Source: Paenibacillus bovis (GTDB taxonomy: Bacteria > Bacillota > Bacilli > Bacillales > Bacillaceae_C). Taken from it: 64,000 bases of DNA. Every line of letters begins with the position of its first letter. Positions within the stretch are counted from its first letter, which is position 1. The notes beneath the pieces are model-generated. The model saw nothing but the letters and a program-made list of their open reading frames with translations. It made no database searches and was not told the origin of the DNA. Positions 1 to 64,000 of the stretch are shown one piece after another. Location: positions 186,001 to 250,000 of the forward strand of contig VEFU01000001.1 of NCBI GenBank assembly GCA_007679095.1, read 5' to 3'. Both the position numbers and the translations under genes were made by a program.

Positions 1-2
1 CA

Positions 3-815
3 GAACGACCATTACTATGGGTGATATTAGCCTCTATCTTATTGGCACTTCCATTATTGTTCTTTGCTTTTGGAAATAATAATTCCGATACGCCAGGAGA
101 TAATGGAAACGACAATAACAACGGTGAAGAACAAAATGATTCAGAAAATAATAATGACATTGATCCAGATAAAGCATTCTGGGGAGTAGACTCAGCAAGT
201 CTAACGACTGAAGAATTATATGCTTGTGTTGTAGATAACTTTGGTACTCCAAAAGTGTGGGGTAGATATTTAGGGGATAAAGAAAATGTATCCTTTGGCT
301 TAACAAGTGATGAGGCAGATTATCTCCATTCCAATGACGTAAAGATTTTACTAATATACAACCATTTCTCAGATGCTACAGGTTATGAAAATGGCATGGA
401 ACAGGCAAGAAACGCGATTGAATTAGCCGAAGAACTAGAAGTCCCAGATGGAAAGGCTATATTTGCTGATATTGAGCCTGACTATCCAGTAGACAAAGAG
501 TTTATTAAAGGCTGGTTTGATGGCATGAAAGATTCTGCTTATAAACCAGGTATTTATGGAGTATTTGCTGAAGAACAAGAGCTTTATCCTATCTATAGTG
601 AAGCAGCAGAGGAAAATGAAGAGCTTAAGAACGAAACAATCATTTGGACAGCTTACCCACAAGAAGGTATCACAACAGAGGAAAATGCACCTGAATATAA
701 CCCAGGAGCACCTGAAGGATCCTATTTACTTGGATGGCAATACGGAATAGATGCGGAAGCATGTAACATAGACACCAACCTATTCAAAGGCGAACTATTT
801 GAGTATCTATGGTAA
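3..815 (+). CDS. DUF1906 (glycoside-hydrolase-like) domain protein, 5' truncated by window edge
   Basis: The reading frame is already open at base 3 and encodes ERPLLW ahead of a GTG at 21, so the true start probably lies left of the window. A hydrophobic segment (ILASILLALPLLFFAF) is followed by a linker very rich in Asn, Asp and Glu. The globular part (AFWGVDSAS..., FADIEPD..., LLGWQYG...DTNLF) resembles the DUF1906/Rv2525c-like glycoside hydrolase-like fold: a TIM-barrel-like domain opening with a 'GVDSAS' strand and carrying an acidic 'DIEPD' site. This suggests a membrane-anchored extracellular protein acting on cell wall or another glycan. The exact substrate cannot be read from the sequence. 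A hairpin terminator follows. Confidence 0.75.
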   Translation, partial: ERPLLWVILASILLALPLLFFAFGNNNSDTPGDNGNDNNNGEEQNDSENNNDIDPDKAFWGVDSASLTTEELYACVVDNFGTPKVWGRYLGDKENVSFGLTSDEADYLHSNDVKILLIYNHFSDATGYENGMEQARNAIELAEELEVPDGKAIFADIEPDYPVDKEFIKGWFDGMKDSAYKPGIYGVFAEEQELYPIYSEAAEENEELKNETIIWTAYPQEGITTEENAPEYNPGAPEGSYLLGWQYGIDAEACNIDTNLFKGELFEYLW

Positions 816-872
816 AACTGATGGAGTTTATCTGAAACTCAAGAGATTGGTAAATGTAAATTAAAAAATATA

Positions 873-919
873 AAAAGTCGAACTATTTCTTGAATTATTA
901 TCAAGTTAGTTCGACTTTT
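873..919 (+). terminator. Rho-independent terminator of the DUF1906 gene
   Basis: A 13-bp perfect stem pairs AAAAGTCGAACTA (873-885) with TAGTTCGACTTTT (907-919), and an inner CTTGA/TCAAG pairing shortens the loop. Closely related hairpins occur at 27242-27285 and 36373-36417, so it may belong to a dispersed hairpin family. Confidence 0.75.
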
Positions 920-929
920 GTTATTTAAA

Positions 930-1560
930 TATATTGTGATTTTCCCGTCCAACAATAATCAATATCAAAGCGGGAACTAATGGTGTACCATGGATGCAAT
1001 CCCCCGAGCGGAGGAAATACACGTAGACTCCTACCATGAAAAAAACCTCTAATTATGGAAAAGACAACAATAAATAAAAACCTTCTAATTCGTAAAAAAA
1101 GAGCTATACATACCATGTGGCAAGGATAGTTTCAGTATAGACTGCTTAATCCATTTTCACCCTCTGTGGTGTATAGCTAGTTTTGTGATACATGGTTGAC
1201 TGCGGGAGCAAAGGCCTCATATATAACATTATTAGTAGCAGATACTGTTGATTGGAGCGGCGGGCGGCGACTCCTGCGGGACTAGCGTGCAGGTGAGACC
1301 CTGCAAGGAGCGGAGCGACTGAAGCGGCTCATCGCTCGCCCCGCGGAAAGCGTCCGCCTAGAGCGGAAATCAACTATTAAAAATTTAACACAACACCCTT
1401 TTCTTCCGTCATTCCCTAATAGCATATCTTTTCCCGATCCATTACCAAGCGCCTTTCACTTTTCTAAGCCCGCGGAAAGCGAAGTGTATTTCCGAAGCGG
1501 GATATCTACACTTACATTGTTCGGATTTACCTCCAGGGCAAATAGCTCTGTCTCAGCCAC
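930..1560. repeat. Mosaic of dispersed Bacillaceae intergenic repeats, no gene seen
   Basis: This 747-bp gap contains no credible gene. It holds pieces of GC-rich dispersed repeats that are out of character with the AT-rich surroundings. One is a GAGCGGAGGAAATACAC...CCGCGGAAAGCGAAGTG pair with ends near 1000 and 1470-1500. Inside it sits a second 128-bp element at 1247-1374, bounded by GTTGATTGGAGCGG and GCGGAAATCAAC. The same building blocks recur at 29370-29806 and 36344-36661. The arrangement looks like one element nested in another. Confidence 0.7.
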
Positions 1561-1562
1561 TT

Positions 1563-4500
1563 TTAAATTTGTAATGTCGGTTTATTATCCAGCCATTCAT
1601 TTAATGAAACAACTGTCATTTCTTTTGTACCAAGTGACTGTAAATACGCTTTGAAGGTTTCTTCCTCCGAAAAAGCGTGCAGTCTGTATTTTGCTGCCAT
1701 TAAACGAAGCTTTTTATCTTCATCACTATTACCATATGCAAGCACAGCTACCCCACTATGTTCGCTTATCCATGTATCGAAGCTATCTCCAGTTAACAAT
1801 AATCCTTTTTCTGTCATTTCTGATATCAATTTCTCGTCAACCGTAACAGAGCTTGCTTTATAAATACTATTACCTTTTTTAGACTTCTGACCATGAAATG
1901 CCTTTGAAAGAGCGTCGGTAATATTTTCTCCAATCGCAATCCCTTCACCTGTAGATTTCATTTCTGGTCCAACTTTTGAATCTAAACCACTGAGTGCAAA
2001 TGTCGAGAAAACTGGATACTTCACTACGGTATATGGAATATCTTCCATCAGGCCTATTTTTTCAAATATATTCGACAGCAAATATTTCCCGAGCAATATT
2101 TTTGTCGCAACTTGTACTAATGAAATCCCCTTTATTTTACTTATGATAGGTATTGTTCTACTTGCCCGCGGGTTAACCTCCAGGACATAAACGTTCTCCC
2201 CATCAATAACAAATTGGATATTCATTAATCCTTTGTACTTTAATTTTTTAACAATCTTGCTCGAATATAATGATATTTTTTCTTTCACGTTCTTTGATAT
2301 TGTTTGTGCAGGAATTATTGCCATACTATCCCCTGAGTGGACACCTGCTTTTTCAATATGTTCGGCTATGACAGGTATATATACATCTACTCCATCCGCT
2401 ATTAAATCCACTTCTACCTCTTTTCCAGGTATGTAAGAATCAATAAGGATTGGATATGCTAATTCAGTCCCGTTATTCAAACGGCTTCGTAATTGTTGCA
2501 TAGAACTAATTATTTCCATACCTTGTCCACCGATTACATAGGAAGGTCGTATTAAAATTGGGAAACCAATTTTTTCAGCACATTCCTCCAATTGGAGTTT
2601 ATTCTCAGCAATTGCTCCTGGGACATGTGGAATTTCAAGCTCTTGTAATAGCTGGTAAAAGCGATCACGATCTTCTAATTGATCTAGGACATCAAATGAA
2701 GTTCCTAAAAGATTTACTCCATATTCTTCTAGTCCTTTTGCTAGGTTAATTGCGGTTTGACCACCGAACTGGACGATAACATCATCAATACCTTCTGCTT
2801 CTATTACATTTAATACATACTCCAGTGTTAATGGTTCAAAATAAAGCCGATCTGCAGTCGCAAAATCAGTACTAACAGTTTCCGGGTTGTTATTAATCAT
2901 TATCGTTTCAATATTTTCTTCTTGCATGGCGTAAACACCATGAACAGAGCAATAATCGAATTCAATTCCTTGCCCTATTCTAATTGGACCACTACCAATC
3001 ATTAATACTTTCTTTTGCGTTGTCTTTACTTGTTCATTTTCACCAAAGTACGTGGAATAATAATAGTTAGTATGTGATTCAAATTCCGCAGCACATGTAT
3101 CAACTGTCTTATATACAGCATGAACATTCAGTGATTTGCGATACTCCCTCACTTCTAGTTCTGAAACATTCCAAACAGATGCTAAATAACGATCAGAAAA
3201 TCCCTTTTCTTTATAAAGAAGCATTTCATCTTCATCTACAGTGTCCATTGATTTGAAACTAATTTCCTTTTCAAGTTCAATCAGGGAAGCGAATGAATGT
3301 AAAAAGAAATAGTCAATCTTCGTTTCTTCATGTATTTCATCAATGGTTACGCCTTTACGCAACATCTCAAAGATGACAAAAATTCGTTCATCTGTTTTTT
3401 CCTTTATCTTTTCCCATAGCTCTGGAACATTACAATCTTTCAAACTTAACAGCTGTAAGCCGTTTGTTTTCAATTCAAGGGAATCAATTGCCTTTTGGAC
3501 TCCTCCCTCAAAGTTCCGATGTAAAGCCATTACCTCTCCAGTAGCTTTCATTTGGGTTCCTAATTTACGATGTGCAGTTGTAAACTTATCAAATGGCCAA
3601 CGTGGAAATTTGACTGCAACATAGTCAAGGGATGGTTCAAAACTTGTGTAAGTACTCTTTGTCACTGGGTTAATTAATTCTGACAAGTTATACCCTACTG
3701 CAAGTTTGGCTGCAATTTTGGCTATCGGATAACCAGTTGCCTTTGAAGCAAGTGCAGATGAACGACTAACACGTGGATTCACTTCAATTAAATAATATTG
3801 TTTACTATTTGGATCAAGCGCAAATTGAATATTACAACCGCCAATAATATTTAAAGCTGAGATTATTTTTATTGATGCTGCGCGCAACATATAAAATTCA
3901 TCATCGGAGAGTGTTTGCGACGGAGCAACAACGATGGAATCACCAGTATGAATACCAACAGGATCGATATTCTCCATATTACATATTGTAATGCAAGTAT
4001 TATTACCATCGCGCATTACTTCATATTCGATTTCTTTAAAACCAGCAATGCTTTTTTCAATTAAACATTGGGTAATTGGACTTTCTTGTAATCCCCCACG
4101 CACAAGTTCCTTGAAGGATTCCATATTATCTGCAATTCCCCCACCAGTACCACCTAGTGTATAGGCAGGGCGTACAATGATTGGAAAGCCTATTTTCTCA
4201 GCAAAAGCAATTGCCTCTTCCATTGTGTGGATAATTTCACTATCAGGAACTGGTTCATTAATTTCAAACATTAATTGACGAAACAATTCCCGGTCTTCCC
4301 CTTTTTTAATGGAATCAATTGGTGTACCGAGAAGTTTTACTCCGTATTTGTCTAAAATTCCGTGTTCATCCAATTGATATGCAAGATTCAGTCCTGTTTG
4401 CCCCCCTAATGTCGCTAGTAGGCCATCTGGTCGCTCTTTTGCAATAATCTTCTCTAGAACATCTACTGTTAATGGTTCAAAATAAACAACATCCGCATTC

Positions 4501-4676
4501 ATATCATCTGTCATGATGGTTGCTGGATTATTGTTTACTAAAATAACTTTATATCCTTCTTCTTTAAGAGCAAGACAGGCCTGCGTTCCTGCATAGTCAA
4601 ATTCAGCTGCTTGCCCAATGACAATCGGCCCTGATCCAATTACTAAAATCGTTTGTAAAGTGTTGTCTTTAGGCAT
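1563..4676 (-). CDS. carB: Carbamoyl-phosphate synthase large subunit (arginine-type)
   Basis: The enzyme makes carbamoyl phosphate from ammonia (delivered by CarA), bicarbonate and two ATP. It has two homologous ATP-grasp halves: the first opens with VLVIGSGPIVIGQAAEFDY-like residues and the second with a VLMIGSGPIRIGQGIEFDY-like repeat near residue 550. A short C-terminal MGS-like region follows. I chose the ATG at 4676 (MPKDNTLQ) because GGGAGAG precedes it and it overlaps the carA stop codon (ATGCCTAA), a translational-coupling arrangement; an in-frame ATG at 4703 lacks a ribosome binding site. At about 1037 residues it is closer to the B. subtilis arginine-specific CarB (about 1030) than to PyrAB (about 1071). 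No pyr genes are nearby, which supports an arginine role. Confidence 0.93.
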   Translation of the reverse strand: MPKDNTLQTILVIGSGPIVIGQAAEFDYAGTQACLALKEEGYKVILVNNNPATIMTDDMNADVVYFEPLTVDVLEKIIAKERPDGLLATLGGQTGLNLAYQLDEHGILDKYGVKLLGTPIDSIKKGEDRELFRQLMFEINEPVPDSEIIHTMEEAIAFAEKIGFPIIVRPAYTLGGTGGGIADNMESFKELVRGGLQESPITQCLIEKSIAGFKEIEYEVMRDGNNTCITICNMENIDPVGIHTGDSIVVAPSQTLSDDEFYMLRAASIKIISALNIIGGCNIQFALDPNSKQYYLIEVNPRVSRSSALASKATGYPIAKIAAKLAVGYNLSELINPVTKSTYTSFEPSLDYVAVKFPRWPFDKFTTAHRKLGTQMKATGEVMALHRNFEGGVQKAIDSLELKTNGLQLLSLKDCNVPELWEKIKEKTDERIFVIFEMLRKGVTIDEIHEETKIDYFFLHSFASLIELEKEISFKSMDTVDEDEMLLYKEKGFSDRYLASVWNVSELEVREYRKSLNVHAVYKTVDTCAAEFESHTNYYYSTYFGENEQVKTTQKKVLMIGSGPIRIGQGIEFDYCSVHGVYAMQEENIETIMINNNPETVSTDFATADRLYFEPLTLEYVLNVIEAEGIDDVIVQFGGQTAINLAKGLEEYGVNLLGTSFDVLDQLEDRDRFYQLLQELEIPHVPGAIAENKLQLEECAEKIGFPILIRPSYVIGGQGMEIISSMQQLRSRLNNGTELAYPILIDSYIPGKEVEVDLIADGVDVYIPVIAEHIEKAGVHSGDSMAIIPAQTISKNVKEKISLYSSKIVKKLKYKGLMNIQFVIDGENVYVLEVNPRASRTIPIISKIKGISLVQVATKILLGKYLLSNIFEKIGLMEDIPYTVVKYPVFSTFALSGLDSKVGPEMKSTGEGIAIGENITDALSKAFHGQKSKKGNSIYKASSVTVDEKLISEMTEKGLLLTGDSFDTWISEHSGVAVLAYGNSDEDKKLRLMAAKYRLHAFSEEETFKAYLQSLGTKEMTVVSLNEWLDNKPTLQI

Positions 4677-5757
4677 AAACTTTTTCTCTCCCACTATATT
4701 CATTAATCATCTGCAAAAACTCATCAAAAAGGTGCATGCTTTCTAAAGGACCTGGGTTTGCTTCAGGATGGTGTTGGACTGTAAAGATTGGCAATTCTTT
4801 ATGACTTAGTCCTTCTACGGTTCCATCGTTCACATTACGGAAACGGACTTGTAATGATGTTCCCTTTAGACTTGGCTCATACACTTCGTAACTATGGTTT
4901 TGAGAACTCATATATACTTTATTTGTACTTAAATCAATAACAGGTTGATTTGCACCGCGATGACCAAACAGCATTTTTCTTGTTTTTGCACCCAATGCTA
5001 AAGCTGTTAATTGATGCCCGAGACAAATCCCCATCGTTGGAAAGTTCGTAATAATTTGCTTCAGATTACCAAGCAAGTAATTTAATTGTTCCGGATTACC
5101 CGGACCGTTCGAAAGTAACACTCCATCCGGATTTATCGCTTTAATCTGTTCATACTTCGTATTAAAAGGAACAACTGTTACTTGGCAATTTCTATTTAAC
5201 AAAGAATCTAATATCGATTTTTTATATCCAAAATCCATTAGTACAATATGCTTTTTTCCCTCGCCAATCCCATATCCTTGAAATGTATTTGTAGAAACAG
5301 ATTCAATTACGTTATCTCCCGTAATATTGTTATTATCCACAGCTACATTTTCCATTGGACTAATTGTTGCCATCATGGAACCTTCTAAGCGGATATTTTT
5401 AACAACTGATCTTGTATCAACATTACTTAGAAGTGGGATGTTCCATTTATCTAAGTATTCTTTTAAGGAGTATTTAGCTTGATAATGAGAATAGCGCATA
5501 TTCCCTTCATATACGACAACTCCAGCTACATGTGGTTGTTTACTTTCAAAATCTTCCTCATTTATCCCATAATTACCAATCAGCGGGTATGTGAAAACAA
5601 CAATTTGATTCTTATAAGACGGATCTGTTAGCACTTCCTGATAACCAGCCATTCCTGTATAAAAAACAATTTCTCCTGAAAAAAAGTTGTTACTATTCTT
5701 CGTTAACAACTTCCCAGTGAATTTGGACCCATTTGCTAAATGTAAATAATGTTTCAT
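4669..5757 (-). CDS. carA: Carbamoyl-phosphate synthase small (glutaminase) subunit
   Basis: CarA hydrolyses glutamine and channels ammonia to CarB. The N-terminal CPSase small-chain domain (GEIVFYTGMAGYQEVLTDPS, YVNAM-like region) is followed by a class I glutamine amidotransferase domain with the nucleophile in GICLGHQ. The conserved GHRGANQPV loop and the catalytic His in FTVQHHPEANPGP are also visible. The length, 362 residues, is typical. The ATG at 5757 follows GAGGTGAGGG. The stop overlaps the carB start, so the two genes form one operon. A candidate arginine-repressor box lies upstream at 5796-5813. Confidence 0.94.
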   Translation of the reverse strand: MKHYLHLANGSKFTGKLLTKNSNNFFSGEIVFYTGMAGYQEVLTDPSYKNQIVVFTYPLIGNYGINEEDFESKQPHVAGVVVYEGNMRYSHYQAKYSLKEYLDKWNIPLLSNVDTRSVVKNIRLEGSMMATISPMENVAVDNNNITGDNVIESVSTNTFQGYGIGEGKKHIVLMDFGYKKSILDSLLNRNCQVTVVPFNTKYEQIKAINPDGVLLSNGPGNPEQLNYLLGNLKQIITNFPTMGICLGHQLTALALGAKTRKMLFGHRGANQPVIDLSTNKVYMSSQNHSYEVYEPSLKGTSLQVRFRNVNDGTVEGLSHKELPIFTVQHHPEANPGPLESMHLFDEFLQMINEYSGREKVYA

Positions 5758-5795
5758 GCCCTCACCTCAACCGATGTCGTATATTTATAAATATA

Positions 5796-5813
5796 ATAGC
5801 ATTATTATTCATT
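5796..5813 (-). promoter_or_regulatory. Candidate ARG box upstream of carAB
   Basis: Read on the minus strand, AATGAATAATAATGCTAT matches the AhrC/ArgR half-site pattern TNTGNATWWWWATNCANA with about three mismatches. It lies about 40-55 bp before the carA start, where repressor control would be expected. It rests on one weak match, so it is a suggestion only. Confidence 0.4.
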
Positions 5814-5852
5814 TTAATCTATAAAAATTCGCATTTTTTTATTGTATGATTT

Positions 5853-5888
5853 AAAAAAAGCTCGACAGTTAATATCCTGCCGAGTCTT
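5853..5888 (-). terminator. Terminator after the flavin reductase gene
   Basis: On the minus strand, GACTCGGCAG pairs with CTGTCGAGC across an 8-nt loop (one internal mismatch) and is followed by a run of seven T residues. It separates the flavin reductase gene from carAB. Confidence 0.8.
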
Positions 5889-5890
5889 AG

Positions 5891-6349
5891 TCATGTAACT
5901 TTCCTGTACTTACCCCCATAAAAACATAAAGGTTCACCATCTTGAATGCGTAAATCTGTTACCTCACCTATATACAAAGTATGGTCACCAGCTTCGGTCA
6001 TATCGTACAATTCACAAGTAATTTGAACAATTGCATCACTTATTACTTCCATTTCATTAAATAACTCAAAATCTATTTCACGTTCATCTTTTAACTGACT
6101 TGCAAATAAGGCAGAAATCTCCTCCTGTTTTTCATTCAAAACACTAATTGCAAACGAACCTGATTGTTTTATATAATTATGCATACTTGTTTGTTTTCCT
6201 ACTGAAATGAGGACAAGCTTTGGATTGAGTGATACGGATACAAAGGAATTCGCTGTCATACCATGAACTGTATCATTTATTTTCGTGGTTACCACTGTCA
6301 CACCAGTAGCAAATTTCCCCATTGCTGTCCTAAACGTTCGATCATCCAT
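5891..6349 (-). CDS. Flavin reductase-like domain protein (HpaC/FMN-binding family)
   Basis: A 152-residue single-domain protein. Its pattern is that of the flavin reductase-like split-barrel family: FRTAMGKFATGVTVVTT, GMTANSFVSVSLNPKLVLISVGK, FAISVLNEKQEE and a C-terminal LCFYGGKYR. Members reduce FMN or FAD with NAD(P)H, usually to feed a two-component monooxygenase, although many solo members lack a known partner. No monooxygenase gene is adjacent here, so the partner is unknown. The ATG is preceded by a purine-rich GGGA-like site. The gene is monocistronic, with its own terminator. Confidence 0.8.
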   Translation of the reverse strand: MDDRTFRTAMGKFATGVTVVTTKINDTVHGMTANSFVSVSLNPKLVLISVGKQTSMHNYIKQSGSFAISVLNEKQEEISALFASQLKDEREIDFELFNEMEVISDAIVQITCELYDMTEAGDHTLYIGEVTDLRIQDGEPLCFYGGKYRKVT

Positions 6350-6520
6350 TGAAGCAACTCCCTTCCTATAAACTTCTTATCAATCTATTACTTCTATTTT
6401 AGCAAACACAGACACGAATTCCTATAAAGCAGGTTAGAATAATAAGAATTACAATTACTACTATTATTATATGTATATACAATAATCGTTAACTTGCATC
6501 CAATCAAAAAACAAAAAATA

Positions 6521-6565
6521 AAACGCACTATATTGAGAAAATCCTCAACCATAGTGCGTTTTTTA
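6521..6565 (-). terminator. Terminator after the CNNM/CorC-like gene
   Basis: The long stem AAACGCACTAT/ATAGTGCGTTT, with an inner TTGAG/CTCAA pairing, lies just past the stop codon of the downstream end of the minus-strand gene. A-runs on the plus strand give T-runs on the minus-strand transcript. Confidence 0.75.
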
Positions 6566-6567
6566 TA

Positions 6568-7905
6568 TTATGCTTCCTTTATTTCCAAATGAATAGGTTC
6601 TTCTATAAATTCATTTTTTTTAACCTCTACATATTGGATCTGATGCCCTTCCACTTCTCTAACAGTAAACGTGAATCCTTCTGCAAGTACAACTTCACCT
6701 TCTGTAATATCAAAGTTTTGTGACAAAATCCATCCACCGAGAGTATCTACTTCCTCATCAGATAAGTTCGTACCAAGTAGATCATTTACTTCATTAATGA
6801 GTACTTTACCACTAAATGAATAATGCTGTTCGCCTAATTTGGTTACTTCTGCAATTTCATCCGTATCGAATTCGTCTTGGATTTCTCCAACAATTTCTTC
6901 AATTATATCTTCAACTGTAACAAGACCTGAAGTACCGCCATACTCGTCTAATAAGACAGCCATATGCGTACGTTCTTGCTGCATCTTTAACAAAAGATCG
7001 TTAATTGGGATTGTATCAATAACAAGAATAATAGGTTTTAAGAAGCTAGTTACCTTTACATTATCTGCAGGACCACTATTCTTAATTTGTGCCATTAAGA
7101 TATCCTTAATGTTTACCAATCCAATTACGTTATCTTTGTCTCCTTCATATACCGGATAACGTGTTAGCTTCTCTTTTTTAATAATTTTAAGCCAATCTTG
7201 AAAATTATCCTCAGTAGAAAGAGATATCATCTCTGTACGAGGTACCATGATCTCTTTTGCAATACGTTCGTCAAACTTAAAAATATTGTTGACATACGTC
7301 AATTCTGATTGATTGATTTCCCCACTTTTATAGCTGTCGGACAAAATGATGCGAAGCTCCTCTTCAGAGTGAGATTCCTCATGCTCTTTTACAGGCTGGA
7401 GTCCAAACATTCTTACCATTAAACGTGCTGATCCATTTAATGCCCAGATAAACGGAAACATGACTCTGTAAAACCAGATCAATGGCTTAGCGAAAGCTAA
7501 TGTAACCATTTCGGCTTTTTGAATTGCTACAGTTTTTGGAGCTAGTTCTCCAACTACCACGTGTAAAAACGTAACAATTAAAAATGCAACTGCAACTGAA
7601 ATTACATGTGAAACAGATGAACTGATTTCGAAATTCCGAAGGAGAGGTTGAATCATATCTTTTAATGCTGGCTCTCCTAACCAACCAATCCCTAATGCTG
7701 TTACCGTAATTCCCAACTGACACGCAGACAAGTACTCATCCATATGTGTCGTCACATGTTTTGCTGCTTTTGCCCCAGGCTTTCCTTCCTCAATAAGCTG
7801 ATCTACTCTAGAGCTCCTGATCTTTACAATGGCAAATTCCGTCGCTACGAAAAATGCAGTTAAAGCAATCAAAATTGCAATTAAGATTAAACTGACTATG
7901 TCCAA
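6568..7905 (-). CDS. CNNM/CorC-type membrane protein (DUF21, CBS pair, CorC_HlyC domain)
   Basis: The N-terminal DUF21 region (about residues 1-190) has several membrane segments (LILIAILIALTAFFVATEF, HVISVAVAFLIVTFLHVVVGELAPK). It is followed by a CBS-domain pair (about 200-330; MVPRTEMISL..., ...DEYGGTSGLVTVEDIIEEIVGEI) and a C-terminal CorC_HlyC domain. Family members are linked to Mg2+ or other divalent cation export and are often mis-named 'hemolysin'. I prefer the TTG start at 7905 (giving MDIVSLI): AAAGGTG sits 6 nt ahead of it. The GTG at 7914 would itself be part of that site. Length is about 445 residues, normal for the family. Confidence 0.85.
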   Translation of the reverse strand: MDIVSLILIAILIALTAFFVATEFAIVKIRSSRVDQLIEEGKPGAKAAKHVTTHMDEYLSACQLGITVTALGIGWLGEPALKDMIQPLLRNFEISSSVSHVISVAVAFLIVTFLHVVVGELAPKTVAIQKAEMVTLAFAKPLIWFYRVMFPFIWALNGSARLMVRMFGLQPVKEHEESHSEEELRIILSDSYKSGEINQSELTYVNNIFKFDERIAKEIMVPRTEMISLSTEDNFQDWLKIIKKEKLTRYPVYEGDKDNVIGLVNIKDILMAQIKNSGPADNVKVTSFLKPIILVIDTIPINDLLLKMQQERTHMAVLLDEYGGTSGLVTVEDIIEEIVGEIQDEFDTDEIAEVTKLGEQHYSFSGKVLINEVNDLLGTNLSDEEVDTLGGWILSQNFDITEGEVVLAEGFTFTVREVEGHQIQYVEVKKNEFIEEPIHLEIKEA

Positions 7906-7914
7906 ATGGTTCAC

Positions 7915-8226
7915 CTTTCAATGAAAGGTGGTACACCTCCTGTGATTTAAAATTCGTCTATGGATAGACGATTTGTAATTATATTATACTACAGGAATTC
8001 CTAACTTCATATTATAAAAATATGTTATTTTTAAAATATATGAAAATACTTTCAAAGAAAGAATATTCTTTATGCTATTATATTAGACTTATTTTTTAAG
8101 ATTTGTGTAGGTTTTTTCACTAAAAAATCGTCTATTTAGAGGATTATCATTTTTTTATTGTTACACCCTTTCCTTTTTAAGTAGGAGTATGTAAAATTAA
8201 AGTTCGAAAGTGAGGATTAAATAATT
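7915..8226. other. Divergent intergenic region between the CNNM-like gene and uppP
   Basis: This 312-bp AT-rich region must carry both divergent promoters. Near the minus-strand gene there are two small hairpins: AATCGTCTATCCATAGACGAATT (arms AATCGTCTA/TAGACGAATT, around 7952-7975) and GGTG-TACC-ACC next to the ribosome binding site. I see no known riboswitch fold. The function of the hairpins is unknown; they could shape 5'-UTR translation control. Confidence 0.4.
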
Positions 8227-9078
8227 ATGACTGTATGGGATATTATTGTTGCATTAATATTAGGATTTGTGGAAGGTTTAACGGAATTTGCTCCAGTTTC
8301 ATCTACAGGACATATGATTATTGTAGATGATATGCTATTAAAGTCACAAGAAATATTAGGATCACCCGAGGTTGCGAATACCTTTAAGGTAGTCATTCAA
8401 CTTGGTTCGATTTTAGCTGTCGTCATTGTCTTCTGGAAAAAGTTATGGAGTTTAGTTGGTATACATATCGGTGGTAAAGACGCTTCTGTAGCAACTGGTC
8501 CACGTTTAAAATTATCACATGTAATTGTAGGGCTTTTACCTGCAGCTGTACTTGGATTTGCATTTGAAGATATAATTGATCAATATTTATTTAGAGTTGA
8601 AACTGTTCTACTTGCTTTAGTAGCAGGTGCAGTATTAATGATTATTGCTGATTGGAAAGCAAAACAAAATAAAGAATCCGATGGCGCTTCACTTGATGAA
8701 GTTACATATAAACAAGCAATCTTAATTGGTTTATTCCAATGTATTGCACTTTGGCCAGGATTTTCTAGATCAGGTGCTACCATTTCTGGTGGTGTATTAA
8801 TGGGACTTAAGCATCGTGCAGCAGCAGACTTTACTTTTATTATGGCTGTTCCAATTATGTTTGGAGCAAGTGCTGTTTCTTTAATTAGTAAATGGGATGT
8901 GATGACTGCTGATGTCATTCCATTTTTCGTCGTTGGTTTCGTTAGTGCATTTGTTTTCGCTTGGATTTCTATTCGCTTCTTCCTTGTATTGATAGAAAAA
9001 ATTAAATTACTTCCATTTGCGATCTATCGAATTGTACTAGCTGCCATTCTTGGTGTTATTTATATTTCGATGATGTAA
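8227..9078 (+). CDS. uppP: Undecaprenyl-diphosphatase UppP (BacA)
   Basis: UppP removes a phosphate from undecaprenyl pyrophosphate, recycling the lipid carrier for peptidoglycan and other envelope polymers. It is an integral membrane protein with its active site facing outward. The 283 residues contain both family signatures: GFVEGLTEFAPVSSTGHM near the N terminus (the E-rich motif) and PGFSRSGATI around residue 178. Several hydrophobic helices are visible. Loss or overexpression changes bacitracin sensitivity in related bacteria. The gene is a single transcription unit closed by a hairpin at 9083-9116. Confidence 0.94.
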   Translation: MTVWDIIVALILGFVEGLTEFAPVSSTGHMIIVDDMLLKSQEILGSPEVANTFKVVIQLGSILAVVIVFWKKLWSLVGIHIGGKDASVATGPRLKLSHVIVGLLPAAVLGFAFEDIIDQYLFRVETVLLALVAGAVLMIIADWKAKQNKESDGASLDEVTYKQAILIGLFQCIALWPGFSRSGATISGGVLMGLKHRAAADFTFIMAVPIMFGASAVSLISKWDVMTADVIPFFVVGFVSAFVFAWISIRFFLVLIEKIKLLPFAIYRIVLAAILGVIYISMM

Positions 9079-9082
9079 TCTT

Positions 9083-9116
9083 GAAAAGCTTGCCTGTTAC
9101 TGGGCAAGCTTTTTTA
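9083..9116 (+). terminator. Terminator of uppP
   Basis: AAAAGCTTGCC pairs with GGGCAAGCTTTTT around a 7-nt loop and runs into a T-tract. It begins 5 nt after the uppP stop codon. Confidence 0.9.
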
Positions 9117-9192
9117 TATAAATTGACAAAAATGATATTACATATTATAATTATCTTGAATTCGAGATATTTTAATTACAGGAGGTTTGAAG

Positions 9193-10164
9193 ATGGAACT
9201 AAAAGGAATACATCATGTTTCCGCCATGACTGCAAACGCAGAAAAGAACCTTGATTTTTATACAAATATTATGGGCATGCGCCTCGTAAAAAAGACCGTT
9301 AATCAGGACGATACTTCTATGTACCATTTATTCTATGGAGATGAGAAAGGAAATCCAGGAACGGAGTTAACATTCTTTGAAATCCCCATGCTAGCCAAAA
9401 ATCACAAAGGTGTTCGTAGTATTTCTTCTATATCACTTAGGGTGAAAGACGATAAAGCTTTAACATATTGGAAAGCTCGTTTTGAGGAATTCGGAGTTGA
9501 TCATGAGGATATCAAGAAAAGAGCAAATAGAAAAACACTTGCTTTTACTGATCCGGAAGGACAACAACTAATCCTTGTATCAGATGAAGAAAACATTGGT
9601 GTTGCTGCAGGAGTACCTTGGGATAAAAGTACAGTTCCTGTTGAATCTGGTGTAACTGGACTAGGTCCTGTTTCATTAACCGTAAAAAATCCTGAACCAA
9701 CCGAACATGTGCTCACAAATGTAATGGGATTCCGCCGTAAAGGAACGTACCCTTCTCCAGTTGCTGGCCAACCTGGCATTGTAGTTTTTGAAACAGGTGA
9801 AGGTGGTAGCGGGGCGGAGATACATTTGGAAGAACGAAATGACTTACCAGAAGCACGCCTAGGCCGTGGAGGTGTTCACCATATCGCATTACGTGTTGAA
9901 AATGAAGATGAGCTACATCAATGGATTAAAAAAATCCGTTCAGCTCGCTTTCCAAATTCCGGCTTTGTCGATCGCTTCTACTTTCATTCATTCTATTTCC
10001 GAGAACCAAATGGAATACTTTTCGAACTTGCAACAGATGGACCAGGGTTTGATACAGACGAACATATTGACCACTTAGGAGAGTCTCTAGCTCTTCCTCC
10101 ATTCTTAGAAGAAAAGCGAGATGAAATCGAAGCGAAGTTAAGACCACTTCAACTGAAAAAGTAA
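9193..10164 (+). CDS. Ring-cleaving dioxygenase, two VOC domains (MhqO/MhqE-like)
   Basis: The protein has tandem vicinal-oxygen-chelate (glyoxalase/extradiol dioxygenase) domains. The first starts at GIHHVSAMTANAEKNLDFYTNIMG and the second around GLGPVSLTVKNPEPTEHVLTNVMG. Candidate metal ligands are the His in HHVSA, the Glu residues closing each domain, and HHIALRV in the second domain. Bacillus relatives are induced by quinones and are annotated as Fe-dependent ring-cleavage enzymes, so detoxification of hydroquinones is likely but inferred. The ATG at 9193 sits 7 nt after AGGAGG; an in-frame TTG at 9187 is too close to that site. The gene is monocistronic. Confidence 0.82.
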   Translation: MELKGIHHVSAMTANAEKNLDFYTNIMGMRLVKKTVNQDDTSMYHLFYGDEKGNPGTELTFFEIPMLAKNHKGVRSISSISLRVKDDKALTYWKARFEEFGVDHEDIKKRANRKTLAFTDPEGQQLILVSDEENIGVAAGVPWDKSTVPVESGVTGLGPVSLTVKNPEPTEHVLTNVMGFRRKGTYPSPVAGQPGIVVFETGEGGSGAEIHLEERNDLPEARLGRGGVHHIALRVENEDELHQWIKKIRSARFPNSGFVDRFYFHSFYFREPNGILFELATDGPGFDTDEHIDHLGESLALPPFLEEKRDEIEAKLRPLQLKK

Positions 10165-10332
10165 ATATTTTTGGAATTCACTATTAGCAGGATTGGAGAT
10201 AGAACAAATTTATCTCCAATCCTTTTTATTTATCTATTCAAACTCCAATTTAACAACATAAGCATCAATAGAAGGATTTATAGCAATTACAACCGAAATA
10301 CTATATAAGCTTTATATTTGGAGGTAAAAAGA

Positions 10333-10872
10333 ATGAAAGATCAGGAATCAAATATCGTTTATTTATTATCAGGTCCAGCAGGGGTTGGTAAATCCACAAC
10401 TTCCAAGGAACTCGTAAAACAATTTAAAAATAGTGCCTATATATCAGGTGATTATATTAGTCATATGCATGTAAATGGACGAAAAAAGCCTTGGGAAAGC
10501 AAAGAAGAAGTAAAGTTGATTTGGGATAATATTTTAAGTCTTACAAAGAACTTCCTTCAATATGGCAATGATGTTGTCATCGATTACGTAACCTTCCCAC
10601 AAGAGGCAAAATGGCTCAATGAAAAGTTACAAGAACTAAATACTCAAGTTAAATATGTCGTCCTTTGGGCCGATAATGAAACCTTAATAAAAAGGGATAA
10701 TATGAGAAAGATAGAATATAGAATGGGAGAAAGGTGTTTAATTTTAGCGAAAGAGTTTAAAGAAGCGGGATTACAGGAAAATCATATATTGGATATTAGC
10801 AAAAATAACTTGGATAACATCCCTATTGTTCTGAGTGAAATTATTAATAATCCTAAATATATCATGTTGTAA
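10333..10872 (+). CDS. Small P-loop (AAA_33-type) kinase, substrate unknown
   Basis: A 179-residue protein with a Walker A motif near the N terminus (LLSGPAGVGKST), a DVVIDYV segment as the likely Walker B strand, and basic residues (LIKRDNMRK, EYRMGERC) in the lid position. This is the plan of small kinases such as gluconate, shikimate or chloramphenicol phosphotransferase-like proteins. The substrate cannot be deduced and no neighbour helps. The start is the ATG at 10333, 8 nt after GGAGG; the earlier in-frame TTG at 10318 lies on the ribosome binding site. Confidence 0.65.
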   Translation: MKDQESNIVYLLSGPAGVGKSTTSKELVKQFKNSAYISGDYISHMHVNGRKKPWESKEEVKLIWDNILSLTKNFLQYGNDVVIDYVTFPQEAKWLNEKLQELNTQVKYVVLWADNETLIKRDNMRKIEYRMGERCLILAKEFKEAGLQENHILDISKNNLDNIPIVLSEIINNPKYIML

Positions 10873-10876
10873 ATGA

Positions 10877-10918
10877 AAGGACATAACCCACTCTTCGTCA
10901 TATCTGTGTTATGTCCTT
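10877..10918. terminator. Bidirectional terminator between the kinase gene and topB
   Basis: AAGGACATAAC pairs perfectly with GTTATGTCCTT across a 20-nt loop. It lies between the convergent ends of the kinase gene (plus) and topB (minus). Confidence 0.7.
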
Positions 10919-10934
10919 AAATAGTTTTTACTAC

Positions 10935-13082
10935 TTATTTTGTAAACTCCATTTTCCAGCTAAAATAATCGTTCTCCGCATTCTTTTCATAGCGCATTTG
11001 TGCATCGAACTTATTTCCTTGTTTACTTGTAAGCCCCTTTACAGTAACAACACCATTCTTCAATAAAGTTTTGACCATCGTCTTTGTCGGCTTCTTTTTC
11101 ATTGTCGCCAAAAATTTATCATTTTTCCAAATCACAAACTTGCAGCCGTTCTTCCAATTACTGCAGCCGAATCCTTTCTTCCCCTCGATCACCGCATGTC
11201 CACAAACAGGACATTTCCCCATAAATTCGTTCAACTTTCTTCCTCTTGTAACTTCGTGGATTGTTCCAGCTGAATCTGTCTTAATTTCTTCTACAGCTTT
11301 CGTTGTGAATGAATATATCATCTGCAAAAATTCATTTTTATTATGCTTTCCTTTTTCTATATCAAAAAGGGATTTCTCTAGACGACCTGTAAATTCTAAA
11401 CTAAACAGGTTTTTAATAGGAAATGTTTCTACTAACTTTTTACCTAATTCAGTACAAACTAAATTTTTCCCTTGTGAAGAAATATAGCCAACATCTTTTA
11501 ATTTTTTGATCGTTTCTGCTCTCGTTGCTGGTGTTCCAATGCTAAAACCACTTAATATCGCTTCAATATTTTCCTCATCTTGCTTAATATTTCTTCCCGC
11601 TGTCTCCATCATTCGTAGCAAAGTTTTTTCAGTATGTTGCTTTGGAGGTTTCGTAACATGAGAGGTTATTTCACTTTTAAGCATATCCACTTCGTCGTTC
11701 ACATGGACTAAAGGGAGAATAGTATCCTTTGATTGGATTTTCTCAACCTTTTTCCAGCCTTCAATTAATTGAACTTTTCCCTTTACAATAAATAATCCTT
11801 TTATACTCGTATCTTTAATTTTTGTTTCAATTATTGTTTCTTCATGCTCCGCAACTGGCATAAATTGCATGATAAATCGATTTTTAATTGCTTGATAGAC
11901 AATCTGTTCATCTGAAGTGAGTTTCTTTGGTTTCAAATAGGTGGGAATAATTGCACTATGACTCTCTACTTTTGCATTATTAAAAACTCTTTTGGAGCGA
12001 ATAAACTTAATTTCATCTCGATAGGGCAAATCCTCTGAATGAGTTTCGAGCACTTTTGCTGTTTTTCCTACTAAACTTTCCTCTAAGGCAATACTAGATG
12101 TCCTTGGATAAGTGATAAATTTCTTTTCGTATAATGATTGCGCTACTTTTAACACTTTGTCTGCGGTCCATCCATTATGTTTACTCGTGATATGTCCTTG
12201 TAAATTAGATAGGTTGAACAAAAATGGTGGGAATTCTTTCTTTTTCTGGACTGTTTTATTATGAATAACTCCTGGTTTTTCATTGATTTGCGAACGTATT
12301 TCTTCTAACTGTTCTTTACTTTTAAACTTCTCTTCTTTCTCTTCAAAATAAGTAGCTTCATATGTTTCATTTTCTGCCGTTTTGAATGTAGCTTGTAATT
12401 TAAAATAATCCTCAGGTTTAAAATTAGCAATCTCTTGATCACGGTCATAAATAATTTTCAATGTAGGTAAAAGCACTCGACCTATATTGAGCGCTTTACC
12501 CTTTCCTTTTTGATACTTCAATGTCGCTACAGAAGTTAAGTTAATCCCTATTACCCAGTCGGCCCATTGTCTACTTATACCAGCATCTTGAAGTGGACGT
12601 AATTCTGTATTTAACTTTAGATTTTCTAATCCATTTAATACTTCTTGAGGTGTCCATTCATTCAGTAAAAGTCGATATACAGGCTTTGTTGGCCTCGCTT
12701 TATAAATAATACTATCTCCAATTAACTGTCCTTCGCGGTCAAAGTCACAAGCAGATATGATGGCATCTACATCATTTCGATTCATTAATTGATGAATGAT
12801 ATTTAATTGTTTTTTTGCACCCAAGTCAGGTTTTTCTCTGTTTTTCGGGTTACTTTTTACTTTATATTGGAATTTCTGAGGAATAAAAGGAAAGTTCTCC
12901 ATTTTCCATGATGCCATCTTTTCTTCATAATCTTTTGCATCATATAGTTGCAGTAAATGCCCAAAAGCCCAAGTGACAATATAGCCGTTTCCTTCAAAAA
13001 ATCCGTCTTGCCGATTTTTTATTTTCAATGCATCTGCAATGTTTCTCGATACAGATGGCTTTTCGGCGATGATTAATTTCAT
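10935..13082 (-). CDS. topB: DNA topoisomerase III
   Basis: A type IA topoisomerase that relaxes and decatenates DNA through a covalent 5'-phosphotyrosine link. The N-terminal TOPRIM domain (MKLIIAEKPSVSRNIADAL..., with the acidic CDFDREGQLIGDSII motif) is followed by the type IA core. The catalytic tyrosine region is KFITYPRTSS. A C-terminal zinc-ribbon-like module (CPVCGHAVIEGKKGFGCSNW) binds DNA. The 715 residues match the usual Bacillus TopB. GGAGAG precedes the ATG. The rlmA-like gene lies 19 bp upstream on the same strand, so both may be cotranscribed. Confidence 0.93.
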   Translation of the reverse strand: MKLIIAEKPSVSRNIADALKIKNRQDGFFEGNGYIVTWAFGHLLQLYDAKDYEEKMASWKMENFPFIPQKFQYKVKSNPKNREKPDLGAKKQLNIIHQLMNRNDVDAIISACDFDREGQLIGDSIIYKARPTKPVYRLLLNEWTPQEVLNGLENLKLNTELRPLQDAGISRQWADWVIGINLTSVATLKYQKGKGKALNIGRVLLPTLKIIYDRDQEIANFKPEDYFKLQATFKTAENETYEATYFEEKEEKFKSKEQLEEIRSQINEKPGVIHNKTVQKKKEFPPFLFNLSNLQGHITSKHNGWTADKVLKVAQSLYEKKFITYPRTSSIALEESLVGKTAKVLETHSEDLPYRDEIKFIRSKRVFNNAKVESHSAIIPTYLKPKKLTSDEQIVYQAIKNRFIMQFMPVAEHEETIIETKIKDTSIKGLFIVKGKVQLIEGWKKVEKIQSKDTILPLVHVNDEVDMLKSEITSHVTKPPKQHTEKTLLRMMETAGRNIKQDEENIEAILSGFSIGTPATRAETIKKLKDVGYISSQGKNLVCTELGKKLVETFPIKNLFSLEFTGRLEKSLFDIEKGKHNKNEFLQMIYSFTTKAVEEIKTDSAGTIHEVTRGRKLNEFMGKCPVCGHAVIEGKKGFGCSNWKNGCKFVIWKNDKFLATMKKKPTKTMVKTLLKNGVVTVKGLTSKQGNKFDAQMRYEKNAENDYFSWKMEFTK

Positions 13083-13101
13083 ACAAAAACTCTCCTTGCC
13101 T

Positions 13102-13959
13102 TTATTTCTTTATTCCAACTAATATACTTAAATCTACTGTAATGTTCATCGATTCTGTATTATTTACTTCCTCCACTTTGGATTTGTCTGCAGACCAAGA
13201 TAATGGTGTCATTTTAACAAGATCATTCAGTAGAGGTTGCTTTACATTCACACTATAACGAACTTGTTCCGTATGTAGCAGCTCAAACTTTTCTTGAAAT
13301 CTCGCTTTTGTACTTTCATTATCGTACGCTTCTTTATCCTCGTAAAAAATACCACGCAATTCTTTTAAATAATCGGAGTTCGGTATTACTTTAATTAACT
13401 TTCCTTCCTTCTTAAGTAGACGGTCAAATTCTGCATAATTAGAAGGAGATAAAATATTTAAGATATAGTCGATTGATGTTGTTGCTATTGGCAGATTCGC
13501 TAAATCCGCTACAATCCATACTGAATTAGACGAATTACTTGTAGCTAGCTGGATTCCTTCTTTTGCAATATCTGCACCAATCCCAAAAGATGCTTGCTCA
13601 AGTGATTGCTGAATTTGGGCTAAATGCGACCCTTCTCCGCAACCGGCGTCCAACATGATGGCATCGGTCTTATTACTATCTATTATTTTCGTTATAGATT
13701 TTATAAGCGGTGCAAAAAAGCCGTCCTCTGCTATCCGTTTTCTTGATTGAAAAAGTTCTTTATCATATTTTGTTTCAATAGACTGTGACAGCAAATGTAC
13801 ATAACCTTTTTTAGCAAGATCAAAGTGATGGTTCTCTTCACATACTAGTGACTGGTCATTTTGCATAATCATTGTCTTTTTACAAATAGGACAACGAAGC
13901 AACTGTGAATATTCTTGAAGCAATTTCGAAGCGATTGCTTTTTTACTTAATTGAGACAT
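13102..13959 (-). CDS. rlmA: 23S rRNA (guanine-N1)-methyltransferase, RlmA family
   Basis: The N-terminal zinc finger (LRCPICKKTMIMQ...C.ENHHFDLAKKGYVHLL, about residues 20-55) is the hallmark of RlmA proteins, which methylate G745 or G748 in helix 35 of 23S rRNA. A Rossmann-type SAM-binding domain follows (MLDAGCGEGSHLAQI near residue 100, IVADLANLPI, ILNILSPSNYAEFDRLLKKEG). The length of 285 is typical. Gram-positive members act on G748, and related enzymes affect macrolide or tylosin susceptibility. The exact target base is inferred from the family. GGATGAG precedes the ATG. Confidence 0.85.
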   Translation of the reverse strand: MSQLSKKAIASKLLQEYSQLLRCPICKKTMIMQNDQSLVCEENHHFDLAKKGYVHLLSQSIETKYDKELFQSRKRIAEDGFFAPLIKSITKIIDSNKTDAIMLDAGCGEGSHLAQIQQSLEQASFGIGADIAKEGIQLATSNSSNSVWIVADLANLPIATTSIDYILNILSPSNYAEFDRLLKKEGKLIKVIPNSDYLKELRGIFYEDKEAYDNESTKARFQEKFELLHTEQVRYSVNVKQPLLNDLVKMTPLSWSADKSKVEEVNNTESMNITVDLSILVGIKK

Positions 13960-14034
13960 CCATTTCTCATCCTTTATTCGTCTTTTACGTTCATCATACC
14001 ATGTGTAACCATATCAATTCTATTCGCTACGAGC

Positions 14035-15015
14035 TTACAACCACTTCTGCAAATCATGTAACGAAAGTTGGTATGCTCTGCCTTTAGTGCTTCCTTTGTA
14101 AGGTAGTTTTAATGATCGAAGTAAGCGGGAAACTACATATATAGAAGAATGTTGGATGAAAGCTCTACATTGTTGATTGGTTATCGTGGCTCCGATCAAT
14201 AGAAAGTAATCCATTATCGCTTGAATAAAAGCTTTATCATTTTCTATCCCGCACTGTTGGCATTTCCATGTTCTATCTACTTTTACTATTGATAGAGACA
14301 TGCAACGGTCACAGTATAGTCCAGGTAAAATTTCATCTATGGAGATTTGGAATTGAGATAGAATATCAGGTTGTGAAGGGGTATGAAACTTTAGTAATAA
14401 TCGAGTAATTTTTTGTAACTCTCTATCATCTAGTATATCTGTTGGATGCTGTCTGCTATATGTCACAAACCTTGGGAGGATGGCAGGATTACGAATTACT
14501 TTTTGTTTGGCTAAATGATTTTGAGAGTTTATTTCAATTTTGGAGGATGGATTCGTTACAACTACGAATGAGGTATTGGGGACGGTTTTATTTAAGTGCT
14601 TTTTCAACAAGTTATCTAAGTGATATTGCTGATTTTGTACTTGAACAATTGGGTCAGGGAAAATTTCTTCTTTTTCCTCATATGTCCGAACCAATTGATT
14701 AAAATCGAAAAATAAAGTACCCAACATATTCTTTGCTTCATAAATAATAAAATAGCGGCGTGATAATAAGAGAATATCAATTTGAAAGTAGGTATCTTTG
14801 GAGATCGGAATACGGAGGTCTTGAAAAATGTAGTAATTTTCTGGAGGTAACTGTGCTAAATAATAATCGAGGCTTTCTTCACCACGATAACCAGCGTAGC
14901 TTCTTACCAATTCTTCTCTAATCTTCGGTCTTTTCGGATGATTCTCAGGGAGCCTCCTAAGCAACGCTTCCAATATAAGTATTTTAATTGGTATCGTTCT
15001 ATTCTTTTTGATCAT
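14035..15015 (-). CDS. NERD-domain nuclease-like protein with C-terminal zinc ribbon (paralogue 1)
   Basis: A 326-residue protein. The NERD (nuclease-related) domain spans about residues 40-160, with PD-(D/E)xK-type residues intact: D80 in FQID and E93-x-K95 in YEAKN. A zinc ribbon follows (C235-x2-C238, C252-x2-C255), then a helical, possibly winged-helix tail ending in STKGRAYQLS. The ATG at 15015 follows AGAGGTGG; an earlier in-frame ATG at 15042 has no ribosome binding site. It is a clear paralogue of the gene at 48473-49432, with co-linear domains and shared motifs (GEE, QID, CDRC, LLRS/ILRS, KGR.Y). The large 21-bp-spaced repeat array begins about 145 bp upstream. The function is unknown; a role in binding or cutting DNA, perhaps at the array, is inference. 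Confidence 0.8.
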   Translation of the reverse strand: MIKKNRTIPIKILILEALLRRLPENHPKRPKIREELVRSYAGYRGEESLDYYLAQLPPENYYIFQDLRIPISKDTYFQIDILLLSRRYFIIYEAKNMLGTLFFDFNQLVRTYEEKEEIFPDPIVQVQNQQYHLDNLLKKHLNKTVPNTSFVVVTNPSSKIEINSQNHLAKQKVIRNPAILPRFVTYSRQHPTDILDDRELQKITRLLLKFHTPSQPDILSQFQISIDEILPGLYCDRCMSLSIVKVDRTWKCQQCGIENDKAFIQAIMDYFLLIGATITNQQCRAFIQHSSIYVVSRLLRSLKLPYKGSTKGRAYQLSLHDLQKWL

Positions 15016-15158
15016 TCTACCACCTCTATTTAATTTGTTCATAATTTACTTCTTCATTAATAACAAAATTCCTGCTAAATCGACAAAATATTTATGAGAG
15101 ATTTTTAGTAAGGGATTGTTTGTGAAGGATGGTGATTTGGTTTATGGGGTTGGATTGG

Positions 15159-16305
15159 TATTCTTGCGGGTTTGTTTGATATTCTTGCGAGTACACTCAT
15201 TTTTTTTGCGGTGTGCTGAGATTCTTGCAGATTCACCCGATATTCTTGCGCATTCACTCCATATTCTTGCGACTACTGCTCTCTTTCTTGCGGAACATCC
15301 CACTTTTCTTGCTACTGCACACTATATTCTTGCGGAGAACATCCATTCTTGCTACTTCACCCGGTATTCTTGCGCATTCACTTCATATTCTTGCGACTAC
15401 TGCTCATATTCTTGCGACTACCACTACTTTTCTTGCGGATACACATGATATTTTTGCAGCGCACATCCATTCTTGCTGGTTCACCCGGTATTCTTGCGCA
15501 TTCACTTCATATTCTTGCAACTACTGCTCATATTCTTGCGACTACCACTACTTTTCTTGCGGATACACAGGATATTTTTGCGGAGCACATCCATTCTTGC
15601 TACTTCACCCGATATTCTTGCGCATTCACTCCATATTCTTGCGACTACTGCTCACATTCTTGCGGAACATTCCACTTTTCTTGCGAATAAACACTATATT
15701 CTTGCAGCGCACATCCATTCTTGCAGATTCACCCGATATTCTTGCGCATTCACTCCATATTCTTGCGACTACTGCTCTCTTTCTTGCGGAACATCCTACT
15801 TTTCTTGCGGATACACACTATATTCTTGCGGAGCACATCCATTCTTGCTACTTCACCCGATATTCTTGCGCATTCACCTCATATTCTTGCGACTACTGCT
15901 CTCTTTCTTGCGGAACATCCCACTTTTCTTGCTACTGCACACTATATTCTTGCGGAGCACATCCATTCTTGCTACTTCACCCGGTATTCTTGCGCATTCT
16001 CTTCATATTCTTGCGACTACTGCTCTCTTTCTTGCGGAACATCCCACTTTTCTTGCTACTGCACACTATATTCTTGCGGAGCACATCCATTCTTGCTACT
16101 TCACCCGGTATTCTTGCGCATTCTCTTCATATTCTTGCGACTACTGCTCACATTCTTGCGCAAACCACCACTTTTCTTGCGAATAAACACTATATTCTTG
16201 CGGCACACATCCATTCTTGCAAATCCACTCGATATTCTTGCAACCTCACCTCATATTCTTGCGGCAACTCACCATTTTCTTGCACACCCCACTACTTGCG
16301 AGCAC
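15159..16305. repeat. Nested tandem repeat array: about 55 TATTCTTGCG cores, 21-bp step, 124-bp superunit
   Basis: The core TATTCTTGCG (CGCAAGAATA on the NERD gene strand) recurs every 21 bp with 11-bp spacers, with one 19-bp step every sixth unit. This makes an exact 124-bp superunit. The unit-leading (C/G)ATTCTTGC core lies at 15220, 15344, 15468, 15592, 15716, 15840, 15964, 16088 and 16212, and three further cores (15159, 15180, 15201) precede the first. Spacers at equal positions in the superunit are conserved, which points to growth by unequal crossover or slippage. All three plus-strand frames stay open only because 21 is a multiple of 3 and the unit lacks stops. The 19-bp step rotates the frame each superunit, so protein coding is unlikely. 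Confidence 0.93.
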
Positions 16306-16370
16306 GTCGTCCATTCCTCCCTAGAAACCGCAATCTTAGAGCCAAGCAGTCACATCATCACGCACTATAA

Positions 16371-16400
16371 AAAAGAGCTTTCGATACTACGAAAGCTCTA
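16371..16400 (-). terminator. Terminator of the six-repeat secreted protein gene
   Basis: AGAGCTTTCG (16374-16383) pairs with CGAAAGCTCT (16390-16399), and a run of T residues follows on the minus strand. It lies just beyond the stop codon at 16405. Confidence 0.85.
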
Positions 16401-16404
16401 ACTG

Positions 16405-17124
16405 TTATCTCTGTTCTTTATGTCCGTAATGGCAAATCCATTTCCATTCTTTAAACGGGAGGAGGTTCATTTCTTTAACTTCTTTTTTATGTTTTTCCAT
16501 CATTTCCATCATTAATTCTTTGGATGATTTTCCTTTTGTATTCATGCCTAGTTTTTCAGCTGCTTGGATGATTTGTTGCTCTTTCACTTCTTTTGCTAGT
16601 GCTTTTAATTCTTTACCTTCTGTTGATATGCCAAGTTCCTTTGCCTGTTGTTTGATCCACCCTTCGCGGACTTCCTTTGATAGCTCCTTCATTGACTTCC
16701 CTTTAGTAGATATACCCAGCTCTTTTGCTTTATTCTCGATGATTTTTTCGTGAATTTCTTTCGCTAATTGTTCTGGATCTTTCCCGGTTGCATCAATTCC
16801 GAGCTCTTTTGCAGCTTTTTCTAGTTTGATTTTCTTGATTTCCTTTAGAAGCTGTTCGTTATCTTTATTAGCTGTATCGATCCCGAACTCTTTTGCTTTT
16901 TTCTTGATCCAAGCATCTTTTATTTCCTTATGCAATGTTTTGGCGTCTTTTCCTTCTGTCTCAATACCAAATTTCTCCGCTTTCTTTTTTAACATTTCTT
17001 CGTCATACATGTGTTCACCTTTATGCTGGTGTACATCCGTAAATGTTGCAAACACTGTAGAGTTCCCTACTATTCCAAACAATAAAATAATCGCAAATAC
17101 ATATGTAACTATCTGCTTTTTCAT
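16405..17124 (-). CDS. Secreted protein with six tandem 28-residue 'LGI.T.GK' repeats
   Basis: The start is the ATG at 17124 (MKKQIVTY), 8 nt after AAAGGAGG. A signal peptide (IVTYVFAIILLFGIVGNSTVFA) is followed by six contiguous 28-residue repeats, residues about 46-213, of the pattern KxKAKELGIxTxGKDxxxLxKEIxxxxI. The short C-terminal tail contains WKWICHYGH. The repeats are highly charged and probably alpha-helical hairpins. Similar 'AKELGIdtkGK' repeats occur in uncharacterised Bacillus exported proteins. No lipobox or LPXTG anchor is seen, so the protein is probably released or wall-associated. I cannot assign a function. PrsA, an exported foldase, is encoded directly upstream. Confidence 0.75.
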   Translation of the reverse strand: MKKQIVTYVFAIILLFGIVGNSTVFATFTDVHQHKGEHMYDEEMLKKKAEKFGIETEGKDAKTLHKEIKDAWIKKKAKEFGIDTANKDNEQLLKEIKKIKLEKAAKELGIDATGKDPEQLAKEIHEKIIENKAKELGISTKGKSMKELSKEVREGWIKQQAKELGISTEGKELKALAKEVKEQQIIQAAEKLGMNTKGKSSKELMMEMMEKHKKEVKEMNLLPFKEWKWICHYGHKEQR

Positions 17125-17142
17125 TATTTTTTCCTCCTTTAA

Positions 17143-17182
17143 TAAAAAATGCTGGGCATGTATTATCATGCCCAGCGTTTTG
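17143..17182 (-). terminator. Terminator of prsA
   Basis: On the minus strand AACGCTGGGCATG pairs with CATGCCCAGCATT, followed by a short T-run. It separates prsA from the six-repeat protein gene. Confidence 0.85.
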
Positions 17183-17199
17183 GAAAAAATTATGAAAAA

Positions 17200-18093
17200 T
17201 TATGCTTTTGTTTCAAAAGAATTTTCAATATCGTATTCATTCTTTTTCTCGTTTAACCAAGTTGGATATTCTGTTTGTAATTCTTTGTTAAATAATGTTT
17301 CTTTAATTTCTTCTTTCACATCTTCAAAAACTGCTTCTTTTGCTTCTTTTTTGCCAGTAACTTTAATAATATGATAGCCCTTTTCTGATTTTACAATATC
17401 ACTAACGCCATCTACTTCTAGCGCAAATGCAGCTTCTTCAAATTCTTTCACCATTTTACCTTTACCGAAATATCCTAGATCTCCACCGTTATCTTTAGAA
17501 CCAGGATCTGTAGAATATTCTTTTGCTAACTCAGCAAAATCTTCGCCTGCATCCACTTTTTCTTTTACTTCTTTTGCTGTTTCTTCATCTTCTACAAGGA
17601 TATGGCTAGCTTGTACTTGTTCTTCTTCGTTAAAGCTTTCTTTATTTTCTTCAAAGTGTTCTTTCATTTCTTCTTCTGTTACATCAATTTTTGGACCGAT
17701 TAACTTTTCTATTTTTAAATATTGAACAATTTCTTTCTCAAGGTCTTCTTTCGTAATACCTTGTTGCATCATGAACATATCTAGTGCTTGTTGACCACCT
17801 ACTGAATCAGCATAATTTTGCATTTCAGCAGCAATGTCATCATCTGAGATTTTAATCTTCGCTTTTTCTGCTTCCATGTCGATTATTTTCTCTTCAATTA
17901 ATGCATTTACTGCACTAGCACCATATTTATCTGTAAGTGTTTCATATAAATCATCTTTTGTTATTTTTTCACCATTTACACTTGCTACTACATCTCTCTT
18001 AGAGAATGCCGCTCCAAAAATGATAGCTGCACCAATGATTACTAATGCAATAACCGATATGGTAAATTTCTTTGTTGATAGTTTTGATTTCAT
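17200..18093 (-). CDS. prsA: PrsA-type peptidyl-prolyl isomerase/foldase
   Basis: An extracytoplasmic chaperone that folds exported proteins at the membrane-wall interface. The start is the ATG at 18093 (MKSKLSTKK), after GGAGGAC. An N-terminal membrane segment (FTISVIALVIIGAAIIFGAAF) is followed by a SurA_N-like chaperone region (VNGEKITKDDLYETL...). The parvulin PPIase domain spans about residues 155-250 (QASHILVEDEE..., GGDLGYFGKGKMVKEFEEAAF, KSEKGYHIIKV). Unlike classic Bacillus PrsA, no lipobox cysteine follows the hydrophobic segment, so anchoring looks like an uncleaved helix. It neighbours a two-component system and an HtrA protease, giving a secretion and envelope quality-control neighbourhood. 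Confidence 0.88.
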   Translation of the reverse strand: MKSKLSTKKFTISVIALVIIGAAIIFGAAFSKRDVVASVNGEKITKDDLYETLTDKYGASAVNALIEEKIIDMEAEKAKIKISDDDIAAEMQNYADSVGGQQALDMFMMQQGITKEDLEKEIVQYLKIEKLIGPKIDVTEEEMKEHFEENKESFNEEEQVQASHILVEDEETAKEVKEKVDAGEDFAELAKEYSTDPGSKDNGGDLGYFGKGKMVKEFEEAAFALEVDGVSDIVKSEKGYHIIKVTGKKEAKEAVFEDVKEEIKETLFNKELQTEYPTWLNEKKNEYDIENSFETKA

Positions 18094-18200
18094 TTTAAGT
18101 CCTCCTTCTGAATCTACCTCTTGATTATAATAATAATGTATGAACAAATTATGAACAACCTAAAAAATGTATATTAAATGCTACTTTATACACATATAGA

Positions 18201-19607
18201 CTAATCTTTCTTCACTGGAAACTTCAAAGTAAACGTTGTTCCTTTACCTTCTTCACTTGTTACTTTAATGTTTCCATTGTGCATCGTAACTAATTTCTTC
18301 ACAATTGATAATCCCAGTCCAAATTCACCATAAGGATTCGTCGTTCGAGATAGCATTGCTTTATAAAAGCGCTGCCAAATTTTTTCTATTTCTTCGGCAT
18401 TTATTCCGATTCCTGAATCTTCTATTTCAATAATAGTTTCTTGATCGGAAGCTCTCCCCCTAAGAATAATACGGCCATTCTCTGTAAACTGAATACTATT
18501 TTTTGTTATATTAATTAATATTTGCGTTAGTCTATCATAATCTGCATATATAAAAGCATGCTTGTCCACATCGACAATTATCTCATTATTTTTTTGTTCT
18601 GCCAATAGCTCTAATTGATCTTTAATAATTTCTAATACTTCTTCCAGTTTAATTTCTTGTTTATATAATGTGATTTGATTGGAACGAATTTTTTCATAAT
18701 CTAGATTCTCATTCACGAGTCGAATGAGGCGTTTTGTTTCATTACTTGCCAGTAGCATTCCTTTTTCTTTTTCTGATTCTGGAATCATATCATTGCGGAT
18801 TCCTTCAATGACACCACTTATTGTCGTTAGTGGCGTTCGCATTTCATGAGAGACGTCGGCCATGAATTGCCGCCTACGATTTTCTAAGCTTTCAATTTCC
18901 TCCATCGAAACTTTTAACTTCTCTACCATCTTATTAAAGTCAGATGATAATTCTCCAATCTCATCAAAATTAGACGCTGGGATTTGCACAGAATAATCTC
19001 CAGATGCAACGAGTGATGTCGCATGTTGCAGTCGTTTAATACGCTTCACATGAAAACTAGAAACAATCCAACTTAATAATAAGGCAACAGCAAATGCAAT
19101 CAGCATTGTGTTCACTAAATCATGATTGATTTCTGATATGACTTGACGTGAACCTTTTATTGGAGATGTTAATAGTATCCCACCTACAAATTGATTATTT
19201 TGATGGTATGGCATTAATACAAAGGTTACACCTTCACCAAAACGGACAAAATCTTGTTTTACAGCCATTGTATGGCCTGCTTTAATTTTTTCCCAATCCT
19301 CTTCTTGAAGTTCAATTAATAAGCTTCTTCCTGAGGAGTAAATAATAGTTGAATTTTGATTGAACAAACTATACTGAATATCTCTTCCATCTAACACATT
19401 TCCATATTCTTGAAGTATTTGTTGTGTGCCATAACCTGTTTCTAAATCTTGTAAAATATTTTTACCGTAGGAGGTTAATTCTTCGATTTTGCTCTTATAC
19501 ACATAGTCCTCCATAAAATGTGTAAACAGTAAGCTCAAGATTAAGAAGGCAATAACGATAACACTTACGTGGCTTCCTAGTTGTTGGTATAAATATTTAA
19601 TTTTCAT
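18201..19607 (-). CDS. yclK: Sensor histidine kinase, YclK-like
   Basis: A membrane histidine kinase of 468 residues. One N-terminal helix (VSVIVIAFLILSLLF), an extracellular sensor of about 120 residues, and a second helix near residue 175 precede a HAMP domain. A HisKA domain (phospho-acceptor His in DVSHEMRTPLTT) and a HATPase_c domain (N box NITKNSIQF, G1 IEDSGIGI, G2 GEFGLGLSIV) follow. The start MKIKYLYQ and the overall layout closely resemble B. subtilis YclK, whose signal is not well defined. The ATG overlaps the end of the response regulator gene by 4 nt (ATGA), so the two are cotranslated. Confidence 0.88.
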   Translation of the reverse strand: MKIKYLYQQLGSHVSVIVIAFLILSLLFTHFMEDYVYKSKIEELTSYGKNILQDLETGYGTQQILQEYGNVLDGRDIQYSLFNQNSTIIYSSGRSLLIELQEEDWEKIKAGHTMAVKQDFVRFGEGVTFVLMPYHQNNQFVGGILLTSPIKGSRQVISEINHDLVNTMLIAFAVALLLSWIVSSFHVKRIKRLQHATSLVASGDYSVQIPASNFDEIGELSSDFNKMVEKLKVSMEEIESLENRRRQFMADVSHEMRTPLTTISGVIEGIRNDMIPESEKEKGMLLASNETKRLIRLVNENLDYEKIRSNQITLYKQEIKLEEVLEIIKDQLELLAEQKNNEIIVDVDKHAFIYADYDRLTQILINITKNSIQFTENGRIILRGRASDQETIIEIEDSGIGINAEEIEKIWQRFYKAMLSRTTNPYGEFGLGLSIVKKLVTMHNGNIKVTSEEGKGTTFTLKFPVKKD

Positions 19608-20320
19608 TGTTTATTACCAATGTCGGCTTCTTCATCCATCTCTTCAAATTTATAACCGACTCCCCATACAGTTTGAAAAAATGACTGGTCACCAGAGCCT
19701 ATTTTATTCCTAAGCCGCTTAATATGAACATCGACTGTACGATCATCCCCATAAAATTGATATCCCCACACTTTTTCTAATAATTGTTCCCGCGAAAAAA
19801 CTTGCTTTGGATGTTGAACAAAGTGATAAAGAAGATCAAATTCTTTAGGTGTTAAGTTGTCAACAGGTTTTCCATCTAAATACACTTCACGAGTATTTTT
19901 ATTTACTTTTACATGTCTTGTTTCTATTACACCCGATTCTTCTGGCTTCGTTTTCTGTACATTTACTCTACGCGTTACTGCTTTTATTCTCGCCATTAGT
20001 GCAAGTGGACTGAAGGGTTTAGTTACATAATCATCTGCCCCCATTTCCAAACCTAATACTTGATCTGATTCACTATCTTTAGCAGTAAGCATAATAATCG
20101 GAACATCCTTATTTACTGCTCTAATTTTTCTACAAATCGTGACGCCATCCATTCCTGGGAGCATCCAATCGATAATAAGGCAATCCCATGATTCTTCAAG
20201 AGCACGTTGATATCCCGCGTAACCATCATATACAAACTCACCTTTAATTTCTTCCTTTACGAAGAACATTTCAATCATAGCTGCAACACTTTCATTATCT
20301 TCTATCACTAGTATCTTCAA
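19604..20320 (-). CDS. yclJ: OmpR-family response regulator, YclJ-like
   Basis: The receiver domain (about residues 1-120) has the phospho-acceptor Asp in CLIIDWMLPGMDG and the conserved MLTAKD and DDYVTKPF motifs. The DNA-binding winged helix (about 140-232) has LTPKEFDLLYHF, REQLLEKVWGY and RTVDVHIKRLR. The sequence is close to B. subtilis YclJ throughout. Translation appears to begin with TTG at 20320 after a weak GGGCGGTG site. It is the partner of the downstream kinase. The htrA-type gene lies 104 bp upstream on the same strand beyond a hairpin, and is a plausible but unproven regulon member. Confidence 0.88.
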   Translation of the reverse strand: MKILVIEDNESVAAMIEMFFVKEEIKGEFVYDGYAGYQRALEESWDCLIIDWMLPGMDGVTICRKIRAVNKDVPIIMLTAKDSESDQVLGLEMGADDYVTKPFSPLALMARIKAVTRRVNVQKTKPEESGVIETRHVKVNKNTREVYLDGKPVDNLTPKEFDLLYHFVQHPKQVFSREQLLEKVWGYQFYGDDRTVDVHIKRLRNKIGSGDQSFFQTVWGVGYKFEEMDEEADIGNKQ

Positions 20321-20387
20321 CTATACGCACCGCCCATCATTGCCCTTTTCCTTAAAATAAAACTTATTGAAGCTTTTATCAACTAGA

Positions 20388-20418
20388 AACACCTCTTACT
20401 AGCAATGTAAGAGGTGTT
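20388..20418 (-). terminator. Hairpin after the htrA-type gene
   Basis: AACACCTCTTAC and GTAAGAGGTGTT form a perfect 12-bp stem with a 7-nt loop just downstream of the protease stop codon. The following T-tract is weak, so some read-through into yclJ is possible. Confidence 0.7.
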
Positions 20419-20423
20419 GAGTA

Positions 20424-21647
20424 TTAATCAACTTGCTTAGCAGAAAGTGTCATATGAAGGGTCTTGAGTTTACCTTGGCGATATACATAAATTTTCACTT
20501 TATCACCTATCTTGTGTTTTGTGTATAAAACTTTGCGAAGCTCACTTGCGCTCTTTATCTCTTCTTTTTCAATACCTACAATTACATCCTGTGCTTGTAA
20601 TTCAGATTTGGCAGCAGCAGATCCTGGCTCTACAGCTGTAATCATTACGCCACCTTCCACTGACTCTGGCAGATCCTTTAAGTATTGTTCTGGCACTTGT
20701 TCTAAATCTACTAAGCTAACTCCCATATATGGTCTTTCAATTTTACCTTCTTTAATTATTTGATCAACCAATGGCATCACGTCATTACTTGGAATTGCAA
20801 ACCCTAACCCTTCAACGCCATTGCTCGAGATTTTCAAACTATTAATCCCAACTAATTGACCTGAAGAATTAATTAATGCACCACCACTATTACCAGGATT
20901 AATTGCTGCATCTGTTTGAATAACATCTATATCCCATTGCCCCGCTGAAGTAGAGACATTAATAGTACGCTCAGCTGCACTTACAATTCCTTTAGTTACT
21001 GTTCTTGAAAACTCTAATCCAAGCGGGTTACCGATTGCAACAACTGTATCGCCTGCCCTTAACAAATCAGAATCCCCAAATTCCAAAACAGCATCTACTT
21101 TACTAGAATCAATTTTCAATACTGCTAAATCGGTTAAAGCATCTGCTCCAACTAATTCTGCTGTTAACTTTTCGCCATTATCTAATGAGACTTCAATTTT
21201 TTCTGCTCCTTCAATTACATGGTTGTTCGTCACGATAAAGGCATGTTTACCATCTTTCTTAATGATTACCCCTGATCCAGTACCAGCTTCAATATTTTCA
21301 GAGATTGGTGAGAATCGATTAAATTTATTTTGATAATTGACAACTCCTACTATTGCCTTGGATGCATCTTCCACCATATCAGCAAGTGATGTCTCGGTGT
21401 TGGAAACAGGACGAACTGTAAAAGATGTATCCGTTTCTGGTTGAACAGCAGTTTCATTAGGTATTTCTTCTGGACTTGGCTGCTTCATTAAGTCGGTATT
21501 TACAACAACTGCAAGTGTTAACACAGACCCTATGATGCCCGCTGTTACAGTTGAAATAACTTTTGTGAAAAATGATGATTTTGGTTTCCATCTTTCTTTC
21601 GGTCTCTCAGTAATATTGGAAACATTATGTTCATTGTCAAACATCAT
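20424..21647 (-). CDS. HtrA/DegP-type membrane-anchored serine protease
   Basis: A trypsin-like quality-control protease of the cell surface, 407 residues. A cytoplasmic N-terminal stretch precedes one membrane helix (VISTVTAGIIGSVLTLAVVV), giving an N-in/C-out anchor. The catalytic triad is visible: His in NNHVIEGA, Asp in LTDLAVLKID, and Ser in NPGNSGGALIN. A C-terminal PDZ domain (about residues 300-400; GVMITAVEPGSAA...) presents unfolded substrates. It corresponds to the Bacillus HtrA/HtrB/YyxA group, and which paralogue it is cannot be decided here. AGGAGG precedes two adjacent ATG codons (21647 and 21644). It lies upstream of yclJK and near prsA. Confidence 0.9.
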   Translation of the reverse strand: MMFDNEHNVSNITERPKERWKPKSSFFTKVISTVTAGIIGSVLTLAVVVNTDLMKQPSPEEIPNETAVQPETDTSFTVRPVSNTETSLADMVEDASKAIVGVVNYQNKFNRFSPISENIEAGTGSGVIIKKDGKHAFIVTNNHVIEGAEKIEVSLDNGEKLTAELVGADALTDLAVLKIDSSKVDAVLEFGDSDLLRAGDTVVAIGNPLGLEFSRTVTKGIVSAAERTINVSTSAGQWDIDVIQTDAAINPGNSGGALINSSGQLVGINSLKISSNGVEGLGFAIPSNDVMPLVDQIIKEGKIERPYMGVSLVDLEQVPEQYLKDLPESVEGGVMITAVEPGSAAAKSELQAQDVIVGIEKEEIKSASELRKVLYTKHKIGDKVKIYVYRQGKLKTLHMTLSAKQVD

Positions 21648-21741
21648 AATTCCTCCTAGCTAATTGCTTCTTTTTTTTCTTAGCATAGCCAGAAATTATG
21701 AATAAATTGTTACAGAATGTTAAATAGTTAGGTAAAAATAC

Positions 21742-22299
21742 TCATATTTTATTTTTATCTTTTTTCCACTCATTTTCTAATACTCCATAAATAGCGTGAT
21801 CGACGTAATGATCATATAACCATTCCACCTGTCGGACACAACCCTCTAGCTTATATCCTAACCGCTCAGGGATTGCTCGACTTTTCTTATTTTCTACAGC
21901 AGCACGAATTTCAACGCGATTGAACTTCAATTGAGAAAATGCATAGTCTGTTAACGCTTCTACTACTTTCGTCATAATTCCATGCCCCTGATAACCCTTG
22001 CCCATCCAATAGCCGACATAAGCAATTTTATTTGTCCAATCTAATTCATTAAATCCTGCTATACCTACAATGTTATCTTTATAGACAATCACGTTATTCA
22101 TCGATTTATGATTGTCAAAACCTTCGATACTGAATTCAATATAATTCTTCGTATCTTCTAATCTAGTAGTTTGATCTAACCATGGGAGCCATTCACGTAA
22201 ATATTCCCTAGACTGGTCTGTCAATTGAAAGACAGCCTCTGCGTCTTGTAATGCAATTTGCCTTAAATAGATCTCGTCATTAACTTTAAGAGTGAACAT
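21742..22299 (-). CDS. GNAT N-acetyltransferase, RimL/YdaF-like
   Basis: A 186-residue acetyl-CoA-dependent N-acetyltransferase. The RimJ/RimL-type pattern includes YLRQIALQDAEAVFQL at the N terminus, IAYVGYWMGKGYQGHGIMTKVVEAL (acetyl-CoA pyrophosphate loop QGHGIM) and RVEIRAAVENKKSRAIPERLGY. It is closest in layout to Bacillus YdaF, annotated as a ribosomal-protein-serine acetyltransferase; the substrate is inferred. The ATG at 22299 follows GAGGAG. A longer in-frame opening to 22419 would run inside the MATE gene and has no ribosome binding site. It lies 20 bp after the MATE gene, probably cotranscribed. Confidence 0.83.
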   Translation of the reverse strand: MFTLKVNDEIYLRQIALQDAEAVFQLTDQSREYLREWLPWLDQTTRLEDTKNYIEFSIEGFDNHKSMNNVIVYKDNIVGIAGFNELDWTNKIAYVGYWMGKGYQGHGIMTKVVEALTDYAFSQLKFNRVEIRAAVENKKSRAIPERLGYKLEGCVRQVEWLYDHYVDHAIYGVLENEWKKDKNKI

Positions 22300-22318
22300 C
22301 GTTTTTATCTCCTCAAAT

Positions 22319-23677
22319 TTACAAAGTAACTGCTGATTTCTTTTCTTCATCAAAAAGCTCAATCTTTCGCCATTTTCCAAAGCGATAGTAGGAAAAAGCA
22401 AAGATACTACTAATAACAAAACTTAATCCCATTCCTACTGCAATACCCTTTTCTCCAATTAACTTTGCAAAAATATAGATTAATGGAAAACGCAAAATCC
22501 AAAATGAAATAAAGTTTAATACCAATACTTGAAAAGCAGCACCAGAAGCACGAACAACACCATTCCATACAAAATTAAATCCTAAGAATGGGAAGAAAAA
22601 TGCAATGATTTTAATATATTCTGTCCCGAAGCTAATCGCTTGTTGTTCTGAGATAAACATACGAACTCCAATATTGGCGAAAAGGAAAATTAGCACCGCA
22701 GCTATCAACATGGCTGCAAGATTGAGAAGCGTAGCATAAAGTGTTATTTTATTGACTCGTTTCCATTTGTGAGCAGCAATATTTTGCCCTGCCATACTAT
22801 TTACAGCAGTTCCTAGTGCATGTGCAGGAAGCATAATAATACTCTCTAAGCGTTGTGCCGCTCCAAAACCTGCTACAGTTGCACTTCCAAAACTGGTTAC
22901 AACACTCATAATTGCCGCTGAGCCTGCAGAAATAACCGTCATCTGCAAACCAGATGGTATCCCTTGTTTTAATATGAGAGATACTTCCTCTCTCTTTGGT
23001 ATACTCGGAATAGAAAATGGAATTATGTTTTTACGTAAACTAATAAATAGTCCGTAAAGGAGTGCAATACCTTGGGCAACAATAGTAGCATAAGCTGCAC
23101 CTTCTATTCCCCAATTAAAGGTATATATAAATATTGGGTCTAATATCGTATTTAGAATCACTGCAATAATAACGAACTGAAGTGGAGTCTTACTATTCCC
23201 TAAAGCGCGAAAAACTGTACCGATAAAATTATATCCAAATAAAAACAGAATCCCTAAAAAGTTTATCTGCAAATAACTAGTTGCTTCTTTTATTAACTCA
23301 TTTGGAGTTCCTAACAGCTGCAAAATATGCTCTGCAAATACAAAACCAACCACTCCAAGTAAGATTGCCATACTACCAAGAATCACAGTAAATGCATTTA
23401 CATAGCTTTTTAAGCCTGTATCATCTTCTCTTCCTTTTAATTGCGATAAGATGGTTAATGTTGCATTATTCACTCCAATAATGAAGGAAAGAACAGTAAA
23501 GATTACTGTACTTGAAACAGCAACAGCTCCGAGTGAATCGGCACCTAATAAATTACCCACCCACAAACTATCGATAAATTGATACGATACTTGTAAGAGG
23601 TTAGTCAATAACATCGGAAAAGAAAAAGTGATTAATTGACGCCAAATACTTCCAGTAGTGAAGTTTTGCTGTTTCAT
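22319..23677 (-). CDS. MATE family efflux transporter
   Basis: A multidrug and toxin extrusion exporter of 452 residues with about 12 hydrophobic helices in two homologous MatE halves. The first half begins with QLITFSFPMLLTNLLQVSYQFIDSLWVG-type residues and includes NNATLTILSQLKG. The second half contains FGAAQRLESIIMLPAHALGTAV. It probably exports cationic or organic compounds using a Na+ or H+ gradient; the substrate is unknown. The acetyltransferase gene follows in the same direction. Confidence 0.9.
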   Translation of the reverse strand: MKQQNFTTGSIWRQLITFSFPMLLTNLLQVSYQFIDSLWVGNLLGADSLGAVAVSSTVIFTVLSFIIGVNNATLTILSQLKGREDDTGLKSYVNAFTVILGSMAILLGVVGFVFAEHILQLLGTPNELIKEATSYLQINFLGILFLFGYNFIGTVFRALGNSKTPLQFVIIAVILNTILDPIFIYTFNWGIEGAAYATIVAQGIALLYGLFISLRKNIIPFSIPSIPKREEVSLILKQGIPSGLQMTVISAGSAAIMSVVTSFGSATVAGFGAAQRLESIIMLPAHALGTAVNSMAGQNIAAHKWKRVNKITLYATLLNLAAMLIAAVLIFLFANIGVRMFISEQQAISFGTEYIKIIAFFFPFLGFNFVWNGVVRASGAAFQVLVLNFISFWILRFPLIYIFAKLIGEKGIAVGMGLSFVISSIFAFSYYRFGKWRKIELFDEEKKSAVTL

Positions 23678-23745
23678 CTACAAAAGCTTCCTTTCTTTCA
23701 AACTATCATTATGACTACTGTAACAGATTGTGATGCAAAATAATA

Positions 23746-23783
23746 AAAATCCGGACGAGATTATATATCCAAGTCCGGATTTT
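23746..23783 (-). terminator. Terminator of the sugar-catabolism operon
   Basis: AAAATCCGGAC pairs with GTCCGGATTTT around a 16-nt loop, just beyond the stop codon at 23791, with T residues on the minus-strand transcript. Confidence 0.85.
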
Positions 23784-23790
23784 AACATTA

Positions 23791-24864
23791 CTATTCCAAT
23801 CTTACTGCTTGTTCTTGTGCTTGTAGACACAGTTCAGCTGCTTTAAAGGCATGTGCCTGTGTCATCGCATTTTCCGTACGATTAATGCAGTCAAGAATTA
23901 GTTCTCCAAAGAACGGAAACCCAACTTTTCCACTAACGGAATAATGGAAGGTACCTTCTTGATTCGATAAATATACTTGGTCGCCTCTTTTATCGCGGGC
24001 AATATCAATATATTTTCTAATTTCTATAAAGCCTTCCGATCCTAATATAAATGTTCTGCCATCTCCCCAAACATCAAGCCCATCTGGAGTTAACCAGTCC
24101 ACGCGAAAATAGTGAGTTGCACCATTTTCCCCAACAATCATACAATCACCAAAGTCCTCTAACTCTGGATATTCTTTTACAGTATAGTTAGCGACTTGGC
24201 TCCTTACTACTTTCGCATCTGTATTGCCAGAATAGAAAAGGAATTGCTCTATTTGATGGCTTCCGATATCGCAAAGGATACCACCATATTTTTCTTTTTC
24301 AAAAAACCACTTAGGACGTGAAGGAGCATTTAAGCGGTGTGGAGCCAAGTTTTGTACTTGTAATACACGTCCAATTGCACCTTGATTAATTAAATCTCCA
24401 GCAAAAACAGCACTTTCCACGTGTAATCGCTCAGAATAATACACCATGTATTTTTGTCCTGTTCTTTCCACAGTTTCTTTTGCTGCATCTAATTGGGCCA
24501 TCGTGGTAAACGGAGTTTTGTCCGTGAAATAATCTTTCCCACTTTCCATCACCCGAATGCCTAAAGGTCCACGTTCAGAAGGTATAGCCGCTGCCGCAAC
24601 AAGTTTAATTTCAGGATCTTGTAAAACTTGTTCCACACTATTTGCCACTTCAACTTGTGGAAATGACTTTACAAATGCTTCTACTTTCTTCGGGTCCGGA
24701 TCATATACCCATTTCAAGGTGGCACCTGCTTCGACAAGTCCATTACACATTCCGTATATATGACCATGATCTAATGCGATTGCAGCAATATGAAATTCTC
24801 CTTCTGCTACAACTCGTCTCACTTCACCTTTAGGGGCGTAATTCATCCCATCCTTTTTTTGCAT
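23791..24864 (-). CDS. Gfo/Idh/MocA-family oxidoreductase (first of two)
   Basis: An NAD(P)-dependent sugar or polyol dehydrogenase-like protein of 357 residues. A Rossmann-type N-terminal domain (AIALDHGHIYGMCNGLVEAGATLKWVYDPD, ...DYFTDKTPFTTMAQLDAAK) precedes the C-terminal alpha/beta substrate domain (YGGILCDIGSHQIEQFLFY). The usual catalytic EKP lysine motif appears as DKTPF, and the GxxxDIGSH histidine is kept. The first glycine-rich motif is atypical (ALDHGH in place of GxGxxG), a feature of one Gfo subgroup. It is the last gene of a three-gene operon with a second Gfo protein and a TIM-barrel isomerase. The substrate is unknown. Confidence 0.8.
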   Translation of the reverse strand: MQKKDGMNYAPKGEVRRVVAEGEFHIAAIALDHGHIYGMCNGLVEAGATLKWVYDPDPKKVEAFVKSFPQVEVANSVEQVLQDPEIKLVAAAAIPSERGPLGIRVMESGKDYFTDKTPFTTMAQLDAAKETVERTGQKYMVYYSERLHVESAVFAGDLINQGAIGRVLQVQNLAPHRLNAPSRPKWFFEKEKYGGILCDIGSHQIEQFLFYSGNTDAKVVRSQVANYTVKEYPELEDFGDCMIVGENGATHYFRVDWLTPDGLDVWGDGRTFILGSEGFIEIRKYIDIARDKRGDQVYLSNQEGTFHYSVSGKVGFPFFGELILDCINRTENAMTQAHAFKAAELCLQAQEQAVRLE

Positions 24865-24883
24865 TCAAATACACTCCTCACAT

Positions 24884-26047
24884 TTAGTGTGTTCCACTAA
24901 CATCCAGTGTTTTATCTCCTGTATCTACCTTTTCATATGTTGAATTTTTGATTTTTTCCTGAAGCATCTCATAGAATAAGTCTTCATCAATTGGCATTTC
25001 CACCCAATTATCTATCCAACTGGACAAATAAACCGCATTTGAAATCATTAAACTCTTAATACCTTCTTCCCCAGGAGCAAGCAGTTCTGTACCGTGCAAA
25101 ATAGCACTGATCCAGTTTCTCATAATTCCAACATGTTCTGTTCCATGTCCATGAATAGGAATATCTATCTTCCAGCACTCTGGTTCCCCAAAGCCACCTT
25201 TGTATTCTTCGTTAAATTGTTTCTCAGAAACTCGTAAACGCCAAAAAGTTAATTTATTATCTTCTACGACTAACTTTCCGCGATCTCCAGCGATTTCAAA
25301 CCGATTTGTCCCAGGTGCTTCTCCAACGGAAGTAATAAATACACCTGTTGCACCATTTTCATACTCTACATAAGTTGTAACATCGTCTTCTACTTCAATA
25401 TTACGATACTTACCAAAGCTACAAAATGCACGGACACGCTTCGGCATTAATCCCGTTGTCCATTGCCACAGGTCTAATTGGTGTGGAGATTGATTCAGCA
25501 TTACTCCCCCACCTTCACCAGCCCAAGTAGCACGCCAGCTTCCGGAGTCATAATAACTTTGGGAACGATACCAGTTCGTAATAATCCAGTTCGTACGTTT
25601 TATCTCCCCTAATTCACCAGAAACGATAAGGTCTCTTACTTTTTGATAGAGTGGATTTGTTCTTTGGTTGAACATCATACTGAACACTTTTCCACTTTTT
25701 TCAGCAGCTTCATTCATCTCGCGAACATTTTTTGTGTAAACTCCTGCAGGTTTTTCACAAAGAACATGCAATCCTTTTTCAAATGCTTTAATTGCAAGTG
25801 GTGGATGATCATAATGTGGTGTTGCGATTATGACACCATCTATATTTCCATTATTGAAAAAGTCCTCAACAGAATCATAAACTTCTACCTGATCCTGGAA
25901 TTTTTCCTTAGCCCAATCAAGTCTATCCTGACGAGCATCGCAAACTGCTCCAAGTACAGCTCCTGGGATATTACCTGAAAAAATTTGATTAGCATGACTT
26001 GTTCCCATATTACCTAAACCAATAATACCTACTCTTACTTCAGACAT
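24884..26047 (-). CDS. Gfo/Idh/MocA-family oxidoreductase (second)
   Basis: 387 residues. The N-terminal NAD(P)-binding domain has the classic VGIIGLGNMGTSHANQI, and the catalytic lysine motif is CEKPAGVYTKN. The C-terminal domain contains GEGGGVMLNQSPHQLDLWQWTTG with the conserved histidine. The start is the ATG at 26047, 8 nt after GGGAG; an in-frame GTG at 26056 overlaps that site. It sits between an isomerase gene (13 bp upstream) and another Gfo gene, so the two dehydrogenases probably act on successive or epimeric sugars, as in inositol or oxidised-sugar pathways. This is inference. Confidence 0.85.
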   Translation of the reverse strand: MSEVRVGIIGLGNMGTSHANQIFSGNIPGAVLGAVCDARQDRLDWAKEKFQDQVEVYDSVEDFFNNGNIDGVIIATPHYDHPPLAIKAFEKGLHVLCEKPAGVYTKNVREMNEAAEKSGKVFSMMFNQRTNPLYQKVRDLIVSGELGEIKRTNWIITNWYRSQSYYDSGSWRATWAGEGGGVMLNQSPHQLDLWQWTTGLMPKRVRAFCSFGKYRNIEVEDDVTTYVEYENGATGVFITSVGEAPGTNRFEIAGDRGKLVVEDNKLTFWRLRVSEKQFNEEYKGGFGEPECWKIDIPIHGHGTEHVGIMRNWISAILHGTELLAPGEEGIKSLMISNAVYLSSWIDNWVEMPIDEDLFYEMLQEKIKNSTYEKVDTGDKTLDVSGTH

Positions 26048-26060
26048 TATAATCACTCCC

Positions 26061-26816
26061 TCATATTTGTTCTTTTAATCTCATCAAATTTTCGTAACTT
26101 ATATTTAAACTATCCATTGGATTTCCTGGACATATGTCTTGTTCTACTGCATACCATTCAACCCCATACTTCTCTCCCCATTGGAGAATTGGTAGGAAGT
26201 CTATCTTTCCTGTTCCAACTTCTGCAAATACTTCTTTCTCATCATCACTCATATCTTTTAAATGGATGATTGGCATTCTGGTTGCATAAGGTTGAATAAA
26301 TGGTAATATCTCTTGACCACCTTTTTTTACCCAATACACATCAATTTCTGCTAGCACTAAGTTATCTTGTGTCGGTTCTAAAATATATTCAAGTGCTGAT
26401 ACACCATTGATTTCTGTTTTTAATTCAAAGTCATGGTTATGATAGCTAATTCGATAATTTGGTAGTTTTCTAGCTATATCATTAAGACGTTTCTTAATGG
26501 ATTTATAGCCTTCTACACTCCTATGTTCTTCTCCGATATAAGGTAAAACAATATCTTTTGTTCCGTATAAGTCCGCTTCTTTCACCACATTTTCGAGGTC
26601 ATCTTCCATTCGGTCTAGTGAAATATGCATTCCTGCTGCACCAAGTCCTGTTTCCTGCAATGCTTCCTTGACTTCATTTGGGTCATACCCTGCCGGTAAT
26701 GCCGACAATTGTACCCCAGCCCAACCCATCTTCTTTAATTCTTTAAAAGTAGATGTTATGCCTTTTGTCAGTTCGTCTCGTACAGTAAATAACTGTGCAG
26801 CAAATTTTTGTTCCAT
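26061..26816 (-). CDS. Sugar phosphate isomerase/epimerase (xylose isomerase-like TIM barrel)
   Basis: 251 residues of the AP_endonuc_2/xylose isomerase-like fold. Features are AAQLFTVRDEL at the N terminus, GAAGMHISLDR, ISYHNHDFEL (metal-binding His region), LAEIDVYWVKKGG, PIIHLKDMSDDEKEVFAEVGTGKIDF and WYAVEQDICPGNPM. The E-D-H-E set that binds a divalent metal in this family is apparent. Members are IolE/IolI-like or 3-keto-sugar epimerases, and the true substrate is unknown. It is the first gene of the operon, with GGAG ahead of the ATG and a candidate cre site and palindrome in the promoter. Confidence 0.83.
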   Translation of the reverse strand: MEQKFAAQLFTVRDELTKGITSTFKELKKMGWAGVQLSALPAGYDPNEVKEALQETGLGAAGMHISLDRMEDDLENVVKEADLYGTKDIVLPYIGEEHRSVEGYKSIKKRLNDIARKLPNYRISYHNHDFELKTEINGVSALEYILEPTQDNLVLAEIDVYWVKKGGQEILPFIQPYATRMPIIHLKDMSDDEKEVFAEVGTGKIDFLPILQWGEKYGVEWYAVEQDICPGNPMDSLNISYENLMRLKEQI

Positions 26817-26865
26817 TATCTTAGCTCCTCCAATGTCCCTTCTTAGCTATGTAGGGTAATTTTGC

Positions 26866-26901
26866 ATAATAGAAAGGTTTCTATTATACGCTTTCATTAT
26901 A
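26866..26901 (-). promoter_or_regulatory. Candidate promoter with cre site and palindromic operator for the sugar operon
   Basis: On the minus strand, ATGAAAGCGTATAAT (26883-26897) matches the CcpA cre pattern WTGNAARCGNWWWCA at 13 of 15 positions. It directly follows a TATAAT -10-like hexamer (26896-26901). A perfect inverted repeat, ATAATAGAAA/TTTCTATTAT (26866-26887), overlaps its downstream side and suggests a specific repressor. No regulator gene is in the operon. Confidence 0.55.
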
Positions 26902-26998
26902 TCAAAAAGGCAAAGTATAATTACTAAAAGTTTCTTATTAATGACTAAAACCAATAATTAGACATGCGAACATACATATTAATCAAACATTTGATTTA

Positions 26999-27204
26999 TA
27001 AATAAATGGCTCTGTTAAAGTTCATTGTTGTTAACAACTTAGTTGATTGTAGCGGATGTACACTAGACTCCTGCGGGAACAGCACGAGCGGAAGATCCAC
27101 TTGGCAAAGCGGTTTTCTTTGCCAAGTTAGCTGAGGCCGTGCCCGCGGAAAGCGAGTGTACAGGAGCGAAAATCAACAACAGAGTTTAACAGAGCTAAAT
27201 AAAT
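26999..27204. mobile_element. MITE-like element copy 1 (188 bp, 27008-27195) with 9-bp target duplication
   Basis: The element starts GGCTCTGTTAAAG and ends TTTAACAGAGC, an 11-bp terminal inverted repeat. It is flanked by identical 9-bp sequences TAAATAAAT (26999-27007 and 27196-27204). It contains a strong internal hairpin, CTTGGCAAAG/CTTTGCCAAG, and the CTCCTGCGGGA...CCCGCGGAAAGCG signature of dispersed Bacillaceae repeats. It has no ORF. A 98%-identical copy of the same length is at 29562-29749. Confidence 0.85.
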
Positions 27205-27241
27205 AATAATACGTTTGGAGAAAAGAAATACAGATGAATTA

Positions 27242-27432
27242 AAAGCCAAACTATTACTTGAAGTAATTCAAGATAGTTTGGCTTTATTCTATAAGAAATA
27301 TATTTTGCATCATCAACGGATCGTTGGTAACTTTAAATCGTATATTAGACCGTTTCATCCAGTGAGAACAGCACTCGAAGACAGAATAACAAAGCCGACC
27401 TATCGATAAAATTGATAGGTCGGTTTTTAATT
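27242..27432 (+). other. Gene-free stretch with two plus-strand hairpins
   Basis: The interval between the MITE copy and the aldo-keto reductase gene has no convincing gene. It holds a hairpin with AAAGCCAAACTAT/ATAGTTTGGCTTT (27242-27285), akin to those at 873 and 36373. A second stem, CCGACCTATC/GATAGGTCGG with a T-run (about 27394-27432), serves as a terminator in the convergent space. A 64-codon plus-strand ORF here crosses both hairpins and is unlikely to be real. Confidence 0.5.
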
Positions 27433-27464
27433 TATCTATATTCCATTTTGCCAGTCTTTATTAT

Positions 27465-28406
27465 TTACTTAAGAATTTCATCTATCTTTTCAATGATTTC
27501 AGTAGATAGTTTTAATTTCGCCCCTTCAACATTTGCCTCAATTTGTTCTGGGCGACTAGCTCCTACGATTGCACTTGCAACACTCGGTTGTCGTAATATC
27601 CACGCAATTGCTAGTGCTGGCAGAGTTGTATCCAACTCCTTAGCTACCCCATCTAATTGACGAACTTTGTTTAAAACATCATCATTTAGCATGTGCTTAA
27701 CAAATATATTAATATCTTCATTTGCGGCACGACTATTTTCCGGAATTCCATTTAAATACTTACCTGTTAAAACACCTTGTGCTAGTGGGGAAAATACAAC
27801 TTGACCTATACCATACTTATCAGAAACCGGAATTATTTCACTTTCAATTCTACGATCCAACATATTGTATTGTGGCTGATTTACTACGATTCTATCAAGT
27901 AAATACTTATCTGCTATTCTGACAGCCTCTTCAATTTGTGCTGCACTCCATTCACTTACTCCCGCATAAAGTATCTTTCCTTGACGGATTAAATCATCAA
28001 TTACTCGTAGTGTTTCTTCTACAGGAGTTTCTGGATCATATCGATGGCAATAGAAGATATCCACATAGTCTAAGTCCATTCGTTTTAAACTACTATGAAC
28101 TTGTTCAAACACATGTTTTCTGGAAAGGCCGCGGTCGTTAGGACCATCGCCCATTGGCCAGAATGCCTTCGTTGTAATCACATATGACTCACGAGGATAT
28201 GCCTTCAAAGCTCGTGCCATTACTTTTTCGCCTTCTCCAAGACCATACATGTTAGCAGAATCAAAAAAGTTGATACCTAGATCATATGCTTTATGGATAA
28301 TTTTTTCAGCAGTATTGTCCTCTACTGAGTTACCATACGTTAACCAACTTCCTAAGCTGATCTCACTTACTTTTAAACCCGTTCTTCCTAGTCTACGATA
28401 GTTCAT
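27465..28406 (-). CDS. Aldo/keto reductase (Kv-beta/YhdN-like)
   Basis: 313 residues of the NADPH-dependent (beta/alpha)8 aldo-keto reductase family. The catalytic tetrad is visible: Asp in FFDSANMYG, Tyr in the same motif, Lys in VITTKAFWP, and His in IFYCHRYDPETP. The C-terminal cofactor-binding motif SAIVGASRPEQIEANV is present. The sequence resembles the potassium-channel beta-subunit-like group that includes YhdN and IolS. The physiological substrate is unknown and it may be a general carbonyl detoxifier. The start is the ATG at 28406 (MNYRRLG), with GGAGGAG upstream; earlier in-frame starts sit on that site. Confidence 0.87.
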   Translation of the reverse strand: MNYRRLGRTGLKVSEISLGSWLTYGNSVEDNTAEKIIHKAYDLGINFFDSANMYGLGEGEKVMARALKAYPRESYVITTKAFWPMGDGPNDRGLSRKHVFEQVHSSLKRMDLDYVDIFYCHRYDPETPVEETLRVIDDLIRQGKILYAGVSEWSAAQIEEAVRIADKYLLDRIVVNQPQYNMLDRRIESEIIPVSDKYGIGQVVFSPLAQGVLTGKYLNGIPENSRAANEDINIFVKHMLNDDVLNKVRQLDGVAKELDTTLPALAIAWILRQPSVASAIVGASRPEQIEANVEGAKLKLSTEIIEKIDEILK

Positions 28407-28546
28407 TTCTGTCATCTCCTCCACTCTTAATCTCTTTTATTATCATCTATCATTTATGAATTGTAGTCAAGGAAACGATTACATTTTCAGCACCTATCAA
28501 GAATATGATACACTGACTATAATCATTACAACTTAAGGAGAAGAAA

Positions 28547-29335
28547 ATGGCTAAATACCAAGCATTGTTTTTAGATATTGACGGTACAATACTTAAACCT
28601 GACCACACATACGATGAATCTACAAAGGATGCAATTAAGCAAGCACGGAATAATGGGGTTGAAGTATTCCTTGCAACTGGTCGTCCACTTCACGAAATCT
28701 CAGAACTTGCAGATGAATTAGATGTACATTCTTTCATCGGCTATAACGGAGCTCTTGCTATCTATAAAGATGAAGTAATTGTAAATGAACCAATGCAAGA
28801 AAGCACCATTCATCAGTTCCTACAAATTGCAGAAAAGAATAACCATGATATCGTTCTTTATACAAGTGAAAAAAACTATTTCAATTCATTGGATAAGCCC
28901 GAAGTAAAGGGGTTTATTGAGGCGTTCAATTTACAAAAAAACGATGTAATTACCTCTGAATATGCAGATAAAATTTTAGGAGCTACTTTAATAAATTTAA
29001 AAGATGAAGATCCAGCCCTGTATGAAATAGATTCTGCATATCACTTTTCTCAAGTAAATGTAGATGGGCTACGGCACTGTTATGATGTAATCCGTGATAG
29101 TGTAAATAAAGGAAGAGCCATAATAGAAATTTTAAAATTATTGAATATCCCCATCGAAAATGCGATTGCTTTCGGTGATGGGTTAAATGATAAAGAAATG
29201 TTACAAGTTGTAGGTGCGGGATTTGCAATGGGAAATGCCAATCCAAAACTATTTGAATATGCAAAATATCAAACAACATCTGTAGAGGAAAATGGTATTT
29301 TCAATGGATTAAAAACAATTGGTTTAGTTAAATAG
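28547..29335 (+). CDS. Cof-type HAD-IIB phosphatase
   Basis: 262 residues of the haloacid dehalogenase superfamily, Cof subgroup. Motif I is FLDIDGTIL (nucleophile Asp), motif II ATGRPL, motif III Lys in the KGRAIIEILK region, and motif IV AFGDGLNDKEML. The cap domain of about 90 residues between motifs II and III is the IIB type. These enzymes hydrolyse sugar phosphates, flavin mononucleotide or pyridoxal phosphate; specificity cannot be read. AAGGAG precedes the ATG. Its likely terminator (29903-29942) is about 570 bp away because repeat elements lie in between. Confidence 0.87.
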   Translation: MAKYQALFLDIDGTILKPDHTYDESTKDAIKQARNNGVEVFLATGRPLHEISELADELDVHSFIGYNGALAIYKDEVIVNEPMQESTIHQFLQIAEKNNHDIVLYTSEKNYFNSLDKPEVKGFIEAFNLQKNDVITSEYADKILGATLINLKDEDPALYEIDSAYHFSQVNVDGLRHCYDVIRDSVNKGRAIIEILKLLNIPIENAIAFGDGLNDKEMLQVVGAGFAMGNANPKLFEYAKYQTTSVEENGIFNGLKTIGLVK

Positions 29336-29369
29336 CATTTGCTATTTTCATGTTTGAGCAATTCATATA

Positions 29370-29806
29370 GTTGATTTCCGCTATAGGCGGACGCTTTCCG
29401 CGGGGAGAGCGGTGAGCCGCTTCAGTCGCTAAGTTCCTTGCAGCGTCTCACCATTCTCGCTACCCCCGCAGTCAACCATGTATTCAAAATACACCACAGA
29501 GTATGAAAATGTGCTAGTGGTAGGTCTATACGATGCATGTATAAGTTAGTTTTAACTTTTTGGCTCTGTTAAAGTTCATTGTTGTTAACAACTTAGTTGA
29601 TTGTAGCGGATGTACACGAGACTCCTGCGGGAACAGCACGAGCCGAAGATCCACTTGGCAAAGCGGTTTTCTTTGCCAAGTTAGCTGAGGCCGTGCCCGC
29701 GGAAAGCGAGTGTACAGGAGCGAAAATCAACAACTGAGTTTATCAGAGCTAACTTTTTAAAGCTTTATTTCCATGGTAGGAGTCGCCGCCTTCCGCTCCA
29801 ATCAAC
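29370..29806. repeat. Mosaic dispersed repeat interrupted by the second MITE-like copy
   Basis: The segment 29370-29480 is the reverse complement of the block at 1247-1374 in structure (GTTGATTTCCGCT...GGCGGACGCTTTCCGCGG...). The segment 29773-29806 (AGGAGTCGCCGCC...CCAATCAAC) matches its opposite end. The shared 'CTCTGTGGTGTAT...CATGGTTGACTGCGGG' text also occurs near 1160-1205. The element at 29562-29749 is inserted inside this older repeat. No gene is present in 29336-30080. Confidence 0.65.
29553..29758. mobile_element. MITE-like element copy 2 (188 bp, 29562-29749) with 9-bp target duplication
   Basis: Same length and ends as copy 1 (GGCTCTGTTAAAG... / ...TTATCAGAGC), with about four substitutions in 188 bp. 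The flanking 9-mers TAACTTTTT at 29553-29561 and 29750-29758 are identical to each other but differ from those of copy 1. That proves two independent insertions. It has no ORF, so movement must rely on a transposase encoded elsewhere. Confidence 0.88.
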
Positions 29807-29902
29807 AAGAAAGAAGTCACAAAAAGCAATTCCATCACTATAGATACATACAGATTCAAAAGCTTTCTAAGGAAAAATACAAAATAACCTTAATCCATGC
29901 AA

Positions 29903-29946
29903 AGACGATTTAAAATTACAAACGTAATTTTAAATCGTCTTTTTTT
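29903..29946 (+). terminator. Strong plus-strand terminator
   Basis: A perfect 16-bp stem, AGACGATTTAAAATTA/TAATTTTAAATCGTCT, with a 6-nt loop and a run of T residues. It probably ends the transcript of the Cof-type phosphatase gene after the intervening repeats. Confidence 0.85.
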
Positions 29947-30080
29947 GGCCTTCTCTCATATCTTTTTTGCAGTTATTATTATTAATTCGAAAATTTTACA
30001 GAAATAACATTAAAATTTACCTAGATTGACAATAATAGGATAGAGAGAAACTGATTTGTAACATCAAGGGGTGATGGTAC

Positions 30081-31535
30081 ATGAAACTCGGAAACCTTTT
30101 GAATCAACTATCAGAACTTACTTCTATCCATAATGATGAATTTGATTCAATTGAAATAGTAGGAATATCTGCAAATTCAGAAGAGATACAGCCTGGATAT
30201 TTATTTATCGCGATACCCGGTTATCAAGCCGATGGCCATGATTATATAGAATCTGCCTTATCTGCTGGAGCAGCAGTCATTGTTGGTGAGAAAGATAAAT
30301 CGGATTTACCTGTTCCTTATATAAAAGTTTCTAACAGCCGCTTAGCTCTTGCGATGCTTGCGTGCGAATATTATGGGAATCCTTCCAGGAATCATATTGT
30401 CATAGGTATTACAGGAACAAATGGCAAGACAACAACATCGTTCATGTTAAAGCATATGTTAGAATCTGCTGGAAAAACATGCGCACTATTCGGTTCTGTT
30501 TATAATATTGTGAATGGAGAAATAACCTCCTCTCGGCGGAATACAACATTAGATGCAATTGAATTGCAGAAACAAATTGCAGCAAGCCAAGACGACTTTA
30601 TTATTATAGAAGTATCATCTCATGGTATTGCTCAACATCGTATTTGGGGTATTGAATTTGATGTTTGTTTGTTTACGAATTTAGATCAAGACCACCTAGA
30701 TTACCATCACAATATGGAAGAATATTTTAAAGTAAAAGCAAGTTTATTTGATCAATTATCTACTCAAGGAAGGGCAGTCATTAATTGTTATGATAGCTGG
30801 GGTGAAAAACTAGCGGACCTAATCTCACAAAAAGAAATTATTCCCCTTGGTAAGGATGCTTATTTTTTGGAAAGAAAGAGCTCCGATCCCATTGCACACT
30901 TATTTTTGAATAATGATAGTTATAAATTAAAACTTAATATGCTAGGAATACATAATTTTCAAAATGCAGCAATGGCTTTTCTGACTGCATCACAGTTAGG
31001 AATAAATGGGCAACTCATGGAAGATTGCCTTCAATCCTTTTCCGGAGTACCGGGAAGGTTTGAAGTTTTCCAACATCCTTGTGGCGCAAATTTTATAGTA
31101 GACTATGCCCATACTGCAGCTGCCTTTTCCCAGTGTTTACAGACTGCTTTAGAAATGAAAGCAAAATCTATTACTCACATATTTGGATTTCGCGGAGACC
31201 GGGATCCAAATAAACGTAGAGAAATGGCGGATGTTTCTTGTGAGTTTAGCGATTTATCAATCCTAACATTTGATGATTTGAACAATATTCCACATAAGAA
31301 GATGGAAGAAACCCTACTCCAATATCATAAAGATGGTAAAACATTAGTAATCCCTGATCGAACACTTGCTATCAAACATGCATGGGATACTGCTACAAAT
31401 GGAGAATGGGTGATTATTACCGGAAAAGGTCATGAAAATTACCAACAAGAATTCGAATTACCTACAACAAGTGATGCAGAAACCTTACAATACTTGTTAA
31501 ATAATAGTAATGAACAAGAAGCTTCCATCAGTTAA
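30081..31535 (+). CDS. MurE-like Mur ligase family protein
   Basis: 484 residues with the three Mur ligase domains. The N-terminal UDP-binding-like part ends near residue 100. The central ATPase domain has the P-loop VIGITGTNGKTTTSF, EVSSHGI, FTNLDQDHLDYH and VKASLF with the carbamylated-Lys position. The C-terminal domain includes FRGDRDPNKRREM and ITGKGHENYQ. This last motif is MurE-like. However, the DNPR motif that selects meso-diaminopimelate is replaced by DLNNIPHKK, and the TTP substrate loop reads TTL. It stands alone, outside a division and cell-wall cluster. It is therefore a MurE paralogue whose amino acid or acceptor may differ. AAGGGGTGATGG precedes the ATG. Confidence 0.8.
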   Translation: MKLGNLLNQLSELTSIHNDEFDSIEIVGISANSEEIQPGYLFIAIPGYQADGHDYIESALSAGAAVIVGEKDKSDLPVPYIKVSNSRLALAMLACEYYGNPSRNHIVIGITGTNGKTTTSFMLKHMLESAGKTCALFGSVYNIVNGEITSSRRNTTLDAIELQKQIAASQDDFIIIEVSSHGIAQHRIWGIEFDVCLFTNLDQDHLDYHHNMEEYFKVKASLFDQLSTQGRAVINCYDSWGEKLADLISQKEIIPLGKDAYFLERKSSDPIAHLFLNNDSYKLKLNMLGIHNFQNAAMAFLTASQLGINGQLMEDCLQSFSGVPGRFEVFQHPCGANFIVDYAHTAAAFSQCLQTALEMKAKSITHIFGFRGDRDPNKRREMADVSCEFSDLSILTFDDLNNIPHKKMEETLLQYHKDGKTLVIPDRTLAIKHAWDTATNGEWVIITGKGHENYQQEFELPTTSDAETLQYLLNNSNEQEASIS

Positions 31536-31537
31536 TG

Positions 31538-31582
31538 AGGACTGTCCAAATAAGGTTATAACCTTAGGACAGTCCTATTTTA
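31538..31582 (+). terminator. Terminator of the MurE-like gene
   Basis: AGGACTGTCC pairs with GGACAGTCCT, with an additional inner TAAGGTTATAACCTTA pairing, followed by TATTTTAATT. The remaining 300 bp before the importer operon show no gene and no riboswitch that I recognise. Confidence 0.85.
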
Positions 31583-31888
31583 ATTCAAATGTAATTTTGT
31601 CTGAATATATTATCTACCAATTGAATAATATGCCTATCTATGAAATTTAGAACTACTTCTCATATTGTCTATAATTTTTTCCTATTTATGATTAATTCCA
31701 ATATCAGCGGGTATATATGGAAGTAATCGCCACCATCATGGAGCATTTTTATATAAACAGGTATCTACTATAACCTTGTCATACTACATAACTCTATACA
31801 CGCTTACATTGAGTTTTACGAATATTTAATATTTTTTATGTTTAGTGGATAATAAGAAGTGCAATTAAATTTAGGAGGGGCTTTTATT

Positions 31889-32647
31889 TTGAAGAAAAAA
31901 GTAGTTACGTTCGTTACATTACTTTTGTTCATTGTATTACTTTCTGCCTGTGGCTCAGATACTTACACAGTTGCAACAGACTCAAACTTCAAACCGTTTG
32001 AATATCTGAACACAGAAACTGGTGAATTAGAGGGATTTGATATTGAGATAATTAAAGAGATCGCAGAACGCGCCGATTTTGAGATTGAGTTTGAAACAAT
32101 GGATTTTGATGGCTTACTTACTGGAATGCAATCAGGTAGGTACCCTATTGGGATAGCAGGGATGTCTATTACGGAAGAAAGGAAAGAAACAATTGATTTC
32201 TCGATTCCTTATTATGATTCGGGACTTATCTTAATGGTACCGGAGGATAGCGATATAAACTCAATTGATGATGTTGATGGTAAAAAGATTGCTACACGTC
32301 AAGGTTCTACAAGTGAAGCATACCTACTGAACAATACAGAGGCAGATGTAGAAGCATACCCAGAAATCGTCACAGCCTATATGAATGTAAAAAATGGTCG
32401 CCTTGATGGTGCATTATATGATTTACCAAATATACAGCATTACATCAATACAGAAGGTGAAGGAAAGTTAAAAACAGTTGGAGAAGTACTTCAAGGTGAG
32501 TCTTATGGAATCGCTTTAAAAAAGGATTCAGATATAGTAGATGATGTAAACGAAGCTCTTGAGAGTATGATTGCTGACGGTACCTACGCAAAATTGTATG
32601 AAAAATACTTTGGGGAAGCACCCGATGAAAAGTGGTTAGGTGAATAA
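31889..32647 (+). CDS. Amino-acid ABC transporter substrate-binding lipoprotein
   Basis: 252 residues. A type II signal peptide (LKKKVVTFVTLLLFIVLLSAC) with lipobox LSAC is followed by a type 3 periplasmic-binding domain (YTVATDSNFKPFEYLN, GFDIEIIKEIAERA, MSITEERKETIDFSIPYYDSG, GKKIATRQGSTSE). This is the GlnH/ArtP/HisJ family for polar or basic amino acids; exact ligand unknown. The start is the TTG at 31889, 8 nt after AGGAGGGG, and the GTG at 31859 has no site. It heads an operon with a permease and an ATPase, separated from them by a partial terminator at 32669-32704. Confidence 0.9.
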   Translation: MKKKVVTFVTLLLFIVLLSACGSDTYTVATDSNFKPFEYLNTETGELEGFDIEIIKEIAERADFEIEFETMDFDGLLTGMQSGRYPIGIAGMSITEERKETIDFSIPYYDSGLILMVPEDSDINSIDDVDGKKIATRQGSTSEAYLLNNTEADVEAYPEIVTAYMNVKNGRLDGALYDLPNIQHYINTEGEGKLKTVGEVLQGESYGIALKKDSDIVDDVNEALESMIADGTYAKLYEKYFGEAPDEKWLGE

Positions 32648-32668
32648 GCACACAATCAATTTTCTTTC

Positions 32669-32704
32669 AAGCGCAACAGGTCTAAAAACTTGTTGCGCTT
32701 TTAC
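32669..32704 (+). terminator. Attenuating hairpin between binding protein and permease genes
   Basis: AAGCGCAACA and TGTTGCGCTT form a 10-bp stem with a 12-nt loop followed by a short T-run (TTTTAC). The permease continues in the same direction, so this probably causes partial termination, leaving more binding protein than membrane component. Confidence 0.7.
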
Positions 32705-32735
32705 AACCAATTAGACGCAGGGAGAGATTAATTGC

Positions 32736-33398
32736 ATGATAGAAGCAATAATGGAAAGTCACTATATACAAAGTCTACCATTCTTGTTAAAAGGACTTGT
32801 GTGGACGATTATCATTACAATTGTAGGCCTCATACTAGGATTTGCTTTAGGAGCAATAACAGGATTGGGCCGCCTATCAAAAAACAAACTAATTCGCGGC
32901 ATTTGTGCAGTTTATGTAGAAGTTGTAAGAGGAACACCGATTCTCGTTCAAGTTTTATTTATTTTTAGCGGCTTAACAGAAGATATTATAGGATTTAATA
33001 TTGATAAAGTAACCGCCTCGATTATCGCCATAACGATAAATGCTGGCGCCTATATCGCTGAAATTGTTCGCGGTGCTGTTCATTCTATTGATAAGGGACA
33101 ACATGAGGCTGGTAGATCTCTAGGCCTAACCCAAAGACAAACAATGCGTTTTATTATATGGCCACAAGCACTAAAAAGAATGATTCCTCCTTTAGGCAAC
33201 CAATTTATTATTAGCCTGAAAGATACCTCTCTTTTTTCCGTCATTGCTGTCGGAGAGCTTTTATACATGGGGAAACAATACTACAATGCCACCTTCAGCG
33301 CATTCCAAACCTTAATTATGGTATGTATTTTATATTTAATTATTACCGTACCAACATCATTCTACTTACGGAAACTAGAAAGGAAGCTGGATGTCTAA
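32736..33398 (+). CDS. Amino-acid ABC transporter permease (GlnP/HisM family)
   Basis: 220 residues with about five membrane helices. The EAA cytoplasmic loop that contacts the ATPase is evident ([38 protein letters not shown]), and the N terminus has the polar amino acid permease pattern ([22 protein letters not shown]). GGGAGAG precedes the ATG. The last codons overlap the start of the ATPase gene by 8 nt (ATGTCTAA), a sign of translational coupling. Confidence 0.92.
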
Positions 33399-34122
33399 TA
33401 TGATTACGGTGAAAAATCTGCATAAATCTTTTGGTAGTTTAGAAGTTTTAAAGGGAATTAATGCAACGATAGATGAGAGTGAAGTTGTCTGCGTTATCGG
33501 ACCATCTGGTTCAGGTAAAAGTACGTTCCTTCGCTGCTTAAATTTACTCGAGGATATTACCTCTGGCGAAGTCGTGATTGATGGAGATAATATTGTGGAT
33601 AAGGAAGTAGATATTAATACTGTACGCTCCCAAGTGGGAATGGTCTTTCAACATTTTAACCTCTTCCCACATATGACAGTACTAGATAATATTACACTTG
33701 GTCCAAAACAAGTGAAAGGAACATCAAAACTGAAAGCGGAAGAAGAAGCACTTCCCCTACTAGAGAGGGTTGGGCTATCCGATAAGGCAGATGATTATCC
33801 GCATAGCTTGTCCGGGGGTCAAAAACAACGGGTTGCAATTGCTAGAGCACTTGCAATGAATCCAAAAGTGATGCTATTCGATGAACCAACTTCAGCTCTT
33901 GATCCAGAACTTGTCGGCGACGTGTTACAAGTAATGAAGGATCTTGCGAGAGAGGGAATGACAATGGTTGTAGTAACGCACGAAATGGGATTTGCACGTG
34001 AAGTCGGAGACAGAGTTATTTTTATGGATGAAGGAATTGTCATGGAAGAAGGCGACCCTGAACAAATATTTGACACCCCACAACATCCGAGAACACAAGA
34101 ATTCTTAAGTAAGATATTGTGA
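33391..34122 (+). CDS. Amino-acid ABC transporter ATP-binding protein (GlnQ family)
   Basis: 243 residues with all ABC motifs: Walker [15 protein letters not shown]-loop [12 protein letters not shown], signature [15 protein letters not shown], Walker [14 protein letters not shown] and H-loop VVTHEMGFA. The polar amino acid importer type (GlnQ/ArtM/HisP) is clear from overall similarity. AAGGAAG lies upstream of the ATG at 33391; a second ATG at 33400 is possible. It completes a three-gene importer and is followed by a strong terminator. Confidence 0.94.
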
Positions 34123-34127
34123 AAGAC

Positions 34128-34172
34128 AATCCCTTATCTGTCACCGATAAGGGATTGCCTTTGTTTTTTTAA
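34128..34172 (+). terminator. Terminator of the amino-acid importer operon
   Basis: AATCCCTTATC pairs with GATAAGGGATT, followed by GCCTTTGTTTTTTT. Confidence 0.88.
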
Positions 34173-34178
34173 AACCCA

Positions 34179-34466
34179 TCACAACTTAATCAATACTTCA
34201 TTTCCTTCTTTATCTACTACATCTACAATTGTTAGTCCCTTATACTTCTTTATTGTTTTCAAAAGTAACTTCATATCTTTCCTTTCAATCGATGTAGGGA
34301 TATAGATTTTACTTTCTTCTCCTTTATCGCCTTTATCCACCTGTTTCTGTATAAACGCCCAAATCTTTTTTGAAGATAGGATCCAACTTCCGGTTGATAA
34401 AATTGCATATGGAACAAAGATGGTAAAACCTTTTTTATCTTTTGGCTTCACACGAATTTTAATCAT
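34179..34466 (-). CDS. Small conserved hypothetical protein, third gene of the DUF2089 operon
   Basis: 95 basic residues (IKIRVKPKDKKGFTIFVPYAILSTGSWILSS...). The middle is mildly hydrophobic, and the C-terminal half resembles a small alpha/beta unit (KDMKLLLKTIKKYKGLTIVDVVDKEGNEVLIKL). That C-terminal phrase is similar in style to the end of the preceding 130-residue protein (DVTSAQGDIVSVVIE), so both may share a domain. I do not recognise a defined function. It lies 6 bp after the preceding gene. Confidence 0.6.
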   Translation of the reverse strand: MIKIRVKPKDKKGFTIFVPYAILSTGSWILSSKKIWAFIQKQVDKGDKGEESKIYIPTSIERKDMKLLLKTIKKYKGLTIVDVVDKEGNEVLIKL

Positions 34467-34472
34467 TTTAAA

Positions 34473-34865
34473 TCACTCTATTACAACTGATACGATATCG
34501 CCTTGGGCACTAGTAACATCTACAATTTGACCATCTAATTCGTTTTCAATTGCAGATAAAATCAAATCTACATCAAGCGCATCAATATCCTTAACGTAAG
34601 GTGTTGCTTCAGGAATCTTTGCTGCAATATTAAGACCTGATTTTAACGCGACATGAATTAAGCGTAATGGCAAATTAACATTGACCTTATCACCTTGTTG
34701 AGATTCCACCTTAATTTTCAATGTTTTGTTCAAATACTCAGAGTCATGGAGTGGTAGTTTACTCGAATCTTTTTCTTTTAGTGCATTAATAAGTTCTGTT
34801 GCTTCATCCGAACCAAGTTTCCCTTCTTGAACCATTGCTAACACTTTACTTATTTCATCTTTCAT
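34473..34865 (-). CDS. SHOCT-like/YvlB N-terminal-like domain protein
   Basis: 130 residues. The N-terminal helical segment DEISKVLAMVQEGKLGSDEATELINAL is the short motif found at the start of YvlB-type and DUF2089-associated proteins (SHOCT-like). The rest (VNVNLPLRLIHVALKSGLNIAAKIPEA..., ILSAIENELDGQIVDVTS) forms a second small domain. Its neighbour DUF2089 ends with the same helical phrase (MLEKGEISVDEALNLLKDKG), suggesting that the two proteins interact through it. Function unknown; probably a regulatory or envelope-stress accessory. Confidence 0.65.
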   Translation of the reverse strand: MKDEISKVLAMVQEGKLGSDEATELINALKEKDSSKLPLHDSEYLNKTLKIKVESQQGDKVNVNLPLRLIHVALKSGLNIAAKIPEATPYVKDIDALDVDLILSAIENELDGQIVDVTSAQGDIVSVVIE

Positions 34866-34869
34866 GTCC

Positions 34870-35238
34870 TTACTCCCCCTTATCCTTTAATAAATTCAAA
34901 GCCTCATCTACACTAATTTCTCCTTTTTCTAGCATCGAGATGACACTTCTTTCCTCTGTATCAGCTTTTCTTTCCTTATATCCTAGTGCACTAATAATAT
35001 CGTTAAGTTTCCCACGAACAGTTGGATATGAAACTCCTAATTCTTTTTCAACTTCTTTAATATTACCCCTGCTTTTTAAAAACACCTCAATAAAATAAAG
35101 CTGTTCCTGATTGAGAGCGGCGAACTTCGATAATTCAAAGTCATTTTCAATGGTTGTCTGACAATGGGAGCACTGCAATTTAGTAATTTTTAATGTTTTA
35201 CTGCAAACAGGGCAATTTGTGATTAATGGGTATCCCAT
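34870..35238 (-). CDS. DUF2089 family zinc-ribbon/HTH putative regulator
   Basis: 122 residues. An N-terminal zinc ribbon (NCPVCSKTLKITKLQCSHCQT) is followed by an HTH-like region (LYFIEVFLKSRGNIKEVEKELGVSYPTVRGKLNDIISALGY). It ends with a SHOCT-like helix (MLEKGEISVDEALNLL). The 'GVSYPTVRGKL' recognition-helix phrase supports DNA binding, so it may autoregulate this three-gene operon. DUF2089 proteins are conserved in Firmicutes but poorly characterised. The ATG follows a very strong GGAGGGGG site. Confidence 0.78.
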   Translation of the reverse strand: MGYPLITNCPVCSKTLKITKLQCSHCQTTIENDFELSKFAALNQEQLYFIEVFLKSRGNIKEVEKELGVSYPTVRGKLNDIISALGYKERKADTEERSVISMLEKGEISVDEALNLLKDKGE

Positions 35239-35268
35239 CCTCCCCCTCCTCTAATTCTTATTATCAAT

Positions 35269-35297
35269 ATAATAGTTCATATTATTAATAATGTAAA
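35269..35297 (-). promoter_or_regulatory. Candidate promoter of the DUF2089 operon
   Basis: On the minus strand, TTTACA (35292-35297) and TATTAT (35269-35274) are 17 bp apart, a near-consensus SigA promoter about 30 bp before the ribosome binding site. The rest of the interval to 35534 is AT-rich with no other feature seen. Confidence 0.55.
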
Positions 35298-35534
35298 CAT
35301 TTATTTTTTAAATATGTTAATTTAAATATTAATTTTTTTAATTTATCTCATTAATTCCATTAAAAAGGAAATTGATCATTACTTTGTTTGTAATCACCAC
35401 GATGAAATTCTATATGTTATCATGCGCGACAACCTCTCCTTTACAAAATTATAGAGATTGCAACTATTTTTTAATACAACCGAATCTTTCTACATACTCT
35501 ATTCGTAGTTTCTTTTAGAAGGATGGTGTCATAG

Positions 35535-36332
35535 ATGAATAATCATGAGATTGATTTTGAGATTTTTGGCGATGATATGCAATTTGTACAAGTTGAGCTA
35601 GACCCGCATGAGACAGTTATTGCGGAAGCGGGTAGTTTAATGATGATGAATGATGGGATACGTATGGAGACTGTCTTTGGAGATGGTTCTTCCAATCAAG
35701 GTAGCGGCTTGATGGGAAAACTAATGGGTGCTGGTAAACGACTTCTTACTGGAGAAAGTTTGTTTATGACGACATTTACAAATGAACGCTCCGGGAAAAA
35801 CCACGTATCTTTTGCCGCTCCTTATCCAGGAAAAATTATTCCGATGGATTTAAGTGAATTAGATGGAAAAATTATTTGTCAAAAAGATGCTTTTCTTGCA
35901 GCTGCAAAAGGAGTTTCTGTAGGAATCGAATTCCAACGTAAGATTGGGGTAGGATTTTTTGGTGGAGAAGGCTTCATTATGCAAAAGCTCGAAGGTGATG
36001 GAATGGCCTTTGTACACGCAGGTGGAACCATGTATAAAAAAACACTTCAACCTGGTGAAGTAGTTCGTGTTGATACTGGATGCCTTGTGGCCATGACGAA
36101 AGATGTTGACTATAACATCGAAATGGTAAAAGGTGTAAAAACAGCATTATTTGGTGGAGAGGGACTATTTTTTGCAACATTAAGAGGCCCTGGAACTATT
36201 TGGGTTCAATCCCTCCCATTCTCTAGACTTGCTAGTCGTGTCTTTGCTGCGGCACCACAAACGCCAGGTGGATCCTCCAAAGGTGAAGGTGGAATCGGTG
36301 GTCTCTTCGATATCCTTGGTGGCGATAGATAA
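35535..36332 (+). CDS. TIGR00266/AIM24 family protein
   Basis: 265 residues of the AIM24/DUF124 double-beta-barrel family. Typical features are [22 protein letters not shown], a glycine-rich [13 protein letters not shown]-like segment ([17 protein letters not shown]), [29 protein letters not shown] and a C-terminal [16 protein letters not shown]. These proteins are widespread and lack a firm biochemical role. The Gly-Ser-rich tail is common. AAGGATGGTG precedes the ATG. It is monocistronic, with a hairpin at 36373-36417. Confidence 0.85.
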
Positions 36333-36343
36333 AAAAGTAAAAC

Positions 36344-36661
36344 AGGCTGGACAAGGAATTAAGATGGAATTAAAAGCCGAACTATCATTTGAATCAAACT
36401 CAAGATAGTTCGGCTTTATTTCATTTTAGAAGTCCTGTTCTCACAGGATGGGACTGTCCACTATACGAATTTAAAGTGTTCAGCGGAGGAAATACACGAA
36501 GACTCCTGCGGGTATGCGGTAGCCGGGAGACCCCACAGGCGCGTTCAGCGCCGAGGAGGCTTCCGAACCGCCCGCGGAAAGCGAAGTGTATTTCCGTAGC
36601 GGTATAGTTACACTAATTTTGTTCGAATCTACATCCAGTATAAATTGCTCTGTTCCATCCT
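36344..36661. repeat. Dispersed GC-rich repeat with terminator-like hairpin
   Basis: No gene is present. The block begins GGCTGGACA and ends TGTTCCATCC (imperfect inverted ends). It contains the hairpin AAAGCCGAACTATC/GATAGTTCGGCTTT (36373-36417), which can end the upstream transcript. A GC-rich core follows (AGCGGAGGAAATACACG...CCGCGGAAAGCGAAGTG, about 36480-36595) that matches the block near 1000-1500. A 72-codon plus-strand ORF inside it is rejected as coding. Confidence 0.7.
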
Positions 36662-36670
36662 CTGGTTTTA

Positions 36671-37231
36671 TTATTCCTTACCGATTACACCACAAACAAT
36701 ACGATCACCAGCATTACCAGCTGGGTTTGTTTTATAATCATCTGCTTTTTCATGAATAACTAGTGCACTACCATCTGCATCAAGCAGAGAGTTTTCTGCA
36801 CCTTGCTTTAATGTCAGACCAGGGGCTACTATTTCAACATCTACGACACCTTGAGCAGAAACTTCAATATTTGGTAAATCTCCAGCATGGAAACCTTTTG
36901 GATTTTCAAATCCATGTTCTTTTTTACCAGGATTAAAATGTCCTCCTGCTGATGTAAAATCAGGGGCTACACATTTTCCAGTTTCATGAATATGGATTGC
37001 CTTTGTCCCTGGCTCTAAACCTTCTGCTTTCACGCGGATTTTAACACCCTTGCTTGATTCTGTAAACGTTGCAGTGCCTATCTTTTCTTCATCTCCATTG
37101 ATTAGATCAATTTCGATTGGAGTTGGAGTACTAGTGCTAGCAGCTGATGTAATAAGTATGTTGTCAGCATTACCAACTCCTAATAGGATAGTAAAAAGAA
37201 CTATTGCTATAGAAAATAGCATTTTTTTCAT
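36671..37231 (-). CDS. sodC: Cu/Zn superoxide dismutase family protein, exported
   Basis: 186 residues. An N-terminal signal sequence (MLFSIAIVLFTILLGVGNA) precedes a SodC domain. Metal-ligand motifs are all present: AIHIHETGKC (two Cu His), GGHFNP (bridging His), HGFENPKGFHAGDLPN (Zn His and Asp) and ALVIHEKADDY (fourth Cu His). The disulphide cysteines and active-site Arg (GDRIVCGVIG) also remain. Because the Cu ligands appear complete, real dismutase activity is plausible, unlike Bacillus YojM, which has lost a Cu ligand. It is exported, without a lipobox. GGAGG precedes the ATG. Confidence 0.88.
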   Translation of the reverse strand: MKKMLFSIAIVLFTILLGVGNADNILITSAASTSTPTPIEIDLINGDEEKIGTATFTESSKGVKIRVKAEGLEPGTKAIHIHETGKCVAPDFTSAGGHFNPGKKEHGFENPKGFHAGDLPNIEVSAQGVVDVEIVAPGLTLKQGAENSLLDADGSALVIHEKADDYKTNPAGNAGDRIVCGVIGKE

Positions 37232-37309
37232 GTTGTAATCCTCCTATGTTTAGAATCATTTAGCATCATTCCCAACAATGCTGTTTTTTATTTAAACACA
37301 GGTAATTTT

Positions 37310-37996
37310 CTATCTTTCCTCTTCTAAATACATATTAGTATGATTAATGAGTTTCAGATCCTTTGGTATTTTGAGATATAGGTAATCTATTTTAGTACTT
37401 GAATGGTCAAGTATACTATCGCTTTCTGATGTGAACTGTGTAATTGTAAATTCCTTTTGATATATATTATAGTTATACAACCTCACACCGGAAGAACCGA
37501 TTAATTGGATAGTATCATTTTCTAATTTCACATCCAAGGAATGTAATTCTTGCGTAACGTCTACTTTATCCATTACAACACTTGCATAATATTTTGCCTC
37601 TACCAACCCATCGTTAACCGTCTTTCTTTCTAGTACGATTGGCCCGTTAAAGCTTCCTTCTACTACTCTTAAATGAAGTTCTTCCTTATCATAATTAAAC
37701 TCCCAAGCACTCTTAATATAATCATCATACTGAGGACGGTCATCAAGTATTATCTCCGCTTTATTAAATGGATTTTCTTCATTCGCTTCCACAATTCTTA
37801 TATTGCTATTACTTTTTTCGGGTAGTAATTCATAAATAAAAACCGATGCAATAATGACAACAACGTAAAGTAATAATAATGATTTTACAATCCGTTTATG
37901 TCGGTAAGTTTTACTACTTAATATTAAGACTTTAAACGCAACTATTAATACACTGACTAAAATCAACGTTACTAATATGGCTGCCAGAATTTTCAT
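37310..37996 (-). CDS. Membrane-anchored hypothetical protein, last gene of the GntR-ABC operon
   Basis: 228 residues. Two N-terminal hydrophobic helices (ILAAILVTLILVSVLIVAFKVLIL and SLLLLYVVVIIASVFIYEL) are followed by about 165 residues that should face outside, with beta-rich character. No known domain is recognised. Its ATG overlaps the stop of the permease gene (ATGA), so it belongs to the GntR-ATPase-permease operon and is probably an accessory subunit of that transporter. Confidence 0.65.
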   Translation of the reverse strand: MKILAAILVTLILVSVLIVAFKVLILSSKTYRHKRIVKSLLLLYVVVIIASVFIYELLPEKSNSNIRIVEANEENPFNKAEIILDDRPQYDDYIKSAWEFNYDKEELHLRVVEGSFNGPIVLERKTVNDGLVEAKYYASVVMDKVDVTQELHSLDVKLENDTIQLIGSSGVRLYNYNIYQKEFTITQFTSESDSILDHSSTKIDYLYLKIPKDLKLINHTNMYLEEER

Positions 37997-38742
37997 TTTC
38001 TAACCTCCAATCGATTCGTCATTATTATAGAAGTTACGAATAAAAGTGCAGAAATTACAATTATTTTTACAGTAAATAGCCCTAATGAAGCTTCTTTAAA
38101 AATAAATTCATATACTTTTTTTACATTGTCGCCTCCACTTACTCCATCGACTACCATTAAACCGAATAATAGAACAGGTAGAAGGATTGAAAATACTTTA
38201 TTTATTTGAATAAGCATCCCCGCGAAATAACCCATTGAACTAAATAATACAAGTAATAGCACAGTTGCAATAATACCTATTAATAACTCATTTGGCTTTG
38301 CATATACACCACCAGCAATATGCAGTTGAACATCACTATCGAAATAGGTGATGATTCGCAAAAAGTAACTAGATGCCATTGCTAAAATTCCTGCAACCAC
38401 ACTCGCTGTAATTAAGAATAATATATTCGCAATATTACTACTTAGTCGATTTGTCACAAATGAGAAATCATCATAACGTGTTGCTCGTGCAGTTATTAAG
38501 ATTCCGGAAATAAGCGCCCATATCATCGATAGCATAATAACCATATTAGCTGAATAATAGTACAAATTAATTTCTAATTCATCACTAAAAAAACCTGAGC
38601 TAGCCACTCCTGTAAGTGATAAAATAATTCCCAAAATTTGCGTCATAGCTAGCGAGGAAAATACGCCAAGAAATGCTCTTGTTTTAAAGCTAAATTGTTT
38701 TTTTACTAGATTAGTTATGTTCACTTCGGCTAAAGACATCAT
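37993..38742 (-). CDS. ABC transporter permease of a GntR-controlled exporter
   Basis: About 249 residues with six hydrophobic helices (for example VFSSLAMTQILGIILSLTG, NMVIMLSMIWALISGILI, LFLITASVVAGILAMASSYF), matching the ABC-2-like permeases that accompany YtrA-type regulators. The start is one of two adjacent ATG codons (38742 or 38739) after GGAGGG. It overlaps the ATPase gene by about 30 bp, so translation is coupled. Substrate unknown; relatives respond to cell-wall stress or antibiotics. Confidence 0.75.
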   Translation of the reverse strand: MMSLAEVNITNLVKKQFSFKTRAFLGVFSSLAMTQILGIILSLTGVASSGFFSDELEINLYYYSANMVIMLSMIWALISGILITARATRYDDFSFVTNRLSSNIANILFLITASVVAGILAMASSYFLRIITYFDSDVQLHIAGGVYAKPNELLIGIIATVLLLVLFSSMGYFAGMLIQINKVFSILLPVLLFGLMVVDGVSGGDNVKKVYEFIFKEASLGLFTVKIIVISALLFVTSIIMTNRLEVRK

Positions 38743-39622
38743 CAATCCCTCCCTTTCCTCGATTTGTCAAATAAACACATATATCATTACAAGAAATAGG
38801 TGAGAATTTTAGACCCTTTTGGCGTGCCTGCTCGATTTCCATTTCCTCAAAATCATTTTTCATAACAGCATACACCTGATCGACCCCTACTTCTTTTTGA
38901 TAAATGATGTCCTTTTCGTTAGTAAGGTTGGCAACTACACTCTTCTTGCCTTGAACTCCAATTGCCCACTCTTTCAATTCTGAAATAGGCATGTGGAGAT
39001 GGATATCCCCGTCTTTTACTAACATGACGTCTTCTAGTAAATCCTCAATCTCCTCTAGATGATGACTAGATATGATGATGGTTCTCGGATATGCAATGTA
39101 ATCTTTTAGTAAAGCTCGATAAAAATCCTTACGTACCGCTGCATCCATCCCTGTTGTCGGTTCATCAAAAATCGTTAGAGCGCAATGTGCGGATAATCCA
39201 AAAATCATATTGAAAGTACTCGTCATTCCTTTTGAGAGATTGTTATGGTATTGATATGCATCAATTGCAAAGTAATCTAACAGTCGTAAAGCTAGTTCCA
39301 AATCAAAATTTTCATAAAAACGTGCTGCTTCTTCTAATATTTGTCCTAAATTTAATGCAGGTGGCAGTGTCATTTGATCATCAATAAAAATGCTATTAGC
39401 TGAGACGAAAAGATTATTAAAAGGTGATTTTCCAAACACCTTTAGTTCACCTGAAGTCTGATGTATAAAACCTGCGATAATTTTTAGCAAAGTAGTCTTT
39501 CCAACACCATTTCTTCCTATTAAACCTGTTATCTTATTTTCTTGAATTGTAAATGACATATTATTTAATACATTCTTGCTCCCATAACGCTTCACCAGAT
39601 TGGAACATTCAATCACATTCAT
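38711..39622 (-). CDS. ABC transporter ATP-binding protein (YtrB/BcrA-like)
   Basis: 303 residues. Walker A GLIGRNGVGKTTLLK, a Walker B of the form CALTIFDEPTTGMD, and an H-loop IISSHHLEEI are clear. The signature motif is degenerate (NLSKGMTST instead of LSGGQ), which is common in YtrB-like exporters. The C-terminal 80 residues form an extra regulatory region. GGAGGC precedes the ATG at 39622, two bases after the stop of the regulator gene. It partners the permease at 37993-38742. Confidence 0.87.
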   Translation of the reverse strand: MNVIECSNLVKRYGSKNVLNNMSFTIQENKITGLIGRNGVGKTTLLKIIAGFIHQTSGELKVFGKSPFNNLFVSANSIFIDDQMTLPPALNLGQILEEAARFYENFDLELALRLLDYFAIDAYQYHNNLSKGMTSTFNMIFGLSAHCALTIFDEPTTGMDAAVRKDFYRALLKDYIAYPRTIIISSHHLEEIEDLLEDVMLVKDGDIHLHMPISELKEWAIGVQGKKSVVANLTNEKDIIYQKEVGVDQVYAVMKNDFEEMEIEQARQKGLKFSPISCNDICVYLTNRGKGGIDDVFSRSEHN

Positions 39623-39623
39623 G

Positions 39624-39998
39624 TTACTTGCCTCCTTTTCTAGCTAATCTAATCATTTCAAACAATTCGTTTTCCCCAACTTGTAGCCTTTCTGCTTCTA
39701 AAACAAGTTCCTGAACTAATCCTTTTAATGTTTCATTCTTTCGCTTACTTAAAATTTTCTCTTTCGCTTCCTCTGTAACGAACATTCCAAGACCACGTTT
39801 TTTGTATAAAATATTTTCATCCGCCAATATATTCAGCCCCTTTGCAGCTGTCGCAGGATTGATATTAAACATTTCCGCAAGTTGGTATTGCGAATAAACT
39901 TTATCGTCACTTACAAAATTTCCGCTGATGATTTCATTTTCAAGCCATTCGGAAATTTGCACATAAATTGGTTTCGAACTGTCTGAAGGTAAAATCAC
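39624..39998 (-). CDS. GntR-family (YtrA-like) transcriptional regulator
   Basis: About 124 residues. The N-terminal winged helix (PIYVQISEWLENEIISGNFVSDDKVYSQYQLAEMFNINPATAAKGLNIL) has the GntR pattern and is followed by a short C-terminal helix, the YtrA subclass typical of repressors of ABC operons. I choose the GTG at 39998 (VILPSDSSKP), 7 nt after AAAGGGGG; an upstream ATG at 40019 overlaps that site. A perfect inverted repeat overlapping its promoter (40025-40040) suggests autorepression. Confidence 0.85.
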   Translation of the reverse strand: MILPSDSSKPIYVQISEWLENEIISGNFVSDDKVYSQYQLAEMFNINPATAAKGLNILADENILYKKRGLGMFVTEEAKEKILSKRKNETLKGLVQELVLEAERLQVGENELFEMIRLARKGGK

Positions 39999-40024
39999 AC
40001 AGTTACCCCCTTTCAACAATAGTG

Positions 40025-40070
40025 CATTACTGTTGTAATGTAGTATATTCTAATACGAAAAAAAATACAA
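40025..40070 (-). promoter_or_regulatory. Promoter and operator of the GntR-ABC operon
   Basis: On the minus strand TTGTAT (40065-40070) and TATACT (40042-40047) are separated by exactly 17 bp. Immediately downstream, at the likely transcription start, lies the perfect inverted repeat CATTAC-N4-GTAATG (40025-40040), a likely YtrA-type operator. Confidence 0.7.
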
Positions 40071-40217
40071 CAATAAAATGTAATTATTAGAAATTTCCTT
40101 ATTGCAATTCTAATTCGGAGTGTTTTACTGTACTTTTTAACATTTCTTCGCTACGATAGTATCATTGGAAATTTTTAGTTACATACTATATTTGATTACA
40201 ACAAGGAGATGAAAAGA

Positions 40218-41051
40218 GTGAAAGACACATGGGGCCTACTTCATTCTGGGTACAATGATGCTGCAGTGAATATGGCACTAGATGAATGTCTGCTCCTTTG
40301 GCATAGTAAAGGCGAGATACCACCTGTCCTTCGATTTTATGGTTGGGAGCGACCAACTCTATCTGTCGGTCATTTTCAGAAAGTAGAACGATCAATCGAT
40401 TTTACCGGAGTAGAACGTCATAAATGTCAGTTTGTCCGTAGATTAACTGGAGGAAGTGCCGTTTTACATGACGATGAATTAACATATAGTCTTGTTGTTT
40501 CAGAGGATAAACCGTACATAGCCGACTCTATTCGCAAAGCCTACTATACGTTATCTAAAGGGATACTTGAGGGCTTTAGAGAGCTCGGAATTGATGTTGA
40601 TTATTCTCGACCTGAAGAACATTTTACAAGAGAAACAACAGCCGTTTGTTTTGAAAGACCTTCTGATTATGAAATGCTTGTGGAAGGGAAAAAAATTTCT
40701 GGTCATGCACAAACACGTAAAAAAGGTGTCTTACTTCAGCATGGCTCTTTACCGTTCACCATTAACAAACAAATGTTATTTGATTTATTTGCTTTCTCGA
40801 CGGAAGAACTTCGTGCTAGAAAACGAGATGACTTTTCGAATAAGGCAATAGCGATGAATGATGTTTCCAAGGAGCTCATTACATATGAAAAAGCGAAAAA
40901 AGCATTTGAAATAGGTTTTCAAAGAGGATTAGACCTTGAGTTTACTCCATTTGAGTTAACGAAAGAGCAATGGGATGAAGTACATGCTTTAGCAGATTCA
41001 AAATATCGATTAGAAGAATGGAACTTCAAAAAAGCGAAAGCAGGTGTTTAA
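40218..41051 (+). CDS. lipM: Octanoyl-[acyl-carrier protein]:protein octanoyltransferase LipM
   Basis: LipM transfers octanoate from acyl carrier protein to the GcvH lipoyl domain in Gram-positive lipoate synthesis. The protein has the biotin/lipoate ligase fold ([82 protein letters not shown]). The catalytic Cys is in [12 protein letters not shown]. The GTG at 40218 ([10 protein letters not shown]) is the start because AAGGAG lies 9 nt before it; the ATG at 40209 directly abuts that site. Length about 277 matches B. subtilis LipM. lipA follows 4 bp later. Confidence 0.88.
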
Positions 41052-41055
41052 AAAA

Positions 41056-41997
41056 GTGGCTAATAAAGAATACATTAGAAAACCTGAGTGGCTGAAAACA
41101 AAAATTAATACAAATGAATCCTATCAAGGTTTAAAAAAGTTAATGCGTGGTCAAAGATTAAACACAGTTTGTGAAGAGGCTCGTTGCCCTAATATTCACG
41201 AATGTTGGAGCGAAAGAAAAACCGCTACCTTTATGATACTAGGTGACACTTGTACAAGAGGATGTCGTTTTTGCGCCGTCAAAACAGGTCTACCAAATGA
41301 ATTAGACTGGGGCGAACCAGCTCGTGTGGCTGAATCTGTAAAAATTATGGGACTTAAGCATGTCGTCGTAACTGCAGTTGCTCGTGACGATTTAAATGAT
41401 GGTGGTGCAGCTGTTTTTGCAGAAACAGTACGAGCTATTCGTAGAGAAAACCCTGGATGTACAATTGAAATCTTACCATCTGACATGAAGGGAGACTATG
41501 AAAGTCTAACGACATTAATGTCTAGTGGCCCTGATATTTTCAACCATAATATCGAAACAGTAGAACGCTTAACTCCAAAAGTTCGTGCACGTGCTCAATA
41601 TTGGCGTTCACTTGAGCTTTTAAAGCGAGTAAAAGAAATCGCTCCAAATACCCCTACAAAATCTAGTATCATGGTTGGTCTCGGGGAAACAAAAGAGGAG
41701 ATTTTAAAAGCAATGGATGACTTACTCGACCATAATGTGGATATTATGACGATTGGTCAATACTTACAGCCTACGAAACAACATCTGATGGTGGAACGTT
41801 ATTATCACCCAGACGAGTTTGCTGAATTAAAGGAAATTGCTTTATCAAAAGGATTCAGCCATTGTGAATCTGGCCCACTTGTTCGTTCTTCCTATCATGC
41901 AGATGAGCAAGTTAGCAATGCTGCTGCACAGCGACGCATTAAATACATGCAAGGTGTAGAGCAACAAGAGCAAAAAGTAGTAGACTTTAACTTTTAA
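41056..41997 (+). CDS. lipA: Lipoyl synthase
   Basis: A radical-SAM enzyme that inserts two sulfurs into the octanoyl chain. The auxiliary Fe-S cluster cysteines are in [12 protein letters not shown], and the radical-SAM CxxxCxxC in [11 protein letters not shown]. The C-terminal Ser ligand region ([13 protein letters not shown]) is present. I choose the GTG at 41056 ([13 protein letters not shown]) because it aligns with the usual start of Bacillus LipA; an in-frame GTG at 41044 overlaps lipM. Encoded after lipM, it completes a two-step lipoylation unit. Confidence 0.92.
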
Positions 41998-42003
41998 CTA
42001 ATA

Positions 42004-42046
42004 AAGCGCGATTCCATGGAAACAATCCATGAAATCGCGCTTTTCT
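42004..42046 (+). terminator. Terminator of lipM-lipA
   Basis: AAGCGCGATT and AATCGCGCTT form the outer stem, with an inner CCATGGA/TCCATG pairing, followed by TTTTCTTTG. Confidence 0.85.
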
Positions 42047-42378
42047 TTGTCTAGCTACAGGCGCTAGCGGCTCGAGGTCAAATAACCTACACCAATGAAA
42101 GGCAAACTACGCCTTTCTTTGGTGCAGAACATTTGCTTGTCGCGGGCCCGCACGATGCGGGTCAGGAAGACGTTGCAACAGGATGTTGCGCCCTTAGTCT
42201 TCCTTCAATTATGAGCGCCTTCCGCTTTTCTTTGTCTAGCTACAGCTCCTAGCGACTAGCAAATTTACGTTTTCTTCCTACGATAAGTCAACATCGACTC
42301 GTTCCTCGTCGTGTTTCCTTTATCTCGTCAGAAATCTTTAAATTTGTACGTCGCTGAACAGTCGCTTCCGCTTTTCTT
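42045..42378. repeat. Two tandem TTGTCTAGCTACAG-type Bacillaceae repeats
   Basis: The phrase TTTTCTTTGTCTAGCTACAG starts at 42040 and again around 42230. Each unit closes with CTTCCGCTTTTCTTT (about 42227 and 42378). Unit bodies differ (the first has GC-rich CGGGCCCGC...GCGGG, the second is AT-richer). Similar TTGTCTAGC repeats are common between genes in Bacillaceae. No gene is seen in 41998-42377. Confidence 0.65.
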
Positions 42379-43616
42379 TATACCCATAGCCATTTCCAGA
42401 TTTCTTTTGGTGTGGCGTTTTTTCCGTACATGAGAATACCAATTTTGAATATTTTTCCTGCAGCCTTCATAATTAACCAGATGGTAATTAAGAGGATTGG
42501 AAGTGATATTAGTATTTCTAGCCATGGCCATTCTTCTAACATCGCAAGTCGAATAATCCATACAGATGGTGATGTTAATGGGAAAAATGAGCCGATTTTT
42601 GCCATAAGACCACTTGGGTCGTTTATGATTGGGGCAATAAAAATTAATGGTAAGAATGGTAGCATCATGACAAATCCTTGGAAGTTACTAGTAGCTGTCA
42701 TGTCTTCCACCGTTGCACCAATCGCCACGAAAATAGCTGCGAATAATAAATATCCAGAAAGTGCTAATAACAGCAATAATAATAATTCAGGTACTAATAA
42801 GTATTTCATTAATGGAATATCTGTCTTCCAAGCGACAAGTGGTAGTAGGAAAACTAGCCAAACTGCAACTTGAGTAATCCCTAGTACGAAATAACCGATT
42901 ATCTTCCCTTGCATTAAATCTCCTGGAGTTACAGAGGAAAGAATTATTTCGGCAACTTTTTCTTTCTTTTCTTGAGATGCAGAAGTGAATATCATCATTC
43001 CAGTCATTACGATAGAAAAGAGAATGATACCAGCAAATGCGGCTGGGACAATCCGTTTTAAGGCATCTTCCTCATCCCCAGCACCTTCTTCACCGTCAAT
43101 AATTGCGTCATCCGTGCTCGCATCCGCCTGCTCAATTGTAATTCCTTTTACAATGACTTGCTCTTGCTCAGTTGTTAATCCTAATCTTTCTATTTGTATC
43201 TGACGTATTGGTGCTTCCAAAGTATAAGCTTCATAAATAAAGTTATCACTAACATCATCACTTAGATACAATTGAATCGACCCTTGTTCTAGTGACTCTT
43301 CCGTAAGTGGAATATACACGGAGTTTTCCGTATTAACTACTTGCTCCTTTATTTCATCTACAGTTAAATCCGTCAAGTGTAAATCCCAATTCAATTGCTG
43401 CTGTTCCGCAATTTGCTTTACACTATCCCACACTTGCAATTCATCTAATACAAATACATTAACCGGCTCTGCTTCTTTATCGTCATTATTAAATAATTGT
43501 GGTACGAAAAAGAAAAACATAAAAATAATAGGTGTCAGTAATAAAGAAATAATAAATGATTTATTCATCATATTTCGCTTTATTTCCCATTTAGCGACCT
43601 TTAAGCTGTTACGCAT
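42378..43616 (-). CDS. ABC transporter permease (NatB/YhaP-like)
   Basis: 412 residues. An N-terminal helix (SFIISLLLTPIIFMFFFFVP) is followed by a large extracytoplasmic domain of about 150 residues. Five or six C-terminal helices follow (IVPAAFAGIILFSIVMTGMMIF, VAEIILSSVTPGDLMQGKIIGYFVLG). This ABC-2 permease layout, including the EIILSSVTPGDLMQGK motif, is that of NatB and YhaP, linked to Na+ or toxic compound efflux. It shares one base with the ATPase gene (TAATG), so the two are cotranslated. Confidence 0.83.
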   Translation of the reverse strand: MRNSLKVAKWEIKRNMMNKSFIISLLLTPIIFMFFFFVPQLFNNDDKEAEPVNVFVLDELQVWDSVKQIAEQQQLNWDLHLTDLTVDEIKEQVVNTENSVYIPLTEESLEQGSIQLYLSDDVSDNFIYEAYTLEAPIRQIQIERLGLTTEQEQVIVKGITIEQADASTDDAIIDGEEGAGDEEDALKRIVPAAFAGIILFSIVMTGMMIFTSASQEKKEKVAEIILSSVTPGDLMQGKIIGYFVLGITQVAVWLVFLLPLVAWKTDIPLMKYLLVPELLLLLLLALSGYLLFAAIFVAIGATVEDMTATSNFQGFVMMLPFLPLIFIAPIINDPSGLMAKIGSFFPLTSPSVWIIRLAMLEEWPWLEILISLPILLITIWLIMKAAGKIFKIGILMYGKNATPKEIWKWLWV

Positions 43617-44530
43617 TATTGAGCACCTCCTTGTTGAGCAGTGGCTACATCAATAAATATTTCATGAAGGGAAATGCGATCAATAGATAATTCCTGTATA
43701 TTCAAGGATTCAGGCAATTGTCTTAACCACTCTGTCACACGTACATCTTGAGATAAATATAAAACATTCACTTCTCCTTTTTGTTCCACACGTTGCACAT
43801 GAGGAATTCGCTCCAGTATGCTACTATCATTTTTACCACGTAATGTACATTTGAAATTAGCATACTCATTCTTCACGTCTTCTAACGAACCATAAATTAC
43901 TTTTCTTCCTTGGCTGATCATAAAGAGTCGGTCACAAATTTCTTCTACCATATTCATTTGATGAGATGATAATAAAATTGCAGTTCCGTTATCTGCCAGT
44001 GCTTTAATTTCTTTCTTAAACACTTCCTGACTAACAGGATCTAACCCTGAAAATGGCTCGTCCAAAATTAATAATTCCGGTTCATGGATAATGGAACCAA
44101 TAAACTGTACTTTTTGTCCCATCCCTTTCGAGAGTTCTTCGACCGATACTTTCTCTTTCCCTTCAAGGCCAAGCTTAGCTAAATATTCCATCGCTCGCTC
44201 TCTAGCTTTTTTTATTGGATAATCTTTTAGTTCTGCTAAATATAGAATCATATCCATTACTTTAACGTTCTTATATAGACCTCGTTCTTCTGGAAGGTAA
44301 CCAATTTTTTGACGTGGAATTTCATTCTTAGCATAATTATGAAATTCAATGCTTCCCTCATCTGGGTACATAATTCCCATAATGTTACGGATCGTCGTTG
44401 ATTTCCCAGCTCCATTAGGTCCTAAAATCGCCATTATTTCACCTTTACGGACATCGAATGATATATCTTGGATAACATTTTTAGATTTAAAAGACTTACC
44501 AAGATTTTTCACTGATAATACATTTTCCAT
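43616..44530 (-). CDS. ABC transporter ATP-binding protein (NatA/YhaQ-like)
   Basis: 304 residues. Walker A ILGPNGAGKSTTIRNI, signature ELSKGMGQKVQFIG, Walker B LLILDEPFSGLDP and H-loop LLSSHQMNMVEEI are all present. A DUF4162-like C-terminal region follows, which is typical of the NatA group. GGAGG precedes the ATG. It pairs with the permease gene immediately downstream. The likely function is export of Na+ or another cation or toxic compound, inferred from the family. Confidence 0.87.
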   Translation of the reverse strand: MENVLSVKNLGKSFKSKNVIQDISFDVRKGEIMAILGPNGAGKSTTIRNIMGIMYPDEGSIEFHNYAKNEIPRQKIGYLPEERGLYKNVKVMDMILYLAELKDYPIKKARERAMEYLAKLGLEGKEKVSVEELSKGMGQKVQFIGSIIHEPELLILDEPFSGLDPVSQEVFKKEIKALADNGTAILLSSHQMNMVEEICDRLFMISQGRKVIYGSLEDVKNEYANFKCTLRGKNDSSILERIPHVQRVEQKGEVNVLYLSQDVRVTEWLRQLPESLNIQELSIDRISLHEIFIDVATAQQGGAQ

Positions 44531-44601
44531 GACATCGTCCTCCTATCTACTGTAATACGAGTCGAACATATAATAAGTTCCCTATATTCTTAAAAAACAA
44601 A

Positions 44602-44629
44602 AAGACACTTGAGAGAACCTCAGTGTCTT
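44602..44629 (-). terminator. Terminator of the DUF368 gene
   Basis: AAGACACTTGAG and CTCAGTGTCTT form the stem (one bulge), with T-runs on the minus-strand side (TTTTTGTTTTTTAAG). Confidence 0.8.
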
Positions 44630-44637
44630 ATGCAAAT

Positions 44638-45468
44638 CTATTTATGTTTCTTTTTCGTCATTTTATCAGAACTAAACCATAATGAAAAGGCAAGTCCGAT
44701 GATAAAAGTTGCAATACTTAAATACAGGGAAGAACCATGAGGTACTCCAGGGAACATCACAAAAAATGAACCAAAAATTAATCCAATGATAATCGCATAT
44801 GTCATATATTTAAAGTTAGATAATAAATAACGAATTGCTTTACTACTAACAATAAATCCTATAATCACACCCGCGCCTATAACAATTACTAGTGGAATAT
44901 TAAAATCTTTCAACGCTCTAATAGCAGTTGTATAAACACCCAATAACAGTAGAATAAAAGACCCACTTATTCCAGGAAGAAGCATTGCCATACTAGCTAA
45001 CCAGCCGGCAAAAAATAATCCAATCGCATTTGGGAACGTTAATGTTGTAATTGGTTCAGCTGCCTCATCAGGTTTTATAAAGCCTAATGAAGCAAGCAAT
45101 GCTCCTACAATAATTAACGCGATAATGTGGCTCGCTTTAAAATTCTGTTTTGCATTTGCTTCTTTGAAAATAAAAGGAACTACTCCTAGAATAAGGCCCA
45201 TAAAGAAAAATTGTGTTGGTTCTAAATGGTGTTCTAGTAAATAGTCGATTAATCTACTAAATATTACTAACGCTGCAACAATTCCTATTCCAAGCGGGAT
45301 AAGAAAGCCTATATGTTTCTTCCACTCACGGCTGAAAAAACCACTGATAGCTGCTAGTAGCCGATCATATATACCAAGAATAAAAGCAACGGTACCTCCA
45401 CTAACCCCAGGTATTAAATCTGTTATCCCCATTAAAAGACCACGATAAATATTTTTCCAATCCATCAT
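44638..45468 (-). CDS. DUF368 family polyprenyl-phosphate transporter (PopT-like)
   Basis: 276 residues with eight or more hydrophobic helices. The family signature is duplicated: GITDLIPGVSGGTVAFILGIYDRLL near the N terminus and MAMLLPGISGSFILLLLGVYTTAI in the middle, an inverted-repeat-like arrangement. DUF368 (PopT) proteins were recently shown to translocate undecaprenyl phosphate back across the membrane, complementing UptA/DedA. With uppP also in this window, two steps of carrier-lipid recycling are present. GAGGAG precedes the ATG. The gene is monocistronic. Confidence 0.88.
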   Translation of the reverse strand: MMDWKNIYRGLLMGITDLIPGVSGGTVAFILGIYDRLLAAISGFFSREWKKHIGFLIPLGIGIVAALVIFSRLIDYLLEHHLEPTQFFFMGLILGVVPFIFKEANAKQNFKASHIIALIIVGALLASLGFIKPDEAAEPITTLTFPNAIGLFFAGWLASMAMLLPGISGSFILLLLGVYTTAIRALKDFNIPLVIVIGAGVIIGFIVSSKAIRYLLSNFKYMTYAIIIGLIFGSFFVMFPGVPHGSSLYLSIATFIIGLAFSLWFSSDKMTKKKHK

Positions 45469-45529
45469 TTAATTCTCCTCTTCCAAACTCATAGGACTTA
45501 TTATAGCATTGAAATGCTTAAATGGAGAA

Positions 45530-47401
45530 TTAAATATTATACTTAATTTTGCGAATATAGTTCTGTCTTATTAATAGAAAATAAACGATTTGAATGATGC
45601 TAAATGCCCCTAGCACAAGAGTAGATTCCATCATTAAATTGTAGTTAAACATACGCTGTAAAGCTGTTAGAGCAACGGACCCATGTATTAACGCTATAAC
45701 AATCGGGACAAAGAATAGTAAGGCAAGTTGAATCGTTATTACTTTTGATAATTCTTTACTAGTTATTCCCATTTTATTTATGGCTTTAAATTTTGCTTTT
45801 TCCATGTCTAAATCTGTATACAACCTAAAATATAAAAAGCTTCCTGCAGCAACAAAGAAAATAACCCCAATGAATAACCCAACAAACAGAACCGCTCCAA
45901 AACCTTGGTTCAGTTCATTCCACTCATTCCCTAATGATGTAAACTCGTATGAATCACCAAAGCGGTGTAAGTCTTCCGTTAATTTTTTTCCTACTGGGAT
46001 CGTTTCCTTCCAATCATCAATAGAAAAGGCATAGTAAAGAGATTCCTTCGTATCATCTTTCTTTAATTCTTGATATAGATTATCGTTCACAATGTAAAAA
46101 TCATGAAATCCAGGCAATAAATTAGTTGGGATTGCTCGTACTTGTTGAAGGGATTTTTCACCTATAGCGAACTCTTTTTGTTCATCTCTTGTTTCCAACT
46201 CACCTATCGAACTGTGATAATACAATAAAGCTGTCTCATTATCAGCAAGCTTGACTTGCTCCTTATTCTTCATTTTTGCAAGTGCATTATAATCAGATTC
46301 TCTCACAACGTAAATTGTAATATCTCCCTTAGGTATTTCCATAATAGCTGTTTTCGTTTCTACAAAGGGGATGTCATTTGTTTTTAGTTCATTCCTGATT
46401 AGTTCCAAATGCGCTTCTTCATCTTTATTATTACTATAGGATTCATATTCTATAGCAAATGGTGATTCCTTCACTAATTCTTTTGTCATCATCGCTCTAA
46501 ATCCTACTAATGATCCTATTGCTGAAAATGCTACTGTGGAGACAATCGCTACAAAGAAAAATGTACGAGCATTATCTTTCATACGATACGCTAGGTCTGA
46601 CATTAAAACGAGATTCGTTTTTTTCCAAAAGAAATTTTTACTCTTCTTCAGTAAATTTATTGTATATACACTTAACTGTGTAAACAGAAAATAAGTACCA
46701 ATAATAACGACAATAGTTACTGGAATCATCGCTATAATCACTTGTAAATTTTTTACAATTAATGCAGTTGTATATCCAGCTGCAAGCAGAATGATTGAAA
46801 GAACAGATAAGTACACAGATGCTTTCGGTTCCTTTTTTGGAGCTTCATTCCCTTTTATTAGATCAACTAATTTATTTCCTTTTAAAATAGACACAGTTGA
46901 AAAAGAAATAATAATAAATAATAAAAGAAACGCAATAAATGTTAATAACAATGCTTGGATTGGTATATAGAAGTTTAAGCTCTGCTCTAGATCCAATACT
47001 TTTTCAGCGGTCAATAAGATAACCTTGCCGAAAACAAGACCAAGAGTAATACCTGAAATGGTTGCAAAAAATCCGATAATGACATTTTCTAAAAATACCA
47101 TCTTTCGGAGTTGCATGTTTGTCATTCCATGCATCACCATTAAACCAAACTCTTTTTTTCTTGATTTCAAGAAAGCACTCATAGAAATCAAAACAAAAAT
47201 GAATGAAAACACGTAAATTATTGCCTCAGCAAAATGAAGTCCTATCGCTACATTCGGATTGATTTCTAATAAAGATGGGTGAAATGCAAACATAGCATAA
47301 ACAAAAAATACTAGAACTGAGAATGTGCTACTCAAAAAATACGCAGCGTATGTGCGCTTATTACGCATGACATTATTAAACGCGAATCGACGAAAGGTCA
47401 T
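45530..47401 (-). CDS. BceB-type ABC transporter permease (FtsX family)
   Basis: 623 residues. Ten transmembrane helices are arranged as a first group of four or more (residues 1-270), a large extracytoplasmic loop of about 200 residues near residues 300-500, and C-terminal FtsX helices. The N terminus (FRRFAFNNVMRNKRTYAAYFLSSTFSV) is typical of BceB, YvcS and YxdM, which sense and remove peptide antibiotics such as bacitracin from lipid-linked precursors. AGGAGGGG precedes the ATG. It overlaps the ATPase gene by 26 bp. A BceRS-like kinase/regulator pair is encoded 2.4 kb away on the other strand. Confidence 0.87.
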   Translation of the reverse strand: MTFRRFAFNNVMRNKRTYAAYFLSSTFSVLVFFVYAMFAFHPSLLEINPNVAIGLHFAEAIIYVFSFIFVLISMSAFLKSRKKEFGLMVMHGMTNMQLRKMVFLENVIIGFFATISGITLGLVFGKVILLTAEKVLDLEQSLNFYIPIQALLLTFIAFLLLFIIISFSTVSILKGNKLVDLIKGNEAPKKEPKASVYLSVLSIILLAAGYTTALIVKNLQVIIAMIPVTIVVIIGTYFLFTQLSVYTINLLKKSKNFFWKKTNLVLMSDLAYRMKDNARTFFFVAIVSTVAFSAIGSLVGFRAMMTKELVKESPFAIEYESYSNNKDEEAHLELIRNELKTNDIPFVETKTAIMEIPKGDITIYVVRESDYNALAKMKNKEQVKLADNETALLYYHSSIGELETRDEQKEFAIGEKSLQQVRAIPTNLLPGFHDFYIVNDNLYQELKKDDTKESLYYAFSIDDWKETIPVGKKLTEDLHRFGDSYEFTSLGNEWNELNQGFGAVLFVGLFIGVIFFVAAGSFLYFRLYTDLDMEKAKFKAINKMGITSKELSKVITIQLALLFFVPIVIALIHGSVALTALQRMFNYNLMMESTLVLGAFSIIQIVYFLLIRQNYIRKIKYNI

Positions 47402-48146
47402 GTGAATCCCCTCCTAGAAACGATAACACGTCAATAATCTTTTGGAAGAACGCTTGACGGTTGTCACCACGATGAATTTCATTAAACAACTTGCCATCTT
47501 TGATAAAAATGACACGATTACAATAACTTGCAGCAATCGCATCATGAGTTACCATCATCATTGTTGCATTATCCTTTTTATTTATTGATTCCAGCATTTC
47601 CATTACTGCTTTAGATGATTTTGAATCTAGGTTCCCTGTCGGCTCATCTGCAAGAATCAGTTGTGGCTGATGTATAGTAGCACGAGCGATAGCTGTTCTT
47701 TGTGCTTGACCACCAGAAATTTCATATATGCGTTTCTTTAATATCTCCGTAATCCCTAATTTCTTCGCAACCGCTTCCACCCTCTCTTGCATTACTTTTA
47801 CCTTCATCCCATCGAGCGTTAACGGAAGAACGATATTTTCTTCTACAGTTAAAGTAGGTAACAAGTTAAAATCTTGGAATACAAACCCAAGTTCCCTACG
47901 TCTAAATAGCGCTAAATCATTATGTTTTAATCGAAAAGGATCCTTCCCATTAATTAAAATTGAGCCGGAAGTAGGTTGATCAATGGTTGAAACCATATTA
48001 AGTAATGTTGTTTTACCACTACCTGATGGTCCCATAATTCCTACAAATTCACCTTGTTCAATTGTCAAATCAATATCTGATAATGCTTTATATGCTACTT
48101 TTCCATCATAAACTTTACTTAAATTTTTAACTTTTAACGTCTCCAT
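47376..48146 (-). CDS. BceA-type ABC transporter ATP-binding protein
   Basis: 256 residues. Walker A GIMGPSGSGKTTLLNM, Q-loop VFQDFNLLPTLT, signature ISGGQAQRTAIARAT, Walker B LILADEPTGNLDS and H-loop MVTHDAIAA are present. It belongs to the LolD/MacB-like ATPase group used by BceAB detoxification modules. I chose the ATG at 48146 (METLKVKNL), preceded at some distance by AAAGGGG; a GTG at 48170 would start ahead of that site. It partners the permease at 45530-47401. Confidence 0.88.
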   Translation of the reverse strand: METLKVKNLSKVYDGKVAYKALSDIDLTIEQGEFVGIMGPSGSGKTTLLNMVSTIDQPTSGSILINGKDPFRLKHNDLALFRRRELGFVFQDFNLLPTLTVEENIVLPLTLDGMKVKVMQERVEAVAKKLGITEILKKRIYEISGGQAQRTAIARATIHQPQLILADEPTGNLDSKSSKAVMEMLESINKKDNATMMMVTHDAIAASYCNRVIFIKDGKLFNEIHRGDNRQAFFQKIIDVLSFLGGDSHDLSSIRV

Positions 48147-48289
48147 TATAAAAAATACCCCTTTCCTCACTACCCATAGTTTAGCGGAAAAAGAGTTTTT
48201 TCAACCATCGCTTTATCTTTCAGTTTTATTACATGTTTGTAAGGTTAGTCAGCTATTTAGTAAGTTACTAGATAGCTGACTCGCGGAAA

Positions 48290-48472
48290 CTTGCTCGGTT
48301 CTCTCGGTTGAAGGGGAGTTTCTCGCGATTTTCTCGTTTTTCTCGCGATTTTTTAAAATTTATTCGCGATTGTAAGGCACTTTCTCGCGATTCGTTTTAT
48401 TTCTCGCGATCGCAAGGCATAATCTCTCGATAACAAGGCGAAGACAAATTCTCGCGACAACGAGATATACCC
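48290..48472. repeat. Short-repeat array 2: TTCTCGCGATT cores at 21-bp steps
   Basis: Cores aligned on TCTCGCGAT start at 48321, 48341, 48362, 48383, 48402, 48423 and 48450, giving steps of 20, 21, 21, 19, 21 and 27 bp. Weaker cores (CTCGCGG, GCTCGG, TCTCGG) precede from 48280. Some spacers share an AAGGC word (TGTAAGGCAC, CGCAAGGCAT, AACAAGGCGA). Read on the strand of the adjacent NERD gene, the core is CGCGAGAA, one transition from the CGCAAGAA of array 1. The array ends directly at the 3' end of the NERD paralogue. No coding potential is seen. Confidence 0.85.
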
Positions 48473-49432
48473 TTAAATGAACTTGCTAAAATCCATCGCG
48501 TATGTTCTGCCTTTGGAGATTCCTTCACTTATTAAATCCATGCTTCGTAGTATTCTGGTTGACGTATCTATGTTTATATGTAAGAATTCACGGCAATCCT
48601 TGTTTGTCATTTTCCCTCCAAATAGTAAAAACCAATCTCTAACTGCGTTTATGTGGGCATTTTTGCTAGTGTGATTACAGTGCGAGCAATGCCAACCTTT
48701 TTTACTTATTCTTTGCATCCCAACGTAGCGACATCTATCACAAATTACGCCTGTTTGAAAGTCATGGTTTTGAATTTTATACGTTTGCGAAAGTGGGTTT
48801 GGAATATAAATTTGATGACTATTTATCATAGAAGTACATAACCAATCTAAATCTTTTTCATTAAGTATTGGCCTATTTTGAGGGATCTTTCTAATGTAGG
48901 ATGGAATTAAGTTGGGAAAGAGAATGGGAGTACTTTTAGGAGGAACTAAAACTATTTGCTTTGGATAAGCAAGTACGACGACTCCAATTACAGGGATATT
49001 AATACCTTTCGACTGCAGCCAGAGATCCAACAACTCACTATTTCTTTCGACTTGGGCTGCTGGGCAATCAAATGCATCTACTTGTCCATCATCTCTTTCT
49101 CTTATTAATTGTCTTGGATTCTCTCGAAAAGTTAGTTTTCCTGAAATGTTTTTCACTTCAAAAAGAATAGCATAAAATTGCGTTAAAAATAATGAATCAA
49201 TTTGAAATGTCGTGGCTGAGTGAAGGGATAAGTCATGAAGGATACGGTGTTGGAAGGGAAAGCTGTGATTTTGGAATACTCTCTCTACTCTTTCCTCACC
49301 AGCAATGCCTGCTTGTTTGGAAGTATAGTTGGAGGACAGGATTGGATACTGTGGATGACTCTCGTCTACCCGTAAAATACCTGCCTGCAAGCTTAATAGA
49401 GAGAGCGATTCAGAACGATATTTTACTATGAT
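48473..49432 (-). CDS. NERD-domain nuclease-like protein with C-terminal zinc ribbon (paralogue 2)
   Basis: About 319 residues, co-linear with the gene at 14035-15015. The NERD domain has D79 (FQID) and E92-x-K94 (FEVKN); then come a zinc ribbon (CDRC...CSHC) and a helical tail ending ISKGRTYAMDF. A perfect AGGAGG (about 49443-49448) points to a start near 49432, but the in-frame codons there are ATC (49432) and ATA (49429). These align exactly with the ATG-ATC start of paralogue 1. The frame upstream stays open to an ATG at 49486, which has only a weak site. The gene therefore uses a near-cognate start or has lost its ATG. The repeat array 2 adjoins its 3' end. Confidence 0.72.
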   Translation of the reverse strand: MIVKYRSESLSLLSLQAGILRVDESHPQYPILSSNYTSKQAGIAGEERVERVFQNHSFPFQHRILHDLSLHSATTFQIDSLFLTQFYAILFEVKNISGKLTFRENPRQLIRERDDGQVDAFDCPAAQVERNSELLDLWLQSKGINIPVIGVVVLAYPKQIVLVPPKSTPILFPNLIPSYIRKIPQNRPILNEKDLDWLCTSMINSHQIYIPNPLSQTYKIQNHDFQTGVICDRCRYVGMQRISKKGWHCSHCNHTSKNAHINAVRDWFLLFGGKMTNKDCREFLHINIDTSTRILRSMDLISEGISKGRTYAMDFSKFI

Positions 49433-49500
49433 TTGATTTGCACCTCCTAATATAATTAATGAAATAGTAGCACAATTCGAACACATTTACCACACTGAAT

Positions 49501-49815
49501 TTACTCATCCATCGTCCCCACTTGATAACGACTTAAATCAACACGTTTATCATTGATTAACTCTACACCTTCACTTTCTAGAAGGAGTTTTTGCTGGAGA
49601 GCTATTTCTGGGTTGGCAATGACGATTTCACCTTTTGCGTTTACTACTCTATGCCACGGTAAGCTATGTTTCTCACTCATAGAATGAAGGATTCTAGAAA
49701 CTTGCCTAGCACCGCGTGGATTGCCTGCAAGTTTGGAGATTTGTCCATATGTCACAACTTTTCCTTGTGGAATTTCCTTTAAAATCGATATTACTTCTTT
49801 TGTAAATGGCTGCAT
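49501..49815 (-). CDS. Alkyltransferase-like (ATL) protein, MGMT family without active-site cysteine
   Basis: 104 residues comprising the DNA-binding domain of O6-alkylguanine-DNA alkyltransferase (VISILKEIPQGKVVTYGQISKLAGNPRGARQVSRIL). The usual PCHR active site is replaced by PWHR (residues 53-56), the signature of ATL proteins such as E. coli YbaZ. These bind O6-alkylguanine without repairing it and hand it to nucleotide-excision repair. The Arg finger is retained in the GARQVSR segment. It is monocistronic, between the NERD paralogue and a membrane protein gene. Confidence 0.87.
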   Translation of the reverse strand: MQPFTKEVISILKEIPQGKVVTYGQISKLAGNPRGARQVSRILHSMSEKHSLPWHRVVNAKGEIVIANPEIALQQKLLLESEGVELINDKRVDLSRYQVGTMDE

Positions 49816-49911
49816 GGTCTCACTCCTCTAAAAGAAGTATACCACCACACAATATTCGAGGCTAAACGGAAAAAGTTCATGAACGAGGTTTTAACGCGGG
49901 TATGTATAGTA

Positions 49912-49950
49912 AGGGAGATAAAACATTCATATGTTTTATCTCTCCTTTTT
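49912..49950 (+). terminator. Orphan plus-strand terminator hairpin
   Basis: AGGGAGATAAAACAT and ATGTTTTATCTCTCCT form a 15-bp near-perfect stem followed by TTTTTC on the plus strand. No plus-strand gene precedes it. On the minus strand, where it follows the gene at 49987, the T-tract is missing. It may mark an unannotated plus-strand transcript or act in both directions. Confidence 0.5.
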
Positions 49951-49986
49951 CATAACGTAAAGTGTAGAAAAAAAGGAGTATACAGT

Positions 49987-50475
49987 TTACTGGAACATGC
50001 GCTCTTGTTGAATATAAGTGTTCTGAAATCCATCTATCTTTGCCCATTTATAGGAAAGGTGTTTTGTATTTTCATTAAAAATTTCTATTAACTCATCGAA
50101 GTTCTTCATAGCCTCCATATTAAAGGCAATCCCTTCTGCGGTATTCACTTGAAAAAAACGAGAGATGGAACTATCTTCTCCACCGGACTCATACTCGTAG
50201 TAATATGTTCCAGTTACATCCTCCCACGCATATTCCTTTACGGTAGTTCCTTTTCTTTTACTAACTATCTTTACTTTAAATCCTTGTTCATCACAAGAAA
50301 CGGTCGTATCATCTCCAAAATATCGTAATACCAAAAATAAGATAAGTGCTAACCCTATTGTGGACCATCCCACTGGGTCATTGATGAACATAAGCATGAT
50401 ACCAGCCATGCCCAAAATTACACCAATATAAATAGCTGCTTTTGACGAAGTCTTATTAGAAAATTCCTTTCCCAT
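49987..50475 (-). CDS. Two-helix membrane protein, unknown function
   Basis: 162 residues. Two closely spaced hydrophobic helices (AAIYIGVILGMAGIMLMFI and GWSTIGLALILFLVLRYF) are followed by a cytoplasmic beta-rich domain of about 100 residues (TTVSCDEQGFKVKIVSKRKGTTVKEYAWEDVTGTYYYEY...). The layout is that of PH-like/DUF membrane proteins in Bacillaceae. I cannot assign a function. The ATG at 50475 is preceded by GGAGGGAGG. It is divergent from the bceRS-like genes. Confidence 0.65.
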   Translation of the reverse strand: MGKEFSNKTSSKAAIYIGVILGMAGIMLMFINDPVGWSTIGLALILFLVLRYFGDDTTVSCDEQGFKVKIVSKRKGTTVKEYAWEDVTGTYYYEYESGGEDSSISRFFQVNTAEGIAFNMEAMKNFDELIEIFNENTKHLSYKWAKIDGFQNTYIQQERMFQ

Positions 50476-50609
50476 TAGCCTCCCTCCTTTATTACTATAT
50501 ATATGTCCTAGCTGATTTTTAAATGTCATGTACACTCAATTATCTCTTGAACTTTCCAGGCGATTATGTAATGTTAAAAGCACATATTTTAGAAAAAGGA
50601 AGAATGAAA

Positions 50610-51305
50610 ATGACAAAGATTCTGATTGTGGAAGATGACCCAAAGATTGCGAAGCTCCTCCAGAATTATTTGGAAAAGTATAATTATAGAGCCACTATTA
50701 CAGAGGATTTCGAGAATGTAATAGATATTTTTAAAAAAGTTAATCCTGCACTTGTCTTATTAGATGTGAATTTACCTAGTTATGACGGTTACTATTGGTG
50801 TAGGCAAATCCGTGCACTGTCTACGTGCCCTATCCTTTTCATATCTGCTCGTGCGGGTGAGATGGATCAAGTGATGGCATTGGAAAACGGTGCTGATGAT
50901 TATATTACGAAGCCATTTCACTATGAAGTTGTAATGGCAAAGATCCGCAGTAATTTACGACGAGCGTATGGAGAATATGCTCCAAAACCCGAAGAGAGAG
51001 TTATGCATCTTAATGGACTAACGCTTTATATGGAACGACTAGAGTTAGAGGTAGAAGGAGCAACTGTAACATTAACAAAGAAAGAAGCAGTATTATTGGA
51101 AATGTTAATGGAAAAGTCTCCAAGAGTTGTTGCACGTGAAGATATTCTCGAAAAGTTATGGGATGATCAGTCTTTTGTGGATGAAAATACATTAAATGTG
51201 AATGTAACCCGTCTCCGTAAAAGATTACAAGAACTAGGGATAGAAAACGTAATTGAAACAGTTCGTGGTGTAGGATATCGCCTTACTTTAGGAGAGAATA
51301 CGTAA
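50610..51305 (+). CDS. BceR-like OmpR-family response regulator
   Basis: About 231 residues. The receiver has the phospho-acceptor Asp in LVLLDVNLPSYDGYYWCR, the pattern of the BceR/YvcP/YxdJ group, plus ISARAGEMDQVMALENGADDYITKPF. The winged-helix output domain contains LTKKEAVLLEMLM, REDILEKLWDD and TLNVNVTRLRKRL. The start MTKILIVEDD at 50610 is preferred (AAGGA 9 nt upstream); an ATG at 50604 is possible. The stop overlaps the kinase start (TAATG). It presumably controls the BceAB-like exporter at 45530-48146. Confidence 0.87.
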   Translation: MTKILIVEDDPKIAKLLQNYLEKYNYRATITEDFENVIDIFKKVNPALVLLDVNLPSYDGYYWCRQIRALSTCPILFISARAGEMDQVMALENGADDYITKPFHYEVVMAKIRSNLRRAYGEYAPKPEERVMHLNGLTLYMERLELEVEGATVTLTKKEAVLLEMLMEKSPRVVAREDILEKLWDDQSFVDENTLNVNVTRLRKRLQELGIENVIETVRGVGYRLTLGENT

Positions 51306-52261
51306 TGAAGCTATTTTTTCGTGAACATCTTCCTCTTATTTTCATTAATATCATTCAAATAATCTTGGTACTAACAATCGTCTACTTAGATGGATATACA
51401 AACATACCAACTGCCATTTACTGCTTGTTTATCACTATTTTTCTATTATCCATGTATTTAATTTATCGTTATTTAACTCATAAAGAGTATTATAAACGGC
51501 TTACAGCTACTTCATATGAACTAACCGATGCAGTACAACAATTAGGCAATGCGCCAATACCAGAAGCATTAACTAACTTGTTAAAATCGCAGTATTCCCA
51601 ATATATTAATGAACTTCATCTTCAAGAAAATAAACGTGCAAATCACTTAACATTTATTAATCAATGGGTACACCAAATGAAGACACCATTATCCGTGATG
51701 GAACTAATAACTCAAGATTCGGATGATGAAAATCTGCGCAGTATACGAGAAGAAGCAGAGAAAATTAGCAGAGGTCTTGAAATGGTTTTATATGCTGCAA
51801 GACTTGAAACCTTCGAACATGACTTTCAAGTAGAGCCTGTTTCTATGAAAAAGGTAATAGATGATGCCATTCGAGAAAATAAGCGGTTATTCATTAGTAA
51901 CCGTGTGTACCCTGAAATTCATGGTGAAACAATCATTGTGGAATCAGACGAAAAATGGCTAGTATTTATTATGAATCAATTAATAACAAATGCAGTTAAA
52001 TATTCTACAGGAAAGGCACAAAAAATGATTGTTTCCATTCAAGAAAATTCAATTAAGGTACAAGACTTTGGAATTGGCATCCCTGTAAGTGATAGAAAAC
52101 GAGTATTCCATCCTTTTTTCACTGGAGAAAACGGCCGAAAATATCGCGAATCCACCGGAATGGGCTTGTATCTTGTGAAGGAAGTATGTGAAAAGCTTGG
52201 CCATCAAGTGGAGATTGAATCAGAGATAGAAAAAGGCACCACTGTAACGATAACTCTTTAA
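51305..52261 (+). CDS. BceS-like intramembrane-sensing histidine kinase
   Basis: 318 residues. Two N-terminal helices with only a few residues between them (LIFINIIQIILVLTIVYL and IYCLFITIFLLSMYLIY) mean no real extracellular sensor, the hallmark of intramembrane-sensing kinases. The phospho-acceptor His is in QWVHQMKTPLSVMEL. The HATPase domain has the N box MNQLITNAVKYS, VQDFGIGI and GMGLYLVKEV. Such kinases take their signal from the partner BceB permease, here encoded at 45530-47401. Confidence 0.88.
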   Translation: MKLFFREHLPLIFINIIQIILVLTIVYLDGYTNIPTAIYCLFITIFLLSMYLIYRYLTHKEYYKRLTATSYELTDAVQQLGNAPIPEALTNLLKSQYSQYINELHLQENKRANHLTFINQWVHQMKTPLSVMELITQDSDDENLRSIREEAEKISRGLEMVLYAARLETFEHDFQVEPVSMKKVIDDAIRENKRLFISNRVYPEIHGETIIVESDEKWLVFIMNQLITNAVKYSTGKAQKMIVSIQENSIKVQDFGIGIPVSDRKRVFHPFFTGENGRKYRESTGMGLYLVKEVCEKLGHQVEIESEIEKGTTVTITL

Positions 52262-52360
52262 GCTTTCGGATCGATTGGCTTCTCCCTTTTCAGAAGGGAT
52301 TAAAGAAAATGCACGACCGATACATAAGTAACCATAAATTGCTCATAAATGTGCAATCCA

Positions 52361-52392
52361 AAGCCTCTCAATATAAGCATTGAGAGGCTTTC
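52361..52392. terminator. Terminator between the BceS-like gene and the HAAS operon
   Basis: AAGCCTCTCAAT pairs with ATTGAGAGGCTT around a 6-nt loop, between convergent genes. T-richness is greater on the plus side (TTTCTTCT). Confidence 0.7.
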
Positions 52393-52394
52393 TT

Positions 52395-53162
52395 CTAGCT
52401 GTTTGCAGCATTTTTCTTCTTCATTTTCTCCTTTATGACTACATATAGGATTAAAACGGTAAATAGAAGTATAAATGTCGATACATTAGCGATGAGGATT
52501 TCATTAATACTTAATTCCGCAAAACGTGTGAGATAATCAGGGATAAAAAGAATCGCTGGTATGACAATCGTCATCCAGGTTTTTGTCCATAATGACAATA
52601 CGACAAAAATGATCGTGCAGATTGCGATTACTATCCAATTAACCGTATCATTTGCTGTGTAGATTGGTTCGGCAATAAAGTGACTTCCTAGTATTAATAT
52701 TACAAATAATAATGTTACACCCATGCTGGCAAACATGCCGCCTATGAATAATTTCTTATTAGAATATTGCTTTTTACTAGAAGTTTGAAGAAACCGCACA
52801 TATAAAATCATCGCCAATACCGCTACAAAAGGAAAACAGATTAGTTGTATGAGATTAATCTCAAGATCACCTCTGATGGCGGGCCCCATAAAGAAATAGG
52901 CTAACATACCAATGATGAATATAGGTATATATTTAAACAACATAGTAAAATCAGTATCCATTTCATTTTTCAATGATTGCATGTATTCTTCTGGAGTTCC
53001 TTCAATTATTTGATCGATGCTTTTTCCTTGTTTCTCAGATTCGATTAAATGAGCAGTTAATTCCTCTATTAATTCATCAACTTCCTTTTCTTTTTTTCCG
53101 GATGTAAGAAGATACAAGCGAAGATTTTCTATAAAGTTAGTACTTTTTTTCGATAACACCAC
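52395..53162 (-). CDS. HAAS-domain membrane protein (third gene of the PadR operon)
   Basis: About 255 residues. The N-terminal helical segment (ENLRLYLLTSGKKEKEVDELIEELTAHLIESEKQGKSIDQIIEGTPEEYMQSLK) is a HAAS-type (DUF1700/DUF1129-like) cytoplasmic domain. It is followed by about six hydrophobic helices (YIPIFIIGMLAYFFMGPAI, LICFPFVAVLAMILYVRF). It begins with GTG at 53162 after GGGAGGG, overlapping the stop of the previous gene. Such genes are usually controlled by the PadR regulator in the same operon; the activity of the protein is unknown. Confidence 0.75.
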   Translation of the reverse strand: MVLSKKSTNFIENLRLYLLTSGKKEKEVDELIEELTAHLIESEKQGKSIDQIIEGTPEEYMQSLKNEMDTDFTMLFKYIPIFIIGMLAYFFMGPAIRGDLEINLIQLICFPFVAVLAMILYVRFLQTSSKKQYSNKKLFIGGMFASMGVTLLFVILILGSHFIAEPIYTANDTVNWIVIAICTIIFVVLSLWTKTWMTIVIPAILFIPDYLTRFAELSINEILIANVSTFILLFTVLILYVVIKEKMKKKNAANS

Positions 53163-53163
53163 G

Positions 53164-53844
53164 TTATTCCCTCCCTCCAACTCGTTTTTTGTAAATAAAC
53201 CTTACAAACCAAATAATCGCTCCGAGAGAAAATGAAAGCCACCAAGGAAAATGAACGGCAGGACCAATATTGGGAATAAACTTTACCACTACTAGGATTA
53301 ACATAAATCCAATAGCACCGAAAAGCCCAGCTTTCACCATATCTTTCTTATCACTAGACTTTTCTAGAAATAATGAATTCTTGATTAATCTAAAAATATA
53401 CCAAATGCCAAATAAAATGATACAAAGGATAACTCCAACTAAGATTGCGACATTAACTGGATAAATTTCCGACTCTATTTCTTTGAATTGAGAAATAATC
53501 AGAATACCAAGCCCATTAATCATGAGTACCCAACTGAGTAAATCCATAATGGTGCTTAGGACAAAAGTGGAAATTTGCCGTTTATCTTCATTAGGTAAAT
53601 GTTTAATAATTTCGTCTGCATAAGCTTTTGGATTGTTACCAAAAATATCTCGAGCAGTCTTCCCTTCGTTTTGCCCATCTAATAAATGATCTAGCAGTTC
53701 CATTAATATTTCCTCAGATTTTTGCTCCGATAGTGTGAGTTGTAGTCGGATATACAGCATCATATCGCTATAATATTTCTCATTCTCAGGAGTCAACAAA
53801 TCTCTTTTTCGATTATTTTCCTCAATTAACAGGCTCGCCTTCAT
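53164..53844 (-). CDS. HAAS-domain membrane protein (second gene of the PadR operon)
   Basis: 226 residues. The N-terminal HAAS-like domain (YYSDMMLYIRLQLTLSEQKSEEILMELLDHLLDGQNEGKTARDIFGNNPKAYADEIIKHL) is followed by about four helices (STIMDLLSWVLMINGLGILII, AILVGVILCIILFGIWYI, AGLFGAIGFMLILVVVKFI). It is paralogous in plan to the next gene. Its start overlaps the padR stop by 4 nt. Function unknown, probably an envelope-stress related membrane complex with its neighbour. Confidence 0.75.
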   Translation of the reverse strand: MKASLLIEENNRKRDLLTPENEKYYSDMMLYIRLQLTLSEQKSEEILMELLDHLLDGQNEGKTARDIFGNNPKAYADEIIKHLPNEDKRQISTFVLSTIMDLLSWVLMINGLGILIISQFKEIESEIYPVNVAILVGVILCIILFGIWYIFRLIKNSLFLEKSSDKKDMVKAGLFGAIGFMLILVVVKFIPNIGPAVHFPWWLSFSLGAIIWFVRFIYKKRVGGRE

Positions 53845-54176
53845 TCCTTGCTCTCCCTTCTAATAAATAATTCATTTACAGGTTTTGATATTTGTTCCCA
53901 TTCGGCTGATATTGTTGCTAGATTCTCTTTACCAAGATCAGTGAGAAAATAATACTTACGGTTTGGTCCTGTATCAGATGGTCTCATTTCGCCTCGTATT
54001 AGTTTATTTTTCTGAAGCCTTAATAAAACAGGGTAGATAGTTCCTTCACTTACATCATGAAGACCGATATCCTGTAACTTTTTAGAAAGTTCGTAGCCGT
54101 ATACTGGTTCTTTTTCAATCACAGCTAAAACACATCCATCTAATATCCCTTTTAGCAGTTGACTTCTTATAGACAT
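53841..54176 (-). CDS. PadR-family transcriptional regulator
   Basis: About 111 residues. A winged helix (LLKGILDGCVLAVIEKEPVYGYELSKKL, VSEGTIYPVLLRLQKNKLIRGEMRPSDTGPNRKYYFLTDLGKENL) is followed by a short dimerisation helix, the compact PadR-s2 type. The ATG at 54176 follows GGAGG at 6 nt. Three palindromic boxes upstream (54191-54325) fit PadR autorepression, and it leads an operon with two HAAS membrane proteins. Confidence 0.9.
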   Translation of the reverse strand: MSIRSQLLKGILDGCVLAVIEKEPVYGYELSKKLQDIGLHDVSEGTIYPVLLRLQKNKLIRGEMRPSDTGPNRKYYFLTDLGKENLATISAEWEQISKPVNELFIRRESKE

Positions 54177-54190
54177 ATACAACCTCCTCC

Positions 54191-54325
54191 ACTAACTTGT
54201 TAAACAAGGTAGTTGATAAATAAAAATGTGGAAGCTTTGCAATAATAGTTTAGTTTCCACAAACCCACTATCTTGTGAAACAAGATACTTTGGATAAAAA
54301 ACACTACTTGGTTAAACAAAGTAGC
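54191..54325 (-). promoter_or_regulatory. Three palindromic PadR-type operator boxes
   Basis: The boxes are at 54191-54213, 54267-54289 and 54303-54325. Each follows ACTANCTTG-N4-5-CAAGNTAGT, for example ACTATCTTGTG...CAAGATACT. The third lies immediately downstream of the promoter -10 and the first abuts the ribosome binding site, suiting repression. Confidence 0.75.
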
Positions 54326-54332
54326 TATAATA

Positions 54333-54361
54333 AGTATATGCAGAATTCCAAAAATAGTCAA
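54333..54361 (-). promoter_or_regulatory. SigA-type promoter of the PadR operon
   Basis: On the minus strand, TTGACT (54356-54361) and TATACT (54333-54338) are spaced by exactly 17 bp. The first operator box starts about 8 bp downstream of the -10. Confidence 0.75.
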
Positions 54362-54362
54362 C

Positions 54363-54399
54363 AAGAGATCTGAATTATTTTTTTATTTCAGATCTCTTT
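54363..54399. terminator. Hairpin after the BCCT transporter gene
   Basis: AAGAGATCTGAA pairs with TTCAGATCTCTT around a T-rich loop, just past the stop at 54405. It lies directly upstream of the -35 of the PadR promoter. A T-tract is weak on both sides. Confidence 0.6.
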
Positions 54400-54404
54400 A
54401 TTTA

Positions 54405-55961
54405 CTATTTTTTCTTTTCCTTACTATTAGCTGCCTTTTCCAACCTTTTAAATCGTCTTAAGTCAGCTTTCCTAATTGGTAATGGCTCCTTTTTCAAAAG
54501 CTTCGATAGGGAGATGATAAGTAATAACAATAATAATGTAAATGGTAACGCAGAGATTAACGATGCGGTTTGTAACGCCTCTAAACCACCAGCATATAAC
54601 AGTACTCCTGCAATTGCAGCCATTAGTAATCCCCATACTATCTTCGCGACCATAGGAGGATTTAAACTCCCCTTTGTTGTCATACTTGCTAATATATAAG
54701 TAGCTGAATCCGCCGAGGTAACTAAAAATGTGAAAATAAGTAATAGAGCTATTAAAGACAAGACATTGGACAATGGTAAATGCTGAAAAGTTTCAAATAG
54801 CGCAGATGTAATGTCTTTGTTGACTGCCTCCGCAATTCCCGCATTTTCATTTAAGTCGTACCAAATTGCTGTTCCACCAAATGCAGCTATCCATAAGCAT
54901 GCTATTAACGGTGGGATGACCATTACTCCAGCGATAAACTCACGAATGGTTCTTCCTCTAGAAACCCGTGCAACAAAAGCACCAACAAATGGGGACCAAG
55001 CAATTGCCCAAGCCCAGTAGAAGATTGTCCACTCCCGTACCCATGTTCCACCTCTATATGGTTGTAGTCGTAAACTATATTGAATGAAATTAGTTATATA
55101 ATCTCCAATTGCTAATGTAAAGGTTTCTAATATAAAAACACTTGGACCTGCAATAAAAACAAATAATAGTAACCCTAAAGCAAGTCCTAAATTTAAATTG
55201 CTTAAAAACCTCATCCCCTTATCCAACCCTGTAATGGAGGAAAGCATATAAGCAAGAAGCATCACAACAATGATAATAAGCTGTATACTAAATGTTTGAT
55301 TAAGATCAAACAAAGCATCTATTCCTCCATACATTTGAAGAACACCGAGACCAACGGAAGTTGCCATCCCCATAACAGTTGCAATAACAGCAAGTGAATC
55401 TATTGTATTTTTTACAAACGTCTTATTTCCGGTTATTGGTTCTAGTGCAGTAGAAACTAATCCATCCTTTTTCTTACGGAATTGGAGAAAACCAATGACA
55501 AGCCCTACTATCGCAAAAACAGCCCATTGACTTATCCCCCAATGGAAAAATGAATATCCCATCGCTAATCTTGCGGCTTCCTCCGTTTGCACCTCGATCC
55601 CTACCATTGGAGCTGTAAAAAAGTGACTCATTGGCTCCGCAATCCCCCAAAAAACTAGACCAACTCCAAAGCCTGCTGAGAACAACATTCCTATCCATGT
55701 AAAAAAGGGAAATTGAGGTTTTTCATCCTCTCCACCGATTTGTATAGCTCCATATTTACTTATTGCTAAACCTATTAAAAAGATAATAATAATAAGTACC
55801 CCTATTAAATAAAACCACCCAAAATTAACGGTTGTGAACTCAAATAGTTTTCCTGACACCCGCCCAAACGTTTCAGGCATTAATCCACCAACTAACACAA
55901 AGAACACAATAATGATAGCTGAAACAGTAAATACGGGATTTTTCCATAATTGTTTATTCAT
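54405..55961 (-). CDS. BCCT family betaine/choline/carnitine transporter
   Basis: About 518 residues with 12 hydrophobic helices. The BCCT signature is WTIFYWAWAIAWSPFVGAFVARVSRGRTIREF, and the glycine-rich segment GMLFSAGFGVGLVFWGIAEPMSHF forms part of the substrate site. A basic C-terminal tail (LRRFKRLEKAANSKEKKK) is like the osmosensing tails of BetP and OpuD. It probably imports glycine betaine or a related osmolyte with Na+. The ATG at 55961 follows GGAGG. It suits a salt-adapted host, together with the Mrp operon. Confidence 0.88.
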   Translation of the reverse strand: MNKQLWKNPVFTVSAIIIVFFVLVGGLMPETFGRVSGKLFEFTTVNFGWFYLIGVLIIIIFLIGLAISKYGAIQIGGEDEKPQFPFFTWIGMLFSAGFGVGLVFWGIAEPMSHFFTAPMVGIEVQTEEAARLAMGYSFFHWGISQWAVFAIVGLVIGFLQFRKKKDGLVSTALEPITGNKTFVKNTIDSLAVIATVMGMATSVGLGVLQMYGGIDALFDLNQTFSIQLIIIVVMLLAYMLSSITGLDKGMRFLSNLNLGLALGLLLFVFIAGPSVFILETFTLAIGDYITNFIQYSLRLQPYRGGTWVREWTIFYWAWAIAWSPFVGAFVARVSRGRTIREFIAGVMVIPPLIACLWIAAFGGTAIWYDLNENAGIAEAVNKDITSALFETFQHLPLSNVLSLIALLLIFTFLVTSADSATYILASMTTKGSLNPPMVAKIVWGLLMAAIAGVLLYAGGLEALQTASLISALPFTLLLLLLIISLSKLLKKEPLPIRKADLRRFKRLEKAANSKEKKK

Positions 55962-56130
55962 GAAATCCTCCAAACAATAATAAATTTAATAGTATACCTA
56001 ATGAACCTTCATTCACTAAAGTCTTAATTACCACTTCTTTTTCAACTCTAAACAAGCCTATCCTCTTGCCTATTTTCCCCAAAAAAGAGATTATATAATT
56101 AGGTAAATTATTGATGGGGGATACAATATT

Positions 56131-57279
56131 ATGCGTGTTTTCGTATATATTATCGTGTTTTTTTCATTTTTTGATCTATTTACTCAACTACCGATTATGA
56201 CTCCACTTGCAACATCACTTGGTGCCACTCCTTTATTAGCGGGATTAGCTGTTGGGATGTATTCTTTTTCAAATACGATTGGAAATGTTGCATCAGGATT
56301 TTTAACAGATAAAAAAGGCCCTTTCCTCATATTAGTGGCCGGCTTATTTTCATCCGGTTTAATGCTATTTTCCTATCACTTAGCTGACAATGCGTGGACA
56401 TTGTTATTTGTCCGCTTTTTACATGGACTAACAGCAGGATTAATTGTCCCAGCGGCCTTTACCTACTTAGCTAACTCCATAACAGAGAATAAAAAAGGAA
56501 AAGGTTCTGCTCTTTCAGGAGCATTTGTTGGATTAGCAGCTGTTATTGGTCCAGCATTCAGCGGTATTCTTTCTAGTAAAACAAATGAAGTGACTGTGCT
56601 AACCGTTACTGCTGTCGCTTTGATTATTTTAGGCATCCTTTCCTTTATCTTTTTACGTTCAAAGGTTGTTACTCGAAAAGAAGATAAGCAGCCGAAGGAT
56701 AACTTAACAGTACGTTCTTTCTTTCAAAATTCACTTATGATTAAGGCATTTTCCGGAGCATTTTTCTTAATGTTCTCTCAAGGTGTTCTTGCATACATGT
56801 TACCGTTGAAAGTAGTGGATCTCGGTCAAGATACACAAACTAGCGGTCTCTTATTAAGTACATTTGGAATTGTTGCGATTCTCATATTTGTCTTACCTAC
56901 TAACAATGTTTTCGATAGAGTCAAGCCGGTTAAAACAGTTACCTTCGGAATGGGAATGATGGGAATTAGTCTACTCCTTATTAGTTTGGCTTCAAGCATC
57001 CCTTTCATGTATATCATTATGGGATTGTACGGAATTGGATTTGCCTTCCTATTCCCTTCACTCAATTCCATCTTAATTGAAGCAACGGAGGAAACTAACC
57101 GCGGAAAAGCTTATGGATATTTCTATGCGTTTTTCTCTTTCGGAGTTGTCATTGGTTCCGGAATTACAGGATTACTGGAGTTAAGTGCGAATGGGGGATT
57201 TATGCTAGCAGGGATTTTATTAGTAGTAGTAGCTGCTGTTATTTTACTAAAGAGAGATACATTTAGGCAGGAAGCTTGA
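56131..57279 (+). CDS. Major facilitator superfamily transporter
   Basis: 382 residues with 12 predicted helices. The MFS motif A between helices 2 and 3 is modified (GFLTDKKGPFLILVAG), and loop 8-9 has NVFDRVKPVKTVTFG. The sugar or drug exporter-type DHA1 group is likely; no substrate is evident. GGGGGAT precedes the ATG. It is monocistronic, convergent with the APH-fold gene, and ends in a shared terminator. Confidence 0.85.
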   Translation: MRVFVYIIVFFSFFDLFTQLPIMTPLATSLGATPLLAGLAVGMYSFSNTIGNVASGFLTDKKGPFLILVAGLFSSGLMLFSYHLADNAWTLLFVRFLHGLTAGLIVPAAFTYLANSITENKKGKGSALSGAFVGLAAVIGPAFSGILSSKTNEVTVLTVTAVALIILGILSFIFLRSKVVTRKEDKQPKDNLTVRSFFQNSLMIKAFSGAFFLMFSQGVLAYMLPLKVVDLGQDTQTSGLLLSTFGIVAILIFVLPTNNVFDRVKPVKTVTFGMGMMGISLLLISLASSIPFMYIIMGLYGIGFAFLFPSLNSILIEATEETNRGKAYGYFYAFFSFGVVIGSGITGLLELSANGGFMLAGILLVVVAAVILLKRDTFRQEA

Positions 57280-57282
57280 ATA

Positions 57283-57326
57283 AAAAAAGGATGTACATCG
57301 ACGATTCGATCATACATCCTTTTTTC
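57283..57326. terminator. Bidirectional terminator between MFS and APH-fold genes
   Basis: AAAAAAGGATGTA and TACATCCTTTTTT make a 13-bp stem with A and T runs on both sides, serving both convergent genes. Confidence 0.88.
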
Positions 57327-58240
57327 TATATTCTCTTTAATAAGCTTAGCATGTATTCATCTAAACGATGTGCTATTATCTCATTTGTTAATCCCTTTAC
57401 TCCCAATGCTGGCCATCCAGGATAAACTTCAGGTGGTCCAAATAAGATATCAATTAATGCAATTAAATCCCAATATGGGTCGTATAGAAAAAGCTCTCCG
57501 GCATGTTTCTGATATGCAGTTAAAAAAGCATCTGAGTACTCGACTCCATGTAATTGAGCCATATCAACACGACAATGACCAACATCAATTCCAGCAGGTC
57601 CTTTACATGCGTTCACCCAATCTACAATTCCACTTACTTTATTACCTGTCCATAATACGTTGGCAGCATGATAATCACGATGAATAAAACATTCCCGCGT
57701 TTTAGGACGTGGACCTTTTACGATATCTATTACTTGCCTCCATTGCTCTTTGTATGAGGACCAAGAAGGAACCTCTAAAGTTGAAAGGTTTTGATATGTA
57801 AAATATGTATACGGAAAATGATCTGCATTTAGTTGATGAACTTTTGCCAATGCATTTGCCAAGCCATCTACCCATTCTTCCATGTTTTTTGGCTGTAATT
57901 CTACTACTCCTTCAAGCTTTGTCATTAGTACAGTTGGCACACCACATATAGCCCCAGATTCGTCATATGCGATAAGATTTGGAGTTGGAACATCAACATC
58001 AATTGCCCACTCAAGACTCTTTGCCTCATGTAGTGCTAAGTCGGGTTCCTCTTCCAACCACTCTTCATTGTCAACTTGACGAATCACAACATCTTTAAGT
58101 ACTTCACCACTTTGGATAGATATTTTATGCATCACCGATGACATTCCACCAAGTAATTGCTGAATTGCTACGATCTTACCTTGGGAATTAACAGCATGTA
58201 AAACCCACTCTTGAACATGATCTGGCAATACATTTTTCAA
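57326..58240 (-). CDS. APH/choline-kinase-fold phosphotransferase
   Basis: 304 residues with the aminoglycoside phosphotransferase fold. Features are an N-terminal nucleotide-binding lobe (QQLLGGMSSVMHKISIQSGEV, VVIRQV), catalytic HRDYHAANVLW (Asp base) and GIVDWVNACKGPAGIDVGHCRVD (metal-binding Asp). The substrate may be a small alcohol or sugar, as for homoserine or choline kinases, or an antibiotic; I cannot say which. It starts with TTG at 58240, 7 nt after GAGGTG. It lies upstream of nothing on its strand and follows the lysine-catabolic genes without evident link. Confidence 0.8.
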   Translation of the reverse strand: MKNVLPDHVQEWVLHAVNSQGKIVAIQQLLGGMSSVMHKISIQSGEVLKDVVIRQVDNEEWLEEEPDLALHEAKSLEWAIDVDVPTPNLIAYDESGAICGVPTVLMTKLEGVVELQPKNMEEWVDGLANALAKVHQLNADHFPYTYFTYQNLSTLEVPSWSSYKEQWRQVIDIVKGPRPKTRECFIHRDYHAANVLWTGNKVSGIVDWVNACKGPAGIDVGHCRVDMAQLHGVEYSDAFLTAYQKHAGELFLYDPYWDLIALIDILFGPPEVYPGWPALGVKGLTNEIIAHRLDEYMLSLLKRI

Positions 58241-58335
58241 TTAAAATCACCTCTTCTTTCTTGTATTCTGTATTACAACTCATCATAATGTATGATTCAT
58301 CATTAAACAAACGTTTGTTTAACTATTATTCGGCA

Positions 58336-58363
58336 AAAATCGAGCGGATTATCGCTCGATTTT
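58336..58363 (-). terminator. Terminator of the lysine-catabolic operon, overlapping the stop codon
   Basis: AAAATCGAGCG and CGCTCGATTTT form a perfect 11-bp stem. The upstream arm covers the last codons and stop of the lysine 6-dehydrogenase gene. T residues follow on the minus strand. Confidence 0.85.
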
Positions 58364-59500
58364 CTCCTTAATGTGGATTTCTCGTTTTGACATCTGCTTT
58401 ATATATTCCTGACCTGGCACTATTAATTCTGGTGGATATACTCCTTTTTGTTTGATCTTACCATTGCCTATCATTTGTGCGACAACGGAAATTGTGTAAG
58501 CAGTTGAACGTGCCATAGCAGTGACATTATTCTTCCTATCTTTAAATGTCGACATCTCATATACATGCGTCTCTTTCTTCCCATTTTTCCAACCAGAAAC
58601 AATTACACGGAGGTGAACGACATCGTCTTTATCCTTTAATGCAACAATAGGATCTAACACCTTTAGGAATACTTCACGCGGTTTTACCTTTCTACCGCCA
58701 ATTTCCACTTCATAATCGTTACGAGTTAAATTAAGATCTACAAGTAGCTTAAATTTCTCTGCATGCCCTGGATATCGAATCGTCTTATATTCAAGCTCTT
58801 TCAAAAATGGATAAGATAAGGATAGAGTTGAGGTGCCTCCAGAAGTATGGAACGCTTCTAAAGGGCCAAATTTTTCAAAATAGATTGGTTCTATTTCTGA
58901 TAAGGATGGTATTTCTTGTTTAATGCCTTCACGGATAATAAAAGAAGGATCAGTATAATGATCAAATACGCCTTCCATCGAAAAAACATGGTTATATTCT
59001 AACGGTGCCTCTGGTTGTACAGGTATCCCACCTACATACATTTTAATTGACTCTGCCTTATCTAACTTGCTAACTCCGTATCCTGCTAATATATTTATCA
59101 TTCCAGGCGCAACGCCTAAATCAGGGATAACTGTTACCCCTCTCTGTTGTGCTTTTTCATGTAATTTTAATACTTGATCTGTTATGTGACCAATATGCCC
59201 TCCCAGATCAACGCAATGAACTCCTGATTCAATTGCGGTTTTAGCAACAATTTCATTAAAGGAATAGAACAGGGCATTAATTACTACATCATAATTCCTG
59301 ATGAATGCTGCTAATTCATTATAATTATTTGCATTTACTTGATAGGCTGATAGTTTATGAGACTGTAATTGTTGGCAAACTTGCTCTGCTCGCATTTTAT
59401 CAATATCTGCTATACCAACATTCGTCACTTCTTTACTAAGGATCAAATCACGAGTTGCCTCTCTTCCCATCAAACCAGCACCTAATACTCCAACTTTCAT
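58349..59500 (-). CDS. lysDH: L-lysine 6-dehydrogenase (saccharopine dehydrogenase family)
   Basis: 383 residues, strongly resembling Geobacillus stearothermophilus lysine 6-dehydrogenase (385 residues). It oxidatively deaminates the epsilon-amino group of lysine with NAD+, giving aminoadipate semialdehyde, which cyclises to piperideine-6-carboxylate. The N-terminal Rossmann fold ([17 protein letters not shown]) and blocks such as [45 protein letters not shown] and [14 protein letters not shown] are diagnostic. AAGGGGAG precedes the ATG. The aldehyde dehydrogenase encoded 42 bp upstream would take the product to aminoadipate. Confidence 0.87.
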
Positions 59501-59542
59501 TTATCAGCTCCCCTTTGCTAATAATTACAAGCCTAATCACAA

Positions 59543-61045
59543 TTAATCTACGTCAATTTGCGCTCTCTGCAGATTACCACTGAAATCTATATATATAGAC
59601 TTCCATTCTGTGAACACATCCAATGCTGCAATTCCCGAATCGCGATGTCCATTACCAGTTGCTTTTGTTCCTCCAAATGGTAAATGAATCTCCGCTCCTG
59701 TTGTCCCGGCATTTACATAAATAATTCCTGTGTCAAGATCCCGCTGTGCAGCAAACACTTTATTAACATCTCGAGTAAAAATCGAGCTCGATAATCCGAA
59801 TGAAACACTATTGTTTACTTGTATCGCTTCATCTAAGTTTTTCACTGAAATAATAGAAATGACAGGTCCAAAGATCTCTTCCTGAGCTATTCGCATATTT
59901 GGTTTTACATTGGTAAAAACAGTTGGTACAAAAAAATTACCACTTGCGTATTCACCCTCATCAAGAACGGATCCACCAGTTAACAGTTGTGCTCCTTCTT
60001 GTACACCAATTTCAATGTAGCCTTTTATCTTTTCCAGAGAAGTTTTATTAATGATGGGACCGACTTTTACATTATGATCAAGCCCATTTCCAATACGGAT
60101 ATTCTTCATTGCTTTTAGCAAACCTTGCTCTAATTTCTTTTTTACCTTCTCGTGGACAATTATCCTACTACACGCAGTACACCGCTGTCCACTAGTCCCA
60201 AAGGCACTCCATATGATTCCATCAACTGCTAAGTTAATATCTGCATCATCCATGACGATGACAGCATTTTTCCCACCCATTTCTAAGGAAACCTTTTTCA
60301 GCTTGTGACCACATTTACTGGCAATCTCTCTCCCTACCTCATTAGATCCTGTAAAAGATATTACGCGAATTTCATCATTCTCTACCATCTCATCCCCAAT
60401 AGTTGAACCGGAACCAAAGACGACATTTAACACTCCTTTAGGTAATCCTGCCTCTTCGAAAATGGTAGCTAATGCATATGCCATTAAAGGCGTCTCTGTT
60501 GCAGGTTTCCATATGACTGTATTACCTGCCACAATTGCAGGAAATGACTTCCATGTCGCAATCGCAATTGGAAAATTCCACGGTGTTATTATACCCACGA
60601 CCCCAACTGGTGCACGTACACTCATTGCAAACTTATTCTTTAATTCAGACGGGGTCGTTTGACCAAACAATCTTCTGCCTTCTCCAGCCATATAAAAGGC
60701 CATATCAATTGCTTCTTGCACTTCACCGCGTGCTTCCTCTAATACTTTTCCGTTTTCCATTGTTAAAATAGTGGCTAGCTGTTCCTTTCTGGCCTTTAGT
60801 AAATCTCCTACTTTATATAATATTTCAGCACGTTGAGGTGCTGGAACAAGTGCCCACTGTTTTTGTGCTTCTTTAGCTGCCTTTGCCGCTTCCGATACAG
60901 CCTCTCGTGGTGATAATGGTACTTCCGTGATGTTCTCCCCAGTGGCCGGATTCAAAACAGGAGTATACACAACATCATCTGGTGTTACCCATTCACCATT
61001 AATATAATTTGCTAATTTTTTATGATGAATCAATAAGGTATCCAT
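59543..61045 (-). CDS. Aldehyde dehydrogenase, likely aminoadipate semialdehyde (piperideine-6-carboxylate) dehydrogenase
   Basis: 500 residues of the NAD(P)-dependent aldehyde dehydrogenase superfamily. The catalytic Cys is in [13 protein letters not shown], the general-base Glu in [12 protein letters not shown], and the Asn in [10 protein letters not shown]. The cofactor loop is [14 protein letters not shown]. Context with the lysine 6-dehydrogenase gene suggests it oxidises aminoadipate semialdehyde to L-2-aminoadipate. That specificity is inferred from the neighbour, not read from residues. GGAGGGAGGG precedes the ATG. It is first in a two-gene operon. Confidence 0.85.
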
Positions 61046-61129
61046 AATAAAACCCTCCCTCCATCCTCTTACAACCTATGCAAAAGCCCATTCATCCGTT
61101 ATTTATTTAAACGAAGTAACTCAAGTCAC

Positions 61130-61441
61130 AACCGATTTGAACGGAAGAAGTGGTGAGAATGGTCGAGAGAATCGTCATCACGACCGATGTATACCAAACT
61201 AGCAATGAAATCGGTCAAGAAACACGTTGTCATAACCGATTTGAATGTAAGATGTGATGAGAATGGTTGAGAGCACCATTATCACGACCGATGTGAATCA
61301 AACTAGCAATGAAATCGGTCAAGAGACAGTCTGTCACAACCGATTTGAACGGAAGAAGTGGTGAGAATGGTCGAGAGAATCGTCATCACGACCGATGTAT
61401 ACCAAACTAGCAATGAAATCGGTCAAGAAACAGTCTGTCGG
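61130..61441. repeat. Tandem array: three 104-bp units, each two diverged 52-bp half-units
   Basis: AACCGATTTGAA starts each unit at 61130, 61234 and 61338, exactly 104 bp apart. Units 1 and 3 are nearly identical, while unit 2 is diverged. Within each unit a related half begins GACCGATGT exactly 52 bp later, so there are six 52-bp repeats led by RACCGAT. Each unit also carries the inverse AAATCGGT. 52 bp is close to five helical turns. No open frame runs through it and no gene is in 61046-61516. Confidence 0.9.
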
Positions 61442-61516
61442 CAAAAGTTATTTTGCAACGGATGACATGTACCAAGTATTTAGATAGAATGGAATATTAT
61501 AGAGAGTGGTGAATTT

Positions 61517-62161
61517 ATGAAAAAATATATTCCTTTTTTACTAATTGTTTTATTATTAGTTGCTTGTAACACGAAGAAGGATTTTGATGAAAACTTATGG
61601 GGTAGTTCGGTTAAAGAAATCATTAAGTTTGAAGACAAAAACGGAAATTCTGATTACGAAGAGGATACTACTTTCGATGATGGAAAAGAGTTAATCTTCC
61701 CTAACAAATCTGTCAATGGCAAGAAGGCAGATGTCCATTATACTTTTAACAATCAAATAGAGTCATCGGAGCTTATTTACTTAGCTGATTTCTTCTCTGG
61801 TTATGATAAATTTATTGCTCAAATGAATGATGAATCCATTCCCGAACCCGATAAAATAGAATTACTAGATGAGTTTGAAAAGAAAAATAAAAAAGCCTTT
61901 CAAGAATTAGAAGAAATTCCAGATATACTCACATTTGATGACCAAATATTATTAACGATTGATTACTTTTATCAAGAATTTACCGAAAAAGAGAGTAAAG
62001 AACTGCTGAAAGAATTAAAGAATATATACGGAGATAAACCTATCGAGGGTAATTCTAGTTATACATGGGATACAGATAAAAGCATTGTATATTTCGATGG
62101 GTTCGATTATGTTTCCTATACTCCAAAATATCAAACAATCGAAGAATATGTATCCGAATAA
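61517..62161 (+). CDS. Lipoprotein of unknown function
   Basis: 214 residues. A type II signal peptide (KKYIPFLLIVLLLVAC) with lipobox LVAC places it on the outer face of the membrane. The mature part is very acidic (many DD, EE, DEN), consistent with salt adaptation. It contains ENLWGSSVKEIIKFEDKNGNSDYEED and ends with a YFDGFDYVSYTPKYQTIEEYVSE segment. I recognise no domain. Its promoter region contains, or is next to, the 104-bp repeat array. GAGTGGTG precedes the ATG. Confidence 0.75.
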   Translation: MKKYIPFLLIVLLLVACNTKKDFDENLWGSSVKEIIKFEDKNGNSDYEEDTTFDDGKELIFPNKSVNGKKADVHYTFNNQIESSELIYLADFFSGYDKFIAQMNDESIPEPDKIELLDEFEKKNKKAFQELEEIPDILTFDDQILLTIDYFYQEFTEKESKELLKELKNIYGDKPIEGNSSYTWDTDKSIVYFDGFDYVSYTPKYQTIEEYVSE

Positions 62162-62165
62162 TAAT

Positions 62166-62209
62166 AAAAGGAGTTGTTTATCACTCTTCCAGTGAACAAC
62201 TCCTTTTTT
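62166..62209. terminator. Bidirectional terminator between the lipoprotein gene and mrpG
   Basis: AAAGGAGTTGTT and AACAACTCCTTT, with an inner TCACT/AGTGA pairing, are followed by a T-run on the plus strand and A/T-rich sequence on the other. Confidence 0.88.
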
Positions 62210-62566
62210 CTATTCTTTCGCTTGAAATACTTCTTTTAATTCATCTTCAATTGTCGATTCAGATAATTTTACCTTCGAACGATAAGCGGCACGTATGGAC
62301 AGATGGCCAGATACAGGGGCGGTAATAAACACGAAAATAATCCCTAGTATTAACCTTATACTAATATATGATTCAGTTAACCAAAAGTATAGAAAACAAC
62401 CAGATAGTGTTAATAGAACAGCTAAACTTGAACTTTTTGTAGCTGCATGTGATCTAGTATAAACATCTGGAAACCGAATGATTCCTAGCGCACTAATTAC
62501 ACTAATAATACTGCCTATTAAAATTAGCAATACCGTAATAAATTCATCAATCTCGTTTACGCTCAA
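62210..62566 (-). CDS. mrpG: Na+/H+ antiporter subunit G
   Basis: About 118 residues with three hydrophobic helices (FITVLLILIGSIISVISALGIIRFPDVYTRSHAATKSSSL is the family core). It is a small membrane subunit of the seven-gene Mrp (Mnh/Sha) Na+(Li+)/H+ antiporter for alkali and salt tolerance. I choose the TTG at 62566, 6 nt after AGAGGTG; earlier in-frame starts lack a site. It overlaps mrpF by 20 bp and is last in the operon, followed by a terminator. Confidence 0.9.
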   Translation of the reverse strand: MSVNEIDEFITVLLILIGSIISVISALGIIRFPDVYTRSHAATKSSSLAVLLTLSGCFLYFWLTESYISIRLILGIIFVFITAPVSGHLSIRAAYRSKVKLSESTIEDELKEVFQAKE

Positions 62567-62828
62567 TAATAACACCTCTCTCGATGAATTTTGATAATGC
62601 AATTGTACTAATAAAAGCTAGAATACCAATAATAAGTATAACCTCTAAGTATGCTTTCGTTTTGAGCACAATCGATATAACTGCTATCCCAGATATAATA
62701 TTAACCCCTATCATATCGAGTGCTATTATCCGATCCGGAATAGAGGGTCCACGAATGATACGATAAAGTGTGATTGCAATTGCTAATGCAAAAAAACACA
62801 AGGCTATTATTAACATCGTCTCAATCAT
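62547..62828 (-). CDS. mrpF: Na+/H+ antiporter subunit F
   Basis: 93 residues with three helices (MLIIALCFFALAIAITLYRIIRGPSIPDRIIALDMIG...). The phrase RGPSIPDRIIALDMI is the MrpF/PhaF hallmark. It is part of the heteromeric Mrp antiporter. The start ATG shares a base with the mrpE stop (TAATG), so it is cotranslated. Confidence 0.92.
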   Translation of the reverse strand: MIETMLIIALCFFALAIAITLYRIIRGPSIPDRIIALDMIGVNIISGIAVISIVLKTKAYLEVILIIGILAFISTIALSKFIERGVIIERKRD

Positions 62829-63310
62829 TACCGTGTCACCTCCATGATTGCTTTCTCAAATTTTCCTAATGACCGGATTAAAAAACCTTTATACCTTTTA
62901 ATATCTAAAGCGTGTACGTAAAATACATTCCCCTCAGGTGATACTTCCATTACAACCGAGCCTGGAGTTAGTGTAAGAAGCATTGCAAGCAACGTCACTT
63001 CCCAATCACTCTTCAAAGGCGTTTTATATTTAAATATTCCTGGTTCAATATCAACTTTCGGGCTAACAATATGTCTCATTACTAAAAATGCGGATTGAAA
63101 TAACTCCCAGTTAAATATTAATACAAGTTTTATTATCGAATATAGCCGTCTTAGATAGAATTGTTGGCCAAAAAAACGATGCATGAGAAAGATAATGATA
63201 ATACCTACTAAAAATCCCGCAAAGAAAGTTGCAAATCGAAATTGGTCTTCATCTTGCAGCAATGTCCATAGAAATGCTATTAATAAATTTAGTATGAATT
63301 GAATAGGCAT
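62828..63310 (-). CDS. mrpE: Na+/H+ antiporter subunit E
   Basis: About 160 residues with two or three hydrophobic helices and the family pattern IQFILNLLIAFLWTLLQDED, GIIIIFLMHRFF, LTLTPGSVVMEVSPEGNVFYVHALDI. MrpE is a membrane subunit needed for assembly or full activity of the antiporter. The start is the ATG at 63310 (MPIQFIL), 9 nt after GAGGTG; the in-frame upstream codons overlap that site and are not needed. Confidence 0.9.
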   Translation of the reverse strand: MPIQFILNLLIAFLWTLLQDEDQFRFATFFAGFLVGIIIIFLMHRFFGQQFYLRRLYSIIKLVLIFNWELFQSAFLVMRHIVSPKVDIEPGIFKYKTPLKSDWEVTLLAMLLTLTPGSVVMEVSPEGNVFYVHALDIKRYKGFLIRSLGKFEKAIMEVTR

Positions 63311-63350
63311 GTCTTTATTCACCTCTTCCGTTTCTAACACGATCCCAAAA

Positions 63351-64000
63351 TCATTTTTCCCCTAATACAGCATCCGTATATATTGTTGGATTCATTAATG
63401 TATTTGCAGCATCTTCTACATAAGGAGCTAATAGTTCGGCACCTACTCCTAGTGCAATCGTTAAAATCCCAAGAATTACACATGGTATGATTAATCCTTT
63501 TTTTAAGGGGACCTCATCTTCAATGCTAATAATCGTTTCTCCCCAAAAAGAATTTAAGAATACACGGAGGAGGGAATAAAGTACAAAAATACTAGAAATA
63601 AAAGCTAGAGCTAGTAATATATAATTGCCTCCCTCAACAGCACCTTGTCCCACCAATATTTTTCCTATAAAACCACTAAATGGCGGAATACCTGTTAATG
63701 AAAGCATGACAATAAAGAACAACCAACCTAACAATGGATAATTCCCTATAAGACCACTCATTCTATCTATTCTTGGTGTGCTAGTTAAGGCAATTACTGT
63801 TCCACCTATTAAGAATAACAATGCCTTGACTACCATGTCATGTATAAGATAGTAGATAGATCCTTCTATTGCACTTTGTGTTGCTACAGATAAACCTACC
63901 AAAATAAACCCTACTGCTATCACAACATTAAATGAGATTATTTGGCGAATATCCTTATATGCAATTGCTCCTATACTTCCACCAATTAAAGTAATTGCAG
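63351..64000 (-). CDS. mrpD: Na+/H+ antiporter subunit D, 5' part beyond the window
   Basis: The frame is open to the right edge. It encodes the C-terminal part of an MrpD (NuoN/NuoM-like, proton-translocating) subunit. Visible are GSIGAIAYKDIRQIISFNVVIAVGFILVGLS, YYLIHDMVVKALLFLIGG, MLSLTGIPPFSGFIGKI (with the conserved PPFSG) and terminal helices. An ATG at 63923 is internal, not the start. With mrpE, F and G it shows the usual mrpABCDEFG order. Confidence 0.92.
   Translation of the reverse strand, partial: AITLIGGSIGAIAYKDIRQIISFNVVIAVGFILVGLSVATQSAIEGSIYYLIHDMVVKALLFLIGGTVIALTSTPRIDRMSGLIGNYPLLGWLFFIVMLSLTGIPPFSGFIGKILVGQGAVEGGNYILLALAFISSIFVLYSLLRVFLNSFWGETIISIEDEVPLKKGLIIPCVILGILTIALGVGAELLAPYVEDAANTLMNPTIYTDAVLGEK

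Follow-up and report, generated by a model that had tools for sequence, protein, structure and literature searches.

A long array of phased direct repeats lies upstream of a NERD-L nuclease gene in the 64,000-nucleotide stretch of Paenibacillus bovis DNA that was analysed (the window; Table 1), and comparative sequence statistics suggest, with a probability of about 0.85, that it is an iteron-like cis address array of that nuclease. NERD-L denotes a subfamily of NERD proteins of ~325-350 aa with a Zn-ribbon plus an HTH tail. Nearly every NERD-L gene sampled in the order was found to be flanked by its own phased direct repeats. It appears fairly probable that these pairs belong to a large class of chromosomal systems in Bacillales that has so far gone undescribed. 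Each system would consist of a single gene, for a predicted site-specific PD-(D/E)XK nuclease, together with the phased address array that goes with it; its specificity would follow a residue-to-base code that can be read, a genome would have several such pairs independent of one another, and secondary arrays would have been copied to other intergenic sites. No description linking NERD genes to repeats was found in an incomplete collection of open-access papers.

Table 1. Positions of NERD-L genes and repeat arrays in the window.
Feature	Position	Strand	Remarks
NERD-L nuclease gene	14035..15042	minus	335 aa; predicted PD-(D/E)XK-type residues, zinc ribbon, winged-helix-like C-terminal domain
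Gap from NERD-L start codon to first core	15043..15160		would hold the putative promoter
Iteron-like array	15161..16283	(-) in NERD-L sense	55 cores, gaps 21x5+19
Degenerate iteron array	48282..48456	minus	core ATCGCGAGAAA, 19-21 bp steps; just downstream of second paralogue
Second NERD-L paralogue	48473..49486	minus	32% identical to first NERD-L
52/104-bp-period array	61125..61439		about five helical turns; found by TRF; unit likeness judged by eye

The window array begins 119 bp upstream of the NERD-L start codon, and core starts run from 15161 to 16277 with gaps of 21,21,19,(21x5,19)x8,21,21,21 bp. Read on the minus strand, in the direction of the NERD-L gene, the core is CGCAAGAATA; the plus strand has TATTCTTGCG. 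An exact 124-bp superunit of five 21-bp steps and one 19-bp step had been noted in the sequence, and this was borne out by leading cores at 15222+124n (n=0..8); the nine-fold 124-bp spacing was correct, but the starting position of 15220 had been counted two bases early. The three cores ahead of the first superunit follow the 21-21-19 order claimed for them, and periodicity analysis, proposed as a check, gave a period of 124 with 8.4 copies and 89% matches in Tandem Repeats Finder (TRF). The estimate of about 55 cores agrees with the 55 counted, but a single core sequence had been given for all of them and the exact 10-mer TATTCTTGCG occurs in only 25. The sequence ATTCTTGC is present in 39 of the 55, and the robust core is TT(C/T)TTGC (52 TTCTTGC and 3 TTTTTGC).

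Across superunits, conservation was 0.979 in core columns versus 0.873 in spacer columns. The pattern TTCTTGC-N14-TTCTTGC has 42 matches in the window and none in 100 dinucleotide shuffles, which excludes a chance origin. A coding repeat was also ruled out, as the steps of 124, 101, 82 and 19 bp are not multiples of 3 and shift the reading frame. The doubt that the array might be an artefact of assembly was answered by the presence of this core in an array on each of three other contigs, hence it is not an isolated artefact. Elsewhere, the contigs of loci L321, L415 and L389 stop near NERD-L genes, as expected if arrays break short-read assemblies, and NERD-L arrays may be under-counted owing to such breaks.

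The product of the adjacent gene matches the NERD family (Pfam PF08378) with 67.5 bits against a gathering score of 22.1, and all 30 NERD-L members tested also match PF08378; NERD and a weak Zn-ribbon were the only Pfam matches. The PD-(D/E)XK-type residues of the window protein are E55, D89, E102-x-K104 and Q116, and across 30 sequences E55, K104 and Q116 do not vary while conservation of D89 and E102 is at least 90%. The zinc ribbon is formed by C244/C247/C261/C264, and a winged-helix-like C-terminal domain occupies residues about 269-335 and includes the putative specificity residues I301, R306 and T319. The winged-helix fold is predicted from sequence and covariation. For two NERD-L sequences AlphaFold gave low-confidence models (pLDDT 41 and 51), too poor for a fold search, and no solved structural relative was found. 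The neighbouring genes in the window are rlmA, topB, htrA and genes for a PPIase and a two-component system. The gene had no match to a Rep family in profile searches and its context is chromosomal. A high rate of NERD-L pseudogenes, considered at one stage, was dropped as the in-frame stops lay partly upstream of the true start.

The window protein has a match in 313 of the 397 genomes of the order sampled, and NERD-L loci were gathered by similarity to it, so the sample may be biased. In the genus, arrays phased at 20/21 bp were found beside 21 of 25 NERD-L loci and in 0 of 30 acetyltransferase neighbourhoods, for which gene ends were approximated rather than annotated; the cores differ between loci. 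Order-wide, TRF detected arrays at 84 of 124 NERD-L genes versus 1 of 51 short-NERD genes (Fisher 2e-17). A 7-mer lag test on an order-wide sample placed ~20/21-bp-phased repeats within 450 bp of 119 of 121 NERD-L genes, compared with 5/51 short-NERD genes, 4/30 acetyltransferase genes and 5/121 NERD-L genes at control lags. At TRF-negative NERD-L loci, the lag-21 peak reached 247 over a background of ~2, and exact 7-mer recurrences were in large excess at 20/21, 40-42 and 61-63 bp. Array density was 22 per 10 kb within 100 bp of a NERD-L gene and 0.1 beyond 1.6 kb. The association is confined to the NERD-L subfamily, and short NERD proteins have no link to arrays. A phased array can hold up to ~58 cores.

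On the NERD-L coding strand the core consensus is TnGCnAATAAA, which is asymmetric, and 101 of 117 arrays have it on that strand (p = 3e-16; the EM run was given no gene orientation). Each NERD-L lineage has a private core, common to orthologues and different among the paralogues of one genome. For example, genome G135 encodes seven NERD-L paralogues with seven different cores, and orthologues in G281 that are 80-99% identical to these keep the core with 0-2 changes. A Mantel test of protein against core distance over all pairs, which is dominated by saturated pairs and includes one truncated sequence, gave a weak correlation because cores saturate below about 60% identity.

Residues of the protein were also compared with bases of the core. 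About 6300 residue-base pairs were scanned, the motif registers having been set independently of the proteins, and dereplication at 60% identity left 77 proteins. In window numbering, the strongest pairs were residue 306 with motif position 2 (Z 17.6; 13.6 dereplicated), residue 301 with position 6 (Z 13.2; 10.1 dereplicated) and residue 319 with position 8 (Z 9.6; 7.7 dereplicated), followed by residue 320 with position 10 (Z 5.3 dereplicated), and none of the four was equalled in 2000 permutations. The top-scoring pairs all fall within the last 35 residues of NERD-L. K306 goes with G in 29/31 cases and R306 with C/T in 21/24, R301 with C in 15/17 and I/V301 with A in 16/16, T319 with A in 17/18 and N319 with T in 12/13. 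Such a pattern would be expected if the variable half of the core were read by a recognition helix (301-306) and the AT-rich half by a wing (319-321).

The window protein, with R306, I301 and T319 beside cores that have C, A and A, fits this code but was part of the data set. The second paralogue in the window was held out of the code data; the equivalents of these residues are R306, I301 and S319, and its CGCGAGAAA cores have C, A and A at the three coded positions, matching the code prediction. Its degenerate array was missed by TRF and seen by inspection, and the coordinates were converted by hand from minus-strand offsets. The original prediction of protein-binding iterons placed on one face of the DNA is thus strongly supported, with the adjacent NERD-L protein, whose helix and wing residues covary with the core, as candidate binder, and NERD-L very probably binds its own array.

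A neutral minisatellite grown by slippage, with no bound protein, is scarcely credible for these arrays. The superunit structure does imply tandem duplication, but the core is conserved while the spacers drift, the same core is common to several loci, and the linkage to one gene subfamily is universal. Residue-base covariation refutes it as a complete explanation.

Among 81 arrays with six or more units, the mean spacing was 20.47 +/- 0.48 bp. It had been left open whether the conserved 19-bp step is a functional or a purely historical phase change. Arrays of pure 21-bp steps (L359, L354) and pure 20-bp steps (L226) exist, and a functional phase change is not supported as a general rule; compensation of helical phase by the 19-bp step was rejected on the same grounds, and the step does not seem to be required for function. 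Steps of 19 bp also recur in unrelated arrays. The step in the window array is probably historical and best read as inherited through duplication of a six-core superunit, the 124-bp superunit being a likely secondary amplification unit. The second array-bearing NERD-L gene of this genome, L225 (C478:56648-57622), has the core GCCAGTAA, yet its array has a 124-bp superunit like that of the window; a common amplification history, the sole account offered, may explain a superunit common to arrays with different cores.

The three further arrays with the window core in the same genome are intergenic and lie on contigs C331, C343 and C478. Their spacers have diverged; the superunits measure 103/124 bp at C331 and 124 bp at C343, and at C478 corresponding cores are 124 bp apart. 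Arrays with TTCTTGC were absent from all 15 congeners examined, and when the whole order was searched by pattern, TTNTTGC arrays turned up in several families. However, TTNTTGC was rejected as one universal motif, as arrays with 21-bp phasing but different cores were recovered in a control with permuted cores, and the array class is therefore defined by phasing and not by one sequence. Arrays away from NERD-L genes (trans arrays) carry the core of a cis array in G000, G082, G187, G281 and G295; in G290 this holds in part, and in G371 the match between the trans core and a cis core is close but inexact. In G135 (L242:3554-3762 and L400), the cis core is now GGCTACAAA while most trans arrays keep GGCAACAAA, and one trans array contains a block of the new core, so that core replacement is possibly in progress. 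At C331 the TTCTTGC array is followed directly by a 52-bp repeat array (CACTGGGCACGATGAAGC; L250:7836-8119), and at C478 it is directly preceded by a different short direct repeat (GATGGGGCGGAGTGATTCTTGATTGG...; L005:660-910).

Trans arrays are intergenic and mostly in convergent or tandem gene contexts. A transcription-linked signal was considered for them and found to be a weak bias only (7 sense versus 4 antisense in tandem contexts), as was a leading-strand signal (17 of 24 leading). The arrays could be chromosome-structuring sites, centromere-like or loop anchors, bound by NERD-L, in keeping with phased arrays of such length and with the leaning of trans arrays to the leading strand. This seems quite improbable, as that bias is weak, private cores turn over rapidly and trans arrays are patchy among close species, as in the 15 congeners above.

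Repeats were upstream only at 55 of the 121 NERD-L loci, downstream only at 31 and on both sides at 34. Alternatively, NERD-L might bind the array solely to regulate its own promoter, and expansions and trans arrays would then be by-products. The excess of upstream arrays (34 versus 14 downstream in a 75-locus sample), typically about 80 bp before the gene, is consistent with such an autoregulatory operator. It is nonetheless an unlikely account, as the loci with repeats downstream only have no recurrent cores upstream, core orientation is kept downstream too (39 of 49 arrays), and trans arrays lie away from NERD-L genes.

For the cis address array, the following mechanism is proposed. The C-terminal domain, a predicted winged helix, would contact the variable, GC-containing half of the core through its recognition helix and the AT-rich half through its wing. 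NERD-L protomers, spaced by two helical turns, would occupy the same face of the DNA and bind cooperatively, which would allow a row of cores to be told apart from the thousands of single cores that occur by chance. The PD-(D/E)XK domain may then nick or cut the bound array, or the bound array may hold the nuclease in check. Nuclease action at arrays could cause them to expand and to be copied into further intergenic positions, which would give trans arrays with the same core, and arrays may spread selfishly, although no empty site, target duplication or movement event was seen. NERD-L pairs above 65% identity have neighbours in common in 45 of 53 cases, and pairs below 65% rarely do. Pairs above this level thus mostly keep their chromosomal place and movement is slow; the rlmA/topB neighbourhood of the window gene was found at no other sampled NERD-L locus, which together with neighbour sharing indicates that relocation happens, slowly.

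As to purpose, a self-maintaining nuclease/repeat pair with such array expansion and copying, comparable to RAYT/REPIN, is tentatively favoured. Next in rank, though rather doubtful, is a defence nuclease, in which the host array would sequester or license an enzyme that degrades DNA, entry of a phage or plasmid would lead to release or amplification of this enzyme, and core diversification would reflect an arms race. NERD domains occur in the defence proteins PglW and MAD6 (weak profile matches) and genomes have several private NERD-L paralogues, both consistent with a defence role. However, no defence genes are among the identified window neighbours (rlmA, topB, PPIase, two-component system), there was no full-length match to any PADLOC model, and NERD-L was not found in viral contigs. 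Autoregulation ranks below defence, and chromosome structure below both.

Arrays of another kind were observed near other NERD genes. The unit of the 52/104-bp array in the window resembles, by eye only, that of an array beside another NERD-domain gene in the same genome (C11, L455). At L461 (C481:952-1746) and L249:10145-11072, a NERD-domain gene (~310 aa) is adjoined by a 52-bp array with the inverted repeat GATTCCCAT...ATGGGAATC, which also forms a second array on contig C343, and 52-53-bp arrays near NERD genes are present at L349, L350, L307 and L333. These observations suggest that a second subfamily of NERD proteins has palindromic arrays with a period of five turns.

If the proposed class is real, it would account for tandem repeats of a widespread 'unexplained' type between genes of Bacillales and provide a function-bearing context for the poorly understood NERD domain. 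It would also represent a natural nuclease family whose DNA specificity apparently resides in three or four residues and is documented beside each gene, and the number of genomes with a match to the window protein implies hundreds of natural protein-site pairs from which the code could be learned.

Among known systems, plasmid origins with iterons have, next to the Rep gene, direct repeats of 17-22 bp that all point the same way and are read by the winged-helix domains of Rep; Rep-iteron binding is cooperative and does not survive separation of the iterons by half a turn of the helix (PMC4980987). NERD-L arrays are likewise direct repeats in the same orientation, integral helical turns apart, beside the gene of a putative reader, and covariation supports iteron-type reading by the adjacent gene's protein. 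They differ in being chromosomal with no sign of a replicon, in the PD-(D/E)XK-type NERD nuclease in place of Rep, in reaching ~58 cores and in having same-core arrays elsewhere in the genome.

RAYTs are HUH (Y1) enzymes. In RAYT/REPIN systems a nuclease-type gene has its own repeats in flanking non-coding DNA, with repeats of the same family dispersed extragenically; the REPs are palindromic and scattered, either singly or in inverted doublets, and the RAYT phylogeny indicates slow, largely vertical inheritance (PMC3116915). NERD-L shares its own flanking repeats, extragenic repeats of the same family and slow movement, but is an unrelated enzyme with no HUH (Y1) match in Pfam, and its repeats are phased direct tandem arrays with an asymmetric rather than palindromic core. 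Homing endonucleases resemble NERD-L as a predicted site-specific nuclease with a private recognition sequence near the gene, whereas NERD-L cores are repeated, lie intact beside the gene rather than split, and occur on both sides at 34 of 121 loci. The N-terminal domain of NERD-L belongs to the same family as the PF08378 parts of PglW and MAD6, and NERD-L is set apart from short NERD proteins, of which 1 in 51 had an array, by its Zn-ribbon plus HTH tail.
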